DNA of 64,000 bases from assembly GCF_002080435.1 (NCBI RefSeq), contig NZ_CP020538.1, positions 1,488,001 to 1,552,000 of the forward strand, in the 5' to 3' direction. Of this stretch, positions 1 through 64,000 are shown piece by piece. Origin of the DNA: Sphingobium herbicidovorans. Its GTDB lineage: Bacteria > Pseudomonadota > Alphaproteobacteria > Sphingomonadales > Sphingomonadaceae. A program made the translations under genes and the position numbers. The notes under the pieces are model-generated. The model saw only the letters and a list, made by a program, of their open reading frames with translations. It made no database searches and was not told the DNA's origin. How positions within the stretch are numbered: position 1 is the stretch's first letter; every line of letters starts with the position of its first letter.

Positions 1-1
1 G

Positions 2-244
2 CGTCGCCTGCGCGGCAAGCTCGATTATTCCGGGATCGCCTTCGCGCTCCTGCCCGAGCGTTTCACGTTGCGCGCCTTGCAGGACATCTACGAAGCCATC
101 CTTGACACCAAGTTCAACAAGCCCGCCTTTCGCCGCCGCATGCTGGATCGCGGCTGGCTGGAAGCGACAGGCGAGCGCGAGACCGGCGCGTCGTTCCGTC
201 CAGCCGAACTCTATCGATACCGTCAAGCAGAAGGGGAACAATGA
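2..244 (+). CDS. NrtR-like NUDIX-related transcriptional regulator, C-terminal part
   Basis: An open frame enters the window and stops at a TGA at 242-244. The 80 visible residues resemble the C-terminal winged-helix part of NrtR-type regulators: LPERFTLRALQDIYEAIL, then FNKPAFRRRMLDRGWLE, then a Phe-Arg-Pro-x-Glu-Leu-Tyr ending. NrtR proteins join a NUDIX-like ADP-ribose sensor domain to this DNA-binding part and repress NAD-salvage genes. The stop codon overlaps the start of the next gene (ATGA), so it is co-transcribed with the SPFH, NAD-kinase-like and pncB genes, which fits that role. The NUDIX part lies outside the window, so the identification rests on the C-terminus and the neighbours. 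Confidence 0.7.
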   Translation, partial: RRLRGKLDYSGIAFALLPERFTLRALQDIYEAILDTKFNKPAFRRRMLDRGWLEATGERETGASFRPAELYRYRQAEGEQ

Positions 245-1227
245 TGGCCCACGTCCGCAATTTCAGTTTCGCCGCGCAGCTGCGCGCCGACGCAAGCAGC
301 CATGTCATCCGATATCGCAAGGGCCGGGTGCGGCAGAGCGGGCGGGGTCTCGTCTTCTGGTTCCGCCCGGAGACCGCCAGCATTGCCGAGCTGCCGATGG
401 ACGACCGCGAGATGGCGCTCTTCGTTAAGGGGCGCAGCCAGGACTTCCAGACCGTGGCGGTGCAGGGCACGCTGACGTGGCGCGTTGCCGATCCCGAGCT
501 GCTCGCGGCGCGCGTGGATTTCACGATAGGCCTGCGCAGTGGTAGCTGGACCGCTGAGCCCATTCAGCGCATTGAGACGCGTCTTGCCGGCCTGGTCAAT
601 CAGGCGGTGCTGCAATATCTCGCACAGGCACCAGTGCAGGCGCTGCTCGATAGGGGGCCGGACCCCTTGCGCGGCGCGCTGCAGGCGGCGCTAGCGCACG
701 ATCCGGCGCTGGGCGAGATCGGTCTCGAAGTCGTCGCGATCCGGCTCACCAACCTCGCGCCCAGCGCCGAACTGGAACGCGCGCTCCAGACGCCCACCTT
801 CGAGGCGCTCCAGCAAAAGGCGGATCAGGCGACGTTCGAACGTCGGGCGCTCGCCGTCGAGAAAGAGCGTGCCATCGCCGAGAACGAGCTCGCCAATCGG
901 ACCGAACTCGCTCGCCGCGAGCAGCAGCTGATCGCGGAGGAAGCCGCAAACGCCCGCACGCGCGCGGCGGGCCTCGCCGAGGCGCAGCAGGTCGAAGCGG
1001 CGGCCGAGGCGGAGCGTATTCGCACCGTGGAGGGCGCCAAGGCAGAGGCCGAGCAGGCGCATATCGCAATCTACCGCGATCTGCCGCCCGCCGTCCTCCT
1101 GGGGCTCGCGGCGCGCGATCTGGCGGGCAAGCTGGATACGATCGAGCATCTGAACGTCACGCCCGATCTGCTATCCAGTCTCCTCGGCGAGTTCCGCCGC
1201 GAAGCGTCTGCGCTTCCGGCCCGGTGA
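241..1227 (+). CDS. SPFH/band-7 domain protein
   Basis: This is a protein of 328 residues. Residues about 20-180 read as an SPFH/prohibitin-like beta-rich domain (LTWRVADPELLAARVDF, then an amphipathic IETRLAGLVNQAV helix). Residues about 185-270 are rich in Glu, Ala and Arg and should form a coiled coil, as in flotillin and prohibitin families. There is no clear N-terminal membrane anchor, so it may be soluble or peripheral. The start is one of two adjacent ATGs (241 or 244), and the first overlaps the upstream TGA. SPFH genes are known to sit inside NAD-salvage operons, but their job there is not established. The function is therefore inferred only as a scaffold or oligomer. Confidence 0.75.
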   Translation: MMAHVRNFSFAAQLRADASSHVIRYRKGRVRQSGRGLVFWFRPETASIAELPMDDREMALFVKGRSQDFQTVAVQGTLTWRVADPELLAARVDFTIGLRSGSWTAEPIQRIETRLAGLVNQAVLQYLAQAPVQALLDRGPDPLRGALQAALAHDPALGEIGLEVVAIRLTNLAPSAELERALQTPTFEALQQKADQATFERRALAVEKERAIAENELANRTELARREQQLIAEEAANARTRAAGLAEAQQVEAAAEAERIRTVEGAKAEAEQAHIAIYRDLPPAVLLGLAARDLAGKLDTIEHLNVTPDLLSSLLGEFRREASALPAR

Positions 1228-1234
1228 GGGCGCG

Positions 1235-2128
1235 ATGCCGACCAACAGCCCTCGCGCGGTATTCGTCACTCGGGAGAGCAACTATGAGCTATTGCTCGCG
1301 CGTCATGCGACGCGCGAGCAGGCACGGTTCTTTCTCGAAACGCGCGGCCAGCGGATTGAGACGCTGGAGGATCGCGACTGCCAGCTGCACGATGCGCTGA
1401 AACAGGCGCGGCTGGCGGTGCCGGACGACTGGCGGCAGGCACATGTGCGCCGACCCGACCTCGATCGGTTCCTGTTCGGTCCGGAGGACGTGATTGTGCC
1501 GGTCGGCCAGGACGGGCTGGTCGCCAACGTCGCCAAATATCTCGCCAGCCAACCCGTGCTGGGAGTGAATCCGTCGCCCGATCTCTACGACGGCATCCTC
1601 GTCCGCGTGCCCGTGCGACGGCTCGCCGATCTGCTTCGCGCAGCCGCAGCAGAACAGGCGCCGATCGAGTACCGCACGATGGTCGAAGCCCGGCTTGACA
1701 CCGGAGAGCGCCTGCTTGCGCTCAACGAAGTGTTCGTCGGCCATCGCAGCCACCAGTCCGCGCGTTTCAGCATCGTGGTCAGCAGCGGCCGGGAGGACCA
1801 TAGCTCCAGCGGCCTCATTGTGGCGTCGGGAACCGGCGCCACGGGCTGGGCCCGTTCGATCATGGAATCGATGGGGACGCACGTGCCGCTGACGCCCGAG
1901 GAGCGCGCCGTCGCCTATTTCGTCCGCGAGGCCTTTCCAAGCATTGCAACCGGCACGAGCATACGTGCGGGCAAACTCGCCCACGAGCCGATCGAGGTTA
2001 CCTCGCGGATGAACGATGGCGGCGTGATCTTCGCGGACGGCATGGAGCAGGACTTTCTGGTGTTCGATTGGGGTCGCCGCGTATTTGTGGCACCCGCTGC
2101 CCACGCCCTTCACCTCGTCACCGGCTGA
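1235..2128 (+). CDS. NAD-kinase-like (sugar kinase/DAGK superfamily) protein
   Basis: This protein of 297 residues has the landmarks of the NAD kinase fold. [16 protein letters not shown] stands where classical NadK has [21 protein letters not shown] carries the conserved Asn-Glu. [17 protein letters not shown] matches the glycine-rich GTGSTA loop, and FADGMEQDF follows. The first motif is VGQDG rather than GGDG, so it is a divergent branch and activity on NAD is not proven. It begins 7 bases after the SPFH stop and sits between SPFH and pncB, consistent with conversion of NAD to NADP or another role in NAD homeostasis. Confidence 0.7.
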
Positions 2129-2138
2129 GGATCGACCA

Positions 2139-3443
2139 ATGCCCGTCACTGACATCGCAACGCGCGTCTATAACCATGGTTGGCGGCTCGATCCGGTCGT
2201 CCGAAGCCTGCTCGACACCGACTTCTACAAGCTGCTGATGCTGCAGATGATCCGGCATCTGCATCCGGACGTGCAGGCGACCTTCTCGCTGATCAATCGC
2301 AGCAAGTCGCTGCGATTGGCGGACGTGATCGACGAGACGGAGCTGCGCGAGCAGCTTGACCATGCGCGCACGGTCCGCTTCTCCAAGAAGGAGCTGATCT
2401 GGCTTGCTGGCAACAGCTTCTACGGCAAGCAGCGCATGTTCGCGCCGGACTTCATCGAATGGCTCGCCGATTTCCAGCTGCCCGACTACGAGCTGCGCAC
2501 GATCGACGGTCAGTTCGAACTGCAGTTCGAGGGGCCGTGGACGCATACGACGATGTGGGAGATTCCGGCGCTCGCCATCGTCAACGAGCTGCGTTCGCGT
2601 GCCGGGCTCAAGGGCAAGGGCCGCTTCGAGCTCGACGTGCTCTATGCTCGCGCCAAGGCTAAGCTCTGGGAAAAGGTCGAACGGCTGCGCCAGCTTCCTG
2701 ACCTAGTGATTTCAGACTTCGGCACCCGCCGCCGCCACAGCTTCCTCTGGCAACGCTGGTGCGTCGAAGCACTCAAGGAGGGTTTGGGCACGCGCTTCAT
2801 CGGCAGCTCTAATGTGCTGCTCGCAATGGACAACGACCTCGAGGCAATCGGCACCAACGCGCACGAGTTGCCGATGGTGCTGGCCGCTCTCGCCGAGGAC
2901 GATGCCGGTGTGGCAGCCGCGCCCTATCTGGTGCTGGGGGAATGGCGGGCGCACTATGACGGGAACCTGCTGATCGCGCTCCCGGACGCCTTCGGCACCA
3001 CTGCCTTTCTGCGCGACGCCCCCGATTGGCTCGCCGACTGGACCGGCTTCCGTCCCGACTCCATGCCCCCGATCGAGGGCGGCGAGCAGATCATTGCCTG
3101 GTGGGAGGCGCATGGCCGCGACCCTCGCACCAAGCTGCTGATCTTCTCCGATGGGATGGATGTCGACAGCATCGAAGCGGCGTATCGTCACTTCCATGGT
3201 CGGGTACGGATGAGCTTCGGCTGGGGCACCAACCTCACCAACGACTTTCGAGGCTGCGATCCCGACGGCGGGCACGAGCTGGAGCCGATCTCGCTCGTTG
3301 CCAAGGTGACCAGCGCCAACGGGCGTCATGCCGTGAAGCTCTCTGACAATCCTTCCAAGGCGACCGGCGATCCTGCCGAAATCGAGCGATACCTGAGGAT
3401 TTTCGGGCAAGATGGTCGAGTGCAGCAGGTCGTCGCAGTTTAA
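2139..3443 (+). CDS. pncB: Nicotinate phosphoribosyltransferase
   Basis: This enzyme of 434 residues condenses nicotinate with PRPP to give nicotinate mononucleotide, the entry step of the Preiss-Handler NAD salvage route. Family landmarks are [15 protein letters not shown] at the N-terminus, the active-site segment [14 protein letters not shown] (the His is the phosphorylation site in the family), [10 protein letters not shown], and [16 protein letters not shown] followed by [11 protein letters not shown]. An upstream in-frame ATG at 2085 lies inside the kinase gene. The ATG at 2139, 10 bases after that gene's stop, fits the conserved N-terminus better. It is the last gene of the operon. Confidence 0.93.
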
Positions 3444-3847
3444 TCAGCCGCTGACCGACGCGCCTAAGTTATTTTAGTTCGACCTGCCGCGTGAGGTGGG
3501 TCCGACAATCGTCTGCGATGAGTCTCTTAGCGGCGGTGGGTGCCGGCTTCGGTGGATAGGCGCCGCTGGGTTGGAGGATGAACGAATGGCGGCTTGTAGG
3601 AGCGTCGGCGGATCGCCGGAAGGACCGCTATGTTGGCGGCCCTAGCCGTTTATGGCTCACGCTGATGACCTCCCGCCCAGGAGGCGCTGTTCAGCACGGC
3701 CTTTGCCGCTTCCATAAGCTGATATTTGTTTACCAAGACCACCTGGGGCGCTCGGAAGGTCCGAGGGCCGCATCCGGATGGATTCCTGCAACTCTATCTC
3801 CCATACCGCTTTGTTCGCGCTGGCGCGCCGCCGGCAGATTGGCCATC
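3444..3847. other. Intergenic stretch, nothing recognised
   Basis: About 400 bases between pncB and the HEPN gene. The plus-strand frame of the HEPN gene stays open back to an ATG at 3578, but that extension shows no conserved or ordered protein character. I see no clear terminator, tRNA or IS end. It probably holds the promoter of the HEPN gene. Confidence 0.4.
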
Positions 3848-4522
3848 ATGGTGGTCATGACCACGTGGACAGACTTCGAACGTAGCATTGCTGCTGCCCG
3901 TCAACTCACCGCCATGTACGCTGAACTAAGACGGGCCCGCGGACTGGGGGCTCGCGGGCGGCTTAATGCTGACAATCAGGACCTACTATGGATGCCGCGA
4001 TCGGCGGTGGTGGCTGCGATCTCCGCTATGGACGCGTACATCCATTCTGTCCTTGACGAACGCATTCCTATCGCGCTCGCGCAACCGATTATTCCTGAGG
4101 CGCTTGCGGCGGCTATGGCGGACTTGTTGCCGATCAAGAACGCCGCCAGCTTTAGGCAGGCATTCCCGATTCTCACTGCCTCGAACACCGCTACGGCATT
4201 AAGCGCACGATTGAGAGATCGGAGCCTACAGTTCCTGTCCTATCAGGCCCCCGACAAGATCATCGCAGCCTACAGTCTCATCGGACTAGAAGGAATTTTC
4301 GATGAGGTCGCCAACTTCTGGCCAGGGCCCGGGACCACCGCGCAGGAGATCAAGAACCGGTTGGCGAACTATGTAAAGCGCCGCAACCAAATCGCCCATG
4401 AGGGCGACTACGAAGTTGGCGGCGCTGTGCGTCAGATGCAACCCAAGTATGCCAACGACTGCGCGGACTTCATACACAACCTGACAAGTCGTTTCGATCG
4501 CGCCGTCTACGGCGAGCGCTAA
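3848..4522 (+). CDS. HEPN-domain-like protein (possible RNase or defence-associated)
   Basis: This is an all-helical protein of 224 residues, or 221 if the second in-frame ATG at 3857 is used. The C-terminal third holds the HEPN signature Arg-Asn-x3-His (RNQIAHEGDY, about residues 179-188, R179 and H184), which is the RNase active site in many HEPN toxins and CRISPR-associated nucleases. The middle part (SAVVAAISAMDAYIHSVLDE) resembles the first HEPN helix, where an Asp often sits. The gene stands alone, with no nucleotidyltransferase or other antitoxin next to it. The longer frame from 3578 is unlikely to be translated. It may be a defence or toxin gene, but the exact target is unknown. Confidence 0.55.
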   Translation: MVVMTTWTDFERSIAAARQLTAMYAELRRARGLGARGRLNADNQDLLWMPRSAVVAAISAMDAYIHSVLDERIPIALAQPIIPEALAAAMADLLPIKNAASFRQAFPILTASNTATALSARLRDRSLQFLSYQAPDKIIAAYSLIGLEGIFDEVANFWPGPGTTAQEIKNRLANYVKRRNQIAHEGDYEVGGAVRQMQPKYANDCADFIHNLTSRFDRAVYGER

Positions 4523-5022
4523 GCGACGAGGCGGAACAGCTTGCCTGTACTCGTCTCCACTTGACCGCAACAGCGGGAAGTAGAGAACGCTGAATAAACT
4601 GCGGATGGCGGTTCTCTTGGCCAATTACCGTCTTTGGCCAGACATAAACGAAAGGCGGATTTCGACAACCTCATCTGAACAAGCGATTGGCCTCTGTGGA
4701 TGACGAAACCGCCGGCGCTGGCGGCCTTAGGCCCCGCAGACACAACTAGGGCTGCCGGACCAACTACGTACACGATCAACATTATGTCCATCTGGGCCGC
4801 CTTCCCCTAGATTCACAACATCCATGATCATTTCCAAGGGCGCAGAGCTTTCGAGACAAGGCTGAATGCCCTCGAGCACGCCGCAGTACGATCACGCATG
4901 CCACTTCCGGGGTATGGCGCTTGCGATGGCCTCGCCAATGAGGAGCATGAGCGTTCAAATAATTTCAATCGCCCATATTCATGCCCCTTGAAATGTAATG
5001 CCTCTGTTTCCATTTCCAGATT
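4523..5022. other. Intergenic stretch, nothing recognised
   Basis: About 500 bases between the HEPN gene and the DGQHR-motif gene. Several short open frames exist on both strands, but none has a plausible ribosome binding site or recognisable motif. No repeat or IS end was seen. Confidence 0.35.
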
Positions 5023-6048
5023 ATGCAGCCACCGCTCTCCCTCGAGCAGAATTTCAGCGAGGCGTTCGCCTCGACCAGCACAGCGCTGGTGGTGGCCTGG
5101 CGCTATCTCGGGCGGTTACCCGCGAGTGAACCCAAGTTCCGCTCGCAACGAGAGGGCAGGATCGACTGGCGTGCTTTCGCCGAATGGACTGCGCCCGACC
5201 GGGACCGGAGCGCCTTCGTTGCAGCGCATGAGATCACGCACCTGCTGCTCGATCACCTGGACGAGGCGAGGCGCAGCCCGACGAAATTCTGGAATACGGT
5301 CGGCAGCTTCGCGACGGGGGCCAAGATCCTTCCGCATATCGATTGCGAAGGTCAGATCCTCCTCGATATCGATAACGGGCTGTATCTTCCCGCCAATCTC
5401 AATCGCCTGTTCGATCTGCCGATCGTCGATGGCCAGCATCGCATGGTCGCGGTGCAGAACTTCATGTCGGCAAAGAAGCGCGATGCGCTGATCGATGCTT
5501 TTGTCGCCCGGATTTTGAGCAATCCGTTCCGGCGCGACGCTGGCTTCGACGATGTAGAGGCTGACCTTGCCGATCTCGCGCAGCATGTCGTGGCGCAGGT
5601 TCGCGAGCATTCGCGTGTGCGGCTGGTGTTCAGCTTTCCGCCGCCGTCGGGGGCACAGTCCTCGACCCGCGACATGGTCCTGAGCTTCGCGCTCTGGACC
5701 GGTTGTCCTCCGCCCGAGGGCGATGCCGTCGCCGCGCATTTCGCGCTGCCCGCATCGTTCAGGGTTGGAGTCAATTCACATGGTTTCGCGTATTTCGGAC
5801 CTTCGGGTCGAACAGGCCCGGCGGCATGGCTGCATCGTCGGCCTGCCCAAGGATTTCGCCGAGGAAGTGGCGGCGCTCGCCGACTTCCTCATGGACTGCC
5901 ACATCTGGTCGGACGTGACCTTGCTGTTCGACGGCGAGGTCGTGGCCCATCGCCCGGGCCGCTGGCGGGTGCCGGTCGAGGACGGATGGTGGCTGATGTT
6001 CGGCTGGACGCCGCCGTTCGGCCCGGTCGAGTTGCAATTGTGGCATGA
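5023..6048 (+). CDS. Unknown protein with HEITH and DGQHR motifs
   Basis: The frame encodes 341 residues, but only residues 1-252 are unshared, because from 5780 it overlaps a better-supported toxin gene in another frame. Two motifs stand out: AAHEITHLLLDH (H69, E70, H73), a HExxH pattern as in zinc peptidases, and IVDGQHR (residues 134-140), the hallmark of DGQHR proteins related to DndB. The second Zn-ligand motif of ImmA/IrrE peptidases is not evident. The last 90 residues are Arg/Gly/Pro-rich and look like off-frame translation, so the true end may be near 5780 with a frameshift. There is no clear Shine-Dalgarno before 5023. Function unknown; the neighbourhood suggests defence or stress. 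Confidence 0.5.
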   Translation: MQPPLSLEQNFSEAFASTSTALVVAWRYLGRLPASEPKFRSQREGRIDWRAFAEWTAPDRDRSAFVAAHEITHLLLDHLDEARRSPTKFWNTVGSFATGAKILPHIDCEGQILLDIDNGLYLPANLNRLFDLPIVDGQHRMVAVQNFMSAKKRDALIDAFVARILSNPFRRDAGFDDVEADLADLAQHVVAQVREHSRVRLVFSFPPPSGAQSSTRDMVLSFALWTGCPPPEGDAVAAHFALPASFRVGVNSHGFAYFGPSGRTGPAAWLHRRPAQGFRRGSGGARRLPHGLPHLVGRDLAVRRRGRGPSPGPLAGAGRGRMVADVRLDAAVRPGRVAIVA

Positions 6049-6061
6049 GGGCGATGGCTGA
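5780..6061 (+). CDS. HigB/RelE-like toxin
   Basis: This is a small protein of 93 residues. Its C-terminal half (GRWRVPVEDGWWLMFGW, then VELQLWHE) has the pattern of HigB-type RelE/ParE toxins, in which a Trp-rich strand pair ends in an Asp-Tyr-His tail. The identification is supported mainly by the next gene, a HigA-type antitoxin that overlaps it by 8 bases, which is the normal toxin-first order of hig operons. GGAG lies about 11 bases before the ATG. Its first 269 bases overlap the tail of the DGQHR-motif frame. Toxicity and ribosome dependence are inferred from the family. Confidence 0.6.
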   Translation: MVSRISDLRVEQARRHGCIVGLPKDFAEEVAALADFLMDCHIWSDVTLLFDGEVVAHRPGRWRVPVEDGWWLMFGWTPPFGPVELQLWHEGDG

Positions 6062-6386
6062 GACACGAGATTTCCCCCCGCAGCTGCCGGGCGTATTCCT
6101 GCGCGACCGGGTGCTGCGCAAGCCCGGCGCCAAGATCACGCAGGAGGCGCTGGCCGACGCGCTCGATGTGTCGCGCTTCACCGTGAACCAGATCATCAAC
6201 GGCCACCGCGCGATCACCGCCGACATGGCGGTGCGCCTGGCCCATGTGCTCGGTACGTCGGCCGATCTGTGGCTCGACATGCAGAAGCGCGTCGATCTGT
6301 TCGAGGCGCACAGGAAGCTCGCGGCGGAAAGCCCGAAGCTCACCGTCTTGCGGGAAGCCGAGGCCGGGCCGCCGGCGAGCGACTGA
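6054..6386 (+). CDS. higA: HigA-family antitoxin (XRE-type HTH)
   Basis: This protein of 110 residues has a helix-turn-helix at residues about 25-75: ITQEALADALDVSRFTVNQI, then NGHRAITADMAVRLAHVLGTSADLWLDMQ. The ending LGTSADLWLDMQ is highly typical of HigA/VapI antitoxins. It neutralises the upstream toxin and represses the operon. The ATG at 6054 overlaps the toxin stop at 6059-6061; an alternative ATG at 6045 adds three residues. The last 25 residues are polar and probably disordered. Confidence 0.88.
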   Translation: MAETRDFPPQLPGVFLRDRVLRKPGAKITQEALADALDVSRFTVNQIINGHRAITADMAVRLAHVLGTSADLWLDMQKRVDLFEAHRKLAAESPKLTVLREAEAGPPASD

Positions 6387-6649
6387 CGTGCCCGGTAGCG
6401 ACCGGCCCAAGCCGCGGAGCCTAGACGGCCGGGTCAGCCACTGATCGCCGTCCAAGGCGATGAGCAGCAGTCGCACACAACCTCAAGCCGAAGTAGACGT
6501 CGCCGCAAAGAGCTACGCATATTCCGTAGTTTCTCGAACTCGCCTCCATTATGAATAGAATTGTGCGGCGCTCAACCTAGCCAAGACTTGCGGGAATCAT
6601 CATAAGGTGAGAGCCTGATCACTTCAGCGTTGCTTTGGGGGAGTAAGCG

Positions 6650-8014
6650 ATGCGGAGTTTGGCCTTAGTTGTTGGTGCGGGTGCCCTCATTCTGGGCTCA
6701 GCCGCCATTCTGCGTGGACCGCTGGGAGATGCAGCGGCACAACCGGCCTCCGATCCGGCTGCGGAAGCGAAATTCCTCGAATATACGCGGTATCCGGTTC
6801 CGGCCGGGGAGACCGGAAAATTCCAGCTCAACGTCGATTTCCCGAAGACGCGCCCTGCCGCGCGCGCCATGCCCTGGGATGCGATCGACTTCCGGCAGCA
6901 GCCCGAAGCCTATCTGCGCAGCGTGCTCGACTATTGCTTGGCGGATGCCGAGGGCCGCGACTTTCAGTTCGGGGGCAGCACGAAATGGTATCATGCACCC
7001 TGGCTGGCGCGCGAGCCGATCCGCGGCCTGACCAACGAACGCGGCTCGGTCGTGGGCGAACTGGCAGTCGGGCATGGCGGTGCGAGCAATGTCGCAGTCG
7101 GCTATTACAACGACCTCGGTGCCTGGGCCTTTTCGAAGGTCTGGGCGAACCGGGGCAATCCACAACCCGCTGCCGTCGATTTTCCGGTCGGATCGGTCTC
7201 GTGCAAATTGTTGTTCACCGATGCCGACCCCGCACAGGTGACCTATCTCAAGGGCTCGCTCGAATGGCGCGCCGCGCCGCGCGGGACCGCCAAGACCGTG
7301 CGGCTGCTGCAACTCGACGTCGGTGTGCGTGATGCGCGGGCCAATGCGATGACCGGCTGGCTGTTCGGGACGTTCATGTATCTCGGCGATCCGCAAGCGC
7401 CGCGCCCATTCGCCTTCAAGAATCTGACGCCGGTCGGGCTGATGTGGGGCAATGATCCGGACCTCGGACCGATCAAGGTGAAGACCGGTGCCAAGCCCGT
7501 CGAGGGCTGGATGAATCCGGTGGTCGTCGAACATTATCGCGCGATCCGGTCGCAGACGCCGGGCCTCGGCACCGATCTCGGCCTGTTCGGCCGCGTCAAC
7601 GGGCCGGTCGACAATCCGCGCTCGGGCTGCCTCGCATGCCATGGCCGCGCGCTCGATGGCGGTCCAGACTGGACCTCGGCCGAGCGAAGCCGCCAGCTTC
7701 CATTTGTGCCACCCAACTTCAACGCGGCGAACCCGACGGCGCAGGAAGATTCGGCGGTGCGGCGTTTCTTTCGTAATCTCAAGCCCAATGAGCCGTTCCT
7801 CGCTGGCAAGCAGTCGCTCGACTATTCGCTGCAGCTCGCGGTCGGCCTCGAAAATTATCACGCCTGGCGCCAGCAAGCGCGCGTGATGCTGGCGCCGCAG
7901 CGCGCCTCCGACTTCAAGGCGGTGCGCGAGCGCAACTGGATCGACGTCGTTCCCGATGCCGAGGAGCCCAAACGTGGCGATGCGCCTGCCGAAGCTCGCG
8001 AACGGCGCAGATAG
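6650..8014 (+). CDS. Exported monohaem c-type cytochrome-like protein
   Basis: This protein of 454 residues starts with a hydrophobic segment and a likely signal peptide (residues 1-30, ending in AAAQP). One haem c attachment site, CLACH (C327, C330, H331), lies in the C-terminal third. The rest is rich in Trp, Tyr and Pro (KWYHAPWLAREPIRGL, GYYNDLGAWAFSKVW) and matches no family I can name. A strong Shine-Dalgarno (GGGGGAG) precedes the ATG. The next two genes follow within 9 and 18 bases and are probably co-transcribed. It is likely periplasmic and acts in electron transfer or redox sensing, but no substrate can be deduced. Confidence 0.6.
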   Translation: MRSLALVVGAGALILGSAAILRGPLGDAAAQPASDPAAEAKFLEYTRYPVPAGETGKFQLNVDFPKTRPAARAMPWDAIDFRQQPEAYLRSVLDYCLADAEGRDFQFGGSTKWYHAPWLAREPIRGLTNERGSVVGELAVGHGGASNVAVGYYNDLGAWAFSKVWANRGNPQPAAVDFPVGSVSCKLLFTDADPAQVTYLKGSLEWRAAPRGTAKTVRLLQLDVGVRDARANAMTGWLFGTFMYLGDPQAPRPFAFKNLTPVGLMWGNDPDLGPIKVKTGAKPVEGWMNPVVVEHYRAIRSQTPGLGTDLGLFGRVNGPVDNPRSGCLACHGRALDGGPDWTSAERSRQLPFVPPNFNAANPTAQEDSAVRRFFRNLKPNEPFLAGKQSLDYSLQLAVGLENYHAWRQQARVMLAPQRASDFKAVRERNWIDVVPDAEEPKRGDAPAEARERRR

Positions 8015-8023
8015 GAAAGCGAC

Positions 8024-8698
8024 ATGCCGACGACTGCCGACAGCTCTGCACCGGTGACATCCGCGCTCGCCGCGATGCTGCATCCTGGCGATGAAGGAGC
8101 GTTCCATGCCGCGATCGCCCCGGCCGCCGATCCCCGGCAGGCGGTCGAGGCATGGATCAATGCGGGGCTCCCCCAGGGTGCTCCGGCGTTGCAGGTCCGC
8201 TCGCTCGAACTCCATCTCGTGCGCGCGTTTAACACCGCTGATCTCGGCTCCGGTCCCGAGACCGTCGTGGTCGGTGAACCTGAATTTCTCTATGTCGCCG
8301 ATGTCGGGCTGGCGGCACGGGCGGGCTTGCTGCTCGCCTGGGCGAACGGCATCGGTGCGGGAGTTCCGACCTTCCCCGAATTTGCCAACGCGAAGCTGCG
8401 CACGATCGTAGACACGCAGCCGCGCAACCTCATCTTTCCGCTGATCGCCGGCGAGTGGATCGGCAGCATCCGGGCCGGCACTGATCCGCAAGCAGCCAAG
8501 GCGGCGATCGAAGGGCTTGCCGCGTACGACGTGACGATCAGCGGCACCTTCGTCGAGGGCAAGTGTCACCCGTTCATGGAAGCCGAGATTTGCGCCCAGC
8601 TCGAGGCGGGTCTCGATTTCCTTCGCTATGCCGAGCCGAACCGCGTGGTGCGGCTCGTCGATTTCAGTCCGGGCTGGGACGCCCGGCGACTTTGCTGA
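8024..8698 (+). CDS. Conserved-looking protein of unknown function
   Basis: This is a protein of 224 residues that I do not recognise. It starts 9 bases after the cytochrome stop. It has no signal peptide or membrane span, and its helices are separated by Pro and Gly. There is one Cys near residue 183 in VEGKCHPFMEAEICAQLEAG and another there at the end of that segment. Codon use and G/C-rich third positions match the neighbours, supporting a real gene. It is probably a partner of the haem protein upstream. Confidence 0.5.
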   Translation: MPTTADSSAPVTSALAAMLHPGDEGAFHAAIAPAADPRQAVEAWINAGLPQGAPALQVRSLELHLVRAFNTADLGSGPETVVVGEPEFLYVADVGLAARAGLLLAWANGIGAGVPTFPEFANAKLRTIVDTQPRNLIFPLIAGEWIGSIRAGTDPQAAKAAIEGLAAYDVTISGTFVEGKCHPFMEAEICAQLEAGLDFLRYAEPNRVVRLVDFSPGWDARRLC

Positions 8699-8716
8699 CG
8701 AGCAGGGAGACGGAAG

Positions 8717-8947
8717 ATGGCGCCAGCATGTTTTGAAGGAACCGGTACCACGATCGAAGAGGCGCTCGATGCCGCCCACATGCAGATCCCGATCCCCGTG
8801 GGGAGCGACATCACGGTATCGCGCGTAGTGGACTGGGGCATGCAATATGGCGGGTTCATTCCGCAGCGGACCTTCTGGGTGATCGTCGAGGAAGACCCGA
8901 ACGGAACTCATCCTCTGAACGCCGGCGCCGAGCCGGCCGGCGACTGA
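8717..8947 (+). CDS. Small protein of unknown function
   Basis: This protein of 76 residues starts 18 bases after the previous gene, preceded by GGAGACGGAAG. The opening (FEGTGTTIEEALDAAH) slightly recalls dodecin-like proteins, but the rest does not fit convincingly. It is the last gene of the cytochrome unit. Its stop at 8945-8947 directly abuts the stop of the convergent gene at 8948. Confidence 0.45.
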   Translation: MAPACFEGTGTTIEEALDAAHMQIPIPVGSDITVSRVVDWGMQYGGFIPQRTFWVIVEEDPNGTHPLNAGAEPAGD

Positions 8948-10378
8948 TCACGTGTCCGGCATCTCACGCGCCGCGCGTCGGCGCGCGAGATCCTCGAACC
9001 AGGCGGGCAAGGTCTCATAGGTCGGCATGGGGTCGTCGGCTGCCATGATCAGCGAGCGCGACCAGAGAATGCCGGTGTCATAGTAGTGGCGGCAGTCCAT
9101 CGCGCCATCGACCTCCAGCCAGTGGCTGGCCTCGGGGAGCAGTTCGGTCGGCAATGGATGGCGCGCGAACGGGTTGTGAAAGACTTCCAGTTCGGCGCAC
9201 CAGGGTTCCCAACCCTGCGGCCAGAGCGTGCGGTACTCGTCGGAAAGTACATCAAGACAGAAGGGAATGCCTTCAAGCGCGCCAGGATTGCGATCGTAGA
9301 AGCGCCCATATCGTACATAGCGGCCGACATGGGACTGCATGCCGCGGCTCAGCGCGACGCGGTTGAATTTGCTGAGCGCGCAGGCATTGGTGAAGATAAC
9401 CGCTGACAGCTCGGCATGGACATCATCGCGAAACAACCCCGCCGGAAATTCCGAGGGACCGAGCAGTCGCTCGACCTCATAGCCGGCGGCAACGCGCTTA
9501 CCATCGATCTCGATCGCTTCCGCGCCGAAGCCATAGAGATAGCCGAGCAGGGCTTCACGGCTCCAGACCATCGATCCCGGGGCATGGAAATCGGCGAGTG
9601 CGATCGCAAAGGGGTGCCCTGCGACATGGTCCATCTCGGCGTAGCGACGCTGCAGCTTGCTGCCGATGGTCTTGGCGAAGCGCAGGGCGGCCGTTCCGAA
9701 AAACAGTTCTTCATTCTCCTCGGGCTGGATCGATGGCATGGCACCGACCGGTTCGAAACGCTCCTGCGGATTGGCGGTGACCGCCTCGACCCAGGCGGTG
9801 CCGCCCTTGCGATTCTCGATGCGGAAGTCCGGGAATTCCATGGGCTGCGTCACCAGCAGGCCCTGCTCGCGGAACGAGGCAAGGAGCTGTGCCTCCCAGA
9901 GCCGGGTATGGAAATTCCCGGTCTGGCAGTCGGCGGCCCAGTTGCGATCGGGGCGCGGTAGCGAAAGATAGAGCTGGTTGAGCAGCCAGGCGACATTGCG
10001 ATGGCTCTTCGCCGTCAGCATCTTGAAAATCTCGCTCGGCTCGCGCCCTTCGACATCGTACAGCGCTGTTCGCCGCTGGATGCCGGATGGCACTTGTTCG
10101 GGCGGCTCACCCTCGCGCAGCTCGACACGCGCGCGATCGCGCGCCGTGTCGATATCGGCAAGACCCAGCAGGTCACAGGTCCTCGCCCAGACACCGTCGG
10201 TCCGACGCCGCATGACGATCAGTCCGAGATCGCCATGATCGGCGTGACGCGTGATGATGGCCAGGGCCTTGCCGTCGTCGGCTTCCCAAGCCTCGTGCGG
10301 GATGCGATCACCAAAACCATGGCCGTGCGGCAGTGCGAGTGCGTAGATGTCGAACCTGCCGAGCGGAACCTCGATCAT
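8948..10378 (-). CDS. PD-(D/E)XK-nuclease-like protein paired with a TIR-like gene
   Basis: This protein of 476 residues starts at the ATG at 10376-10378, six bases after the stop of the TIR-like gene; a longer open frame to 10672 is off-frame overlap with that gene. Residues 160-200 carry a pattern seen in PD-(D/E)XK folds: a Glu in a helix (LWEAQLLASF, E162), then Pro-Asp (FPDFRIENR, D184), then a strand with Trp-Val-Glu-Ala-Val (E198). The usual Lys is replaced, so catalysis is not certain. The rest matches no family I know. The tight pairing with a TIR-like protein points to a two-component unit, probably anti-phage defence; this is inference. Confidence 0.5.
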   Translation of the reverse strand: MIEVPLGRFDIYALALPHGHGFGDRIPHEAWEADDGKALAIITRHADHGDLGLIVMRRRTDGVWARTCDLLGLADIDTARDRARVELREGEPPEQVPSGIQRRTALYDVEGREPSEIFKMLTAKSHRNVAWLLNQLYLSLPRPDRNWAADCQTGNFHTRLWEAQLLASFREQGLLVTQPMEFPDFRIENRKGGTAWVEAVTANPQERFEPVGAMPSIQPEENEELFFGTAALRFAKTIGSKLQRRYAEMDHVAGHPFAIALADFHAPGSMVWSREALLGYLYGFGAEAIEIDGKRVAAGYEVERLLGPSEFPAGLFRDDVHAELSAVIFTNACALSKFNRVALSRGMQSHVGRYVRYGRFYDRNPGALEGIPFCLDVLSDEYRTLWPQGWEPWCAELEVFHNPFARHPLPTELLPEASHWLEVDGAMDCRHYYDTGILWSRSLIMAADDPMPTYETLPAWFEDLARRRAAREMPDT

Positions 10379-10383
10379 GTCGC

Positions 10384-12099
10384 TCAGCGTGCCGCGGCGT
10401 CGTCGGTGCCGGCATAGCCATCCCAGATGTCGCGACCAAAGGACGGCGAACCATCGCCCCAGCCCGAGGTTTGCCAAAGAATATCGAAGGCCTCGTTCAG
10501 CTGATTGCCGGGTTGCGCGAGGGGGTCCGCCAGTTCGACGACGGGGAGCAAGAAGCCAGGCCGCCGGATCAGGCGACCGCCGCCCCGGGCGCGGGTCAGC
10601 TCGACATCCTCGACGCCGTCGAAGCCGATCGCCAGCAGCGCCGGGCCGCCAAGCCCCACTTCTGCCAGGCACACCGCCAGTCGCTCGACCCCCGCGACGA
10701 TGCGGCCTTCGAGGTCGCGGCCATCGACCAGGATGCGGGGATCATCATCGATCCGCGATCCGATTGTCGCCTCGAACTCGATCGCGCCCGGCCGCACGAG
10801 GCGGGTCCGCCAGCGAGATTCAACATTGGGCTTGCCGACATTGCGCGGCACGTCGGCACTCCACCACTGATCGCCATCGGCATCGGTCGCGACACGCGCA
10901 TGGACATCGGGCGCGAACTGCAGCTGCGCCTTGGCGACTTGCGCTGGCACAAGACGCGGGCGTTCGGCAATGATCGCCGGCACCAGCCGGATCTTCACGC
11001 TCGGCTTGCTGACGATGCCGGGCACGCGGCCGGTCACCTCGTCATTGCCGAGCCGTTCGAGCAGCGCCTTCGCCGCTTCCCATGGATCGGCGGCGGCAGC
11101 GGGTGGCGCCGCGACCACCCCGGCGGCAACCCGCACCCGATCTCGCGCGACACGCTCGAAGGCGTCGAGCGCGCCGGCGAAGGCGGTCGCCGCCTTGTTC
11201 ATCTCGTCCACCGCGCGAACGGTCGATGGTTGGGTGCCACGGCGACGATCCTCGTCGGTCTTGGGCGAGCAGAGCGCGATATTGGCGTCGAGCACGAAGA
11301 GATATTGGCCGGTAAGATTGCCGAGCGCCTCCGCCCGCGCGCGCACCTCGGCCCAGGCGGCCTGCAGCGCGCGATCGTGGAACTCGAACCGCGCGCCGCG
11401 CCAGTCCTCGTTCATCTCGTAAAGCGGGTTCAGGATATCGCGACGGAACGGCTCGCCGAAATTGTGGTCGTGGAAGAAACGCTGGAGCCTGACCGGAAAC
11501 TGATCACGGACCTTGCCGAGCAGGTCGACATCGAGCGGATGCGGTTCGGCCGGTGCTGCCGCTGGCGCGGCGACCACCGCATCATTTAAGATCGCCCGCA
11601 GCGCGTCGCGAAGGCCAAGGGCCAGACCGACACGCGCAGCGCGCCGTTCCGCCTCATCGGCATCGTCAGGGCAGTTGTATAGGATTGGCCGCCGAAAATG
11701 CTGCAGGTCGAACGGCAGCGGATGGTCCTCGGGCGAACCATGGGCGATGTTCATCACCGAGATGATCCGCCGCCAGCTGAGCGCGCGCAGCGCCCAGCCA
11801 TGTTCGAGCAGGACATTAGGGTTGGGCATGAGACGGCCATCGGACCGGGTCGCGACATAGGTCAGGTCGGAGAGGAAGGCGGTGGCGGCATCGACCTTGG
11901 CAAAGATCGTCTCGACCAGCGGCGGCGAGCCGGGCACGCCGCTGGTATCGCGGTCGATCGCCAGTTCGCGGTGCGCCGGATCGATCTCGGCGTCGGCTTT
12001 GATCGCCGCAATTGCGTCGCCGAGCGCGCGCTCGATCAGATTTCGCCCGGTCAAGGGCAATCGGTCGATCTGCCAGGAGAAGAATATGTGCTGCGTCAT
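10384..12099 (-). CDS. TIR-like (CAP12/PCTIR-type) N-terminal domain protein
   Basis: This protein of 571 residues has an N-terminal domain (about 1-150) that follows the TIR-like pattern common in bacterial defence islands: IFFSWQ at the start, then AIDRDTSGVPGSP (residues 47-59), IFAKVDAATAFLSDLT (65-80), and PNPNVLLEHGWAL (92-104). Glu99 is the likely catalytic residue of NAD-hydrolysing TIRs. The rest (about 180-571) is an unrecognised large domain with an Ala/Pro linker near 185 and mixed alpha/beta character at the end. An AGGA lies upstream of the ATG at 12099. It is followed after 5 bases by the nuclease-like gene. TIR-like effectors typically deplete NAD or bind nucleotide signals on infection; here that is inference. 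Confidence 0.65.
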   Translation of the reverse strand: MTQHIFFSWQIDRLPLTGRNLIERALGDAIAAIKADAEIDPAHRELAIDRDTSGVPGSPPLVETIFAKVDAATAFLSDLTYVATRSDGRLMPNPNVLLEHGWALRALSWRRIISVMNIAHGSPEDHPLPFDLQHFRRPILYNCPDDADEAERRAARVGLALGLRDALRAILNDAVVAAPAAAPAEPHPLDVDLLGKVRDQFPVRLQRFFHDHNFGEPFRRDILNPLYEMNEDWRGARFEFHDRALQAAWAEVRARAEALGNLTGQYLFVLDANIALCSPKTDEDRRRGTQPSTVRAVDEMNKAATAFAGALDAFERVARDRVRVAAGVVAAPPAAAADPWEAAKALLERLGNDEVTGRVPGIVSKPSVKIRLVPAIIAERPRLVPAQVAKAQLQFAPDVHARVATDADGDQWWSADVPRNVGKPNVESRWRTRLVRPGAIEFEATIGSRIDDDPRILVDGRDLEGRIVAGVERLAVCLAEVGLGGPALLAIGFDGVEDVELTRARGGGRLIRRPGFLLPVVELADPLAQPGNQLNEAFDILWQTSGWGDGSPSFGRDIWDGYAGTDDAAAR

Positions 12100-12882
12100 G
12101 CCTGCGCGATCCTAATCGCAACAGGGAGCCGCTTCTAGCAAAGACCGATCAAGAGGCGGGCGGCGATAAGGGCTCCCGCTGATCGCCCAGCGGCTCGATG
12201 CCTCGTCGCCAACTATCGCTTCCACTGTCGGGCGGTAAAGCACACATACGCCACGGTCACGATCGTCGCTTCCAGTATCGCTGCCCGGTTCGCGCCGATT
12301 TCCAAACAATCGTTATCCCTCGTGGCCCCTCGGCCTTTGCCAGCTGGCGATTACTTATCCGGACGCCTAGCTGAACCTATGGCAGCTTTCGAGGAGGTGC
12401 TCCAGCATGCCGCATGTCTGCGAGTCGGCGGCAATTTCCATCCGGTAGCATTAGCAGAAGCCGACCAACCTTGGTCATTGCCACCGCACGGATAAATGTC
12501 CGGTCATGCGGAAAGCCGTCAATCGTACCTGTCGAAGCCGACGATCGGCAGAGCGCCAAATCCGAGCCGTGTTACGATTTGGTGGAGCTTATAGGACTGA
12601 CAGCAGCGGCTGCGACATATTGAGGCGGCGGCTGGCGGATTTCCGCAATCACGCCGAACACCTCGGTGATCGAGAAGTTCGGCTTGATCTGCGTGACCTT
12701 GCCAATCCGATGGCGAAGTCCGCGCCGGTGACGCAGACTGTCAACCAACCGGAACTGCAGCCGAGCGGAATATCATAAGGCTGTCAAAAGCGCCTTGATT
12801 GTGGGGGGGCTAGCAACACTACAACACCTCTTCCACGTGGCTGCCAGAAGTGTAAACGCGGTCACTTACGCCGATCAGCTGA
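12100..12882. other. Long stretch without recognisable genes
   Basis: About 780 bases between the TIR-like gene (transcribed leftward from 12099) and the stop of the NTF2-like gene. Short open frames occur (for example plus strand 12506-12778), but none has recognisable motifs, and their composition looks random or decayed. It should contain the promoter of the TIR-like unit near 12100-12250. No IS ends were identified. Confidence 0.4.
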
Positions 12883-13635
12883 CTACCGCTGTCTTTGCCC
12901 GCTTTTCCTATTTTGATTATTGATCACCTCCATCCCCATGGAGAGGGCGGGTGGCACGGGCAGGTTGGCAGCCTTTAGTTCGGCGACCAAGCCCTCCATA
13001 TAGTTACTGTATCCACCCTGCTTGATCCAACTCTCCTGAACAGCATTGTTGGAAACAGGTTCGATCCACTTGGTTTTGCGCCCCAGCTCATCAAAATAAT
13101 GGATGTCAGTGACCCAGGTATGGGGCTTGCTGCCGTCCTTCATCGTACCTTCATACTTGGTAGCACTGATCACCACATTTTCATCTCCCGTGATGTGGTA
13201 ATCCGTGATCCGCCAGTCAGGCGTACCGCGCCAGAACACCTTCGCCTCTACGAGACCGAATTTTACTCCTTCCGCGGGGTCGCCGTGCTGCACCGGCATC
13301 GGGCCTGACCCGGCAAGGTCCAAGGTGGCGTTCGGCGCCCATGCCGATAGCTTTTCGTCCCCGGGCAGAGGAGCAGGGAAGCTGTGGGTCTTGTAGGCCA
13401 CACGATAGCCTTCAATGCCTTGGCGCGCCATGTAGAGGTTGCGTGCGCGGCGTTCCTCCTTGGTGAGGCCGGGCGTGCCGACCGGGTAGAGCGGCACGCC
13501 GTCAACGACGCGGACGGGCGCGGCGTGCGAGGCAGCGGAAGTCGCCTGCTTCTCAGCTGCAAGCGCAACGGTGGGCAGCAGCAAGGCGAAGGCAGTCAAA
13601 CTCGACAACGGCATCAGGCGAGGTGAAGAGTACAT
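12883..13635 (-). CDS. Secreted SnoaL/NTF2-like protein
   Basis: This protein of 250 residues has a clear signal peptide (residues 1-27, hydrophobic core LTAFALLLPTVALA, cleavage after ALA). The C-terminal half has NTF2/SnoaL-like strand character (KVFWRGTPDWRITDYHITG, then THWVTDIHYFD-like strands and KWIEPVSNN). Such folds bind or isomerise small molecules. It follows the TonB receptor gene, with AGGAAGGA before the ATG and overlap of the ribosome site with the receptor's end, so the two are co-expressed. It is probably periplasmic and may act on the imported ligand. The family call is tentative. Confidence 0.6.
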   Translation of the reverse strand: MYSSPRLMPLSSLTAFALLLPTVALAAEKQATSAASHAAPVRVVDGVPLYPVGTPGLTKEERRARNLYMARQGIEGYRVAYKTHSFPAPLPGDEKLSAWAPNATLDLAGSGPMPVQHGDPAEGVKFGLVEAKVFWRGTPDWRITDYHITGDENVVISATKYEGTMKDGSKPHTWVTDIHYFDELGRKTKWIEPVSNNAVQESWIKQGGYSNYMEGLVAELKAANLPVPPALSMGMEVINNQNRKSGQRQR

Positions 13636-13653
13636 GGATAGTTCCTTCCTGGA

Positions 13654-15951
13654 TCAGAAGTTCACCCGGGCGAGCACCCCCACTTCACGCGGCCGGCGAA
13701 CCGTCACGGGCGAATAGCCGGTGGGCGCACCGAACAGGCTAAAGATCGGGCCACCGGCGGCAACCCGTGTTCGTTCATTGAAAATGTTGCGACCGAAGAC
13801 TTCGATCGATGCATTGAGGCGGGTGAAGGTAACGCCGGCGAAGGCATCAGCCCTGAACGTTGACGGGACGACGCGACCATCGTTCGAATCTTCGGCGCTC
13901 GGTGCATAGTTAACGAGCCCACGAATATATCCGCTCGCACTCTTGCCCAGCGCAACGCTATATTCGGTGTTGGCGCTGATCTGCCACTTCGGCAGGGATC
14001 CAAGTGAAGCGCGGGAGTTGCAGCGGCTGAAATAGCGGCCCGCCTGGACGGCTGGTATTCCATTGGTGTCCGGCTCTCCATCCCCGTTATAATCGTTGCA
14101 TGGGATCGCCGCGTTGTCGAAATGCGCATTGGCGTAGCTGGCGGTGAATTGAGAAGTCCACCCCGCCATCATGACGAGGCGCATATCGAGTTCGATTCCG
14201 CGTACGCTGGCGTCCCCATTATAGGTCGGACCCAGGCTGCCGGAACCGCAGGGATTGGTGCCATCGGGCGGCAAGCCATCACGCGTCGCAAAGACCGTTC
14301 CGGGGATCAGGCCGATACCGTTGGGATTGCCCGTGCAGACGATGCCCTGCACGTTCGAGATGAAGCCATCGAACTTCTGATAATATCCAGCTAGGGTGAA
14401 GGACAGGCGATCATCGAAGAACAGGCCCTTCACGCCGACTTCGAAGGAATCCGACTTCTCCGCGCGATAGCCGAACTCGTTCGCCGGGATTTGCGGATTG
14501 CTTTCGATCAGGAACTGTTCGTCACCCCCAGGACGAAATCCGCGGCCCCAACTGGCATAAACGGAGAGATCATCATGGAACTGGTGAGTGTAGCTGGCGC
14601 TACCGGTCCAGGCGTTACCAAACGGAGTTGTCGATCGGCGTGCGCCCACCTCCACGATGTCATCTGGGGTGAAGGTGAAGCGATGGGTTGTGAAATAGCC
14701 CATCTCAATCTGGTGTGGCGCGTCGCTTGTGTCCACCTGGGTACAGGGCAAACCAAAAGCGGCAAGCGGACCGGGCGCAGCAAGGCAGTTACCATTCGCT
14801 CCCGTGAAGTCAATCAGCACGCGCGCATCCAGATTGGTGTTCTGGCGGTAGATGCCCACTCGATAATTCCAGAAATGTTCGCCGGTTCGCTCGAGCCGAA
14901 GTTCATGCGTCCACACGCGTGTGCGCGAGACTGTATTGTTGTACAGCTCCACTGGTAGCCGGAAGAATGGCGTGCTGAGTAGACCGTTGCCGGTATCGAG
15001 ATCTTGTACAAGATCATAGGTGGTCGTCTGCCGTCCACCGATATAGCTAAGGCGGTGACCGGGCAGATCCCAGGAGGCATTCAAGGTCGTGATGGACGTG
15101 CGGGTGCCGTTACGGTTCGCTCCGTCCGCTACCGACCGGCGGTCGCGAGCCGAAATCGTCCCGAACTCGCCCGTGCCCTCTACCTGGGCTAGCGCGATCG
15201 CATCTGCGTCCAGTTCCTGGTGGACAAGGTCGAACCGCAGATCGGGCGTGGGCGCCCAGGCGACGCTTGCGCGGCCGCTCCATGTTTCAGATCGGTCGCG
15301 GATGTCATTGACAACGCCGCGCACATCGGCGCCGCGTCCTTTTTCGTAAAGCCCGGCCACGCGCAGGCCGAGCTTGTCTCGGACAATGGGAAGGGAAAAA
15401 GCGCCCTGAATGTTCACCGTATGAAGGTTCGTCAGGCTGCCCATCAGATAGCCCTCGACATCTGTCAGCGATGCTCGCCTTGTGCCGATCAGAATCGCGC
15501 CTGAGGGCCCGGTGCCCGCACGGAGTGTTCCTTGAGGGCCGCGCAGCACCTCGATTTGGCCAACGTCATATTGCGACTGGATCTGCGCCGCGCGCTCCGA
15601 CAACACTTCGTTGAAATAGATGTCCACGGTCGGTCGGGTGAGGCTGAGTGCGTTGAATTTCACACCGCGCAGAGAGACCGTGCCGCCGCTGATATCGAGG
15701 CCGGGGACAAGCTTTTGTATGTCGGCGAAGTTGAACAGGTTGAAGCGTTCAATATCCCGTCCGGTGACGACGTTGATAGATTGCGGAACGTCGATCAAGC
15801 GCTCCTCACGCTTTTGCGCCGTCACAATGATTTCTGCAGTAATTGATGGATCTAGCGCATCGGACTGCGCCAGCGCAGGTGTAGCCGCCAAGGCAAACAC
15901 GAGGACACCGACTGCCGTCGAACAGAAAAGAGTGACCCGGTCCAATTTCAT
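13654..15951 (-). CDS. TonB-dependent outer-membrane receptor
   Basis: This protein of 765 residues has a signal peptide (LFCSTAVGVLVFALAATPALAQ), a TonB box region (AEIIVTAQKREERLIDVPQS), and a plug domain with VEVLRGPQGTL-like motif (QIEVLRGPQGTLRAGTG). A 22-strand barrel follows, ending in GYSPVTVRRPREVGVLARVNF with the terminal Phe expected for BamA targeting. The start at 15951 is chosen because AGGGGGG lies just upstream; an ATG 21 bases earlier lacks one. It imports an unknown ligand and is followed by the NTF2-like gene. The TetR gene upstream on the same strand is the likely regulator. Confidence 0.93.
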   Translation of the reverse strand: MKLDRVTLFCSTAVGVLVFALAATPALAQSDALDPSITAEIIVTAQKREERLIDVPQSINVVTGRDIERFNLFNFADIQKLVPGLDISGGTVSLRGVKFNALSLTRPTVDIYFNEVLSERAAQIQSQYDVGQIEVLRGPQGTLRAGTGPSGAILIGTRRASLTDVEGYLMGSLTNLHTVNIQGAFSLPIVRDKLGLRVAGLYEKGRGADVRGVVNDIRDRSETWSGRASVAWAPTPDLRFDLVHQELDADAIALAQVEGTGEFGTISARDRRSVADGANRNGTRTSITTLNASWDLPGHRLSYIGGRQTTTYDLVQDLDTGNGLLSTPFFRLPVELYNNTVSRTRVWTHELRLERTGEHFWNYRVGIYRQNTNLDARVLIDFTGANGNCLAAPGPLAAFGLPCTQVDTSDAPHQIEMGYFTTHRFTFTPDDIVEVGARRSTTPFGNAWTGSASYTHQFHDDLSVYASWGRGFRPGGDEQFLIESNPQIPANEFGYRAEKSDSFEVGVKGLFFDDRLSFTLAGYYQKFDGFISNVQGIVCTGNPNGIGLIPGTVFATRDGLPPDGTNPCGSGSLGPTYNGDASVRGIELDMRLVMMAGWTSQFTASYANAHFDNAAIPCNDYNGDGEPDTNGIPAVQAGRYFSRCNSRASLGSLPKWQISANTEYSVALGKSASGYIRGLVNYAPSAEDSNDGRVVPSTFRADAFAGVTFTRLNASIEVFGRNIFNERTRVAAGGPIFSLFGAPTGYSPVTVRRPREVGVLARVNF

Positions 15952-16050
15952 TATACCCCCCTTTTCGGGCATGCTTGCCCGATCGCCGATACATTCTGTT
16001 CGGCGTCGATGTGCTGTGTATTGCGGTGATGTAGAGGAGCCGGGCCGGCT

Positions 16051-16146
16051 ATGGTGAGCGGATCATCGTCGCACATCCTCCCTAGGGCAGTTATGTTATG
16101 AACCCATGGGTACAGTTTTGGACGACGTCGTCAAGCGGCTTTTTGC
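16051..16146. repeat. Leader segment repeated at 19003-19096
   Basis: The region upstream of the TonB receptor at 13.7-16.0 kb resembles the stretch 19003-19096. Shared landmarks in order are a TGGTGAGCGG-like start, a CCTCC run, TTATGAAC, GGGTACAGTTT versus CGGTACAGTTT, and AAGCGGCTTTTT versus AAGCCGCTTCTT. The second copy precedes a mostly deleted TonB receptor, so the two are probably paralogous promoters. The alignment is by eye. Confidence 0.5.
16121..16132. promoter_or_regulatory. Palindrome, possible TetR operator
   Basis: GACGACGTCGTC is a perfect 12-base palindrome between the TetR gene (16155-16739) and the TonB receptor it probably controls. Its position about 170 bases before the receptor start suits an operator or activator site. 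It is not conserved in the repeat copy at 19.0 kb, which weakens the case. Confidence 0.3.
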
Positions 16147-16154
16147 ATCTGGGT

Positions 16155-16739
16155 TCACGTCTTCAGACAACCTGAAATGATGTCGATCGCCTGGTCCGCC
16201 TCTGCAATGAGTGCGTCAATTTCGGGCGGCGTTTGGGCACCTATAAGACATTGATAATGAGAGCCCCCGTGCAACAGGGCGCGCAGTGCTGCGGCAAGTT
16301 CGCCTGCGTCCACCAGTTCGCCGTCAGTTTCGGCCTCGATCGCGGCGCTTACATGGAGCCAGATGTCATGTTCGCTTCCCTCTGCGAAGATATCGGCAAA
16401 ATTGTCGTTTTCAGCAATCATGAGCCGCATCATCGCAAGAGAATAAGCGTTCATCACGAGGATGAGGTAGGTGCGCCCAAAAGCCCTGAGACGGTCGATC
16501 AAGGCGCCTTCACCAGCCAGCTGAGCCCTAAGATGATCCATCGTCGGGCGCGCGCCTTCAACGATGATCGCTTTCAGCAGATCCTCGCGCGATTTGAAAT
16601 AATTGTAGATCGTGACTTTGGAGCAGCCGACTTCTCGAGCGATGTCGTTGAGCGTCGTGCCTTGGTACCCACGCTGTTCAAAAACGCGTGCAGCCCCGGC
16701 CATTATCTGCTGGCGCTTCGCCTCTGTCTTCTGTCTCAA
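16155..16739 (-). CDS. TetR/AcrR-family transcriptional regulator
   Basis: This protein of 194 residues has the TetR N-terminal HTH at residues 5-50: RQQIMAGAARVFEQRGYQGT, then LNDIAREVGCSKVTIYNYFKSREDLLKAI. The C-terminal ligand domain (from about 60) is helical and resembles the AefR-like group (RLMIAENDNFADIFAEG). It lies just upstream of, and in the same direction as, the TonB receptor at 13.7-16.0 kb, with about 200 bases between, and is the likely regulator of that unit. Confidence 0.9.
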   Translation of the reverse strand: MRQKTEAKRQQIMAGAARVFEQRGYQGTTLNDIAREVGCSKVTIYNYFKSREDLLKAIIVEGARPTMDHLRAQLAGEGALIDRLRAFGRTYLILVMNAYSLAMMRLMIAENDNFADIFAEGSEHDIWLHVSAAIEAETDGELVDAGELAAALRALLHGGSHYQCLIGAQTPPEIDALIAEADQAIDIISGCLKT

Positions 16740-16981
16740 GCCAATGCTCCTGCTGCCGACCTACCGGTTGGCTATATTCGTCCGTTTCGACACACCAGCC
16801 TAAAAAGCGAGGCCCAAGCTGTTTCAAACCTCAGACTGAAGAAAAGATGAGGTGTGACATCACTTGTTTGGCACGGCGCTGAGCTAGCCACCTTCAACCG
16901 TGACAGCGGGCCGCATCAATGATCGCCTTTTGGATGGGTGCCTTAAGTATCGGACGCTCGCAGGATTCAACGAAATACACC

Positions 16982-18750
16982 TTAGGAGGACGGGCCCTCG
17001 ACGCAATCCGGTCCGCCACCCTTGACCCGGTTGCCGACCATCGATGCGCTGCTTCGCTGACTAAACTCCGCCCGGATGTGGCACAGCGGGGCGGACTGGC
17101 CCGCCTTCATCCGGTTGCCAGCGACATCCACCAAGCCCACCACATTGCCGCTCAGCGTTCCGGCACCCTCTCCGGAAGCAAAGGCTCCCGCGACGAGTAT
17201 GCCACGCTTCGAGGCTCCGATCCGATTGTCCCTCACTATGACTTCCGAGAGGCGGTTCCGGTGAATGGCCGCTGATCCCTTAAACTTCTCCGCCGTCAGC
17301 GCGCCGCCGGTCACAACGATGCCAGTCTCCGCCCCGCTGATGCTGTTGCCTTCGTAGCTGAGGCCTGCAATTTCATTGCCGGAACTGGCACCGGGAGCGC
17401 CCACATTTAGCACAGGAGCGGAGAAGGCGCCGATCGCGCATCCTTCGATGGTGTTGCCTACGACCCGCACATTCTTCAGGGACAAGCCGGTCGCAGGCGG
17501 GCCGCCCATTTCTGGGAAAGCTGCGATGGTGGTGATGCCATAGGAGCAGGATTTAAGGGACGCGATCCTGTTCTGCGCAATCCGGATATCTTCCATATGG
17601 ATGTTGCGGGTCGCGACATCCCCCCCATCAGCGCTTCCACACCGGCAATGAACAGCACATGGCCATTACCCAGCACCTTGTTATTCTCGATGCGGATGCC
17701 GGTGACGCGCACATCAGACACCTGCCCATTCACCGAAACCGCGCCCCAGATATAGACGGCGGGATCTCCTGCCTCGGGATCGAGAGCGATATCGTTTCCA
17801 GAGATGTGGAGGCGGTTGAGCACAGCGCCACGGTTGGCGGCGAAGAGAGTCTGAAGTGGCTGCACCTGCACCCCGCCCGCAAAGGCGCGAACGGTGTTGC
17901 GCGATATCTGGACATCCTCGACGACGACATCCTTCGCCGTGGCCGCGCCCTTCGCCACGGCAGCGGTCGCGCCTGTCACTGCGATAGCTGTGTGCAGCTT
18001 ACTGGGAAAGCTGCCGCCGAAATGCGCGGGGCCAAGGAACGTATTCCCTTCGATCAGGATGTTGCGCAATGCGCTCCGCTCATGTCCCGCGCTGACGCCG
18101 CTAAAAGCAATGCCGCCACCCTTGTGAAACTGGTTATTAATGACGCGGACATTGGTCATGCTAGCCGCGCCGGTCGCGGGACGGAAGATTAGGCCGTCGA
18201 TGAAACGCTCAAACTGTGCATTGCGAATGGTGAAGTCGGAGCTTTCAATAACGAGGGCAGCGCCTCCCAGCGGTGCGCCGCTGGTCAGGGTCTGAGCGTT
18301 GACCGTGTCAGTCGCATCGTCAGGCCCATTGGTGAATCGCACCCCCTTTCCGTCAATCTCGTCGCCACCATTGCCGGCGAGGACAGGCATGAAGGACTTT
18401 GTCTGGAGGACAGCGAAATCCATCTCTGGCTTTTTCGCAATCTGGAGCGGGAAGCGGACGACGCGTTCCTTCACCGCGAAGCGTATCCGGTCGGCCCGCC
18501 CTACTCCTGGCACGCCCCGCACCTGCCGCCGTTCGCTGACGGACAGTTGCGCCAGCGCCAGGCCGCCATTAGCGAGGCGGATCGCCTCGGCCAGAGCGAG
18601 CCTGTCGTCGCCCTGCTGGCCGAGGGCATCGCTGTCATTGACCAGCAGGGTTGCGCCGGAGGCCTTGGACGTATCCTGGCCGGCCGCCGCAGCACCCGCG
18701 CCGCAGAGGGCGCCAACGACGATGACCAGCTTCCATGGGGTGGGTTTCAT
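16982..18750 (-). pseudogene. Secreted right-handed beta-helix protein, frameshifted in a homopolymer
   Basis: Two frames together give about 585 residues. The first (18750 leftward) has a signal peptide (WKLVIVVGALCGAGAAAA) and repeated beta-helix rungs with Asn ladders (VRVINNQFHKGGGIAFSG, ILIEGNTFLGP, LHISGNDIALD, IRIENNKVLGNG). At a run of seven C on the plus strand (17620-17626) the frame breaks, and the second frame continues the same rung pattern (IRIAQNRIASL, VRVVGNTIEG, VIVRDNRIGAS). One extra base in the run restores a single frame. It is probably a polysaccharide lyase or hydrolase-like surface protein. Its ATG overlaps the stop of the receptor remnant (ATGA). It could be a true mutation, a phase-variable tract or a sequencing error. 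Confidence 0.75.
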
Positions 18751-18995
18751 CCGGTATATTCCTTGCTCAGATCAGATGTTGACACGTGTGAGATAGCCGG
18801 GTTCGCGAGGAGGGCGGGGCCGGGGACGGGCACATAGCCCGTAGGCGCGCCGAAGAGGCTGAAGGTGCGGCTGCGCCCGGTTTACGTGTCTCCCCGTTGA
18901 AGTTGCGATCGAGAAAATCCAGCGAGGCCATGATGCAGGCCAAGATCAAGCCCGCAAACACGTCTACCAGAATGTCAGGTTGCCTCCCGGCCCCG
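18747..18995 (-). pseudogene. C-terminal remnant of a TonB-dependent receptor
   Basis: Reading leftward, one frame gives DVFAGLI and ASLDFLDRNFNGET. After a frameshift near 18877 another gives RTFSLFGAPTGYVPVPGPA, ending with a TGA at 18747-18749. This matches the end of the receptor at 13.7-16.0 kb (DAFAGVTF, VFGRNIFNERT, FSLFGAPTGYSPV). Only about 80 codons remain, yet the leader copy at 19003-19096 survives, so most of the coding region was lost by internal deletion. The stop overlaps the beta-helix gene start, marking the original operon. Confidence 0.7.
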
Positions 18996-19002
18996 CGTCC
19001 TT

Positions 19003-19096
19003 ATAGTGAGCGGTAGATCGCGCGCATTCCTCCTACCCAATCCTTTTTATGAACTTGACGGTACAGTTTACGATCAGGCTGTACAAGCCGCTTCTT
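19003..19096. repeat. Second copy of receptor leader segment
   Basis: Paralogue of 16051-16146 lying directly upstream of the deleted TonB receptor. It contains GGTACA (19060-19065) and TGTACA (19080-19085) as half-sites of an imperfect inverted repeat, similar to the GGTACA/TGTACC operator at 34.8 kb. It possibly still holds a promoter that now drives the beta-helix gene. Confidence 0.45.
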
Positions 19097-19187
19097 TCAC
19101 AGTGTCGTTCTTTTTAAATGTTCTGGGAGCAGGGCACCCAGTGCTCGGCTGTGCTGGCCGCGCCACCTGTCAAAGGGGCCGCATGGG

Positions 19188-19620
19188 TCAGTTAGTCATC
19201 AACGAGCCGGGCACGCTGGCGGGCACGAGATGACCTTTGTGATTAATGCGACTTGGAAAGACATAATCGTCCACGGTGCCGCCCCGGCGTTCAAGCCAAG
19301 CTAACAGGCTGGCCCGGGCGTCAGGGAGTAGTTCGAATTGAACCGATCGACTGGTTTTTTGCTGCATCACGATTGCGCGCGTTCGGATTAGTCCGCCGGT
19401 GACAATGTCGCCGATTTCATCTGCACGAGGTCACCGCCACGTAGCTTACTGTCGATCGTCAGGTCGAACAGGGCTCGATCCTGCAGCGGCGGTGCTGATT
19501 GAGGTAGAAGCGGATCTCCCAAATCTGCTTCGGCTTCAGCACCCGTTTCGCACCGACAGTGCACCCCGCATTCCAGACTTGACGCTTGGAAGATGTGATT
19601 TCGGATCCAGGCATTTCCAT
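19188..19620 (-). pseudogene. Broken tyrosine recombinase (copy 1)
   Basis: Three frames together reproduce the first two thirds of the intact recombinase at 50266-50898: MEMPGSEITSSKRQVWNAG and VGAKRVLKPKQIWEIRFYLN in one, DRALFDLTIDSKLRGGDLVQ in the next, and VMQQKTSRSVQFELLPDARA and RRGGTVDDYVFPSRINHKGH in the third. The end with the catalytic His-x-x-Arg and Tyr is missing, so it is inactive. At least two frameshifts separate the parts. Together with the copies at 50.3 and 63.5 kb it marks cassette borders. Confidence 0.85.
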
Positions 19621-19629
19621 GTTCATTCG

Positions 19630-19653
19630 CCGATGGCCAGAACTGGCCATCGG
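19630..19653. repeat. Perfect inverted repeat upstream of recombinase copy 1
   Basis: CCGATGGCCAG, a 2-base spacer AA, then CTGGCCATCGG: 11-base arms with no mismatch, 10 bases upstream of the broken recombinase start. A related palindrome with the same core (ATGGCCA/TGGCCAT) precedes the intact copy at 50911-50927. The conserved position suggests an operator for autoregulation or part of the recombination site. Confidence 0.6.
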
Positions 19654-19861
19654 AAGAACAACTGCCTCCCAAAGAGGAAATGCCTTGAGGCCCGTGCCGA
19701 CCAACTTTCGCCGTTTACCACCCGGTTAGCGAACGGCCGGTTGTTCCGGAACCTGTCGTCTGAGGTGGTGCCGCCTTTTCCTCCAGAGAATCCCCTGCAG
19801 GGTGGGTAGAGGACCTTCGCCTGGAATTATCTTCCGGTCGAAGGCTGCTTTTAGTGGCGGG

Positions 19862-20340
19862 TCACAATCCGAACTCACGGAACAGGTTGGGCGACCCGGT
19901 CCCGACAGTCACGCCACCATCCGCCACGATATTCTGCCCGGTGATGAAGGACGCGTCGTCAGACGCCATGAATGCGATGACGGCGGCGATCTCTTCGGCG
20001 CGGCCGTCGCGTTCCAACACCGCGGCTTTTGCCTACATCTCCGAAACGACGTCGGGCGTTCTGTCCTGCATCGCATAATGATGAAGCCGGGACTGACGCA
20101 TTTGACCCGGATGCCCTCCAGCGCCGTGCTCCAACGCAAGGGATCGCGTCAGATTGATCACGCCTGCCTTGGCCGCATAGTAGCCGTTGCTGCCATAATC
20201 CCCGCGCACGCCAGATAAGGAGGATTTGCTGACGATCGTTCCCTTGCGCAGCGCAAGATGCGGAATGGCGGCGCGCGTGGCGTAGAAGATCGAATGAAGA
20301 TTGATGTCGAACACCTTGTGCCAATGCTTGTCCCTGGCGG
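19862..20340 (-). pseudogene. Short-chain dehydrogenase/reductase, frameshifted
   Basis: Decayed SDR on the minus strand. One frame gives VFDINLHSIFYATRAAIPHL, then SKSSLSGVRGDYGSNGYYAAKAG with the catalytic Ser and Tyr-x3-Lys (YYAAK). Another gives EGIRVKCVSPGF, and a third gives [20 protein letters not shown] and [13 protein letters not shown], ending at a TGA at 19862-19864. The NAD-binding N-terminus is absent: upstream the sequence switches to an unrelated restriction-enzyme-like fragment. It is not functional. Confidence 0.75.
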
Positions 20341-20590
20341 AAATAGCGACCATACGCCGCCGCTGCGTCGGCCGGCTTGGTGACGAACAGCGTCTTGAAG
20401 TCGGGACGGGCCGCGAGCTTGCGGTGCTCGCGTTCGAAAGTCTCGGCGAGTGGACCCTTCTTTGGTCCCTGATCGCTATAGATGCGGTAATCTGCAATTG
20501 AGGGTACAAAGAACAGCGACAGCGTCTTGATACCAAGAGGGCGGTTTCGCAGCTCGTTGCGGAAGTGATACGCAGTTGGCCGTGTCGCAC
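20341..20590 (-). pseudogene. Fragment resembling the Res subunit of a type III restriction enzyme
   Basis: One minus-strand frame reads TAYHFRNELRNRPLGIKTLS, then LFFVPSIADYRIYSDQGPKK, then LAETFEREHRKLAARPDFKT. This follows the pattern of type III Res proteins around GIKVLSLFFID-V-YR and the next Glu-rich helix. No start, helicase motifs or nuclease domain are present. It is fused directly to the SDR remnant, so the junction near 20340 is a recombination scar. Confidence 0.5.
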
Positions 20591-20882
20591 CGGCTTCGGG
20601 CGCTCGCTGATCAGGATTGGTCAGGCCTGTATGTCACGGCTGCCACAGACGCAGCGGAACCACTTCACCGCGTCGTCGACATCGAATGTCCAGCCCGCTC
20701 CTTGAAGCCTTCGGCCGCCTCCCAGTCGCCTTACACAGTGACCGTCCGCACGCGGCACTCCACCCAGGCGCGCATGATCGTCCCCATCATAGCCCATGCC
20801 GGGCCGCGCCAATATCCGCTTGAGCCTGTGGTGCGGCCTAGGTTACCGCAGCGCAGGTGCATTGAGAACGAGATGGGACGAC

Positions 20883-21530
20883 GTGAGCAATCTTTGCGCG
20901 GAGAAGAGGTTGTTGCCAGCGAACAGCCGCGCTGCTTACTTACTCCGGCGTCGCAGCGCCACCCGCGCGGCCATTCTGCTCGCGGCGCGGGATGTGTTTG
21001 CCCACGCCAACTACCCGGACGCGCGGGTGGAGGACATTTTCCGACAAGCGGGCGTGAGTCGAGCAACATTCTACATGCATTTTGCATCAAAGCTCGAGCT
21101 TGCTTTTGCAATTTACGACGAAATCGCACCTCAGTCCGCCGCGTTGTTCGCGAGCCTGCCGCGAGCTGCGCAGCACGGGCTTGGGGGTGTCGAGGCTTGG
21201 CTTCGCCGGTTCGTCGCCTTCCATGTCGAGCATCGCTACGCGACGCCGCTGATTGCGCAGCTACAGCTGTTTGAGAAAGAGTTCCGGGGGCGCATCCTTG
21301 AGGATACGGAGGCCCTAATCAACGCGCTCGGCGACGGCGGATGCGAAAGCTTCCGACGGGCACAAGGTCAGAGCGAAGCCGCGGCGCAACAGCGTGTCCG
21401 TGCCAGGCTGCTTCTTAATCGGATCGCCGCCGCGTGCGCTGCGATGGCTCGCGGCGAGATCTCGGCCACTGAGACGCCACTATATCTGGACCTGCTCGCG
21501 CGCGAGCTCGTGCAGTTCATCAAGGACTGA
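20883..21530 (+). CDS. TetR-family transcriptional regulator
   Basis: This protein has about 215 residues if it starts at the GTG at 20883; the frame is open back to 20796 but without TetR-like sequence. HTH: ATRAAILLAARDVFAHANYP, then ARVEDIFRQAGVSRATFYMHFASKLELAFAIY. A helical C-terminal domain follows (EAWLRRFVAFHVEHRYATPL). The start codon is uncertain because no strong Shine-Dalgarno is seen. It stands 86 bases before the Gfo/Idh oxidoreductase in the same direction and probably regulates that catabolic unit. Confidence 0.85.
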   Translation: MSNLCAEKRLLPANSRAAYLLRRRSATRAAILLAARDVFAHANYPDARVEDIFRQAGVSRATFYMHFASKLELAFAIYDEIAPQSAALFASLPRAAQHGLGGVEAWLRRFVAFHVEHRYATPLIAQLQLFEKEFRGRILEDTEALINALGDGGCESFRRAQGQSEAAAQQRVRARLLLNRIAAACAAMARGEISATETPLYLDLLARELVQFIKD

Positions 21531-21616
21531 CGCAGACGCTGACGCCAACTAGCTGGACGCCACACCAGACTCGGAGTACAGTCTCAAAAAGCGCAAGGGC
21601 GAGGAGGTCTGGCAAG

Positions 21617-22702
21617 ATGCGGCGTGGAAGCGCGATTAGGGTTGGTTTGGTGGGCGCGAATCCCGGTTACGGCTGGGGATCGAGCGTGCACCGCAGGGTG
21701 ATCGAACTTCTGCCGGATTTCGTACTTGAAGGCGTTTGCACCACCCGCGAGCAGACCGCGCGGGCCGCGGCGGAAGCTTTCGGCGCACCGTTATGGTTTA
21801 CCGACTCCTCCGAGCTGGCGCGTCACCCCGATGTTGATCTGATCGCGATCTGCGTAAAGGCGCCTTTCCATTATGAGATCGCGCACACTGCATTGACCGC
21901 AGGCAAGCACGTCTACTGCGAATGGCCGCTCGCCTTCAGCATTGAGCAAGCCGAGGAACTTGCCGCCCTTGCAGTCGAGCGCGGCCTAAAGGCAATGATC
22001 GGGCTGCACATGCGCGGATCGCCGGCTATGCGCCAGGCGCAACGCCTGATCGCGGACGGCTATTTGGGAGATCTCTTCAGCATCAATCTGCACGCGCGGC
22101 TGTTCGGTCCAATCATGCGGGCCATGGCGATCCGGTCCGGCGGCACCACGTTGCGCTCAATTTACGGTGGCCATCTGCTTGATGCCGTCGATCATTATTT
22201 CGGGGGCATCCAAGAGTTCGAGACGCGGGGAGCGATACATTTGCCTCCCCTAGACGAGACCGGTGCGCCAATCGACAGAGACGCCTTCGATCACCTCCAG
22301 TTTCACGGCCGTCTAAGCAACGGTGCGCTCTTCAACATCGATCTGTCCGGCGTAACGATGACGGGGATGGGCACAACGTGGCGTATCGACGGTCGGGAGG
22401 GGGCGCTCATCCTCGCGACACGCGATCCCTCTCTGCCCGCCATCGAATCTGTGGTGTTGCAGGGTGCCAGGCAAGGCAGCGCGTTTGAGGCGATTCCGAT
22501 CAGCGCGGAGTTCGAATGCCCAGGTGTCCCGTCCGAGCCTGACCGCTATCCCGCTTATCCTGGGTCATTCGCTTCGCGTGAGGCTTTGAGCGCAATCGCC
22601 AACCTCTACACCGAGCTGGGTGAGGCAATCCGAGACGACGCACAGCTGTCACCCGACTTCGGTCGTGCCGTAGAAATTCAGCGGCTGCTCGCCATCGCAT
22701 GA
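21617..22702 (+). CDS. Gfo/Idh/MocA-family oxidoreductase
   Basis: This protein of 361 residues begins with a Rossmann fold (IRVGLVGANPGYGWGSSVHR) that includes the Gly-rich loop. Next come VDLIAICVKAPFHYEIAHTA and GKHVYCEWPLAFSIEQAEEL. The usual Glu-Lys-Pro motif is Glu-Trp-Pro here, so the catalytic Lys is missing and the substrate or mechanism may differ. The C-terminal alpha/beta domain follows (GGHLLDAVDHYFGGIQEFET). GGAGG precedes the ATG. It is followed after 45 bases by the Coq4-like gene. It probably reduces or oxidises a keto or cyclic alcohol intermediate. Confidence 0.85.
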   Translation: MRRGSAIRVGLVGANPGYGWGSSVHRRVIELLPDFVLEGVCTTREQTARAAAEAFGAPLWFTDSSELARHPDVDLIAICVKAPFHYEIAHTALTAGKHVYCEWPLAFSIEQAEELAALAVERGLKAMIGLHMRGSPAMRQAQRLIADGYLGDLFSINLHARLFGPIMRAMAIRSGGTTLRSIYGGHLLDAVDHYFGGIQEFETRGAIHLPPLDETGAPIDRDAFDHLQFHGRLSNGALFNIDLSGVTMTGMGTTWRIDGREGALILATRDPSLPAIESVVLQGARQGSAFEAIPISAEFECPGVPSEPDRYPAYPGSFASREALSAIANLYTELGEAIRDDAQLSPDFGRAVEIQRLLAIA

Positions 22703-22747
22703 TCGGCGATGCACTTAACGATCGATGCCAATGCTGGAGAAGCAGAT

Positions 22748-23656
22748 ATGACTACGCATTCTGATCCCAAAAACCTTTCCCCTCAGACGGCGGCCGAAGA
22801 GATCACCTCGGGAAGTCCCGTCTTCTATCTAAACGGGCGGCGGAAGATCACCACCCCGAGCAGCCTGCTTGTCAGCTCCTCACCCTGGCTCAATGACGCG
22901 CGGGTGCGCGAGTGGACTTCGACGGAGAGCCTGCGCCGGAACGGGCATGACTATCCACTGCTTTATGGCCTACCCACGCTCATGCAGGCAGTCGATGAGA
23001 CATGCGATATCGACCACGTCGAGCGGCTCGTCCAAGAAGAAAGGTGCAAGAACCCCGCCTTCGATCGATGGCTCTCCGAAGGGTTCATGTCGAGCTACGC
23101 CAAGGAGGATCTGCGCGAATATCCCCAGGGATCAGTCGGACGCCAGCTGTTCGAATATATGGAAGAGCATGATCTTTCGCCAGAGTTGAACTCGCGGCTG
23201 CTCGCCGATCCCACTTGGAAGCCGGCGAATACATTCGATTTTTGGAACTTGCGTATGGGGCAGACGCACGACTGCTACCATATCCTCGGCGAGATCGGCT
23301 TCGGATCGGTGGCGGAGTATTTTATCACCGGGGTAGTCACGGGCAACTGCTTTCGCTACCTCAGCCCTGAACTAGCGGGCGCGTTGATGGCCACTAACAC
23401 GCTCATCATGTTCCCATGGATGACGCGCACGATGCTGCATTATCCGGGTGCCTGGCCGACGCTGTGGCGAAACCTCACATATGGTTACGACATCGGCCAG
23501 CAATCAGACATGATCTTTGCAGCCAAGTTCGAGGACATTCTCCATCTGCCACCCGCCGAAGCTCGCGATGTGCTGGGATGGCGCGGCTTCAAGGGGCCGA
23601 TTGATAGTCGCGAAGCATCGCTGATCTTCGGCGAAGGTCGAGAAATTATTCCCTGA
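22748..23656 (+). CDS. Coq4-family protein
   Basis: This protein of 302 residues carries the Coq4 metal motif His-Asp-x2-His-x11-Glu exactly: HDCYHILGEIGFGSVAE, with H174, D175, H178 and E190. Coq4 binds zinc and in eukaryotes acts in coenzyme Q head-group processing and complex scaffolding. Here the neighbours are a Gfo/Idh oxidoreductase and a molybdopterin enzyme rather than ubi genes, so it may act on a related aromatic or quinone-like substrate. The start at 22748 has GGAG upstream; the ORF could begin at 22709, but that ATG lacks a ribosome site. Confidence 0.75.
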   Translation: MTTHSDPKNLSPQTAAEEITSGSPVFYLNGRRKITTPSSLLVSSSPWLNDARVREWTSTESLRRNGHDYPLLYGLPTLMQAVDETCDIDHVERLVQEERCKNPAFDRWLSEGFMSSYAKEDLREYPQGSVGRQLFEYMEEHDLSPELNSRLLADPTWKPANTFDFWNLRMGQTHDCYHILGEIGFGSVAEYFITGVVTGNCFRYLSPELAGALMATNTLIMFPWMTRTMLHYPGAWPTLWRNLTYGYDIGQQSDMIFAAKFEDILHLPPAEARDVLGWRGFKGPIDSREASLIFGEGREIIP

Positions 23657-23746
23657 ATCAAAGATGGTGCGTTGAAAGAGACAGCCCTGTTGCACTCTTC
23701 TGCAGGAGAAGGTGCGAGTAGGCAGAGGTAAGAAAGGGACGTCTAA

Positions 23747-25774
23747 GTGGCGATTCCGGAGGAGAGGCTATTCATCTGCCGCAGTTGCGTGGCAGGGTGC
23801 GGCCTGATTGCCCATATCGAAGGCGGTCGCGTCCTGCGTGTCAGCGGCGACCGCGCCGATCCCGTCGCCCGAGGCTATAGCTGCGCCAAGGGCCGAGCAA
23901 TCCCGACGCGCCACGAACAAGCTGGACGCCTGTCGGTGCCGTCGATCCGCGGCCGTGAGACCAACTGGGAAGACTGCCTCAATGACATAGCGGGCGGGTT
24001 TAAACGGCTGCTGGCGAAAAGCGGCCCCGACAGCATCGCGCATTATGCGGGTATGGGTCTCTATGTCGACGCGCTCGGCTGGTGGAGCCTCGAGCGCCTG
24101 TTTGACGCGATCGGCTCGGCACAGCGCTACACGACCTATACGGTCGACATGTCGTCCGTGTTGCGGGCGTGCGAGCTGGTGATCGGGTTCCCATTCCTGC
24201 CGCACTGGACTCCGGAAGATGCCGACACGCGGCTCGCGATCCTGATCGGCACCAATCCCAGCGTGTCGCATGGGCACACGATCGGCTTTGCCAACCCGAC
24301 CGCACGGTTGCGCGACTTCCGGGCGCGAGGCGGCGAACTGTGGGTGATCGATCCGCGCGCGACGAAGACGGCCGCGATGGCGAACCGCCATATAGCGCCG
24401 CGCCCCGACAGTGACGGCTTCGTGCTCGCCTGGCTGATCAGGGAGATTCTTCGTTACGGGGCGGACGAAAAGGAGCTCGCCACCGCCTGCACCCCGGCCG
24501 ACGTGCAGGCGCTGCGCGATGCGGTAGAGCCATTTACGCTCGATGCGGTCGCGGCTGCCGCCGACGTGCCGGCGGAAGACCTGATAGAGCTGCTCGGTGC
24601 GATCCGCCGCCACAAGCGGCTGGCAATCCTCGGCGGGACCGGAGTGTCGTTCGCGCCGAACGGCTTCGTGACCGACTGGCTGCGGCTTGCCCTGCTGATC
24701 GTGACGGGTTCGCTCGATCGGGCCGGCGGCATGCGCTTCAATCCGGGCGGTGCGATGCGCATGGAGGCGATCAAGTGGCGTGGTCATGCGTCGGCGGACG
24801 GCGCTGCCCCGCCTGGACCACGTAGCCGGCCGGAACTGCGCCAGGTGGTGGGGCAGCGCCCGTCCGCAGCGCTGGTCGACGAGATCGAGGCAGGAGAGAT
24901 CCGTGCGCTGATCCTCGCGGGCGCCAATCCGCTCGGCGCGCTGCCGCAGCCGGAGCGGCTGCGCGCGGCGCTTGCCCGGCTAGACCTGCTGGTGCTGGTG
25001 GATTGTTTCGACACCGAGCTCACGGCGCTCGCCACTCACGTGCTGCCTTCCGCCTGGCAGTTGGAGCGGGCTAACATTAGTCTGCTCGGCGACCGGAGTC
25101 ATTATGCGCCGGCCGTGCTCCCGGTAGCCGGCGAGCGCCGGCAGAGCTGGTGGATGTTCGCGCAAATCGGCGATCGGATCGGCCGACCACTGTTTGATGA
25201 GCCGGTGGCGGACGAGGAGGACATTTTCCGGCGCTTCACTGCGCATGCGCGCGACGGGCTGGACGCGCTGCGCGCCGCTGGAAGCCATGGGGTGGCAGCC
25301 CCGGTGCTGTACGGATGGGTGCGTGACAAGGTACTGGAGGAGGGACGCTGGCGACTGGTGCCGGGGCCGATGCCGGCACTGCTCGCCAAGGCCTGGGCGG
25401 AGCAAAGCGGGGAACCGAGGCTGGTGTCCGGGCGGCGGATGAACAGCAACAACTCAGTGCATTATGCAGGCGCGGAGGCGGGAGGGCCGCCGGCGATCGC
25501 GATCAGCGCGGACCTTGCCGAAGCAGGCGCTATTTCCGACGGCGCGACGCTGCGTATCTGCACGGCTGCGGGCGAGCTGATTGGACGCGCAGCGCTGGAC
25601 CCGTCGCTGCGGCAGGGGGTGGTCTGGGTGAACCACGGTTGGCTCGATCAGAACGTCAATCAGCTTGTGGACGGTGATGCAATCGAGCCGCTGCACGGCC
25701 AACCTGCACAATCGGGGATCCCGGTCCGCCTCGAGCGCATCAAAATCGATGTGCGACGGGGCGCAGACAATTGA
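23747..25774 (+). CDS. Molybdopterin-dependent oxidoreductase (DMSO-reductase family)
   Basis: This protein of 675 residues starts at a GTG. The N-terminus holds a [4Fe-4S] site with Cys11-x2-Cys14-x3-Cys18-x27-Cys46 (FICRSCVAGCGL and GYSCAKGRAI), then DSIAHYAGMGLY and the bis-MGD binding parts (IGTNPSVSHGHT, WVIDPRATKTA, LAILGGTGVSF, ILAGANPLGALPQ). The C-terminal MoCo-binding domain reads VSGRRMNSNNSVHYAG and WVNHGWLDQNVNQLVDGD. No twin-arginine signal is seen, so it is probably cytoplasmic. It is the third enzyme of the Gfo/Idh-Coq4 unit. The substrate is unknown. Confidence 0.9.
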   Translation: MAIPEERLFICRSCVAGCGLIAHIEGGRVLRVSGDRADPVARGYSCAKGRAIPTRHEQAGRLSVPSIRGRETNWEDCLNDIAGGFKRLLAKSGPDSIAHYAGMGLYVDALGWWSLERLFDAIGSAQRYTTYTVDMSSVLRACELVIGFPFLPHWTPEDADTRLAILIGTNPSVSHGHTIGFANPTARLRDFRARGGELWVIDPRATKTAAMANRHIAPRPDSDGFVLAWLIREILRYGADEKELATACTPADVQALRDAVEPFTLDAVAAAADVPAEDLIELLGAIRRHKRLAILGGTGVSFAPNGFVTDWLRLALLIVTGSLDRAGGMRFNPGGAMRMEAIKWRGHASADGAAPPGPRSRPELRQVVGQRPSAALVDEIEAGEIRALILAGANPLGALPQPERLRAALARLDLLVLVDCFDTELTALATHVLPSAWQLERANISLLGDRSHYAPAVLPVAGERRQSWWMFAQIGDRIGRPLFDEPVADEEDIFRRFTAHARDGLDALRAAGSHGVAAPVLYGWVRDKVLEEGRWRLVPGPMPALLAKAWAEQSGEPRLVSGRRMNSNNSVHYAGAEAGGPPAIAISADLAEAGAISDGATLRICTAAGELIGRAALDPSLRQGVVWVNHGWLDQNVNQLVDGDAIEPLHGQPAQSGIPVRLERIKIDVRRGADN

Positions 25775-25881
25775 AGGATGAACATCATGCTGGGCAGGAT
25801 CGTCATCAGCGCGGCGGCGGCGTCGTGGCGGCTGCTTGAATACGTCGATCCGCGCGGCTGCCGGCGTCTCGCCAGGTGCGA

Positions 25882-26004
25882 CTGCCGACGCCGTCCCCCG
25901 GCGACGTCATCATTGTCATGTGTAATCTCGACAGCCACAAGAGCGCCAGGATCCATCAGCTGATCCGCGCCGCTGGCGCCAGGCTGATCTTCCTGCCACC
26001 CTAA
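25882..26004 (+). pseudogene. IS630-family transposase fragment
   Basis: The plus frame reads SPGDVIIVMCNLDSHKSARI, then HQLIRAAGARLIFLPP and a stop. This is the IS630 DDE segment (normally VMDNLGSHK then AIRAAGARL-FLPPYSPDLNPIE). The catalytic Asp of DNLGSH is changed (CNLDSH) and both ends are missing. It is a scar of transposition behind the molybdopterin gene. Confidence 0.7.
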
Positions 26005-26214
26005 TCAGATATACGTCGCCCTTTGTGCTTGAAGAGTGCAAGGAACGGCGCCGCATAGGCCGCGTCGAGCGACCTCGGCCGGCAGTTGAGCGGCAAGTGC
26101 CGCTGGCCACTCTCCGTAAAAAAAGTCAGCACCTGCACAAACCACCGCTGCATATCGGGGGTGACGTTTCGCTGCGGTACGTCGAGCGTTCGGCTTCTAA
26201 CCGGCCGATGAGTT

Positions 26215-26540
26215 GGAGTTTAATCAGGGCACGGACCTACTAGGCACGATCAACGAGGATCGAGGGATCAAGCTGCGCGCGCAGATGATCAAGTTTGCCG
26301 AAGGCGATGCCATCGGACTGCTTAGTGCGTCGAGGCGGCCTGCCTCGGTCCGCACCACCGGCGCAAGCTCAACCACTATGGCCTCACGCACCTGGCAATC
26401 TGGGATGACGAGTTCGAGCGGCCCGTGGCCAGGCAACCACGCTGGGCAAAATCTTCGTCGAGGAGGCTATGTGGTAACACCGACCATCAAGGCCAGCACG
26501 GCCCTGATCCAGGCGGTGGGCGGATTGAGCTGTTGAAGCC
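26215..26540 (+). pseudogene. VOC (glyoxalase-like) protein remnant
   Basis: The plus strand gives in pieces LRAQMIKFAEGDAIGL, then in another frame KLNHYGLTHLAIWDDEFERP, LGKIFVEEAMW and GGGRIELLKPV. This order (NHYGLTHLAIWVDD and D-G-RIEL) is typical of vicinal oxygen chelate dioxygenase/glyoxalase proteins. At least two frameshifts occur, so it is non-functional. Moderate support only. Confidence 0.45.
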
Positions 26541-26571
26541 TGTTCGCGGCTGAAGGCACCGTCGGATTCAG

Positions 26572-27309
26572 TCAGCCGGTCTGGATCGTCGGGGTGACCA
26601 TGATCTCGTCGATCCGGACATGCCGCGGCAGGCCGGCGACATAGAGGACCAGATCAGCGCAATCCTCCGGCTGCAGGAGCCGCGCGCGGGCCTCGGCCGC
26701 CGGAGGCGTGGGCAGTTGATCCAGCAGGGGAGTGTCGACGCCCCCGGGTGAAATCACGGTCGACCGGATGCCTTCCAGCGCGACCTCCAGATTGAGCGAC
26801 TCGTTCATCGCGATCAGGCCGGCCTTGGCGGCGGTGTAAGCGGGGCCGGAATAGACCGCCACGCGCTTGCCGGACCATGATCCGATGTGGATCAGCACTC
26901 CGTCGCCAGCGGCGCGCATCGGGGCAAGTGCGGCCGAAGCGGCATTGAACGCGCCCGACAGGTTGGTGGCGATGAGCGCGTTGGCCGATTCCGCCGGAAG
27001 ATCCGCCCAGCGGCGCTGCGGGATATTGTACCCTGCAGCGCCGACATAGAGATCGAGGCGGCCAAAGCGTGCGACGATCCGATCGACGACGGCACGCGCC
27101 TCCGCCGGATCGGCGATGTCGAGCGGCTCGACCACCGCCGTCCCGCTGCCTTCCGCAGCCTCCGCGGCCGCTGCAGAAAGCGGCTCTGCGCGCCGCCCGC
27201 TCAGCACCACGACGGCCCCAGCGCGCGCGAGGGCGAGGCCGCTGGCTCGCCCGATGCCGCTGCCGGCACCGGTGATCCACGCAACCCGCCCCGCGAGTGA
27301 CGGCGCCAT
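26572..27309 (-). CDS. SDR-family oxidoreductase
   Basis: This protein of 245 residues has TGAGSGIGRASGLALARAG for the NAD(P)-binding Rossmann loop, the strand VGAAGYNIPQRRWADLP instead of the usual NNAG, catalytic Ser in HIGSWSGKRV and Tyr-x3-Lys in YTAAKAGLIAMN. The PGGVDTPLL segment follows. Its ATG overlaps the previous gene's stop (TGATG), which indicates translational coupling with the DUF1214-like gene. It is the last gene of the TBDR-MFS-DUF1214-SDR operon. Substrate unknown, probably an alcohol or ketone from the imported compound. Confidence 0.92.
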   Translation of the reverse strand: MAPSLAGRVAWITGAGSGIGRASGLALARAGAVVVLSGRRAEPLSAAAAEAAEGSGTAVVEPLDIADPAEARAVVDRIVARFGRLDLYVGAAGYNIPQRRWADLPAESANALIATNLSGAFNAASAALAPMRAAGDGVLIHIGSWSGKRVAVYSGPAYTAAKAGLIAMNESLNLEVALEGIRSTVISPGGVDTPLLDQLPTPPAAEARARLLQPEDCADLVLYVAGLPRHVRIDEIMVTPTIQTG

Positions 27310-28532
27310 CAGGGCACAAGCTCCCCGGACAAGATCGCGCGATCGTCCGTCAGGATCGAAACACCCTTGCTGCGCAGTTCGTCGAGCGGGACGAGGTGGG
27401 CGCGCACCATGGGCGGCGTCTCGCACTTGATGAAGCGCAGGGTCATCGTGCCATGGACGTGATCGAAACTGTCGATCCAGTTGCCGCCGATACCAGGGTC
27501 TGATTCGGCGACGATGACCCGGCAACTGCCGTCCGCTTCCAGCACGGCGCGCGCTTTGTTGATGTGGCCGCCAAGATGCTCATAGGTATCAAGATTCTCC
27601 TGAAAGATGTTGAGCAGCTGGAAGATCCACTGCTCCGCGGGCGGCACCTCGAAGTGGAGCACGAGCGCCATGTCGCGCGGCTTGTCCCACGCACCGAACG
27701 CATGGTGGCGATCGGCGACGCCGCCATTGCTGAGGTAGACGGTGCGCGAGAATTGGAGCTGGTTGGGGCGGTTGCCGAGATTGTCGAACCACCAGGCGCG
27801 CGGCAATTCGGCATAGCCGCGGACCATCTGCGCCGCACGGGCGAGATTGGTGGCAAGCTCATGCGGGCGGAGCGGCCGCTGCTTGGGCTTGTCGAGCCGT
27901 TCAATGTGCATCACGGGATTGATCTCATTCGGCCGATCCTGGTGAACGACGCGGACTAGGAGGCCGACGGTGCTGTCGTCGATCGGTAGCCAGTCCTTCC
28001 CTTCCACCTTCTCACGCGTGCAATAGACCTCGAAATTGCCGTCGGCGTCGAAGTGGATCGCGTCGCTCTGTAGAAAGGCGGTAGTGTAGAGCATCGCAGG
28101 ATCAAATTCCTTGAGGCTGTCGACGCCCGCCGCTGCCCAGTCTCGCTCGCCGACGTTCCGATCCTGATCGGCCTTCCAGGCGGCCATCACGAAATAGGCG
28201 ATCGTGCCGCGATTGCCCCAAACGCGATATTCGTAGCCGGGCTCGTACCATTCGGACAGCAGGTGATCCTGATCCGGCGAGGTAGCGCTCATGCTGCTGC
28301 GGAACGGAATGTCACGCAGGCGCGGATGATCCGGTTCGCTATTCTCTACGAATCGCTCCAGACCGCTGCGCACGTTGCGCGACAGGTAACGAAACCACTC
28401 GGTGCGATCGAGGTCGTCGAGTTCGCCCCAGCGGGCGATCTCGTGCCCCGTCAGCCGGATCGTCTCGCAGAAATCATCCCATGCACGACCGTCCAGCAGG
28501 CGCTGGGCTGCTTTATCATTGGCCATAGTCAT
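27309..28532 (-). CDS. DUF1214-like protein
   Basis: This protein of 407 residues has no signal peptide. The C-terminal part (GIGGNWIDSFDHVHGTMTLR, FIKCETPPMVR) resembles DUF1214, which often follows DUF1254 in secreted proteins of unknown function. The N-terminal 150 residues are helical and acidic. The middle has YTTAFLQSDAIHFDADGN. DUF1214-type proteins often occur near steroid or aromatic catabolic genes. It lies 22 bases downstream of the MFS gene and overlaps the SDR start. The role is unknown. Confidence 0.6.
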   Translation of the reverse strand: MTMANDKAAQRLLDGRAWDDFCETIRLTGHEIARWGELDDLDRTEWFRYLSRNVRSGLERFVENSEPDHPRLRDIPFRSSMSATSPDQDHLLSEWYEPGYEYRVWGNRGTIAYFVMAAWKADQDRNVGERDWAAAGVDSLKEFDPAMLYTTAFLQSDAIHFDADGNFEVYCTREKVEGKDWLPIDDSTVGLLVRVVHQDRPNEINPVMHIERLDKPKQRPLRPHELATNLARAAQMVRGYAELPRAWWFDNLGNRPNQLQFSRTVYLSNGGVADRHHAFGAWDKPRDMALVLHFEVPPAEQWIFQLLNIFQENLDTYEHLGGHINKARAVLEADGSCRVIVAESDPGIGGNWIDSFDHVHGTMTLRFIKCETPPMVRAHLVPLDELRSKGVSILTDDRAILSGELVP

Positions 28533-28554
28533 CCTTTCGATGTTGATGTGTTGA

Positions 28555-29790
28555 TCAAGGGCACTGGCTGCTCGTAGATTGATCGAAAGCGCTTCCTCGG
28601 ATCAGCGAGGCAAGCAGGGCAACAAAGAGCAGGGCAGAGAGCGCCGCGAAGCCGCCACTGACGCCGAACGCGGCGCGCAGCGGAAGCACGACGAGCGGGC
28701 TCAGGAATTCGCTAAGAAAGATGGCGCCGAACATGAAGCCGATCGCGCGCCCGCGAAGCCCGGGAGAGGTGCGCGCGATCAGCAGGCTAGCGAAGAAGGG
28801 CGAGAACAGACCGGTGCCGAGCCCCATCAGGAAGCAGCCGAGCGCGGCAAGGCCGGCCGTACTGACCATCGACAGCGTGGCCGTACCCAACAGATAGGCG
28901 GTTAGGATCAGCCGGAAGGTGCCGGCTTTGCCCAACCGGCCCCACACGATCGGGAACGCCGCCGCCGCCAGGATCGTGGCGAAAGCGCTGCATGCGATCA
29001 CGCGTGAGCGGATGATCGGATCCTCGATCCCGTTCGCGTGCAGCAGGAACGGCACCTGCGTGGCGGGCATCATCATCAGCCCCGCCATGGCGACGATGAT
29101 CGCGTAAATCGGCCATAGCGAGGTCAGCGACGCCAGCGGCTCGGCAAACGCGACCGCGGCTTGCGGCGAGCGCGGGCGAATGGCGGGCACCGATGCCACA
29201 GCCGCAAGCAGCAGCGGCACGGCAACCAGGTAGATTGCGAACGGCGCGCGCCAGCCGCCGGGCTGGGCAATGATACCGGAGATCAGGACTGCGCTCATCG
29301 CCGCAATGCCGGCTATCGAATCCTGCGCCGCGATTAGCCGGCGGCGCGCGGCCTCGTCATAGCGCGCGCCGATCAGCCAAGTCGCGACCGTGGCGATGCT
29401 CGCGCCGGAAAAGCCCATCACGAAGCGCGACGCTAGCAGCACAACTGGATCGTCCGCCCACAGCCCGGCGGAGCCGCCGAGCGCAAAGCCGGTGAAAGCA
29501 ACGATGGTCATCGACCGCGGGCCGATGCGGTCGATCAGCCAGCCGCCCGCGGGCGCGCCGACCATCAGCCCGATCGCGGGCGTAGTCATGATCCATTGGG
29601 CAAGCATCGTTCCGCCCGCCTGCCCCCGGAAATGCGCTGCGATCATCGGCAACACCGGCGCGATCGTGCTGAACGTCAGCGCCATCAGTGGCGGCCCGGA
29701 CAGCATGACCGCGATCAGCAGCCACCCGCGCCATCCGGGGATCGCGCGGAGCGCCGCCTGCGCGTCATCCTGTCCGACCGACGGCTTCAT
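28555..29790 (-). CDS. MFS transporter
   Basis: This protein of 411 residues has about 12 hydrophobic helices. The loop after TM2 reads GGWLIDRIGPRSMTIVAF, the MFS signature (G-x3-D-R-x-G-R/P). The first TM reads LMALTFSTIAPVLPMIAAHF. The start ATG follows immediately after the stop of the upstream TBDR gene (TAG then ATG), so they are translated from one message. It is an inner-membrane permease that probably completes import of the ligand taken up by the receptor. Confidence 0.92.
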   Translation of the reverse strand: MKPSVGQDDAQAALRAIPGWRGWLLIAVMLSGPPLMALTFSTIAPVLPMIAAHFRGQAGGTMLAQWIMTTPAIGLMVGAPAGGWLIDRIGPRSMTIVAFTGFALGGSAGLWADDPVVLLASRFVMGFSGASIATVATWLIGARYDEAARRRLIAAQDSIAGIAAMSAVLISGIIAQPGGWRAPFAIYLVAVPLLLAAVASVPAIRPRSPQAAVAFAEPLASLTSLWPIYAIIVAMAGLMMMPATQVPFLLHANGIEDPIIRSRVIACSAFATILAAAAFPIVWGRLGKAGTFRLILTAYLLGTATLSMVSTAGLAALGCFLMGLGTGLFSPFFASLLIARTSPGLRGRAIGFMFGAIFLSEFLSPLVVLPLRAAFGVSGGFAALSALLFVALLASLIRGSAFDQSTSSQCP

Positions 29791-32133
29791 CTAGTAGCGG
29801 GCCCGCAGGGTGACACCGACTATGCGCGGCTCTCCCAGGAAGCCAGTGATCTGGCCGGCGTTGAACCCGGCGACGGCAAGACTCGTGAAGTAGTTTTTAT
29901 TGAACAGGTTGCGGGCGAAGACGGAAACGTCAATGGCACCGTCCATGAAGCGCAGGCCGGCGCGTGCATTTACCAGTGCATAGCCATCGACGACCGTAAA
30001 GGCGGACAGGTTCGAACTGCTGTTGTAGCTGGACTTATAGCTGTAATCGGCGCCGAAATAGCCCTCGGTCCTGCCGCTCAGCGGCACCGTGACGTCGCCG
30101 CCCGCCGAGACGGACCAGCGCGGCGCGCCCGGGATCTGTCGCCCGGTGAGATCGCAAACGGTCTGCAGTCCGAAAAACTCGGGTGCGCACGGAGCGTTCC
30201 TGAAGGACAGGAATTCGGCATCGACATAGGTGGCGGCGGCGTAAAGGTTGACGGCTCGGCTCGGCATATAGCGCACCTCGAGCTCCGCCCCACGGGATCG
30301 GACCTTGCCTCCATTGGTGAGATAGCTGGCCGAGCGCGACGGGTCGAGGATGGTGGTCTGATAATCGTTGATCGTGGTGTTGAAGATCGCGCCGTTCAGG
30401 ATCAGGTGCCGGTCGAGCAGGCTGCTCTTCACTCCGAGCTCGAAATGATCGACCGTCTCCGGCCCCACCGTCGGCGCGACGCCGGGCGGAACGTTGGTAA
30501 GGTTGATCCCGCCGGATTTGCTGCCGCGCGCATAGGTCGCGTAGGCGAGGATTTCCGGCGTGAAGTTGTATGCTACGTTGATCTGGCCCGTCACGTTGCT
30601 CTCGTGCGTCCGCGCCGTATAGGCGTTGGTGAGCCCAAAATTATTGCGGATCCCCTGCGCTGGGACTCGGATCGCGTCGGGCAAGCCGGAGATGTCGGGG
30701 CTTTCCGACGTCGTCTGGTTGAAGACACCGCGCTTGGTCTCGTCATTGTAGCGCAGGCCCAACGTCACCGCGAGCGCCTTGGTTGCATGCCACGTCGCCT
30801 GCCCGAACGCCGCGTAGCTGCGTCCGCGAAGAGTCGAGACACTGCGGACGGTGAAGCCGTTCAGGGCCGCGTTGTTTATCGCGTTGGCGGCGCCGAGCGC
30901 GAAGGCTGGTGCATCCGGCCCATATTGAGTGAGCTGATTGACATCCACGTCGTGGTCATAGAAATAGCCGCCGACGACATAGTCGAACGTCCGCTCGCCG
31001 GTAGAGGCGATGCGCAGCTCCTGCGAGATTTGGTGGTCGTCGATCACCTGCTGCGCGCGTGAGAAGATATCGAGCGCGATACCGTCCGCGTCCACCCGCG
31101 GATCGAAGCGCCACCGCCGCCATGAGGTGAGCGAGGTGATCGCAGCGCCGTCCAGCTCAAGCACCGCCTCGCCGGTGAAGCCGTACTGCTCCATGTTGAT
31201 CCGCTGCCGTCGATTGGCGTCGTTGCGCCGGGCAAAGGGATCCACGGGGAGCGGCGTATAACCCACCTGAGCGGCCCGGGTGAGAAATGGCCGCGGGAGC
31301 GGGGTGCCATCCACGCGGCGATCGATCAGGTCGGGGATCACGGCATAGCAGCAGCTGTCCTGAAGGCTGGAATAGTCCGCGATCAGGCGGAGCCTGAAGG
31401 TCTCGCTCGGACGGAACAGAAGCTGCGCCCGCGCCGAATCATTGTTGCTCTCGTTCACGCCCTGCCCGCTGATCGTGTTGCGGACATACGCCCCATGCTC
31501 CCCATGGGAAAGCGTCACGCGCGCAGCGACGCTGTCGCTTAGCGGTCCTGCGAGGCTCAGCCGCCCGCGATAGGTGCCGCGGCTACCAATCGTGCCTTCC
31601 ACCATCGCCTCCGGTTCGAAGGTCGGCGCGCGGGTGATGATGTTGATTGCGCCGGCGGTGGTGTTCTTCCCGAACAACGTGCCTTGCGGCCCGCGTAGCA
31701 CCTCGATGCGATCGAGATCGACCAGCTCGAAGGTCGATTGGCCGGGCCGGGCGAGATAGACGCCGTCGACATGGACGCCGACGCCATTCTCCAGCCCGAC
31801 ATTGCTGAACAGGGCATTGGCGCCGAGGCCGCGGATATTGACGTTGGTGTTGTTCGGGTTGACGACCGAGATCAACATGCTCGGCAATTGTTGCTGGATC
31901 TGCTGCAGTCCGAAGCTGCCCCGTGCCTCAAGCGTCGCTCCGCCGATCGCGGTCAGCGCGATCGGAACGTTCTGCGCGGTCTCTTCGCGACGGCGCGCGG
32001 TAACGACGATGTCACCGGGTGCGAGTTCCGCGACAGCGGAGTTTGGAGCGGGCTCGCTCTGCGCCAATGCTTGGGAGGCCAACATGGCACAGGCGAGCGA
32101 CGCCACCCCGAGCGACGCGATATGTGCACCCAT
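29791..32133 (-). CDS. TonB-dependent outer-membrane receptor
   Basis: This protein of 780 residues has a signal peptide (LGVASLACAMLASQALAQ), TonB box and plug start (GDIVVTARRREETAQNVPIA), and the plug motifs RIEVLRGPQGTLFGKNTTAG and INIITRAP. The long barrel ends in GFLGEPRIVGVTLRARY. The frame is open upstream to 32436, but the ATG at 32133 directly precedes the signal peptide. It is of the FepA/BtuB-like sphingomonad type associated with catabolic clusters. It heads the operon with MFS, DUF1214-like and SDR. Its promoter must lie in 32134-32485. Confidence 0.93.
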   Translation of the reverse strand: MGAHIASLGVASLACAMLASQALAQSEPAPNSAVAELAPGDIVVTARRREETAQNVPIALTAIGGATLEARGSFGLQQIQQQLPSMLISVVNPNNTNVNIRGLGANALFSNVGLENGVGVHVDGVYLARPGQSTFELVDLDRIEVLRGPQGTLFGKNTTAGAINIITRAPTFEPEAMVEGTIGSRGTYRGRLSLAGPLSDSVAARVTLSHGEHGAYVRNTISGQGVNESNNDSARAQLLFRPSETFRLRLIADYSSLQDSCCYAVIPDLIDRRVDGTPLPRPFLTRAAQVGYTPLPVDPFARRNDANRRQRINMEQYGFTGEAVLELDGAAITSLTSWRRWRFDPRVDADGIALDIFSRAQQVIDDHQISQELRIASTGERTFDYVVGGYFYDHDVDVNQLTQYGPDAPAFALGAANAINNAALNGFTVRSVSTLRGRSYAAFGQATWHATKALAVTLGLRYNDETKRGVFNQTTSESPDISGLPDAIRVPAQGIRNNFGLTNAYTARTHESNVTGQINVAYNFTPEILAYATYARGSKSGGINLTNVPPGVAPTVGPETVDHFELGVKSSLLDRHLILNGAIFNTTINDYQTTILDPSRSASYLTNGGKVRSRGAELEVRYMPSRAVNLYAAATYVDAEFLSFRNAPCAPEFFGLQTVCDLTGRQIPGAPRWSVSAGGDVTVPLSGRTEGYFGADYSYKSSYNSSSNLSAFTVVDGYALVNARAGLRFMDGAIDVSVFARNLFNKNYFTSLAVAGFNAGQITGFLGEPRIVGVTLRARY

Positions 32134-32485
32134 GAGACGTCCCCTCTTTGCCCCGGCACCCCCAGGAAGAGGTGCCGCACAGCCGCAATTTTCCGGATTC
32201 TGCTTACCAGGATGTGAAAGAGGTTGCCTGATCAACGGCGATGAGTTCCGGCTTTCAGCCAGTTCTACTTGAAGACGGACATCGGGCGATGGATTGCACC
32301 ATGGAGGGAGAATATGCCGAGGAGACTTGGCAGCGCCAACACGTCTCCCTACGGTCTTCTGTGAACGGCGGCAGCGGGCATCAGGATTAGATAGATCCGC
32401 GTTTCCATGCTCGTCATTGTTATGCATGACAACCACTCTCCTGTATCTCTTTTATTATGTGCGGCTTGGCCGCCAGGCGGCTCAC
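32134..32485. promoter_or_regulatory. Intergenic region upstream of TBDR operon
   Basis: About 350 bases between the sulfatase stop and the TBDR start. It should hold the TBDR operon promoter. No clear -35/-10 pair or palindrome stood out. It contains no recognisable gene. Confidence 0.35.
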
Positions 32486-34735
32486 TTAATCGGTGTTGAC
32501 TACGACTTCCTTGAGTTGCTCCTTCGGAAACGCAAACGCCTGCTTTTCCGCATAGGCGTCGCTAACTGGTGATCCGACATCGAGACCAATGTCCGTGCTC
32601 GACCAGGAGATAGACACTGTCGGCGTTGACTTGAGCTCCATGCTGCCAACGGATCGCCCGTCGATCGTGAGGGTACCCCTGCCTACAAAGTCCCCGGTTC
32701 TTTCGAACCGATATCCCAGTTGCGATTGTCCGATGGGTACCTGCGCGCTAGAAGTGACGACCAAATGCTTACCAAAGTCGTTGAAGTCAAAGTGAAGGCG
32801 GTTTTCCTTGACGTAGAATACGTAGCCTCCAAATCGATCACCTGACGCTATAAGGACGCCTTCGGCGTTTAAGTCCTTTCGATCGACAAAAGCGGTTACA
32901 GCAAATGACTTATTCAGAACGCGTGGTGAGGCGTCAGAGGGGATCTGCTGTGTACCGGCGAAATACCGGTACTCGTTCGGTGCTTTGAGAGCCTTGTGAA
33001 AGGCCGGGTCGCGGAGGCCGCGGTCGTCCAGCGGTAGAACGTTGTACTTTTTGGCTTCTTGCAGCCATGTTTCTTTGAGCTTGGCGACTATCTGTGGATG
33101 TCTGCCGGCTACGTTGCGGGAGGCAGAAAAATCATTCCGCTGATTATACAACGCCCATGCGTCCGTTTCGAATGGTTGTCCGGCAATGTGCAATGCGGTG
33201 GCCTTCCAGCCCTCGTGCCAAACCGCTCGTTGCCCCCACAGCTCGAAATATTGCGCGCGGCGCGCTTCTGGCGCCGCCGGATCGGCAAACGTCGCGGCGA
33301 TACTAGCGCCTTCGAGCGGCTGCTGCGCAACGCCTCGGAAAGAGGTGGGGACCTCCACGTCAACCACGTCGAGTATGGTCGGTGTGATGTCAATGATATC
33401 TACGAACTGCGGTCGTACCGCGCCTTTCTTTTGAATACCCTTCGGCCAGGAAACAATAAGAGGCGCCCGTAAGCCTCCTTCGTTAACGCTCTGCTTGTAC
33501 TGGGTGAACGGTGTGTTGCTGACCATTGCCCAGCCCAGCGGATAGTTGCTGTAGGTGCGATCGGATCCGACCTGGGGCAAACGTCGCACCAGATCATCCA
33601 GCGCCTCTGTTGCTCGTGCTGTGTTGGCGACGCTGAACGTCAGATTGGTTGTTCCGTGCGCCTCTCCCTCCGGGCTAGCACCATTGTCCGACATCACGAC
33701 GATGATGGTGTCGTTGCGGAGCCCTGCGCGGTCGAGGAAGGTCAGCAGCCGCCCGATTTCAGCGTCGGTATGCTCGAGAAAACCGGCATATGCAGCTTGA
33801 AGCCGGGCGGCGACCTTCTTCTCTCCGCGGCTCAAGCTATCCCACGGCTTAACATCGGAATTGCGGGGCGGGAGCCTCGTATTTTTCGGGATAAGGCCGA
33901 ACTGCTTCTGTCGTGCAAAGCGCTTTGCACGAATGCGGTCCCATCCCTCCGCGTAGACAGCATTATACCTATCGATAAATCGTGCCGGCGCCTGATGCGG
34001 CGCGTGAGTTGCACCGGGTGCAAAATAGAGGAAGAACGGCTGCTCGGGGTCGCGCGCTTTCACAGCCTGAACTAGGCCTATGCTTCGGTCGACCATATCC
34101 GTCGTGAAGTGATAATCAGGAGACTTTGGCGCAGGCACAAGCGTATTGTCCATGACCAACTCTGGGTGGAACTGATCCGCCATGCCACCAATGAAGCCGA
34201 AATACTGGTCAAAGCCGCGCTGGAGCGGCCACTGGCTCTTGTCGTTCGCGCCGTGCGCCGCCGACATGGGAGCGAGATGCCATTTACCGACGGCAAAGGT
34301 GCTGTAGCCAGCCGGACGCAAAACCTCCGCAATCGTCGCCGCAGCATGGCTGATCTCGCCACGCTTCCCTGGCGCATCAGTTACCACATTAGTCAGATTG
34401 CCCATGCCGACCGAATGGCTGTTGCGCCCCGTAAGCAATGCGGCGCGCGAGGGTGAGCAAATCGCCCGCGTGTGGAAGGCGTTATAGCGCAGCCCCTCGG
34501 CAGCTAGCCGATCGAGATTCGGCGTAGCGATTTCTGAGCCGAAGCTTCCAAGGTCGCCAAACCCCGTGTCGTCCAGGAGAATGTAGATGATGTTCGGCTT
34601 ACTGGCGTGAGCGACACTCTCGGGATTGTGTCCTGCCATCGGTCTCCCGCGGGCGACATCAGCCTGCGCCGCCTCGGCGTTGGCCGCGGTAGCCACCACG
34701 AAAAACATACCGGTTATGAGCTGCATGGCTCGCAT
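32486..34735 (-). CDS. Exported arylsulfatase-type sulfatase
   Basis: This protein of 749 residues has a signal peptide (MQLITGMFFVVATAANAEA). Sulfatase motifs: metal ligands in IIYILLDDTGFGDLG (D55, D56), the formylglycine site CSPSRAALLTGR (C93; Cys-x-Pro-x-Arg type), VGKWHLAP, and SDNGASPEGEAHG in the second metal site. The C-terminal 170 residues form an additional beta-rich domain (FVDRKDLNAEGVLIASGD), longer than simple arylsulfatases. GGGGAGG precedes the ATG. It is periplasmic and hydrolyses a sulfate ester, which may supply the neighbouring TBDR operon. An FGE enzyme must be encoded elsewhere. Confidence 0.92.
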   Translation of the reverse strand: MRAMQLITGMFFVVATAANAEAAQADVARGRPMAGHNPESVAHASKPNIIYILLDDTGFGDLGSFGSEIATPNLDRLAAEGLRYNAFHTRAICSPSRAALLTGRNSHSVGMGNLTNVVTDAPGKRGEISHAAATIAEVLRPAGYSTFAVGKWHLAPMSAAHGANDKSQWPLQRGFDQYFGFIGGMADQFHPELVMDNTLVPAPKSPDYHFTTDMVDRSIGLVQAVKARDPEQPFFLYFAPGATHAPHQAPARFIDRYNAVYAEGWDRIRAKRFARQKQFGLIPKNTRLPPRNSDVKPWDSLSRGEKKVAARLQAAYAGFLEHTDAEIGRLLTFLDRAGLRNDTIIVVMSDNGASPEGEAHGTTNLTFSVANTARATEALDDLVRRLPQVGSDRTYSNYPLGWAMVSNTPFTQYKQSVNEGGLRAPLIVSWPKGIQKKGAVRPQFVDIIDITPTILDVVDVEVPTSFRGVAQQPLEGASIAATFADPAAPEARRAQYFELWGQRAVWHEGWKATALHIAGQPFETDAWALYNQRNDFSASRNVAGRHPQIVAKLKETWLQEAKKYNVLPLDDRGLRDPAFHKALKAPNEYRYFAGTQQIPSDASPRVLNKSFAVTAFVDRKDLNAEGVLIASGDRFGGYVFYVKENRLHFDFNDFGKHLVVTSSAQVPIGQSQLGYRFERTGDFVGRGTLTIDGRSVGSMELKSTPTVSISWSSTDIGLDVGSPVSDAYAEKQAFAFPKEQLKEVVVNTD

Positions 34736-34793
34736 TGTGTCCTCCCCGCTCGCCTACACCAGGTGCTTGGCTCGCCCGGCCTATAAGTGGTAC

Positions 34794-34809
34794 GGTACAG
34801 AGATGTACC
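34794..34809. promoter_or_regulatory. Palindromic operator GGTACA-4-TGTACC
   Basis: GGTACA-GAGA-TGTACC is a perfect 16-base inverted repeat in the 140-base divergent region between the sulfatase and the double-TetR gene. Its size and position suit a TetR-type operator controlling both. GGTACA half-sites also appear in the TBDR leaders at 16.1 and 19.06 kb. Confidence 0.65.
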
Positions 34810-34875
34810 AACTTTGCAATAGCCATTTGCGGGCCTTCCGCATACGGACTGCGATAAGGCTGAAGCGGAAGGGGT

Positions 34876-36201
34876 TTGGGATTGCGAGCGGCGAAGCAGA
34901 GCATACCGGAGCATAGTGGTACCCCGCGCGACCGGCTAATGGCGGCTGCGGAGGCGCTGTTCCTGCGAAACGGCCTCGTCAGAACGAGTGTTGATGCAAT
35001 CGTCGCCGCTGCGAGGACGAGCAAGCGCGATTTCTACAAGCATTTTAGGGATCGACAGGGGATCTTCCTCGAGATCGCTCAGCAATCGCTAATGGTGCCC
35101 AACACGCAGATGGATGCGATCCGGCAGACAATTGAACAAGATGTCCATAAGCTTGCATTCAGCAGTGGCGACATTCAACGGTTCCTGCATATGTCCGCCC
35201 GGTTCATCTACGATATGCATCTGGATGCGCAGAGCCTAGGTCTCTTCCGGGCCGCCTTAGCCGCCTCGATGCTGCACCCCGAAGTATCTGGGGCCGTGTA
35301 CCGCGCGAGATCACGGACGTTGGTGGCAAGCTACCTTGAAGACCATCGGGAGGACCACCGCCTCACATTCGACGACGCTCATCTGGCCGCCATCAGGTTC
35401 GGTCATCTTGCCACTGATGGGTTACGATTCATGCTGGGAGCGGATCCACTCTCGTCGGAAGAACGAGAGAAATTAGCGTGGGAGGTTTCTGGTCTCTTCT
35501 TGGACGGGCATGCCGCGCCTCGGTTTCGCGCGGGGGATGAACTATCCAGGGTTGACCTCAGCGGCGACCCCACTCCGTCCGACGCTAAGCCGCGGCGCAT
35601 TATCGAAGCATTCGCGGATACACGCCTTTCTCCTGCAGTATGGGACCGGATGCTTGACACGGCCTGGGCAGAGTTCGGAGCGCACGGTTATGATGACACA
35701 AGTTTGGGTGTGGTTGCGCAGAAGGCGGGTGTCTCGAGAAACGCACTCTATCGACAATATGGGTCAAAGGAGAACCTCTTCCTTGCAAGCGCAGGCAGGG
35801 TCGTCGATCGGGTTTATGGAGGCTTTACTGTGCCCCAGGGACAATGCGGGCAGGTACACGAGGCCTTGATTGAACTAGCTTTGCAACTACTTCAGCGGTT
35901 TCTAATTCCGGAGAACCTAGACTTACACAGACAGCTGCTAATCCACGCTGGGCAAAGACCTGGAATGACAAGTAGAATATACGGCTATCTCACCGACACT
36001 GTGCTCAAGGCTCTCTCACCAGTGTTCAAGCGCTTGGGCGATCTGGTGATCAAGCAGGAAGTAGCCGCTCGGGCACCCTGGCGCTTTTTCGTGCTTGCGA
36101 GCTTTGGGACGCGGTTTATCTTCGTTCCGCCAGAACATCGCGAACAGCGTGAACTCGCAACAGAGGCAGTTTACCAGTTCCTGTACGGGTGTCGAAGATG
36201 A
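34876..36201 (+). CDS. Tandem double-TetR-domain regulator
   Basis: This protein of 441 residues (TTG start; an ATG at 34939 would begin inside the first HTH domain) contains two TetR units. The first has DRLMAAAEALFLRNGLVRTS and VDAIVAAARTSKRDFYKHFR (residues about 18-60). The second has MLDTAWAEFGAHGYDDTSLG and VVAQKAGVSRNALYRQYGSK (residues about 260-305). Each is followed by helical ligand-binding sequence. Single TetR proteins dimerise, so this chain may act as a pseudo-dimer with two non-identical halves. It is divergent from the sulfatase with the GGTACA palindrome between, and probably represses it. Confidence 0.82.
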   Translation: MGLRAAKQSIPEHSGTPRDRLMAAAEALFLRNGLVRTSVDAIVAAARTSKRDFYKHFRDRQGIFLEIAQQSLMVPNTQMDAIRQTIEQDVHKLAFSSGDIQRFLHMSARFIYDMHLDAQSLGLFRAALAASMLHPEVSGAVYRARSRTLVASYLEDHREDHRLTFDDAHLAAIRFGHLATDGLRFMLGADPLSSEEREKLAWEVSGLFLDGHAAPRFRAGDELSRVDLSGDPTPSDAKPRRIIEAFADTRLSPAVWDRMLDTAWAEFGAHGYDDTSLGVVAQKAGVSRNALYRQYGSKENLFLASAGRVVDRVYGGFTVPQGQCGQVHEALIELALQLLQRFLIPENLDLHRQLLIHAGQRPGMTSRIYGYLTDTVLKALSPVFKRLGDLVIKQEVAARAPWRFFVLASFGTRFIFVPPEHREQRELATEAVYQFLYGCRR

Positions 36202-36233
36202 CGATCGCGCGCTCAAAGAAGCGGGCACTTCTG

Positions 36234-36772
36234 TTAGAGCGGTTTTCGACCGCTTTGAATCGATGAGGGATTCCTTTGCGGGCTGATTTGTGATTCAGAA
36301 TCTGTGCTGGTGAAGGAGGCCAGCGTGGATGGGTCACCCTCTCTCTATGGATTTGCGCGTCCGGCTTCTGGCAGCGGTTGATGGCGGGCTGAGTTGCCGA
36401 GCGGCGGCGGTGCGGTTTGGTGTGGCGCCATCGACGGCGATCCGTTGGCATGCGCAGAGGCGCGAGACGGGTGCCTTTGCTTCCAAGCCGCAAGGTGGCG
36501 ACATGCGATCCCGCCGAGTGGAGGAGCGAGCGGCCGACATTCTGGCCTTATGGGAGGCGCGCAAGGACATCTCGCTCGAAGAGCTGCGCATTGCCTTGGC
36601 CGAAGCGGGTCTGACGGTATCGGTTGCCGGGCTGCACCGCTTCTTCGCGCGGCGGGGCATGACGCGCAAAAAAAGACTGGGCATGCCATCGAGCAAGACC
36701 GCCCCGACGTCCTGAGGCAGCGCCACGACTGGTTCGAGAGCCAGGTCGATCTGGAACCGGAACGCTTGGTGT
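36234..36772 (+). mobile_element. IS630-family element, truncated remnant
   Basis: The element begins at a TA (36234-36235), the usual IS630 target, just behind the double-TetR stop, with the terminal hairpin AGCGGTtttcgACCGCT. It carries the 5' part of the transposase (36329-36783) and is cut off at 36772 by the IS3 element. The remainder of the transposase is not found on the other side of the IS3, so the right half is deleted. Confidence 0.8.
36329..36715 (+). CDS. IS630 transposase, N-terminal frame
   Basis: This frame of 128 residues encodes the helix-turn-helix part: MDLRVRLLAAVDGGLSCRAA, FGVAPSTAIRWHAQRRET and SLEELRIALAEAGLTVSVAG. Seven A at 36668-36674 followed by G (A-AAA-AAG) is a likely -1 frameshift site. 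In the -1 frame the family sequence continues as KKTGHAIEQDRPDVLRQRHD and ESQVDLEPERLVLDL up to 36783. The catalytic DDE part is missing because of the IS3 insertion/deletion, so it is inactive. Confidence 0.85.
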   Translation: MGHPLSMDLRVRLLAAVDGGLSCRAAAVRFGVAPSTAIRWHAQRRETGAFASKPQGGDMRSRRVEERAADILALWEARKDISLEELRIALAEAGLTVSVAGLHRFFARRGMTRKKRLGMPSSKTAPTS

Positions 36773-36837
36773 TGGACTTGTAACGGTTTTGTGCCGGTCA
36801 CTTGAGAGTTTAAGGCTCGTTCAAGGAGACCGACGAG

Positions 36838-37110
36838 ATGATGAAGCATAGTGAAGAGTTCAAGCAGGAGGCTGTGCGCATTGCGCTGACCAGCGGGTTG
36901 TCGCGCGGACGCGTCGCGTCAGATTTGGGTGTCGGCAAGTCGACGCTGAACAAATGGGTTTCGCATTATCGTCCATCGGACCTGGTGGCAGCGCCGCAGG
37001 CAGATCTGGCACGAGAGAATGAACGGCTTCGCTTTGAGAACCGCGTGCTTCGGGAGGAGAGGGAAATCCTAAAAAAGGCGACTCAGTTCTTCGCGAGCCA
37101 AAGGCCGTGA
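36838..37110 (+). CDS. IS3 transposase OrfA
   Basis: This protein of 90 residues has an HTH (HSEEFKQEAVRIALTSGLSR, VASDLGVGKSTLNKWVSHYR) and then a leucine-zipper-like stretch (ARENERLRFENRVLREEREI). The slippery sequence A-AAA-AAG at 37071-37077 near its end allows -1 frameshifting into orfB to make the OrfAB transposase. It looks intact. Confidence 0.93.
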   Translation: MMKHSEEFKQEAVRIALTSGLSRGRVASDLGVGKSTLNKWVSHYRPSDLVAAPQADLARENERLRFENRVLREEREILKKATQFFASQRP

Positions 37111-37964
37111 GGTTCGCCTTTGTGCACAGCTGGCGGCATCGTTGGCCGGTGGAGCTGATGTGCCGTGTCCTTCAGGTGAGCGAGCGCGGTTATCGTTCCT
37201 GGCGCTCGCGTCCAGTAAGTCATCGGGAGCGGACAGACATGAGGGTGCTGGCCCATATTCGGGAACAATATAGCCTCAGCCTTGGCAGCTACGGTCGTCC
37301 AAGGATGACGATGGAACTCAAGGAGGCGGGCCTTGATGTTGGTGAGCGTCGGGTCGGCCGCCTCATGCGGATCAACGGGATCAAGCCGGTCCGCACACGC
37401 AAACACAAGGTGACGACGGACAGCCACCATCGCTTGGGTGTCGCAGCGAACTGGTTGGATGGCGACTTTGCCGCCGATGCGCCAAATTGCAAATGGGCTG
37501 GCGACATCACCTATGTCTGGACATCGGAAGGCTGGCTCTACCTTGCCGTCATCCTCGACCTGCACAGCCGCCGTGTCGTTGGCTGGGCTGTCAGCGATAG
37601 GATGAAGAAGGATCTGGCGATCCGGGCATTGGATATGGCGGTGCGCCTGCGCAATCCGCCGCATGGCTGCATTTTTCATTCCGATCGCGGCAGCCAATAT
37701 TGCTCCTATGACTACCAAAAGAAGCTGCAGGCCTACGGCCTGCGTCCATCCATGAGCGGCAAAGGCAATTGTTACGACAACTCCGCCGTCGAGACATTCT
37801 TCAAATCCCTGAAGGCGGAAATGATCTGGCGGCAGAGCTGGCCAACCCGGCGGCAAGCAGAGGCCGCCATCTTTCAGTACATCAATGGCTTCTACAACTC
37901 ACGGCGGCGCCATTCATATCTGGGCGGGATCAGCCCAATCGCCTTTGAGGCCAAGGTGGCATAA
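37107..37964 (+). CDS. IS3 transposase OrfB (DDE integrase domain)
   Basis: This protein of 285 residues starts at a GTG overlapping the orfA stop (GTGA). DDE residues are seen in CKWAGDITYVWTSEGWLYLA (first Asp), IFHSDRGSQYCS (second Asp) and NSAVETFFKSLKAE (Glu). It joins with OrfA through -1 frameshifting to form the active transposase. Complete and probably functional. Confidence 0.93.
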   Translation: MRFAFVHSWRHRWPVELMCRVLQVSERGYRSWRSRPVSHRERTDMRVLAHIREQYSLSLGSYGRPRMTMELKEAGLDVGERRVGRLMRINGIKPVRTRKHKVTTDSHHRLGVAANWLDGDFAADAPNCKWAGDITYVWTSEGWLYLAVILDLHSRRVVGWAVSDRMKKDLAIRALDMAVRLRNPPHGCIFHSDRGSQYCSYDYQKKLQAYGLRPSMSGKGNCYDNSAVETFFKSLKAEMIWRQSWPTRRQAEAAIFQYINGFYNSRRRHSYLGGISPIAFEAKVA

Positions 37965-38177
37965 TGAGATAGGTGACCGGCGCAAAACCGTTACAAGTCC
38001 ATGCCATGGACCGCCGTGGCCTGAGAACACCGGTCACCCAGAACCGGCATTTGACGGGCCTGTCTACGCCCACCCGAGCAAAGGTCTCATTACTCGCTCC
38101 TAGGTCGTGACGGTACGCTTGTAGGAAGCAAAACGGGTGAACGGCATTGAGTTGCCGCCGCCCTGTCTTCAGGCGGC

Positions 38178-39185
38178 TTAATCTCGCGTGACAGAGGTGG
38201 CGGGTATCCACAGCACTTGCGCCAGCGGATCCGGTTCGTTGGCAAGAGTGCGCGCAGCCTGACGAATGGCCTTGGGCACCTCTCCCGAAAACCGTTGAAA
38301 GGCGCGCCGCATGCGCTCCGTTTTTCCAAACCCGGCGGCTTCTGCTACAAATTCGATCGAGGCGGCGCCGGTTGTCAGCATTGCACGCGCAGCCTCGAGG
38401 CGCATACGTTCAACAGCCTTCGCGGGCGTCACTCCGGTCTCCTCACGAAAAAGCCGGGCGAATGTGCGGGGGCTCATGCTCATCTTCTCCGCCAGCAGAT
38501 CGACGGACATGGGTTTCGCGACATTCGCCCGCATCCACATGCGCAACGCATCGAACCGCTTGGACGCACAACCAGTCGCCTGGAGCCACGAAGGCTCGAC
38601 GTGACCCTCTGCGGTGCGGGTATGAACAAACATTTCGTGCATTACCGCCCGAGCGGCGTCCGGGCCAAGATCGTCCTGGATGAGCGCGATGGCCATTTCG
38701 ATACCTGCGCTTATTCCTGCGGAGGTCCAGTATTTGTCCTCGCGGAGGAACACAGCATTTCGATCAACGACGACCTTGGGATAGCGGCGCGCAAAATCAT
38801 CGATCCAGCCCCAATGCGTCGTGGCGCGGATCCCGTCTAGAAGCCCGGCCTCGGCAAGCGCGTAGGATCCTACGCATACGGATGCTACGCGTTTCGCAGT
38901 GGAAGCTTCGCGCGCCAGCCACTGGGCAACCGCAGAAATGCTGTCCATGTCCCCCAACCCATATCCACCGGACACAATCACGGTGTCGAAAGGGCCAGAG
39001 CCGAAGGCCTCTGCCTCAAGTGAAACGCCGGCGCTACTCCTGACAACGCCGCTTGTAGGTGCGCAAAGAGTAAGGACATATGCGCCAGGCGAGACCAGAT
39101 TAGCAAAGTCAAAGGCTGCAATAGGTCCCGCCACATCCATGAGCTGGAAGCGCGGAAAAATTGCGAACGCGACCAGCCGCGTCAT
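38178..39185 (-). CDS. GlxA-type transcriptional regulator (DJ-1/PfpI plus AraC HTH)
   Basis: This protein of 335 residues starts with a DJ-1/PfpI-like domain: FAIFPRFQLMDVAGPIAAFD, then IVSGGYGLGDM, and the nucleophile-elbow segment KRVASVCVGSYALAEAGLLD containing Cys. The C-terminal AraC-type HTH follows (SVDLLAEKMSMSPRTFARLF, AVERMRLEAARAMLTTG, EFVAEAAGFGKTERMRRAFQ). It is divergent from the sterol-desaturase-like gene with about 220 bases between and probably controls it and the esterase. Confidence 0.92.
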   Translation of the reverse strand: MTRLVAFAIFPRFQLMDVAGPIAAFDFANLVSPGAYVLTLCAPTSGVVRSSAGVSLEAEAFGSGPFDTVIVSGGYGLGDMDSISAVAQWLAREASTAKRVASVCVGSYALAEAGLLDGIRATTHWGWIDDFARRYPKVVVDRNAVFLREDKYWTSAGISAGIEMAIALIQDDLGPDAARAVMHEMFVHTRTAEGHVEPSWLQATGCASKRFDALRMWMRANVAKPMSVDLLAEKMSMSPRTFARLFREETGVTPAKAVERMRLEAARAMLTTGAASIEFVAEAAGFGKTERMRRAFQRFSGEVPKAIRQAARTLANEPDPLAQVLWIPATSVTRD

Positions 39186-39404
39186 GGCAGAAAGAGAGGG
39201 ATTATTGTCATTGATGGTGATCCTCTACTTTGGCATTCAGACATAAGGGATCCCATTAACCTGAAGCATAGACATCATACAGTGCATCGGGCGAGCTCGC
39301 AAATGCTGCCGAAATTTGCCGAACGAGGCCGATCATAGACGACTTGTAAGTTTTCATCGAAAAGAGCGCATCAAGACGCCTGCAAAAATATGGGGAGGAG
39401 GCGA

Positions 39405-40238
39405 ATGCCCTTATTGCTGATCGGGGGTGCCATGGTCGGATGGTTCTGCCTGATGATCTATCTGGGCCACCGCTATCCCGTCGTGAAGATACCTGCCAAG
39501 GCGTATCTGACCAATGCGCTGGCCGCCGTGGCTGCGGGCCTGATTGGAATACCGCTTGCATATATCACTGGCGCAGCCGCGATCTGGGCGTCGCAGGCGA
39601 CTGGCCTACAACTAAATCTCATCCATCCGGATCGGATTGGGTTGGGCCTGCCTGTGGTGGACGAGGCACTTCGCATTCTAGCGATGATCCTTGTGCCTTT
39701 GGCAGTCTATGATTTCTGGCTCGCATTCTCTCACCGCTTGGAGCACCATGTTCCAGCGCTCTGGGACATCCATCAGGTTCATCATTCGGACCGCTGGATG
39801 AACCCGCTAACGGTGTTCCGGGACAATTTCCTCCAGATCCAGTGGCGCAGCTTCTTCTCGATGCTGACAATCGGCCTGTTCGTCGATCTGAATTTCAAGG
39901 AAGGCGGACAGGCCGCGGTCTATTCTCAACTGTTCCTTTTCGCCTGGGCTGCCCTTTGTCATTCGAATATTCGCGTGGAATTGCCGTGGCTGGAAGGGAT
40001 TCTGGTCACGCCGCAATACCACCGGATCCACCATTCTACTCAAGCTGAACATATCGATAAGAATTTTGCCGATGTGTTTCCATTATTCGACATGCTGTTC
40101 GGCAGCTATGTTCGGCCGAGAAAGGGTGAATTCCCGGAGACCGGGCTGGCGTCGGGAGAAGCCATCGACGGGATCGGCGGGGTAATTTTCGCTCCCTTCC
40201 GTTCCTGGCTCAAGCGTCTGCGGCTCCGCTTCCGCTAG
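39405..40238 (+). CDS. Sterol desaturase/fatty acid hydroxylase-family protein
   Basis: This membrane protein of 277 residues has the three histidine boxes of the di-iron hydroxylase family: HRLEHH, then HQVHH, then HRIHH further on with an Asn-Phe-Ala motif (KNFADVFPLFDMLFG). Several hydrophobic helices span residues 5-110 and 150-185. GGGGAGGAGG lies 4 bases before the ATG at 39405, which decides against the ATG at 39390. It is an inner-membrane O2-dependent hydroxylase or desaturase. The substrate could be a lipid, carotenoid or sterol. Confidence 0.9.
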   Translation: MPLLLIGGAMVGWFCLMIYLGHRYPVVKIPAKAYLTNALAAVAAGLIGIPLAYITGAAAIWASQATGLQLNLIHPDRIGLGLPVVDEALRILAMILVPLAVYDFWLAFSHRLEHHVPALWDIHQVHHSDRWMNPLTVFRDNFLQIQWRSFFSMLTIGLFVDLNFKEGGQAAVYSQLFLFAWAALCHSNIRVELPWLEGILVTPQYHRIHHSTQAEHIDKNFADVFPLFDMLFGSYVRPRKGEFPETGLASGEAIDGIGGVIFAPFRSWLKRLRLRFR

Positions 40239-40316
40239 AGTTTCGGCCAAACCCATCATCACATAGCTGGCTAAGATGCGCCCCCTCGCATCTATAGCTA
40301 CAATTAGGAGTAAGCG

Positions 40317-41387
40317 ATGCGCATCACGGCAGTTCTGCTCGGTATGAGCCTAACACTGTCGTCCTTGGCAGTGGCCCAGGACCGACCAAATCCGATCTCT
40401 CCCGATCGCACCGTCACCGTGCCGAGGTTCCGACTGCCGCCGTCTGTCTACCTGAGCCGGGAGGCTCGCGAGCGCATGGCGAAACGACCCGCCGACACCG
40501 GCGCTGCTCTCGACAGCATCGCTAGGGGCGGCTCTGAGGTCGCGCGGCGGATCCGCAATGGACAAGACAAGGTCGCCCTCGCACGCTCTGCTGAGATGGG
40601 CAGGCGCTACGGCGTGACGATTGAAGCGACTGAGATCGCAGGCATCAAAGGCTATTGGGTTCGTCCCGAGAAGGTCGCTCCTGCCAATAAAGGCAAGGTG
40701 TTGGTCAATTTGCCGGGCGGGGGCTTCGTGGTCAGTGCGCCCGGCGCTGGCGCCATAGCAGAAGCCGCGCCGTTGGCAGGAATGGCCGGGATAGCCATAC
40801 TGACGATCTCGTACAGCCAGGCACCGGAAGCGAGATTTCCTGCGGCGAGCCGCGATGTCGCTGCCGTCTATCGTGAGCTCCTCAAGACCCATAAGGCGAG
40901 GAATATCGGCTTCTTCGGCGGCTCTGCTGGTGGGCTGCTGACGGCGCAATCGCTCGCCTGGTTTCAAAAGGAGAGCTTGCCCACGCCTGGCGCGGCCGGC
41001 GTCCTTTGCGCTTCGGCTGACGCTCGCTGGGCGGGCGATGCCTGGTACTGGTTCAAGCCGCTGCAGGGTCTCACCGCACCGCCAACACTGGATGAGCGCT
41101 TCTATTATGGGGATCATGATCTCTCCGATCCGCTTATGTCCCCGATAGAGTCCAGCGAAGTGTTGAAGCGTTTTCCGCCCACGCTCCTTATCACCGCCAC
41201 CCGGGCGGGAGAGTTGAGCGCGGCGGTGAATACCCATCGCTTGCTCGTCAAAGCAGGGGTTGAGGCGGATCTGCATGTCTGGGATGGTTTAAATCATTGC
41301 TTTTATACGGACGATAAGATCCCAGAATCGCGAGAGGCATTTGGCGTCATGGCGCGCTTCTTCACGCGGCACCTTGGCAGCAGGTAG
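40317..41387 (+). CDS. Secreted alpha/beta-hydrolase (HSL-type esterase)
   Basis: This protein of 356 residues has a signal peptide (ITAVLLGMSLTLSSLAVAQ). The oxyanion-hole motif is Pro-Gly-Gly-Gly (NLPGGGF, residues 131-137) in place of His-Gly-Gly-Gly, the nucleophile elbow is Gly-Gly-Ser-Ala-Gly (Ser203), and the Asp/His part is VWDGLNHCFYTD near the end. It follows the desaturase-like gene by 78 bases with TTAGGAG before the ATG. It probably hydrolyses an ester in the periplasm. Confidence 0.88.
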   Translation: MRITAVLLGMSLTLSSLAVAQDRPNPISPDRTVTVPRFRLPPSVYLSREARERMAKRPADTGAALDSIARGGSEVARRIRNGQDKVALARSAEMGRRYGVTIEATEIAGIKGYWVRPEKVAPANKGKVLVNLPGGGFVVSAPGAGAIAEAAPLAGMAGIAILTISYSQAPEARFPAASRDVAAVYRELLKTHKARNIGFFGGSAGGLLTAQSLAWFQKESLPTPGAAGVLCASADARWAGDAWYWFKPLQGLTAPPTLDERFYYGDHDLSDPLMSPIESSEVLKRFPPTLLITATRAGELSAAVNTHRLLVKAGVEADLHVWDGLNHCFYTDDKIPESREAFGVMARFFTRHLGSR

Positions 41388-41550
41388 ACGGCTGAAGTCT
41401 GGAGCACGAATTGAGCAGCCTCTCGAGCCGTCTTCTTCTGCTACGAAATGGAGGCGTGCAACGCGAGATACGATCACAACAGTTATGCAATGAGTGACCG
41501 CGGACTGTTACCAACGCAAACCGCCGCAGCTAACACATCAGGGGGATTCT

Positions 41551-42432
41551 ATGTCGGTTTCGAAAAGGGCAACTGTCTTCCTCATTCTGACCTTCGTCCT
41601 GAGCTGGAGTCCGATAATTTTCGCTTCGATTGGCGGCCACCGGGACATTTCATCGGCGCCCTTTTCCTTCTTTATCGCTCTTTTCGGACCTGTTGTAGCG
41701 GCTGTGATTTGTTCCCTCGCTTTTGAGAAGGGCCACCGGCTAAACGCGCTTGGGCTTCGTCTTCGGATCAGTGTCTGGCTTATTCTGGCACCCGTGATTG
41801 CAGTCGCCCTAGCAGTTATGAACATTGCCATCACTGCTTCACTTTCGACGCATGAGCTTGCCGGCCTCGATGGCATGGCGAGACAGTTTGCGGATTTGCG
41901 TCATCAAGATTATTCAGATCCTCGATCTTATCTCCTCGTGATGGCGAGCTTCACCGGGCTGACTTTTCTCGGCAACTCCGTACTCTACACCTTCACGGAG
42001 GAAGTCGGCTGGCGTGGCTACCTTTACCATCTATGGCGGCCATTCGGCTTTTGGCGAAGCTCGATTGCTACTGGCCTTGTCTGGGGCATTTGGCACTGGC
42101 CCATGATCTATTTGTTCGGTCTGAATTATCCCGACCACCGCGCTCTCGGCCTGGCGATCTTCCCTATTTCCACAATTTTGTTTGCCGTCATCCTGACGCT
42201 TGTGCGTGACCGTGCCGGCTCTGTGCTGGCGCCAGGCATACTGCACGCTGGTGTCAACAGCCTAGCTTTGATCGTACTGGTCGTGCTGGACCATCCGACA
42301 TATCCATGGGATGCGGTCGGCATAGGCTACTTGGCAGCCTTAGCGGCGGGGGCACTGGTGACTGCGGCTTTCCAGCAGGCAAAGCCGCAATCGTTCGTCC
42401 GCCACCGCTGCTGGACGACACAGCCCAGATGA
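41551..42432 (+). CDS. CPBP-family intramembrane metalloprotease
   Basis: This protein of 293 residues has about eight hydrophobic helices. The Abi/CAAX protease motifs are Glu-Glu-x3-Arg (FTEEVGWRGYLYHLW, E150, E151, R155), His in ATGLVWGIWHWPM (H182), and the later HAGVNSLALI. CPBP proteins process prenylated proteins in eukaryotes, and bacteriocin immunity or other membrane proteins in bacteria. The ATG at 41551 follows GGGGGA; the open frame extends further upstream without a ribosome site. Confidence 0.88.
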   Translation: MSVSKRATVFLILTFVLSWSPIIFASIGGHRDISSAPFSFFIALFGPVVAAVICSLAFEKGHRLNALGLRLRISVWLILAPVIAVALAVMNIAITASLSTHELAGLDGMARQFADLRHQDYSDPRSYLLVMASFTGLTFLGNSVLYTFTEEVGWRGYLYHLWRPFGFWRSSIATGLVWGIWHWPMIYLFGLNYPDHRALGLAIFPISTILFAVILTLVRDRAGSVLAPGILHAGVNSLALIVLVVLDHPTYPWDAVGIGYLAALAAGALVTAAFQQAKPQSFVRHRCWTTQPR

Positions 42433-42535
42433 AAGATGCTCGGCCTACGTCGACCAAACCTCGCCATTCAGAGTGGGAGGCTTGAAGGGCAGCTTGTGCC
42501 AATTCAAGCCGTTCCAGAACATCCATCTGCCACCC

Positions 42536-43786
42536 TCAGCCCCTAAACTTTGGTGCCTTTTCAAAGTCGGCCTTGCCGAAGGGTGTGTCCGTGAAGAGGT
42601 AGCCGTAGTAGAAATTGCGCAGGCGCTTGTGGAAGTGCCGGATCCGGTCCTGATAGGCGAGTTGCGCTTGCATGTCCGTTTCGGCGAGCCGAGCGAGTAA
42701 TGTCTGCACTCCGACGGGCGGCAACAGCCAGCCGACGCTGTGAGCCGCCGCATCACGCGCCTCAATCCCGCGGCGATAGGCTGCGACCTTGCCCGCGACG
42801 CTTTCATCCCCGACCTGATGAAAGGCGAGATACCATTTATAGTGAAAGGCGGCGGTCAGCGGCGGACTGTCCCTCCATTCGGGATGGTGCGCATAGAAGG
42901 CGCGCATCGTGTCCTCGCGCGGGATATCCCAGGCGCGGTTGACCGCTTCACGTTGGGCGAGCGTCAGTTCCACGCCTTGGCCGACCGGAATGGCCTGGTT
43001 GATAGCCACATGGGCGACTGTCGGCAGGATCAGCGTCAGCACGAGCCATAAGCCCGCCAGCGTCGCTGCATTGGCAACCGACGACCAGCGCAGCCGGGCG
43101 ATCAGCAACGTCACACTTATCCAAAAGGCGAGATAAAGCACCACCATCCCCAACACCGCCAGCAACGTGACGCCCGGCACCTGGGACAAGATCGCGCCAA
43201 TCGCCAGCGGCACTGCCAGCGCCAAGAACAGCAGTCCGCCGCGCAGCAGAACCCGGCGCGCCCATAGATGCCGCCCCGACCCGGCGATCGCGTCCAGCAT
43301 GCGCAGGCGGCCAGCTTCCCGTTCACCCGACACCAGATCGTGGAACAACGCAATCACGAACAGCGGTGTCAGATAGACCAGCACGAAGGCGAAATCGAAG
43401 CGGCCCGGCAGGGCGAGTTCGGGATTGAACGCCTCTCCGTCATAGAGTTGCGCCTCCAGCCCGAGCGCGCGGATCCGCAGGATATAGGGCGCAACATCGC
43501 GCAGGCCGAGCGCGGCGAAGGCCAGCGGCGCGGGCGCATCCCATGTCGCGTGAAAGCTGTAATAGGCCGCGCTGCCTGCGTCCTTCGACTTGTCCACCCA
43601 TGCGGCGATGCTGGCGATATCCTGCGCCTGTTGGGGCTGGATGCGGGCGATGACATCGCGTTGGCGGGTGACCTCCGCCATACCCGCCGCCACGGCGGCG
43701 ATGGAGAGCAAAGCGACTAGAAGCAGCGCCAGCACCGCCATGCGCGATCGAAGCAGCAGGCGCAGTTCATAAGCGACCAGTGTCAT
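42536..43786 (-). CDS. ABC-2 type permease (DUF3526-like), second subunit
   Basis: This membrane protein of 416 residues has an N-terminal helix (MAVLALLLVALLSIAAVAAG), then a periplasmic domain of about 130 residues, then several TM helices (FAFVLVYLTPLFVIALFHDL with GEREAGRLRMLDAIAGSG, the typical ABC-2 cytoplasmic loop). Its ATG overlaps the stop of the other permease (43783-43786). With that protein and the ATPase it forms a heterodimeric exporter. The large periplasmic domains recall DUF3526 permeases. Confidence 0.85.
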   Translation of the reverse strand: MTLVAYELRLLLRSRMAVLALLLVALLSIAAVAAGMAEVTRQRDVIARIQPQQAQDIASIAAWVDKSKDAGSAAYYSFHATWDAPAPLAFAALGLRDVAPYILRIRALGLEAQLYDGEAFNPELALPGRFDFAFVLVYLTPLFVIALFHDLVSGEREAGRLRMLDAIAGSGRHLWARRVLLRGGLLFLALAVPLAIGAILSQVPGVTLLAVLGMVVLYLAFWISVTLLIARLRWSSVANAATLAGLWLVLTLILPTVAHVAINQAIPVGQGVELTLAQREAVNRAWDIPREDTMRAFYAHHPEWRDSPPLTAAFHYKWYLAFHQVGDESVAGKVAAYRRGIEARDAAAHSVGWLLPPVGVQTLLARLAETDMQAQLAYQDRIRHFHKRLRNFYYGYLFTDTPFGKADFEKAPKFRG

Positions 43787-45225
43787 GGACGGGCTTTCTG
43801 AAGATGACGGGCGACCGGCAGCAGCGCCAGCGCGGCGATGACCAGCCAGGCGAGCAGCAGGCCAAGGCCGGGCAGGCTGGCTTTGACCAGATCGGCGGCT
43901 CGGGCAGGCTTGAATTGGAATTGCGGGATGGTCTCCCAATGGCCCGCGGAGATGCGCTTTCGCCGATCGGCGCCCGCATCCTTGGCGGTGTCGTTGGCAT
44001 AGCTGACGGCTTCGGCCTGAAGCCTGTTCAATCGCTGCACCATGTCATAGCGATAGGCCTCGGCCTGTGTCATGAAGCGGCGATGGCCGGTCAGGTCGGT
44101 GCCCGCCGCGGCCATCGAAAGGCGCTTTAAGGCAATGGCGGGACTTATGATTCCAAAGCCGTCGTTCAGGCGGGTCTGCGCGGCCTGAATAGCGAAGCTG
44201 CGGTCGGCATAATCGTCGAACAGGCCAGATGTGAGTTTCTCGCCCTCCATGGCCAGCAGGCCGCTATAATTGACCGGCAGATCTTCAACACGGGTGACGC
44301 CATATTGGCGCAGCGTCTTCTCCTTGAACGCCTTGAAGAAAGGGTCGTCGGGATTGTGGCTGTCACCCAGTTTATGCAGGTCTCGGGCGATGGCGATGTC
44401 CGTTTCCAGTCGCGTCGGCAGGGCATGGGCCTGCGCCGCGACATCAGGGGCAATGCGGGGCAGCAGGATGACCAACACGACCCATAGCGCGAGCAGGGCG
44501 AGCAGCGCGTCGCGCCCCCGCCGCGCCAGGGCGGACATAAGGATGACGATGATCGCCCACAGCGCCAGATAGGCGGCATAGCCCAGCGCGATCACAAGCA
44601 TAGGCCCGGCCAGCGCGCCTGGTTGCCCGGCGATCAACAGGAAAGCGATCATGGCGGGCAGACCGACCAGCGCCGCGACCACACCCAGCGCCAGCAGCTT
44701 GCCCATGACCACCGCGCGGGCCGATACGCCCTGCACCAGCATCTGACGCAGCGTCCCACGTTCCCTTTCTCGCGCGACAGCGCCATAGCCAAGGAAGATC
44801 AGCAGCAACGGCGCGATCACCTGCAAAACGAAGGCGGGTGTCAACTGACCGAAGCGAACGAGCATCGAGGACTGGCGGACATCGCCGAAATTGGCGCTGT
44901 TCTGCCGATGCCCCTCCAGGAACATGCTGTTGCCGGTGAAGGCGTCGACCCCGGGATCGAAGGCGGCCAGCAGTCCGAGCGGACGAAAGACAAAATTGCC
45001 GAAATGCACCATGCGATGCGGGTGTCGGTCGGGCTGGGTTTCGAATTCCTTCGCCGCCTGCGCCTGGAAACGGGCGCGGGTTTGCGTGATCGACTGCTGG
45101 TGCGACCAGCTGATGAGCGCAGCGGCCAATGTCAGAAGGACGAGCAGCGCAAAGGCGACGACGGCGACGCGATTGCGCCGCATCAGGCGGAGTTCGTCGC
45201 GCGCGATCAGGGTCACGGCGCTCAT
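43783..45225 (-). CDS. ABC-2 type permease (DUF3526-like), first subunit
   Basis: This membrane protein of 480 residues has the same design as the next gene: N-terminal TM helix (VAVVAFALLVLLTLAAALIS), large periplasmic domain, the ABC-2 loop VARERERGTLRQMLVQGVSA, six TM helices, then a second soluble stretch and a C-terminal helix (GLGLLLAWLVIAALALLPVA). It overlaps the ATPase stop by 4 bases. The two permeases are paralogues and probably pair in the membrane. Transported molecule unknown. Confidence 0.87.
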   Translation of the reverse strand: MSAVTLIARDELRLMRRNRVAVVAFALLVLLTLAAALISWSHQQSITQTRARFQAQAAKEFETQPDRHPHRMVHFGNFVFRPLGLLAAFDPGVDAFTGNSMFLEGHRQNSANFGDVRQSSMLVRFGQLTPAFVLQVIAPLLLIFLGYGAVARERERGTLRQMLVQGVSARAVVMGKLLALGVVAALVGLPAMIAFLLIAGQPGALAGPMLVIALGYAAYLALWAIIVILMSALARRGRDALLALLALWVVLVILLPRIAPDVAAQAHALPTRLETDIAIARDLHKLGDSHNPDDPFFKAFKEKTLRQYGVTRVEDLPVNYSGLLAMEGEKLTSGLFDDYADRSFAIQAAQTRLNDGFGIISPAIALKRLSMAAAGTDLTGHRRFMTQAEAYRYDMVQRLNRLQAEAVSYANDTAKDAGADRRKRISAGHWETIPQFQFKPARAADLVKASLPGLGLLLAWLVIAALALLPVARHLQKARP

Positions 45226-45959
45226 GCGGCGGCGACCTCGCGCGCAAATTTGCGGTGCAGTTCACGCACGTCGAACCGTTCCTCTCCCTGGGCGCATGCT
45301 TCGTCGACGATGCGCCCGGATTCGAGGAAGCCGATGCGGTCGGCAATGTCGGCCGCCGATAGCAGGTCATGCGTTACCATCAGCACAGCCGCGCCTTTGC
45401 GCGCGACATCATGGACCAGCTTGTTAAAGTCTGCTGTAGCGCGCGGATCGAGGCCGGAGGACGGCTCGTCGAGCAGCAGCACCGGCACTTCACGCAGCAA
45501 GGCGATGGCGATCGCGACTTTCTGCCGCATTCCCTTGGAGAAGCCGGCCAGTCTTTTGCTCCAAGCGGCGGCTTGCAATCCTGTCGCCTCAAACGCGCCG
45601 TCGATTGCATCGGGAACCGGATGGCGACCCGCCAGCGCCAGCAAATAGGCCGCATTTTCCCGCGCGGTCAGATGTTCGTACAGCGCGACATTTTCAGGGA
45701 CATAGGCGACCTGCTCTCGTGCCTTCTCCGGCTCCGCCGCCGGATCATGACCCGCAACCAGCACCGTGCCGCTGTCCGGCCGGACAAAGCCCAGCAGCGT
45801 CGACATCGTCGTCGACTTGCCCGCGCCATTGCCGCCCAGCAAGGCATAAATCTCACCCGCATCGACATGCAGCGCCAGGCCACGCAGCACGGATTGGCTG
45901 GCATAGGACAAATGGACATCGGACAAGAGGATGCGCTGGCCGGTCGCGGTCAGGGACAT
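45222..45959 (-). CDS. ABC transporter ATP-binding protein
   Basis: This protein of 245 residues has Walker A GGNGAGKST (42-50), a Q-loop region (EQVAYVPEN), the signature FSKGMRQK (140-147, a variant of LSGGQ seen in ABC-2 exporters), Walker B VLLLDEPSSGLDP (160-172) and an H-loop in MVTHDLL. It is divergent from the TonB receptor gene at 46.1 kb, sharing a region of about 150 bases. It powers the two ABC-2 permeases encoded downstream. Confidence 0.93.
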   Translation of the reverse strand: MSLTATGQRILLSDVHLSYASQSVLRGLALHVDAGEIYALLGGNGAGKSTTMSTLLGFVRPDSGTVLVAGHDPAAEPEKAREQVAYVPENVALYEHLTARENAAYLLALAGRHPVPDAIDGAFEATGLQAAAWSKRLAGFSKGMRQKVAIAIALLREVPVLLLDEPSSGLDPRATADFNKLVHDVARKGAAVLMVTHDLLSAADIADRIGFLESGRIVDEACAQGEERFDVRELHRKFAREVAAA

Positions 45960-46110
45960 GAATATGGCTCCTTGGCTGTTGGTGCGCAGCATTCCGGCGG
46001 ATCAGCACATTGTCAATGGTATAATATAACATTTCCATTTGACGCGTGCTCGACTGATCCTTTAGGGGCGGCGCTCGATGAGATGCAGTCTCATTGCAAC
46101 AGGGGAATTT

Positions 46111-48303
46111 ATGGCAATCCAACTGCAGCGCCCGCGCGCGCATGTCCCTTTACGTCGGCTCCGCGACGTCACGCTGCCACTTGCGATGGGTCTTGCCGGT
46201 GCGTCGGCACAAGCCCAAACCGGCGACGCGATCCACCACTCCGAGCAGGGTGAAGACGCCATCACCGTGACTGGCGTGCGCCAAGCCTATCGCGGCGATT
46301 TCGCGGTGCAGGAAATTCCACAGGCGATTACCGAAATCAGTGCCGAGACGTTGCAGCAGAATAACATCCTGCGCCTGACCGACGCTCTGGACATGAATGC
46401 TTCGGTCGCGCGCCAGAATACATTGGGCGGCCTCTGGGACAGCTTCGCCATTCGCGGCTTTGCCGGCGATGAAAATCTGCCGAGCGGCTATCTGGTCAAT
46501 GGCTTCAACGCGGGGCGCGGTTTTGGCGGCCAGCGCGATGTCGCCGGAATCGAGCGGGTTGAAGTGCTCAAGGGGCCGGCGGCGGCGCTGATCGGTCGCG
46601 GCGAACCAGGCGGCACGATCAACCTTGTGACCAAACAGCCGGAAATCGGTCGGACCTTCGGCGCCGGATCTCTGCAATATGGCAGTTATGATCGGTTCCG
46701 CGCCGACGCCGACGCCAATCTGGCGCTGACCGATGGCATCACCGCGCGGCTGTTCGGCTATTATGAGAAGGGCGACACGTTCCGCGACTATGTGTCGCAG
46801 ACGCGCTGGGGCTTCCTGCCCTCGATCGGCGTTGCGCTCGGCGATCGGACGCGCCTGACCTATGATTTCGAATGGACCCGCGTGGAAGTGCCGTTCGATC
46901 GTGGCATCGTCGTCCTCGACAATGACTTCAACACCGTGCCGCGTTCGCGCTTCCTGGGCGAGCCGGGCGATGGCGACACGGTGGCGCGCGCCACCGGCCA
47001 CCAGTTGCGGCTCGACCATCAGTTCAATGATGACTGGAGCCTGCTGGTCGGGGCCAGCCATCGCGACACGCTGCTGACCGGTTTCTCGTCCGACGCGGAG
47101 CAGACCGCTTCGCGCCAGAAACTCTATTTCGATGGTCATTCCCTCTCGCGTCAGCGCCGCTCGCGGCGCTACGATGCGGAACATAGCGTCGTTCGCGCTG
47201 AAATTGCGGGTAATTTCAAGATCGGATCGTTGCATCACCGCGTGCTGATAGGCGGCGATTTCGACCAGTTCGAATATGATAATTATTTCACCCGCTTCCG
47301 TCCGCCGGCCGTCGGCACGAACCCGAGCGATCAGGCCGGCTATGTCATCGACATCGACAATCCGGTCTATGGCCGATATCCGCTGCCCGCGACGCCGGTA
47401 CTGACCGATCGCCTCGATACTCAGCGCAGCTTCGGCTTCTATGTGCAGGACCAAATCAAACTGACCGAACGGCTCCAGATCCGGGTCGGCGGTCGCTACG
47501 ACAATTTGACGCTGAAGGTGGACAACCGCGTCCTTGCAGCGGCAAATCGGTTTAACAGGCGAAAATATGAGCGGTTCAGCCCGCAGGCCGGCATCGTTTA
47601 TGAGCTAAGTGATCCGATCACCCTCTATGCTGCTTATGGCCAGGGATATCGGGCGAATGTCGGCGCCGATTTCTTCAACAATATCTTCGATCCCGAAACC
47701 AGCGAGTCCATTGAGGCCGGGATTAAGCTGAGTACGCTGGGCGGCGCGCTGACCGGAACCTTGTCCGTCTATCAGCTGACGAAGGACAATGTGCTGGCGA
47801 GCGACAATAATAATCCGGGCTTCTCCGTCGCTATAGGCAAGGCACGCAGCCGTGGCGTGGAACTGGACGTAAACGGCCATCTGCCGGGCGATATCGATAT
47901 CCTGCTAAGCTACGCCTATACCGATGCCGAAGCACGCGAAGCGGTGAACGATCCCAATTTCGCCACCCGGATTCTGCCGGGCGACAAATTGATCAACATC
48001 CCTGACCACAATCTCAACATCCAGGTCGCAAAACATTTCGAACTGGCCGGGCGCGGGGCGCAACTTGGGGCGGGTATGCAATATGTCGGCGAGCGGCTGG
48101 GTGAGACGGGGACGAACTTCACCCTGCCCTCTCACACATTGTTCCGCCTGTTCGGCAGCGTCGATGTGATCGAGGATGTCGAACTGTTCGGCACCATCAG
48201 CAACCTGTTCGACAAGCAATGGTATGCCAGCAGCTACAGTTCGGTCTGGGTGCAGCCGGGAACGCCGCGCACCGCCACCATCGGCTTGCGCGCCCGCTTC
48301 TGA
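46111..48303 (+). CDS. TonB-dependent siderophore-type receptor
   Basis: This protein of 730 residues (ATG at 46111; another in-frame ATG at 46078) has a signal region (VTLPLAMGLAGASAQAQ), a TonB box and plug (DAITVTGVRQAYRGDFAVQE), IERVEVLKGPAAALIGRGEPGGTINLV-type motifs, which are characteristic of FhuA/FpvA-like siderophore receptors, and ends in WVQPGTPRTATIGLRARF with terminal Phe. It is followed after 17 bases by a secreted M14 peptidase and is divergent from an ABC exporter. The ligand could be a siderophore or a modified peptide. Confidence 0.93.
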   Translation: MAIQLQRPRAHVPLRRLRDVTLPLAMGLAGASAQAQTGDAIHHSEQGEDAITVTGVRQAYRGDFAVQEIPQAITEISAETLQQNNILRLTDALDMNASVARQNTLGGLWDSFAIRGFAGDENLPSGYLVNGFNAGRGFGGQRDVAGIERVEVLKGPAAALIGRGEPGGTINLVTKQPEIGRTFGAGSLQYGSYDRFRADADANLALTDGITARLFGYYEKGDTFRDYVSQTRWGFLPSIGVALGDRTRLTYDFEWTRVEVPFDRGIVVLDNDFNTVPRSRFLGEPGDGDTVARATGHQLRLDHQFNDDWSLLVGASHRDTLLTGFSSDAEQTASRQKLYFDGHSLSRQRRSRRYDAEHSVVRAEIAGNFKIGSLHHRVLIGGDFDQFEYDNYFTRFRPPAVGTNPSDQAGYVIDIDNPVYGRYPLPATPVLTDRLDTQRSFGFYVQDQIKLTERLQIRVGGRYDNLTLKVDNRVLAAANRFNRRKYERFSPQAGIVYELSDPITLYAAYGQGYRANVGADFFNNIFDPETSESIEAGIKLSTLGGALTGTLSVYQLTKDNVLASDNNNPGFSVAIGKARSRGVELDVNGHLPGDIDILLSYAYTDAEAREAVNDPNFATRILPGDKLINIPDHNLNIQVAKHFELAGRGAQLGAGMQYVGERLGETGTNFTLPSHTLFRLFGSVDVIEDVELFGTISNLFDKQWYASSYSSVWVQPGTPRTATIGLRARF

Positions 48304-48320
48304 GCCGGGAAGATAGAGAC

Positions 48321-50132
48321 ATGAGCAAGACGATGTCACGCCTTCTGAGCGTAGCGGCGCTGTGCGCTGCTGGCACGGCTACCGCGCAGCAACCAACCCA
48401 TACGCCTCTGCCGGGGCTGCCGGCGTCGGTGTTACCGCCAGCGCTGCCCTGGTCCGGCGCGAGCGAGAAGCTGATCGTCGCTAAGGACGATCCGTGGATC
48501 ACGCCCGCCGAACAGGCAGGATTTGCCACCACGCCGCGGTACGCGGAGGTCGAGGCTTGGCTGAGGCGGTTGGACGCAGCCTCTCCTCTCATCAGCCTTG
48601 AGACCTTCGGTCGGACCGGCGAAGGGCGTGACATGGTGCTGGTCCGCGCCAGCAAGGGCGGGGCAGGCAAGCCGGTCGTGCTGGTGCAGGCGGGCATCCA
48701 TGCGGGAGAGATCGATGGAAAGGATGCGGGCCTGATGCTGCTGCGCGACATCGCTATGCGTGGCAAGGACAGGCTGCTCGACAAGGTCGATCTGGTGTTC
48801 GTTCCTGTCTATAATATAGATGGCCATGAGAAGATGAGCCGCTGGAATTTCCCGGCGCTGCGCGGTCCGGCGGAAAAGGGCTATGTCGGCAACAGCCGTA
48901 ACATCAACCTGAACCGCGACTATGCGAAAGCGGATGCGCCTGAAAGTCGCGCCATGATCGGTCTGCTGCGTCGGCTGGACCCGATCCTCTACATCGATTG
49001 CCATGTCAGCGACGGCTTCGACATGCAATATGACATCACCTTCACCTATGCCGGCTGGGGCCGCTATGCCTATCATCGCGCGACCGCGGACTGGTTGCAG
49101 CGCCGCTTTGGGCCTAACGTGACGGCGGCGCTGGAAAAGGCGGGCCATATCCCTACCATCTATCCGAGCCCGATCGACACCCGCGAACCGGCCAAGGGCA
49201 TCCGCCAAGCACCCGAGGGACCGCGCTATTCGACCGGCTACGGCGATTTCATTGGCGTGCCCACGGTGCTGGTCGAAAACCACATGATGAAGCCCTATCG
49301 CCAGCGAGTGTTGGGCACCTATGTGCTGCTTGAGGCGGCGCTTAAACTGGCTGGGCAGGATGCCGCGCAGATCGCCGGCGCGAAAGCCGGCGACCGGGCA
49401 TCGCGCCCGGCCGAGATGCTGACTCGCTGGAAGCCCGCTGCGGAGCCGGTCGGCTGGGTCGCACAGTTCAAGGGCATCGCCTTCGACACCTATGTGTCGC
49501 CAGCGAGCGGGCGTGAGGAGCAGAGATGGCTGGGTCGCCCGGTCAACTGGCGGATGCCGATAATGGGCCAAGAACCGGTCGAGACGGTGCGTCTGCCCAA
49601 GGCATGGTGGATACCGGCGGAGCAAGCCGATGTGATCGATCGGCTGACGGTGCACGGCATTCGCTATGAAGTGCTCGACGCCCCGCGCACCCTGACGCTC
49701 GATCGCGTGCGCCTGGTCGATCCGAAGTCGATGCCGGTGCGGGATGCGCGCATGCCGCTAGACACGAGATTACGGCACGAGGCTGTGACTGAAACGCTGC
49801 CAACCGGTACGGTGTACGTGCCGGCGGACCAGCCCCTTGGCCTGCTGGCAGCGGCCCTTCTCGAACCCGAGAGCCAGGACAGTTTCCTCGCCTGGGGCTT
49901 TTTCCCTGAAATTCTCGCTTCGCCCCCAGGCGCGGAGGATTTCGTGCGAGCGCCAATCGCCGATGCCCTACTGGCCGGCGATCCGCAGATCCGAGCCGAA
50001 TTTGAGGGCAAGCTGGCCGCCGACGCCACATTCGCGGCGGATAGCAGCGCCCGGCTTGACTGGCTTACCGAGAGATTGCCCGATCGGAGCGATTACTACC
50101 ATATTTACCCGATCAGGCGAGAGCGTAACTGA
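48321..50132 (+). CDS. Secreted M14-family metallocarboxypeptidase
   Basis: This protein of 603 residues has a signal peptide (LLSVAALCAAGTATAQQ). Zn ligands are His127 and Glu130 in QAGIHAGEIDGKD and His229 in YIDCHVSDG. Substrate binding Arg200 lies in NINLNRDY, and the catalytic Glu is in TVLVENHMMKPY. So all M14 catalytic parts are present. A C-terminal domain of about 230 residues follows. It starts 17 bases after the TonB receptor stop and is co-transcribed. It probably trims peptides in the periplasm before or after uptake. Confidence 0.92.
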   Translation: MSKTMSRLLSVAALCAAGTATAQQPTHTPLPGLPASVLPPALPWSGASEKLIVAKDDPWITPAEQAGFATTPRYAEVEAWLRRLDAASPLISLETFGRTGEGRDMVLVRASKGGAGKPVVLVQAGIHAGEIDGKDAGLMLLRDIAMRGKDRLLDKVDLVFVPVYNIDGHEKMSRWNFPALRGPAEKGYVGNSRNINLNRDYAKADAPESRAMIGLLRRLDPILYIDCHVSDGFDMQYDITFTYAGWGRYAYHRATADWLQRRFGPNVTAALEKAGHIPTIYPSPIDTREPAKGIRQAPEGPRYSTGYGDFIGVPTVLVENHMMKPYRQRVLGTYVLLEAALKLAGQDAAQIAGAKAGDRASRPAEMLTRWKPAAEPVGWVAQFKGIAFDTYVSPASGREEQRWLGRPVNWRMPIMGQEPVETVRLPKAWWIPAEQADVIDRLTVHGIRYEVLDAPRTLTLDRVRLVDPKSMPVRDARMPLDTRLRHEAVTETLPTGTVYVPADQPLGLLAAALLEPESQDSFLAWGFFPEILASPPGAEDFVRAPIADALLAGDPQIRAEFEGKLAADATFAADSSARLDWLTERLPDRSDYYHIYPIRRERN

Positions 50133-50265
50133 CTGGTACAAGCAGCAGTTTGCGACCGGAACGACGGCTTACTGTCCGAATGTTGCCCCAGCCTCTTGCC
50201 TCGGAACGGCGGCTTTGTCCCAGCGACCGTGTCCGGCTCTACACCGGAAACGGACGCCAGTGGGC

Positions 50266-50898
50266 TTAGATCTCGGTACTCTCGGCGAGGGCAAGAGCAT
50301 CCTCCACATCGATTCCAAGGTAGCGAACCGTGTTTTCGATCTTGCTATGGCCAAGCAGGATCTGAACGGCACGAAGGTTGCCGGTGGCCCTATAGATTAT
50401 CGAAGCCTTCGTTCGGCGAAGTGAGTGCGTGCCATACTCGCTTCGCATCAGACCGACACCTGTTACCCATTCGTCAACAAGCCGCGCATACTGGCGGGTG
50501 CTGAGGTGCCCCTTATGATCAACCCTGCTGGGAAAGACATAATCGTCCACCGTGCCGCCGCGCCGATCCAGCCAAGCCAGCAGGCTCGCCCGAGCGTCCG
50601 GCAGCAGTTCGAACTGGATGGGCCGTCCCGTTTTCTGCTGCATCACGATTGCCCGCGTCCGGATCTGTCCGCCGCTGACAATGTCGCCGATCTTCATCTG
50701 CACCAGGTCGCAGCCCCGAAGCTTACTATCGATCGCCAGATCGAACAGCGCCCGATCTCGCAGTCGGCGGCGCTGATTGAGGTAAAAACGGATTTCCCAG
50801 ATCTGCTTTGGTTTCAGAGCCCGCTTGGCACCGACGGTCCTTCCGGCATTCCAGACCGGGCGCTTGGTGGTGGTGAGTTCGGTTTCAGGCATCTCCAT
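50266..50898 (-). CDS. Small tyrosine recombinase/integrase (intact copy)
   Basis: This protein of 210 residues carries all catalytic residues of the family: Arg61 (SKLRGCDL), Lys89 (VMQQKTGRP), His158 and Arg161 (GTHSLRRT), His184 (LLGHSKIENT) and the nucleophile Tyr193 (VRYLGIDV). The N-terminal SAM-like core-binding domain is short (about 55 residues). The start at 50898 is just behind a conserved palindrome. Broken copies lie at 19.2-19.6 and 63.5 kb. It is a mobile-element or DNA-rearrangement enzyme; its target site is not identified. Confidence 0.9.
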   Translation of the reverse strand: MEMPETELTTTKRPVWNAGRTVGAKRALKPKQIWEIRFYLNQRRRLRDRALFDLAIDSKLRGCDLVQMKIGDIVSGGQIRTRAIVMQQKTGRPIQFELLPDARASLLAWLDRRGGTVDDYVFPSRVDHKGHLSTRQYARLVDEWVTGVGLMRSEYGTHSLRRTKASIIYRATGNLRAVQILLGHSKIENTVRYLGIDVEDALALAESTEI

Positions 50899-50910
50899 GG
50901 TCGTTCTCCT

Positions 50911-50927
50911 ATGGCCACATTGGCCAT
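50911..50927. repeat. Palindrome upstream of intact recombinase
   Basis: ATGGCCA-CAT-TGGCCAT, 7-base arms with 3 bases between, 12 bases upstream of the recombinase start. It shares its core with the longer palindrome at 19630-19653, also directly upstream of a copy of the same gene. Probable operator or recombination site. Confidence 0.6.
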
Positions 50928-51101
50928 CTGCAGAACGCTTGCCGGCGAGGTCGCGGGCGAAACACTTTTGGGCTTGTGCCGACCAGACCCGGTCACTCAA
51001 ATCAGCCACCAGGAACGTCTGCTCCAAACAAAAGCTGCCGATCTGTCATTTCGAAGCGAACGGTCAGCGTTGGGCCCAAAAATGTGACCGGATGCTCGCT
51101 T

Positions 51102-51599
51102 ATGGAGAAGCGAAATGCTCTCGCGATTTCCGACCGTATGAAGCGCCCATCCATCTGGCGTAGCTGGCTTCCTTTATGTATCCGGCAGGTATGTGCCGAG
51201 ATGGGCGGCGTGACCATCGTCCATGGCGTGCTGCCTCGTGATCATGTCCATATGTTCGCCGAGATATCGCCGCACGTCTCCGTCAGCGAATTCGTTCGCC
51301 GCGCCAAGGGGCGGTCATCGCGCAAAATCCAGCAAGAGTTCGAACACATCCGCAAGCGCTACTGGGGGCAACGCTTCTGGCAGCGCGGATGCTTCTCGAC
51401 GACATCCGGCAACATCACCGATGACACCATCCTGCGTATCTTGACAGACATGGCCACAAAAATGGCTTCAGCCCCTCGCCATGATCCTCCCGGCGTCAGC
51501 CGGTCAGTCATTCAGCTCCCACACCCTCTTTCGTCGCACCGTGAAAGCCTCAATCAGATTGAACTGCGGCTATTAGTGGGCCTGAGCCAAAGCGGGTGA
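51102..51599 (+). pseudogene. IS200/IS605-like transposase, damaged
   Basis: The frame contains GVTIVHGVLPRDHVHMFAEI with a HUH-type His-Val-His, then VSEFVRRAKGRSSRKIQQEF and RYWGQRFWQRGCFSTTSGNI, typical of IS200 TnpA. The N-terminal part (residues 1-27 of this frame) does not look like TnpA, and the usual Tyr after the TDD segment is not visible (ITDDTILRILTDM), so it is probably inactive. Its end overlaps the 3' end of the convergent TetR gene. Confidence 0.7.
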
Positions 51600-52230
51600 T
51601 CGCATCCCGATAGAAGCCAGCTATGAAAGCGGCTTTGGCTTCAATCTGCTGAACGGTAAGGGCTGGCACCACCCCGGTTGCAGCAACCTCCAGAAGTTCT
51701 TCAGAAACAGACCACAGGAGCATCGAAGCAACGCGTCCACAGTCGACGTTTTTGATGAGCCCACGCGCTCTGAGATGTTCAAGATAGTGCCTCAGCGGAG
51801 CAAGGAGGTTTTGCTCCCTCGACCTCAACATCTCATCTCGAAACTCAGGGAACTTCCTTCCTTCCCTGACGCTGATCATGACAATGCCGACAGCATTTTC
51901 GGAACGGAAGATGTTTATGAGACGGCGGACGCGCTCCAGCAAGCCCTCATAGAGTGGTAGATCATCTTCTGCGGCCAAGCTGGCGCTGGATGAATTTTCG
52001 GACGCTCGCTGAAGAACTGCACGCAACAGGCCCGGCTTGCCACCATACTTGGCATAGATTGTCTGCTTCGAGACTCCAGCCTCCTTCGCGATCACGTTCA
52101 AAGTGGTGCGTTCGTAACCAAGCTTGATCAGCAAAGCCTCTGTGGTCGCGAGCAATGCGTCAGTCCGTTCAGCAAGCTCCTCGACCTTGGGCCGTCCAGC
52201 CCGGCTCCTCGATTTTTGTGCGGCAATCAT
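51550..52230 (-). CDS. TetR/AcrR-family transcriptional regulator
   Basis: This protein has 226 residues if it starts at the ATG at 52230; an ATG at 52275 adds 15 residues. HTH: ERTDALLATTEALLIKLGYE, then TLNVIAKEAGVSKQTIYAKYGGKPGLLRAV. The C-terminal domain resembles the AefR group (VGIVMISVREGRKFPEFRDE). It is divergent from the TonB receptor at 52.3 kb, with a short palindrome between them, and is its probable regulator. Confidence 0.9.
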   Translation of the reverse strand: MIAAQKSRSRAGRPKVEELAERTDALLATTEALLIKLGYERTTLNVIAKEAGVSKQTIYAKYGGKPGLLRAVLQRASENSSSASLAAEDDLPLYEGLLERVRRLINIFRSENAVGIVMISVREGRKFPEFRDEMLRSREQNLLAPLRHYLEHLRARGLIKNVDCGRVASMLLWSVSEELLEVAATGVVPALTVQQIEAKAAFIAGFYRDAITRFGSGPLIAAVQSD

Positions 52231-52256
52231 TGCGCTCTCTTGACCAACATCCCCAA

Positions 52257-52269
52257 GTGATGCAATCAC
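52257..52269. promoter_or_regulatory. Short palindrome in TetR/TBDR divergent region
   Basis: GTGAT-GCA-ATCAC, 5-base arms around 3 bases, between the TetR and TonB receptor genes. It is a candidate operator. If TetR starts at 52275 it would lie inside the coding region, which favours the 52230 start. Confidence 0.4.
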
Positions 52270-52346
52270 GAACAAAATGGAACCAGCCGTTACTGATTAA
52301 GGCCGGCAAAAGCAAAAATCGGGCAGGTGATATGAGGGAGGATGAC

Positions 52347-54716
52347 ATGAACAGCTCAAGACCGATCGTAGGACTGCGCACCATGGCGGCTATGGCAGTT
52401 GTGTTGGCAAGCGCTCCAGCGGCGGCGCAAGTGACAGCCGATCAAGGGACTGCGCAGGCGGACGAGATCATCGTCACTGCGACGCGCCAGAGCGCGAATT
52501 TGCAGGATGTGCCGATGGCCGTCGACGTTGCTACTGGTGAAAAGATCGAGCGCCTGTCGATACTGACCGTCAGCGACATCCAGCAGCTTTCACCCGGTTT
52601 GCAAATCACCAATAATACGGGCCGAAATAATACCGCGACATTGCGGGGCATCTCCTTTGACCCAGACAGCGGCGCGTTCCCGGCAGTGGAGGTGTATCTC
52701 AACGAAGTGTCGGTCAATGCGCAGCAGGTTTTTAGCGCGTTGTACGATATAGAACAGATCGAAGTGCTCCGCGGTCCCCAAGGCGCAACGCGTGGCAAGA
52801 CGGCTCCGGGCGGCGCCATCACCATTCGGACCCGAAGGCCAGACCTGACCAATTCGACCGGCTACCTGCAAGGAACATTGACTGACCGGGATGCCTTCAA
52901 TGTTCAGGGAGCAGTTTCTCTTCCGATCAAGGCAGATGTCCTGGCCTTGCGCGCAGCTTTGCTGGTGGATGGCAACCGGGCAAATCATGTTCGCAACATC
53001 CCGACTGGTGAGCGGTCCTATTCTCACACGATGAGCGGCCGCTTCAGCCTTGCCTATCAACCGACGCCAGACCTGCGCGCAGACCTTGCCTACCAATATC
53101 TGAACGTCGACGCGCGGCAGTTTCAGCAGGTGGCGGGTCCTGGCAATCAGCCTAGCCTGCTGGACCCGACCTTGAGCGGGCCTGCCATCGATCCTAAGGA
53201 CAGATATGGAGTTACCGAAGGCCCGGCTCGCTTCCGTAACGTATCCCACTTCGTCACGCTGAACGCTGGATGGGATATGGGATCGCACCGGCTTGATTTT
53301 TCAGGCGGCTATGTCAGCAGCAGGCTGCTCGCGTCGCGAGATCTTGACGTTACAAATGCCGTGCCCGGCTTCATCCAGGCGCAGGATACCGATACGCAAT
53401 ATGATGGGTTCACTGGCGAACTGAGACTGAGCTCGCAATTCGACGGCTTTTTCAACTATTCGCTGAGCGCCTACAGGTCGGCGATCAAGGGACCGACGCA
53501 CGTCACACAGCAAAGCGCGACATTCTTCCCCAGTACAGTCTTGGGCCTGCCTGTTCCACCGACGCCGGTGCCGGCTTCAACCGGACTTTACCTGCCGCTA
53601 AATGTGGGTATCGACGTTCCAGTCAACAATGTCACGAAGTCGATCGCGGGCAGTGTTGCGCTGCAATTTACCGACAAGCTCCGAGCAGAAGTTGCAGCGC
53701 GCTACAATTGGTTCCGGACAAACTTCCAGACCTATCTTACCGTGGCGACACCCGGGCTCCCTCTGTTCGGAGTGCCAGCCGGTGTGCTGACCGGGCCAAA
53801 TTTGGCATCCAATCCGCAGACGGCCTATCACTTCAAAGCTTTAACCGGCAGCGCCAACATCGTTTACGAGGCGTCGCCCGACGTAACAGCATATTTGTCC
53901 TACGGCCGCTCTTTCCGCTTGGGACCGATCGCGGTTGGACTGACCGACCCGCTGAGCGCTGAACTCACCCAAACCAAAAACGAAACTTCTGACTCGATCG
54001 AATTGGGCGTGAAGACCCGGCTGTTCGATCGGCGCGTGACATTCAATGCGGCCATCTTCTACCAGTGGATCAACGACTACATTTCGCGTGTGCCGGGCGT
54101 CTATTACTCGGTTCCCCAGAACGGTTCCATTACGCGGTCTTTTGACTTCAACTTTAATGGCGACGTCAGGTCGAAAGGTGCGGAAGTCTCCATCTCCGCC
54201 GCGCCTACGCCCAACTGGAACCTGGATGTAGCCGCCAGCTATGTTGATGCGCGCTATCAAAACGCAGTAGCGCCCTGTAACAGTTTCGATGCCGCTGGGA
54301 GGATCATCATCCCCATCGGCCAGGAAACGGCACAGTGCCTGCGCGATGACCGCATCGCGGAGATCCCTAGATTCAGCTTGAGCGCGAATACGGAATATCG
54401 CGTCCCCATCGGCGAAGGGAATGGCTTTGTACGTGCTTTGGTCACCTATCAGCCTGGCTTCCGTTCGGAACTGGCCCAGTTTGACTATCAAAGCCTCACC
54501 AACGTCAACCTGTTCCTGGGCTTCCGAAATGGGAAAGGCTGGGAGATTTCTGGGTTCGTGAAGAACCTCTTCAACCAGGAACGTATCCGCTCGATCAGCA
54601 CCGCGACCGGGCAGGTAGGCACGACCGATCCAAACGTCGTTTTCAATTCGGGCTATCGGACCGTGACACTCACGCCGCCGCGTGAGTTCGGGATCATGTC
54701 CACCTTCAGTTTCTAA
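52347..54716 (+). CDS. TonB-dependent outer-membrane receptor
   Basis: This protein of 789 residues has a signal peptide (MAAMAVVLASAPAAAQ), TonB box and plug (DEIIVTATRQSANLQDVPMA), the plug motifs IEQIEVLRGPQGATRGKTAP and GGAITIRTRRPD, and a barrel ending in TVTLTPPREFGIMSTFSF with terminal Phe. AGGGAGG lies 7 bases before the ATG at 52347; upstream ATGs (52332, 52155) are less suited. It closely resembles the receptor at 13.7-16.0 kb. It is followed by SDR and SMP-30-like genes and probably feeds them. Confidence 0.93.
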   Translation: MNSSRPIVGLRTMAAMAVVLASAPAAAQVTADQGTAQADEIIVTATRQSANLQDVPMAVDVATGEKIERLSILTVSDIQQLSPGLQITNNTGRNNTATLRGISFDPDSGAFPAVEVYLNEVSVNAQQVFSALYDIEQIEVLRGPQGATRGKTAPGGAITIRTRRPDLTNSTGYLQGTLTDRDAFNVQGAVSLPIKADVLALRAALLVDGNRANHVRNIPTGERSYSHTMSGRFSLAYQPTPDLRADLAYQYLNVDARQFQQVAGPGNQPSLLDPTLSGPAIDPKDRYGVTEGPARFRNVSHFVTLNAGWDMGSHRLDFSGGYVSSRLLASRDLDVTNAVPGFIQAQDTDTQYDGFTGELRLSSQFDGFFNYSLSAYRSAIKGPTHVTQQSATFFPSTVLGLPVPPTPVPASTGLYLPLNVGIDVPVNNVTKSIAGSVALQFTDKLRAEVAARYNWFRTNFQTYLTVATPGLPLFGVPAGVLTGPNLASNPQTAYHFKALTGSANIVYEASPDVTAYLSYGRSFRLGPIAVGLTDPLSAELTQTKNETSDSIELGVKTRLFDRRVTFNAAIFYQWINDYISRVPGVYYSVPQNGSITRSFDFNFNGDVRSKGAEVSISAAPTPNWNLDVAASYVDARYQNAVAPCNSFDAAGRIIIPIGQETAQCLRDDRIAEIPRFSLSANTEYRVPIGEGNGFVRALVTYQPGFRSELAQFDYQSLTNVNLFLGFRNGKGWEISGFVKNLFNQERIRSISTATGQVGTTDPNVVFNSGYRTVTLTPPREFGIMSTFSF

Positions 54717-54727
54717 ATAGGGGCGAA

Positions 54728-54761
54728 GGCACGTGGTGCGGGGCAATCCGCATCACGTGCC
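54728..54761 (+). terminator. Strong stem-loop after TBDR gene
   Basis: Stem of 14 bases with one mismatch (GGCACGTGGTGCGG against CCGCATCACGTGCC), loop GGCAAT, 12 bases after the receptor stop. There is no T-run behind it (TGGTCCCTGC follows), so it may be a weak terminator or an mRNA-stabilising hairpin that lowers expression of the downstream SDR. Confidence 0.6.
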
Positions 54762-54802
54762 TGGTCCCTGCTTCCTTCCCTCCTTATAAAACAGGTGCTC
54801 AG

Positions 54803-55618
54803 ATGAATCGCTTACAGGATAAGATTGCTATTGTTACCGGCGCTGGCCGCGTCGGAAATATCGGCGTTGCGATTTGCGATGCCTATCTGCGCGAAGGCGC
54901 GAAGGCTGTCGTGGGTACTGATCTGCGCACAGATGAAGCGGCTCAGATCATCAGTGAGATTGAAGCGAAGCATGGTGAAGGCCGTTTTCGGCTTCTGGCG
55001 CATGATACGACCAAGGAAGAAGATTGGCGGAAGGTCATTGATACTACGATCAGTGAATTTGGTGGGATCGATATTCTGGTGAATAATGCAGGCATCTCCG
55101 TCCATGGTGGCGTTGAGAGCACGCCGCTACATGAGATGAGCAAGGTGATGGCGGTCAATCATGACGCGCTGTTCCTCGGAATGAAGCTATGCATTCCGGC
55201 CCTGTCAGAATCCGCCCACCGGTTCCCGGGCGGCGGGTCAATCATCAACACGCTGTCCATGGCCTCCTACATGCCGAGCGCCAACAACCTCAGCTACCAG
55301 GTTTCCAAGGCGGCAGGACGGATGCTGACGCTTTGCGCAGCGGTGGAACTCGGCCCCAAGCGGATCCGGGTCAATTCGGTTCATCCAGGGCTTACAGTCA
55401 CGCCCCTGCTCCGCGAGGCGTTCCAGGAATATGCCGACCAGGGGCTGTGGGAATCCTACGAGGCAGCGGAAGACGCCGTCGCTGCCATGGGACCGCTCGG
55501 CATCAAGAGCTATCCGGAAGATACTGCGCACGCATTCGTCTATCTGGCATCCGATGAATCGCGCTTCGTCACTGGCGCGTCATTGTACCATGACGGCGGC
55601 ATCGGTCAGCGGTTCTAG
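54803..55618 (+). CDS. SDR-family NAD(P)-dependent oxidoreductase
   Basis: This protein of 271 residues has the cofactor loop TGAGRVGNIGVAICDAY, VNNAGISVHGG (NNAG motif), catalytic Ser in NTLSMASYMPSANN and Tyr-x3-Lys in LSYQVSKAAG, and HPGLTVTPLL and FVTGASLYHDGG at the end. The loop GRVGNIG has an insertion against the standard GxxxGxG. It lies between the receptor and the lactonase gene and probably oxidises a hydroxyl group to give the lactone or ketone that follows. Confidence 0.93.
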   Translation: MNRLQDKIAIVTGAGRVGNIGVAICDAYLREGAKAVVGTDLRTDEAAQIISEIEAKHGEGRFRLLAHDTTKEEDWRKVIDTTISEFGGIDILVNNAGISVHGGVESTPLHEMSKVMAVNHDALFLGMKLCIPALSESAHRFPGGGSIINTLSMASYMPSANNLSYQVSKAAGRMLTLCAAVELGPKRIRVNSVHPGLTVTPLLREAFQEYADQGLWESYEAAEDAVAAMGPLGIKSYPEDTAHAFVYLASDESRFVTGASLYHDGGIGQRF

Positions 55619-55657
55619 GATCGACGCTTACGAGCAGCCTACGGAGGAGAAGGCGAA

Positions 55658-56536
55658 ATGATCCGACTGCCCGAACCAGAAGTCATTGTTGAGGGGCTTA
55701 CCTTGCCGGAATGTCCCCGCTGGCACGATGGATCGCTCATCTTCTCCGACATTGCCGCCGGTCGAATCTATCGCCTCGACGACGACGACAAAGCGGAGAT
55801 CATCCACCAGGAAGCAGATGATTTCGTAGGTGGTTTGGGTGTCCTCGACGGTGGCGATCTGCTTGCTGTTCTGTCCAAGCAGCGCAAGTTGCTCCGGATC
55901 AGCGAAGACGGTGTGTCGGTTCATGCCGATCTTTCGGACCTGTGCCGCTTTGTGCTAAATGACATGTCGGTTCATGCCGGTCGCGCCTATGTCAGTCAGC
56001 CTGGCTTCGACATTTGGGCTGATGACGCGCATGGCATGCCGGATCCCACCGGCCTCATTCTTGTGCAGCCGGATGGCAGCGCCAGCATCGCCGCCTCCGA
56101 CATGATGTCGCCGAATGGGATGGCGATCGCCCCTGACGGGAAAACGCTCTACGTTGCTGAATGTACTGCGATGCGCATCACGTGCTTCGACATTGATGCT
56201 GTGACAGGCGCCCTGTCGAACCGTCGCCTGTTCGGCATGCTGCCCGATGGCGGGATACCTGACGGCATTTGCCTGGACGGACAGGGGGCGATCTGGAGCG
56301 CGGTTCCCGTTGCCGTGGCTGGATCGTCAATCGTCGCGGGCCCTGGCGTCATTCGCATGACTGAGGGCGGCGCAGTTTCGCATCTTGTTCCTGTTGCTGC
56401 AGGCCGCCGCGCGCTCGCCTGCTGCCTCGGCGGCCAAAATGCCGAATATCTCTATGTCTGCACAGTGCCCGATTTCGAAGGTGCCGCAGCTTTCTCTGCT
56501 TCGGAAGGTTGTCTGGAGCGCGTGACGATCGGTTGA
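55658..56536 (+). CDS. SMP-30/gluconolactonase/LRE-family protein
   Basis: This protein of 292 residues is a six-bladed beta-propeller. Family marks: GLTLPECPRWHDGSLIFSDI with the metal-ligand Glu, MSPNGMAIAPDGKTLYVAEC with Asn and Asp, and LPDGGIPDGICLDGQGAIWS. The enzymes open lactones and related rings with a divalent metal. GGAGGAGAAGG precedes the ATG. It starts 39 bases after the SDR. The downstream boundary (about 56590) is a junction with a PutA gene on the other strand. Confidence 0.9.
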   Translation: MIRLPEPEVIVEGLTLPECPRWHDGSLIFSDIAAGRIYRLDDDDKAEIIHQEADDFVGGLGVLDGGDLLAVLSKQRKLLRISEDGVSVHADLSDLCRFVLNDMSVHAGRAYVSQPGFDIWADDAHGMPDPTGLILVQPDGSASIAASDMMSPNGMAIAPDGKTLYVAECTAMRITCFDIDAVTGALSNRRLFGMLPDGGIPDGICLDGQGAIWSAVPVAVAGSSIVAGPGVIRMTEGGAVSHLVPVAAGRRALACCLGGQNAEYLYVCTVPDFEGAAAFSASEGCLERVTIG

Positions 56537-59500
56537 GTTCGGCGAACGGAGGGCAAGAGCTTGATCCAGGAAGGCGGCCTTCACAAGTAATACCGGAAAG
56601 CCCGCGTCCCCCGAATGGCTGGACGCCGACGACCGCGCCGATCATGTTGCGATTGATATAGAGATTGCCCGCCTTCACCCGCTCGGTGACATAATCCATG
56701 GTCGCGTCGAGGCGGGTGTGGAGACCGAAGGTCAGCCCATATCCTGTCGCATTGATCGCTTCGATCACATGCCCAAGCCGTTCTCGGTCATAGCGGATGA
56801 CATGAAGCACCGGACCGAAAACCTCACGCTCAAGATCGGCGACGCTGTCGATCTCGATGATCGTCGGTGGCACGAAGCTGCCCCGCCCGATGTCGGTCGG
56901 CATTGCATGCTGCTCGATACGCCGCCCCTTTGCGCGCATCGCATCGATATGCTTTTCGATGCTGGCCCTGGCCTCCATGGTGATGACCGGACCAATATCG
57001 ACCGACAGGCGATCAGGGCGTCCGATGCTGAGTTCCTTCAGAGCCCCCTTCAACATTGAAAGGACGCCATCGGCAATCTCGTGCTGCAGGCACAGCAGGC
57101 GAAGCGCCGAACATCGCTGGCCAGCACTGTCAAAGGCCGACGCGATCACATCGGCCACCACCTGTTCGGCAAGGGCGCTGCTATCCACGATCATGGCATT
57201 TTGACCGCCCGTTTCCGCAATCAGCGGGACCGGGCGGCCACCGGGCGACAGACGCGTGGCGAGCTGTTTCTGGATCAGGCGCGCAACCTCTGTCGAGCCG
57301 GTGAAGATCACGCCCGCGATTTCCGCAGCCCCGACCAGCGCGGCCCCGATCTCGCCCGCGCCCGGCAGCAGCTGGAGCACATCGGCCGGGACGCCTGCGG
57401 CATGAAGGATGCGCACCGCCTCGGCGGCGATCAGCGGGGTTTCTTCCGCCGGTTTGGCAAGGACCGGATTGCCCGCGACCAAAGCTGCAGCGATCTGGCC
57501 CGTGAATATCGCAAGCGGGAAATTCCAGGGGCTGATGCAGACTATGGGGCCGAGCGGCTGTTGCGTTGGCCCCAAGGTCGTTCGAGCCTGCGCGGCATAG
57601 TAGCGCAGGAAATCGATCGCCTCGCGAACCTCGGCGATCGCATTTGCCGCTGACTTGCCTGCCTCGCGGATGGCCAGCCCCATGAGCTGAGGCATGTGCG
57701 CCTGCATGGCGTCGGCTGCCCGCTTCAGCATGGCGGCGCGGTCGGCAACCGGCGTAGCGGCCCAGGCTGCTGCGGCATGGGCGGCTATCCGGCAGGCGTC
57801 GCGCGCGTCCTGCTCGACGCAGAAGGCCACCGTTCCCACCACATCGGTCGCATCCGCAGGATTGCACACCGGTCGTTCGCTGCGCACGACCGGGCGCCCG
57901 TAAATTGCGGGCGCGGCATGCCATTGCCTCGTCGCACTCTCTGCCAGGGCGCGCGACAGATGCGCCAGCGCGTCCTCATCGCTCAGGTCGATGCCCGCAG
58001 AGTTGCGGCGATCAGCGTAGAGGGCGGACGGCAAGGCGATCTGGTCGTGCGGGCGTCCGGGCAAGTCCATCGCGCGGACCTGCTCGACCGGATCCATGAC
58101 GAGTTCGTCGATCGCTACGCTTGCATCAGCGACCCGGTTCACGAATGACGAATTGGCCCCGTTTTCAAGCAGGCGGCGGACAAGATAGGCCAGCAGCGTT
58201 TCGTGCGTCCCGACCGGCGCATATATGCGGCACGGCCGGTCGAGCTTCCCCTTTCCGACCACCTCGCCATAAAGCGGCTCGCCCATGCCGTGCAGGCATT
58301 GAAACTCATAGTCGCCGACCGTGAAATCCGGGCCGGCGATGTGAAAAATGGTCGCCAGCGTCTGGGCGTTATGGGTCGCGAATTGCGGGAATATGGCGTC
58401 GGGCGCGGCCAGCAGCTTTTTGGCGCAGGCTATGTAGGCGACATCGGTATGAACCTTGCGCGTATAGACGGGAAAGTCGGCCAGCCCATCGACTTGCGCG
58501 CGCTTGATTTCGGTATCCCAGTAAGCGCCCTTTACGAGCCGCACCATGATCCGCCGGTTCGCGCGGCGCGCAAGATCGACGGTCCAGTCGATCACAAAGG
58601 GGCATCGCTTGCCATAGGCCTGCACCGCCAAGCCCAGGCCGTCCCAGCCCGACAGATCGGGATCGAGCGCGAGGCTTTCCAGCAGGTCCAGCGACAATTC
58701 GAGGCGGTCCGCCTCCTCCGCATCGATATTGAGGCCGATATCATGGCGTTTCGCCAGCGCGGCCAGCGCCTTGACGCGGGGCAGAAGTTCGTCGGTCACG
58801 CGACCGGCCTGGGCGCGGCTGTATCGCGGGTGAAGGGCGGAGAGCTTGATGGAGACGCCGGGGCCGACATAAATGCCGCGGCCGGCCGATGCCTTGCCTA
58901 TCGCATGAATGGCCTGCTCATAATCCCGATAATAGCGGGCGGCGTCCGCGGCTGTCATCGCCGCCTCGCCCAGCATGTCGTAGCTATATGTGAAACCCTT
59001 TGCCTCCAGAGAGCGCGCGCGCTTCAGCGCCTGGCCGATCGTTTCACCGGTAACGAACTGCTCCCCCATCAATCGCATCGCGATATCGACGGCGCGCCGG
59101 ATCACAGGTTCCCCCGCCCGCGCAAGCAAATGCGAAAGTGCGGCGGCCAGCCCCCGGTCATTCACGCTGTCGAGAAGCTTGCCGGTGACGACCAGCCCCC
59201 AGGACGCTGCATTGACGAACAGGGGCTTGCCGCTACCCACATGCGACATCCAGTCGCCCTTTGCGATCTTGTCACGGATCAACGCGTCGCGGGTCTGGTC
59301 ATCCGGGATGCGCAACAGGGCCTCGGCCAGGCACATCAACGCCACGCCCTCCTGGCTGGACAGGGCAAATTCCTGAACCAGGGTTTCGACGCCGCTGCGG
59401 GTCCGCTTTTCCCTGATCGCCGAGACAAGCGTGAACGCGGTGTCGCGGGCGTCCGACCGGAGCTTGCGGGGCAAGGCGGCCAGATCCAGCAAGGGCTGGA

Positions 59501-59606
59501 CACATTCTGCTTCGGGTCGGCGATAGGCCGCCGTGATCTCCTTGCGCAGCGGTGATGGCTTGCGGACCGGCGGCGCGAAAGCCGCGAAGGGAGGCGGTTG
59601 CGTCAC
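56349..59606 (-). CDS. putA: PutA bifunctional proline/P5C dehydrogenase, lacking its C-terminus
   Basis: The frame runs about 1085 residues, but PutA homology ends near 56590. The proline dehydrogenase barrel is seen ([58 protein letters not shown]). The P5C dehydrogenase follows with [20 protein letters not shown], Glu in [14 protein letters not shown] and the catalytic Cys in [10 protein letters not shown], up to [10 protein letters not shown]. There the usual TGPKAGGP continuation is replaced by [12 protein letters not shown] and off-frame sequence antisense to the lactonase. About 40-60 C-terminal residues are lost, so activity is doubtful. The start is one of two GTGs (59606 or 59636), and the 5' end abuts a broken nitroreductase. 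Confidence 0.88.
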
Positions 59607-59896
59607 CGCGAAAGGACCCCGCAAGGATCCGTCCACATGCCGTCAGGATGCGTGTGCATACACACATATTCTTCGACATTGCCCGGCTTCAGCGCGGGTT
59701 TGAGCCGCTCCTTTGCCTCAAGAGAGCGCAGGAATACCACCCGAAATGGCTGGATATTCATCGAGGTCGGTCCCCATTTGGCGATATCATATGCCTCCTG
59801 AAGTTCCGCATCCGTTACCACCTGGTCGGTCCAGCCATTCTGAGAACGTGCCTCTGTGAAGAGGATTTCCAGGGTTTTCTCGTCAGCAACCGTCAT
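59603..59896 (-). pseudogene. Nitroreductase-family protein, 3'-truncated
   Basis: Residues 1-75 (TLEILFTEARSQNGWTDQVV, YDIAKWGPTSMNIQPFRVVF, ERLKPALKPGNVE) match the start of RutE/HadB-type nitroreductases of about 196 residues. After position about 59672 the homology stops, and the frame runs into the PutA 5' flank with EYVCMHTHPDGMWT and a stop. It is the last gene of the GST operon and is non-functional. Confidence 0.82.
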
Positions 59897-59932
59897 TGGC
59901 AGCCCTTCCGTTTGTTTGATTTCTGATTCCGG

Positions 59933-60556
59933 TCAGCCAAGGCCGACCATGACGTTCTTGCGATAGGCGTGCCGTTCCGCGAGACGGTCGGCCCACCTAC
60001 GAAGATTGGGCTGCTCCGAATCCCTGGCGAACCCGAGAGCTATCCAGCGATAGACCATGATTCCGCAGGGAATATCGGCGAGCGAAAATGCATCGCCAGC
60101 AAGGTAGGAATTTTGTGCAAGGGCATCGTCTAGTAGCGCAAAGCAGCGCTGCGACTCCATGCGCGCCCGGTCTAAAGCCTGCAGGTCTCTCTCGGCTTCC
60201 GGAGTTTTGACGATGCCGATATAAAGCTGTGACATGAACTTGTTCAAGGCGGCAAGATGCCAGTCCATCCAGCGCTCGACCATTGCCCGGTCGATCGGGT
60301 CCTGGGGATAAAGCGAGGTGGGTCCGCGCGAATTGCACAAATAGCGGAGAATGGTGTTGGATTCCCAGATCGCGTTGCCTTCGTCTATCAACGTCGGCAC
60401 GACGCCATTGGGATTCACGGCAAGATATTCCGGGTCGCGGTTCCCGCCAAATTCGCCGCCGAAATTTTCCTGGCTGAACGGTATATCCAACTCGTCCAGG
60501 AGCCAGAGGACCTTCTGGACATTGGAGGAGCTGCGCCTTCCTAAAACTCGAAGCAT
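59933..60556 (-). CDS. Glutathione S-transferase
   Basis: This protein of 207 residues has the N-terminal thioredoxin-like domain with Ser in GRRSSSNVQKVLWLLDELD, the cis-Pro segment NPNGVVPTLIDEGN and the Glu-Ser pair IWESNTILRYL that bind glutathione. The helical C-terminal domain contains the N-capping/Asp motif SLADIPCGIMVYRW. It follows the second GST by 7 bases. It is cytosolic and could conjugate, dehalogenate or cleave ether bonds; the exact reaction is unknown. Confidence 0.92.
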   Translation of the reverse strand: MLRVLGRRSSSNVQKVLWLLDELDIPFSQENFGGEFGGNRDPEYLAVNPNGVVPTLIDEGNAIWESNTILRYLCNSRGPTSLYPQDPIDRAMVERWMDWHLAALNKFMSQLYIGIVKTPEAERDLQALDRARMESQRCFALLDDALAQNSYLAGDAFSLADIPCGIMVYRWIALGFARDSEQPNLRRWADRLAERHAYRKNVMVGLG

Positions 60557-60563
60557 GACTCTC

Positions 60564-61193
60564 TCAACCTGCTTCCGGTATGTTCATTCCGCGTTGCACG
60601 GCGGGGCGTGCACCAACGTGATCGTACCAGCGCTTGAGATTTGGTACCTTTTCAAGATCGATGTTGTGAAGCGGGTTGCGCGCGAGCCAGGGATAGGTGG
60701 CGATATCGGCGATAGTATACCCGTCCCCCGCGATATAAGCTGAATCTTGCAGCCGCTTGTTAAGCACGCCGTAGATTCGCTCCACCTCTTTCTGGTAGCG
60801 CCCGAGCGAATATTCCTGGTCTTGAGCATATCTGCGAAAGTGATGGAGTTGCCCAAGCATCGGGCCCACGCCGCCCATCTGGAACATCAGCCATTGCAAG
60901 GTTATTGCCTGCGCGCGTGGATCGGACGGCAGTAGCTCGCTTCGGTATTTCTGTGCCAGATAAACCAGAATGGCGCCGGACTCAAAGAGCACCAGTTCCT
61001 CACCTCCGGGGCCATCGGGATCGACGATCACAGGGATCTTGTTGTTGGGGTTCTTCGCTAGAAAGTCCGGCGAGAATTGCTCATCCTTTAGGATGTTGAT
61101 CGGCCGCAGTTCATAACCCAGCCCCAGCTCTTCGAGCATGATGGAAATCTTGCGCCCGTTCGGCGTCTGCCAGGTAAAAAGCTGCAAGGTCAT
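60564..61193 (-). CDS. Nu-class/YfcG-like glutathione S-transferase
   Basis: This protein of 209 residues begins TWQTPNGRKISIMLEELGL, with the Thr-Pro-Asn-Gly motif of the Nu-class/YfcG disulfide reductases. Then NPNNKIPVIVDPDG and LFESGAILVYLAQK bind glutathione, and TIADIATYPWLAR closes the C-terminal domain. Such enzymes reduce disulfides or cleave thioethers, as in lignin beta-ether degradation. Its start is separated by one base from the YciI-like gene's stop (61195). Confidence 0.88.
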   Translation of the reverse strand: MTLQLFTWQTPNGRKISIMLEELGLGYELRPINILKDEQFSPDFLAKNPNNKIPVIVDPDGPGGEELVLFESGAILVYLAQKYRSELLPSDPRAQAITLQWLMFQMGGVGPMLGQLHHFRRYAQDQEYSLGRYQKEVERIYGVLNKRLQDSAYIAGDGYTIADIATYPWLARNPLHNIDLEKVPNLKRWYDHVGARPAVQRGMNIPEAG

Positions 61194-61194
61194 A

Positions 61195-61497
61195 TCAGTT
61201 CCTCCGGTCGGGGTTGCCGCGGGTCCAGCGCCACGGCAAGATCAAGATCGCACCGACAAGCCCGGCCTTTCGGTAGGGATCATTTCGGGAGAATTCCTCG
61301 ACATCGTGCCGATTCGTAGCTTCAACCACGATGAGCGAGCCGACCTCCTTCTCCTCCGCCTCGTCCATCAATGGCCCGGAAAGGATGACCCGAACCGGAA
61401 GTTCGCCGCCCGACATATAAGCCACGTGGCGCTCGCGCGTTTGCGCGCGAATATCACCCGCGTCCGGGCGGTCCATCGCCTGAAGAACGAAGTACAT
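61195..61497 (-). CDS. YciI-like protein
   Basis: This protein of 100 residues begins MYFVLQAMDRPDAGDIRAQT and has RHVAYMSGGELPVRVILSGP, GSLIVVEATNRHDVEEFSRN and DPYRKAGL, typical of the YCII family with the conserved His and Asp. Some members act as dehydrochlorinase-like or muconolactone-type enzymes. Its ATG lies 3 bases after the stop of a gene cut away by the IS1380 element. It is in an operon with the two GSTs. Confidence 0.85.
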   Translation of the reverse strand: MYFVLQAMDRPDAGDIRAQTRERHVAYMSGGELPVRVILSGPLMDEAEEKEVGSLIVVEATNRHDVEEFSRNDPYRKAGLVGAILILPWRWTRGNPDRRN

Positions 61498-61500
61498 GTG

Positions 61501-61545
61501 TCAAGCCACCGGGTGCAGGTTAAACCGATAGTCGAGCGTGTAGAA
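61501..61545 (-). pseudogene. 3' stub of a gene cut by the IS1380 element
   Basis: The last 14 codons (FYTLDYRFNLHPVA) and stop of an unknown gene, 3 bases before YciI. The frame continues into the IS1380 end. It probably represents the original first gene of the GST operon; product unknown. Confidence 0.4.
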
Positions 61546-63217
61546 CCTGCATTCCCCAAGTGGCGTGTCGTTTGAGGTGAAGATCGCCTGTATCCGAGCG
61601 CTAGACAAGGATTTTCTGCCGCAAGCGGCACCTGCGGTCGCGCAGACTGCTGGATCTGGACGGATCAGACCGCGAAGCCGCTGTTTCCTTGCCCAGGGGC
61701 GGCGTTTTTCAGCGCAGCGGACAGATCTGTCCAGCCGCTTTCGTTCAGTTTGAGCGTGGATCGCGATCATGCGCATAGCGGTGGCGCTCGCAATCGGCGG
61801 ATAGCGGCGAGGATGGCGCGTACCATCGTGCCGGTGACAGCGACCTCGGCCAGCTGGAAGGTGATGGTGCGGGCGTGACGGACCACACGTGCCCCGATCT
61901 TGATCAGCTTCAGTTGCAGGCTGGTCAACGACCAGTCGGCCATGGCCTCGGGCAGCTCGATGCAGCGCAAGAAGGTGGCCAGGTTGTACGCCAGGGCGTG
62001 CAGTTGCAGCCGCACCTCATTGTCGCGGAACTTCCGGCACGACAGCCGCGTCCAGCGAAAGGCGTATTTGCCCTCTTTGATGTGCTGCTCGGCGGTGCCG
62101 CGCTGGTTGTAGAACCGCACCACCCAGTCCGGCTCCATCGGCAGGTTGGTGACGATGAAGCCGACACGCGGGAACAGTTCGCCCGGATGCCATTCGATCT
62201 TGGCGATCACCCGGCGTTCCTTGTCCCAGGACGCCGCCTGATACTCGAATTCCTCGAAGAACCGCTTGACCTTGGTCAGTGACGGCCGCCCGACAGGGCG
62301 CGTTAGCCGATGCGCGATCTTGTCCTTGAGGACCGCGTTTGCGGGCAGCCGGATGGCGTAGAAGAACCGCGCTTCTTCCAATCGCTCATAGATCGCCGGG
62401 ATCGCGTAGGCAGCATCGGCCCGGAAGAACCTGCCACCAAGGTCGCGCTCCGCGTAGCGCGCAATGACGGGGTCGAGAACATCACGCCAGCCATCGGCGC
62501 TGTGGACGTTGCCATGGCGCAGGGCGCAGCGTTCCAGCATCCCGAACTGGTTGAACAGAAAGTTGGGGTGATAGCAGCTACAGTCGAAATGGCCATTCCA
62601 GGCGGACCCTTCCTGGTCGCCATGGGTCGGGCTGACCGAGCTGTCCATGTCCAGAACGATGTACTTCAGCCCGTTACGGTCATGGAACCGGTCGATCCAT
62701 TGCCCGTTCAGGTCGGCCAGCGCGGCACGGTTCCCGGCCAGAGCCAGCGTCTCGGTCTCGAACCGTCCCATCTGCGATGCCGAGGCCGCTTGTGCATCGA
62801 CCGCTCTGCCGCCGACAACTTGGCGCATGACCGGATCGCAGGCGAGACGGTTGGCGTCGTTGACATCCTCGTATCCGGCCAGCCGCCCAAAGACTGATTG
62901 CCGGAACAGGCCGTCGAGCCGATGGACCGTGTTCTTGCCAGAGCGAGTATCGCGCAGCGCCGCTGACGCCAAATCGGACAACCCGAGCGCGTCATCAAGC
63001 TCGCGCATCACCAGAAGGCCGCCGTCGGAACTGAGCTGCGTGCCGCGAAATTCCAGCCGCACGCGAGGGTCGAAATCCACCCGATCTGCCCGTTGCAAGC
63101 CCGCACCCTCTGGGTGATCCATGAAACGCGCCCCTCGCAGCCTTCAACACCATGTTTTATATAGGAAATATAATGGTCAGGACAGCGAAATCAGCGCCTT
63201 ACTTGGGAAATGTGGGG
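61546..63217 (-). mobile_element. IS1380-family insertion sequence
   Basis: The element is about 1.67 kb with one transposase gene. Its ends show imperfect inverted repeats: left CCTGCATTCCCCAAG (61546-61560) and right, read inward, CCCACATTTCCCAAG (63202-63216), 11 of 15 matching or similar. A 4-base target duplication is not clear (AGAA and GTAA). The ends are placed by eye. Confidence 0.7.
61767..63122 (-). CDS. IS1380-family transposase
   Basis: This protein of 451 residues belongs to the IS1380 DDE group: SSDGGLLVMRELDDALGLSD and YEDVNDANRLACDPVMRQ at the start, ALADLNGQWIDRFHDRN, ILDMDSS-like LDMDSSVSPTHGDQEGSAWN (first Asp), FFRADAAYAIPAIYERLEE (second Asp), and RGTAEQHIKEGKYAFRWTRL (Glu). 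It looks full-length and intact. Expression may extend into the adjacent GST operon through the left end. Confidence 0.92.
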   Translation of the reverse strand: MDHPEGAGLQRADRVDFDPRVRLEFRGTQLSSDGGLLVMRELDDALGLSDLASAALRDTRSGKNTVHRLDGLFRQSVFGRLAGYEDVNDANRLACDPVMRQVVGGRAVDAQAASASQMGRFETETLALAGNRAALADLNGQWIDRFHDRNGLKYIVLDMDSSVSPTHGDQEGSAWNGHFDCSCYHPNFLFNQFGMLERCALRHGNVHSADGWRDVLDPVIARYAERDLGGRFFRADAAYAIPAIYERLEEARFFYAIRLPANAVLKDKIAHRLTRPVGRPSLTKVKRFFEEFEYQAASWDKERRVIAKIEWHPGELFPRVGFIVTNLPMEPDWVVRFYNQRGTAEQHIKEGKYAFRWTRLSCRKFRDNEVRLQLHALAYNLATFLRCIELPEAMADWSLTSLQLKLIKIGARVVRHARTITFQLAEVAVTGTMVRAILAAIRRLRAPPLCA

Positions 63218-63454
63218 TAATTGGACCTGACTGCCGGAGCGAAGACTCGCTTACTTTGACCTATCCTCGTTGAAGGGGGAGTTCGAATCGTCGATTGCTT
63301 GGCAGCATTGTCGTTGGACTGGGTAACCCAAAGCAGCCGAAGAGCCCAATGTCGGTTTTTGTCGGAGGCCGCCATTAGCGAGCCGGACGGGAGCGATTGC
63401 TTTGTCACAAGCGCCTGTGTCTGGCTCTCCACCGGAAAACGGGCGCCATCGGAT

Positions 63455-63604
63455 TCAGATCTCGGTATTTTCGGCGGCAAGAGCATCCTCCACGTCGATT
63501 CCAAGGTAGCGGACCATATTCTCGATCTTCCTGTAGCCGAGCAGGATCTGAACGGCGCGAAGGTTGCCGGTGGCCCCATAGACAATCGATGCCTTCGTTC
63601 GGCG
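63455..63604 (-). pseudogene. Tyrosine recombinase fragment (copy 3)
   Basis: The last 50 codons match the intact recombinase at 50.3 kb: RRTKASIVYGATGNLRAVQI, LLGYRKIENMVRYLGIDVED, ALAAENTEI, with His184 changed to Tyr (LLGYRK). Upstream of 63604 the frame continues into unrelated sequence. The 3' flank also resembles that of the intact copy, so this is an ancient copy truncated by recombination. Confidence 0.82.
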
Positions 63605-63758
63605 AGCTATGTCGCCACGACCGGAGGGATAACCGCCGAAGATGTGCGCGATCTGATGGTGGCCACGGTCGAACATCGCTTCGGCCAGGTGAATGCGTTG
63701 CTGCACGCCATCGAATGGCTGACGACAATGGCAGCTGAAGGTCCACTTTAAATGTCAA

Positions 63759-64000
63759 TCAGCGAGACTGGTCGAGCGCTGGGTTGGTGCCCAACCCCAA
63801 TCCAATTAGCCGAAGGATAAGTTCCTGTACCTCGCTTTCGGCCGTATGCCAGCGAAGACCGGCAGAATTGCGGGCGACGCCATTAAGGACGTTCAGGATC
63901 AGGCCGGGCGCGAGGGCGGCATCGAGACGTTGCTCATTCAGTGCGTTGCCAAGTGCCTGCTTATTGTGCTCCCTGCGTTGCCTTCCCTCTTCCTCAAGTT
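63759..64000 (-). CDS. C-terminal part of a possible TetR-family regulator
   Basis: A minus-strand frame enters from the right edge and stops at 63759-63761. It has 79 residues (EEEGRQRREHNKQALGNALN, RLDAALAPGLILNVLNGVAR, SEVQELILRLIGLGLG). The helical pattern with Ala-Pro-Gly-Leu-Ile-Leu and a final Gly-Leu-Gly resembles the C-terminal ligand domain of TetR proteins. The DNA-binding part lies outside the window, so the call is tentative. Confidence 0.4.
   Translation of the reverse strand, partial: LEEEGRQRREHNKQALGNALNEQRLDAALAPGLILNVLNGVARNSAGLRWHTAESEVQELILRLIGLGLGTNPALDQSR

Follow-up and report, generated by a model that had tools for sequence, protein, structure and literature searches.

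A conserved gene pair of Sphingobium herbicidovorans that joins a PD-T7-1 family protein to a TIR-like protein with changing partners: a candidate phage-defence cassette

Two adjacent genes, here called A and B, form a real two-gene unit in the 64,000-nucleotide stretch of Sphingobium herbicidovorans DNA that was analysed (the window), since they make up a block common to the window and three other loci and both are under purifying selection. The unit may be described as a transferable phage-defence cassette in which a PD-T7-1-type protein (B) is joined by a TIR effector or sensor (A) with exchangeable partners, a reading whose chances we put at about even. B would probably attack phage nucleic acid via a PD-(D/E)XK core, while the middle and C-terminal domains of A would probably sense either infection or the condition of the partner nuclease, and the released TIR domain would consume NAD+ (or make a nucleotide product) and so stop the infected cell. 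We infer that the two proteins co-operate; related cassettes would combine a homologue of A with other nuclease-like or HEPN/Abi genes. The PD-T7-1 family is already known, and what is new is the partner-swapping TIR protein. We know of no described trigger of PD-T7-1, and a PD-T7-1 lineage locked to a TIR protein provides a handle on what this family senses; it also suggests that TIR effectors can serve as interchangeable add-ons to nuclease defences.

The gene pair and its surroundings

Table 1. Features of the A-B locus (window coordinates)
Feature	Position	Strand	Description	Basis
Gene A	10384..12099	-	571 aa, TIR-like protein with two further domains	Translation, homologues
TIR-like domain of A (aa 1-175)	11575..12099	-	Contains E99 in PNPNVLLEHG	Foldseek, residue conservation
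Middle helical domain of A (aa 186-325)	11125..11544	-	No named family	Model helices 188-321
C-terminal alpha/beta domain of A (aa 339-563)	10411..11085	-	No named family	Model
Gene B	8948..10378	-	476 aa, member of the PD-T7-1 family, probable PD-(D/E)XK nuclease	
Putative nuclease core of B (aa 147-263)	9590..9940	-	Helix E162, PD184, strand E198, helix K241	
Cassette	8956..12122	-	Only DNA common to the window and L080; slightly shorter with L081 and L082	
End of conserved block	12100..12122	-	23 bases upstream of A	

As originally predicted, the unit consists of two open reading frames of 571 and 476 residues separated by 5 bases; both lie on the minus strand (A from 12099 to 10384, B from 10378 to 8948). 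The motifs named in that prediction are likewise present, namely FFSWQ, DRDTSGVPGSP and PNPNVLLEHG with E99 in A, and E162, P183-D184 and WVE198 in B, and the conservation of their key residues goes beyond chance. A promoter scan upstream of A found none. When window positions 1-40000 were compared by blastn (E <= 1e-5) with the three other loci that carry both genes, the common block extended over 8956-12122 at 88% identity in L080, a locus compared over only 324 bases on the upstream side, over 8994-12122 at 87% in L081 and over 9015-12099 at 69% in L082, and nothing outside the block matched at this threshold. Order, strand and a gap of 5-11 bases are kept in all four A-B loci, the window included, in the midst of unrelated flanks. 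Values of dN/dS against the three other loci lie between 0.12 and 0.22 for A and between 0.09 and 0.21 for B.

The flanking genes were rejected as members of the cassette because neither side is common to L080-L082. In the genus sample of 41 genomes, the flank gene at 6650-8014 occurs in a single genome, the window's own, and the one at 12883-13635 in two. The pair had been said to stand near HEPN, HigBA-like and DGQHR-motif genes, and among these HigA is solid (TIGR02607, 82.9 vs 47.7 bits), whereas the HEPN-like neighbour falls below its Pfam cut-off (26.0 vs 28.4 bits), the HigB-like frame has no Pfam match at E <= 0.01 and the DGQHR frame reaches DndB at E 0.058 only.

Linkage of A and B

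B is often found without A: 13 of the 15 B-bearing genomes in the order sample, a set that includes fragments and weak matches, have no full-length A, and hence A may add little. The same count, together with the existence of TIR proteins that resemble only the front of A, would be expected if B were an ordinary stand-alone PD-T7-1 and A a separate solo defence gene, brought together by a defence hot spot. We hold this to be improbable, however, given that four loci with unrelated flanks agree in gene order and almost in spacing, and that the pair has been kept while identity fell to 62% for A and 72% for B. Moreover, chance would place A and B together in 6 x 15 / 396 = 0.2 genomes, against two observed (one of them the window's own), in both of which the genes are adjacent.

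The A proteins encoded beside B group together in 78% of bootstrap trees. Support for the A-B grouping is moderate (72/98), and the trees of A and B conflict over the closest pair among the window, L080 and L081. Linkage of the two genes, as first proposed, thus holds within the A-B lineage, where they are adjacent, but not beyond it, 18 of 24 full-length A loci having another partner. Since A has other partners and B mostly occurs without A, the fixed A-B pair represents a single lineage within a modular set. The proposal of an undescribed two-gene system survives in so far as the unit is conserved; it fails in that B already has a name and the pairing is not universal.

Gene B, a PD-T7-1 family protein and probable nuclease

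The original prediction held that most of B matched nothing that could be named, which is ruled out by its match to the PADLOC PD-T7-1 model over almost all of its length (E 3e-66, 222 bits, protein 4-428 of 476 to model 4-431 of 452). B also matches PADLOC PD-T7-5 (E 2.1e-31) and PHROG 8571 (E 1.8e-49). It belongs to the same length class as PD-T7-1 and keeps the putative catalytic residues. PD-T7-1 consists of one gene, as its name without component letters also suggests, and a relative occurs by itself in phage mEp460, whereas here B is the second gene behind a TIR protein. Because A adjoins B in all four loci of the lineage, in a common cassette, only the B protein and not the unit can be filed as PD-T7-1. 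According to one report (Vassallo et al. 2022, PMC9519451), PD-T7-1 shields E. coli from T7 and gives stronger protection from T-even phages. A second source describes protection against a Teseptimavirus when the gene is overexpressed in K-12, and its section headings on the native strain name restriction-modification and PD-T4-3 as the responsible systems rather than PD-T7-1 (PMC12409345). Protection against phage is on record for E. coli relatives only.

The B model (pLDDT 88.2, pTM 0.89) is predicted to contain a helix at 156-171, strands at 175-177, 185-188 and 194-202, a second helix at 229-242 and a further strand at 257-263, i.e., the alpha-beta-beta-beta-alpha-beta order. B has the residue order of a PD-(D/E)XK core, as claimed initially, and a predicted secondary structure that fits one. 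E162 is conserved in all 26 rows that cover it (1 of 27 is gapped), and D184, E198 and K241 are each found in 27/27. The Lys that usually follows the second acidic residue is replaced by V in 17 rows and by T in 10 of the 27; the invariant Lys241 may act as a stand-in. Foldseek with B found no solved structure at E <= 0.001 (best 0.17), so the nuclease fold is read from residues and predicted secondary structure. Taken together, B is probably a PD-(D/E)XK nuclease, with a presumed activity to match.

Gene A, a TIR-like protein with two further domains

In a Foldseek search of the PDB with the A model (pLDDT 81.5, pTM 0.45), the first eight matches are all TIR-STING chains (7un8, 9lmq, 9lmr). 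The best has E 4.5e-5 at a probability of 1.00, but the rmsd is 12-14 A over 213-220 columns and the whole-model TM-scores are 0.18-0.22. The output gives no A residue range for these matches, and their placement at the N-terminus is deduced from the sequence motifs and a weak PF10137 match at 62-116. Since the alignments are longer than the TIR domain of A, a partial STING match is also possible. E99 is kept wherever the alignment covers it (36 of 36 rows; the other 4 of the 40 have a gap at this position). Against Pfam PF10137 (CAP12-PCTIR TIR), A scores 15 bits, below the gathering cut-off of 24.7, and the best relative scanned reaches 21.9 bits; the best viral fold match is an annotated CAP12/Pycsar TIR (E 1e-8).

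Flavodoxin-like folds and a nucleoside deoxyribosyltransferase appear lower in the PDB list, and the N-terminus might be a deoxyribosyltransferase-like or purely structural member of this fold group rather than an NADase. Such a view would be compatible with the lower-ranking matches (8pqt_B, E 0.02, rmsd 3.6 A; viral A0A6J5MSR9), with weak Pfam Nuc_deoxyrib_tr matches in three A relatives and with a score for A under the Pfam TIR cut-off. It is nevertheless very improbable in our estimation, since TIR-STING chains fill the first eight places and a CAP12/Pycsar TIR heads the viral list. The predicted fold thus supports the initial proposal of a TIR-like N-terminus, which the best matches place among TIR folds and not outside them, and we infer that the domain uses NAD+. 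TIR proteins of about 400 aa akin to this N-terminus exist without the rear part of A.

The rear of A, about 380 residues or the last two thirds, had been said to resemble nothing known, and it indeed has no named relative in the libraries searched. A matched neither PADLOC nor NCBIfam at E <= 1, so that its membership in a named defence family was rejected, and among the 50 Foldseek rows nothing could be assigned to the middle or C-terminal domain. The middle domain is also found in two separately encoded small proteins, of 200 and 215 aa, one of which is encoded directly 3' of a type ISP restriction enzyme (L043). The C-terminal domain occurs directly behind a TIR domain in L035 and L074, behind HNH_2 in L077 (20.8 bits, cut-off 21; annotated as an HNH endonuclease) and behind a weak DUF4062 in L076 (16.2 vs 24.7 bits). 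Such a range of preceding domains suits a common sensing or docking part that serves alternative effectors, and the rear of A is presumed to be the sensor. In a phylum sample the C-terminal domain was found in one of 349 genomes, the window's own, and in a family sample in five of 347 (G1164, G1256 and a weak match in G1251 among them). Standing behind TIR and other N-termini, it is a concrete unnamed domain worth solving.

Exchange of partners

A short-pattern scan of 84,980 species gave at least 24 full-length A loci, a lower bound because the scan requires exact short patterns. These remain from 27 loci after L103, L104 and L106 were left out as partial; L097, whose A is interrupted by a stop in its 5' part, and L093, where a contig end cuts the 540-residue gene, were counted. 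Genes of the relatives come from a simple caller, which gave no matching gene at nine loci (L036, L038, L039, L040, L060, L066, L069, L071 and L072). The partner of A is B in 3 of the 24 loci, a nuclease-like protein of 540 residues in 15, HEPN-AbiU2 with Abi_C/HNH in 3 and unclear in 3; the 15 are not independent events, as L085-L087 are alike and so are L092-L094. A proteins beside the 540-residue protein form one clade (100%), and A plus this protein is the only block common to L100 and L083 and to L100 and L003. The block common to L090 and L096 ends at the HEPN_AbiU2 stop, its other edge being a contig end. The HEPN_AbiU2 family was scanned in L090 only, and the copies of L096 and L101 are 87-88% identical to that one. 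The best reading of these loci is that A is exchangeable among diverse nuclease partners. It is rare, with homologues here almost only in Alphaproteobacteria. A phage-borne origin was considered and dropped: 90 stretches of viral contigs matched the pattern and none encodes a relative, within the reach of patterns that find close relatives only.

Relation to known defence systems

A resembles the effectors of CBASS (TIR-STING) and Pycsar (PycTIR) in its best fold match and in the conserved Glu of N-x-N-V-x-x-E, and differs from them in scoring below the PF10137 cut-off and in having no PADLOC match. The window neighbours scanned include no cyclase family, and the rear part of A has no family match to a cyclic-nucleotide sensor in Pfam, PADLOC or NCBIfam. 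Thoeris is a two-gene unit with the TIR protein ThsB and ThsA. The A-B pair is likewise headed by a TIR protein, but B is a PD-T7-1 match without any SIR2, SLOG or Macro family match and hence not ThsA, and neither A nor B matches the Thoeris models of PADLOC. No pAgo of the short pAgo systems was matched among the 8 window proteins scanned.

Signalling of the Thoeris kind would have the TIR domain of A make, upon infection, a nucleotide that switches on the nuclease B. TIR proteins of the fold class of A do act in signalling systems (Thoeris, and by fold CBASS TIR-STING), and the partner of A is often nuclease-like. Nonetheless, B and the 540-residue partner have no detectable homology and were rejected as homologues (hhalign probability 1.4%, with a shallow profile of the 540-residue protein, Neff 1.2), so that no common signal-binding domain is seen, and B in genomes lacking A needs no signal from it. 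We thus consider a signalling role distinctly unlikely.

Alternatively, the partner could confer direct immunity while A, silenced by contact, would kill the cell if a phage disables that partner, much as PrrC guards EcoprrI. This is one form of the cassette reading, and the odds of the two overlap; taken by itself it is possible, if somewhat doubtful. The partners differ, several of them being nuclease-like, HEPN or Abi genes, A travels with them in co-mobilised cassettes, and its tree groups by partner, as expected for fitted pairs. Harder to reconcile with guarding are L099, where no nuclease-like gene adjoins A, L105, where the adjoining gene matches nothing in family scans, and L073, where the only candidate, about 320 bases upstream of A, is related to a protein whose NERD match lies below the threshold. 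If A does guard its partners, a single protein would account for two-layer defence in several nuclease systems that are unrelated to one another.

In a broader version, A would be a portable TIR guard: its C-terminal domain would dock on unrelated nucleases, and a phage that blocks or triggers the partner would cause the cell to die of NAD+ loss. PD-T7-1, the 540-residue protein, Shedu (with a shorter form of A) and HNH/HEPN/Abi_C sets would then be its partners. We judge this unlikely; if true, a single exchangeable effector would add a second layer to many nucleases that by themselves give direct immunity.

Sequence searches of the PDB that started from A, B and the TIR rows returned no relative, only two weak matches (E 0.1 and 0.69). 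In the literature searched, mostly without subscription papers, no paper couples a TIR protein to PD-T7-1 in its title or in the opening of its abstract; three papers (PMC10952713, PMC10270631 and PMC11291487) contain both terms. The Shedu case comes from one locus on plasmid pB of Sinorhizobium chiapasense (L074), where a protein with 41% identity to A in the TIR domain and 34% in the C-terminal domain is encoded 107 bases before the Shedu gene SduA (E 2.6e-121). Unlike A, it has no middle domain, and its partner is Shedu instead of PD-T7-1.

Gene layout and coding status

The genes for the TIR-like protein A and the PD-T7-1 family protein B are separated by 5 bases, and all the motifs named by the original prediction were found in their translated ORFs. 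Long ORFs on the opposite strand overlie the same stretch; since A and B have protein-level homologues and low dN/dS values (NG86, against three other loci: 0.12-0.22 for A, 0.09-0.21 for B), these are most likely shadows. Elsewhere in the window, a DGQHR-motif ORF, the second half of which looks out of frame, shares part of its span with a short HigB-like ORF read in a different frame, and a clear HigA gene (TIGR02607) comes next.

Features of the A-B unit and of related loci (L-numbers: stretches of other genomes or plasmids carrying relatives of A or B)
Feature	Position	Strand	Remarks
A	12099-10384	minus	571 aa
A domain 1	aa 1-175		alpha/beta (model)
A domain 2	aa 188-321		helical (model)
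A domain 3	aa 339-563		alpha/beta (model)
B	10378-8948	minus	476 aa
ORF over A/B (example)	10333-11589	plus	
DGQHR and HigB-like ORFs	5023-6386		
DNA shared with L080	8956-12122		Novosphingobium pokkalii; identity A 88%, B 93%; A-B gap 5 bases
DNA shared with L081	8994-12122		Sphingomonas aurantiaca; identity A 89%, B 89%; gap 5 bases
DNA shared with L082	9015-12099		Novosphingobium MAG; identity A 62%, B 72%; gap 11 bases
B with ParB-like tail	L081 9719-11938		
Rts1 pair	L129 3895-6365		plasmid
A middle-domain gene with type ISP enzyme	L043 2830-8399		
Defence island	L074 1-13197		Sinorhizobium chiapasense plasmid pB
Gene row	L096 4957-10429		
Gene row	L101 6786-10429		

B belongs to a known defence family

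Most of B had been thought to match nothing nameable. By sequence it is instead assigned to a known family, PD-T7-1 (PADLOC, E 3e-66, residues 4-428; second family PD-T7-5, E 2.1e-31), while NCBIfam gave no match and Pfam a chance match only (E 0.74). PD-T7-1 was discovered in E. coli by functional selection and restrains T7, and T-even phages more strongly (PMC9519451); its overexpression in K-12 gave protection against a Teseptimavirus and smaller T7 plaques (PMC12409345), and a review places PD-T7-1 and PD-T7-5 among the PD(D/E)XK nucleases (PMC10952713).

The structure of B is modelled with confidence (pLDDT 88.2, pTM 0.89). Residues 147-263 are predicted to run helix-strand-strand-strand-helix-strand; E162 falls in the opening helix, PD184 ahead of strand two and E198 in strand three. 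PD-(D/E)XK enzymes have the same order of elements and placement of residues. Among the aligned homologues, E162 is conserved in 26 of 26 covered rows and D184 and E198 in 27 of 27. The position two after E198, usually lysine, is V (17/27) or T (10/27); the invariant Lys241 of the second helix may stand in for it. The proposed PD-(D/E)XK core agrees with the residues and the predicted order of elements, but its fold is not confirmed by comparison, as the best Foldseek match among solved structures had E 0.17, short of the E <= 0.001 limit.

A is predicted to be a three-part TIR-like protein

The model of A (pLDDT 81.5, pTM 0.45) comprises three domains whose mutual placement is unsure. Foldseek against the PDB ranked TIR-STING chains (7un8, 9lmq, 9lmr) first to eighth (best E 4.5e-5, probability 1.00), with a high rmsd of 12-14 A and low whole-model TM-scores of 0.18-0.22. 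Next, at E of about 0.006-0.08, came TIR domains of plants, flavodoxin-like folds and a nucleoside deoxyribosyltransferase. The Foldseek list carries no residue ranges, and it is from the motifs and a weak PF10137 match (residues 62-116) that we infer the match to fall on the N-terminus. The best viral-model match is an annotated CAP12/Pycsar TIR protein (E 1e-8). A TIR-like N-terminus is favoured by the eight top structural matches and by Glu99, kept in 36 of 36 covered rows, but the cut-off of the Pfam TIR model is missed (15 bits against 24.7). For the middle and C-terminal domains, Pfam, NCBIfam and PADLOC gave no named relative; the original prediction, too, could name nothing like this rear part.

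A and B as a cassette

A pattern scan built from the A alignment found 27 loci in 84,980 species, 24 of them with full-length A. The expected linkage, with A followed by B, is kept in three of the 24 (L080, L081 and L082), but the other 21 have another partner or no clear one. Comparison with window positions 1-40000, covering 324 bases upstream of the block in L080 and about 8 kb in each of the others, confined DNA similarity to the A-B block, which indicates that the two genes move as a cassette; in L080 and L081, the nearest loci, this block also takes in about 23 bases upstream of A.

In L081, B continues in frame into a tail resembling a PHROG ParB-like partition protein, perhaps as a result of the cassette's insertion into a partition gene. 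By dS and trees the closest pair is L080-L081 for A and the window and L080 for B, so that the two genes may recombine apart within the cassette. In L080 and L081 the 19-base sequence RTAGTCGCG-T-CGCGACTAY, a palindrome whose outermost pair is A/T and G/C, respectively, stops 12 bases short of the A start codon and is possibly an operator; at this place the window shows no more than a weak GCGAT/ATCGC pair.

Exchange of partners

At 15 of the 24 full-length A loci the place of B is taken by B2, a 540-residue protein. Two copies scanned gave no PADLOC match and no Pfam match better than E 0.3. The B2 C-terminus matches an unnamed PHROG family best (E 2e-21) and an HNH endonuclease-annotated one at E 1.3e-12; its stretch IDIHVPEL...IEYQGQQHY, almost invariant in 10 rows, appears PD-(D/E)XK-like. 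A MobF relaxase lies near the A-B2 pair in all three annotated plasmids inspected (L003, L004, L079), but the Glycocaulis locus L100 shares A and B2 alone with L083 and L003. L086, filed as a Microbacterium MAG, is probably a mis-binned contig; its A-B2 stretch resembles the Sphingobium records L085 and L087.

In L090, L096 and L101 a HEPN_AbiU2 gene lies downstream of A, with Abi_C (L090, L096) or HNH_5 (L101) upstream; the block common to L090 and L096 is bounded by the HEPN stop and by a contig end. The row in L096 reads HNH_5, a 265-residue gene, Abi_C, A, HEPN_AbiU2, and L101 lacks both genes between HNH_5 and A. No clear partner adjoins A in L098, L099 and L105; in L098 the gene found 384 bases downstream looks weakly REase-like but is below Pfam cut-offs (PADLOC PDC-M36A, E 4.3e-7). 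Since B-partnered rows form one group on the A tree (72/98; 78% of bootstrap trees) and B2-partnered rows one clade (100/100), the partners of A are constant inside lineages and different between them.

B without A

Among 396 genomes of the order, B (E <= 1e-5, fragments included) occurs in 15, full-length A in six and both in two, where they adjoin. B has no close co-directional neighbour in L001, L061, L062, L133 and L135, and phage mEp460 carries a lone copy. Elsewhere it closely follows a Hjc-like nuclease (L002), an amidohydrolase (L134, 27 bases) or a 702-residue protein with a sub-threshold NERD match (L063). On plasmid Rts1 the gene 23 bases ahead of a B relative encodes a pPIWI-associating nuclease (pP_pnuc_1/2; PADLOC Aga_Nuclease E 2.8e-59, Pfam pP_pnuc_1 E 9.5e-35), and none of the ten features covered there is named as an Argonaute; the PD-T7-1 protein seems to occupy a partner slot here also. 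On the B tree the A-paired copies form one group (94/92), and beside it stands the unpaired B from plasmid L001 (100/99).

Possible roles

B is an already-known family, and a TIR protein within a multi-gene defence unit an already-known arrangement. The A family, its two nameless domains and the exchange of partners are absent from Pfam, NCBIfam, PADLOC and PHROG, and no report of them was found in the available parts of the literature searched. The comparisons establish the unit with its edges and its persistence at several loci, the prediction of a TIR fold, the conservation of residues of active-site type and the exchange of partners. In function, B would probably act on phage nucleic acid and the TIR domain of A would use NAD+. 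For A, a role as effector or guard is favoured over signalling, because profile comparison detected no domain common to B and B2 that could bind one signal, and because B relatives are found alone. As a guard, A would sense its partner through its rear part; as an independent sensor, the same part would sense infection itself, and the two versions are not separable here.

Domains of A in other settings

The C-terminal domain of A stands behind an HNH-annotated N-terminus in L077 (20.8 against 21 bits) and behind a weakly DUF4062-like one in L076 (16.2 against 24.7 bits), and in L043 the middle domain has a small gene of its own, immediately following that of a 1640-residue type ISP restriction-modification enzyme. 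L074 carries a shorter relative, made up of the TIR and C-terminal domains, with Shedu SduA 107 bases further on. This dense island also holds HEPN/Toprim, PIN and ABC-three-component genes and a 7-cyano-7-deazaguanine synthase-like gene.
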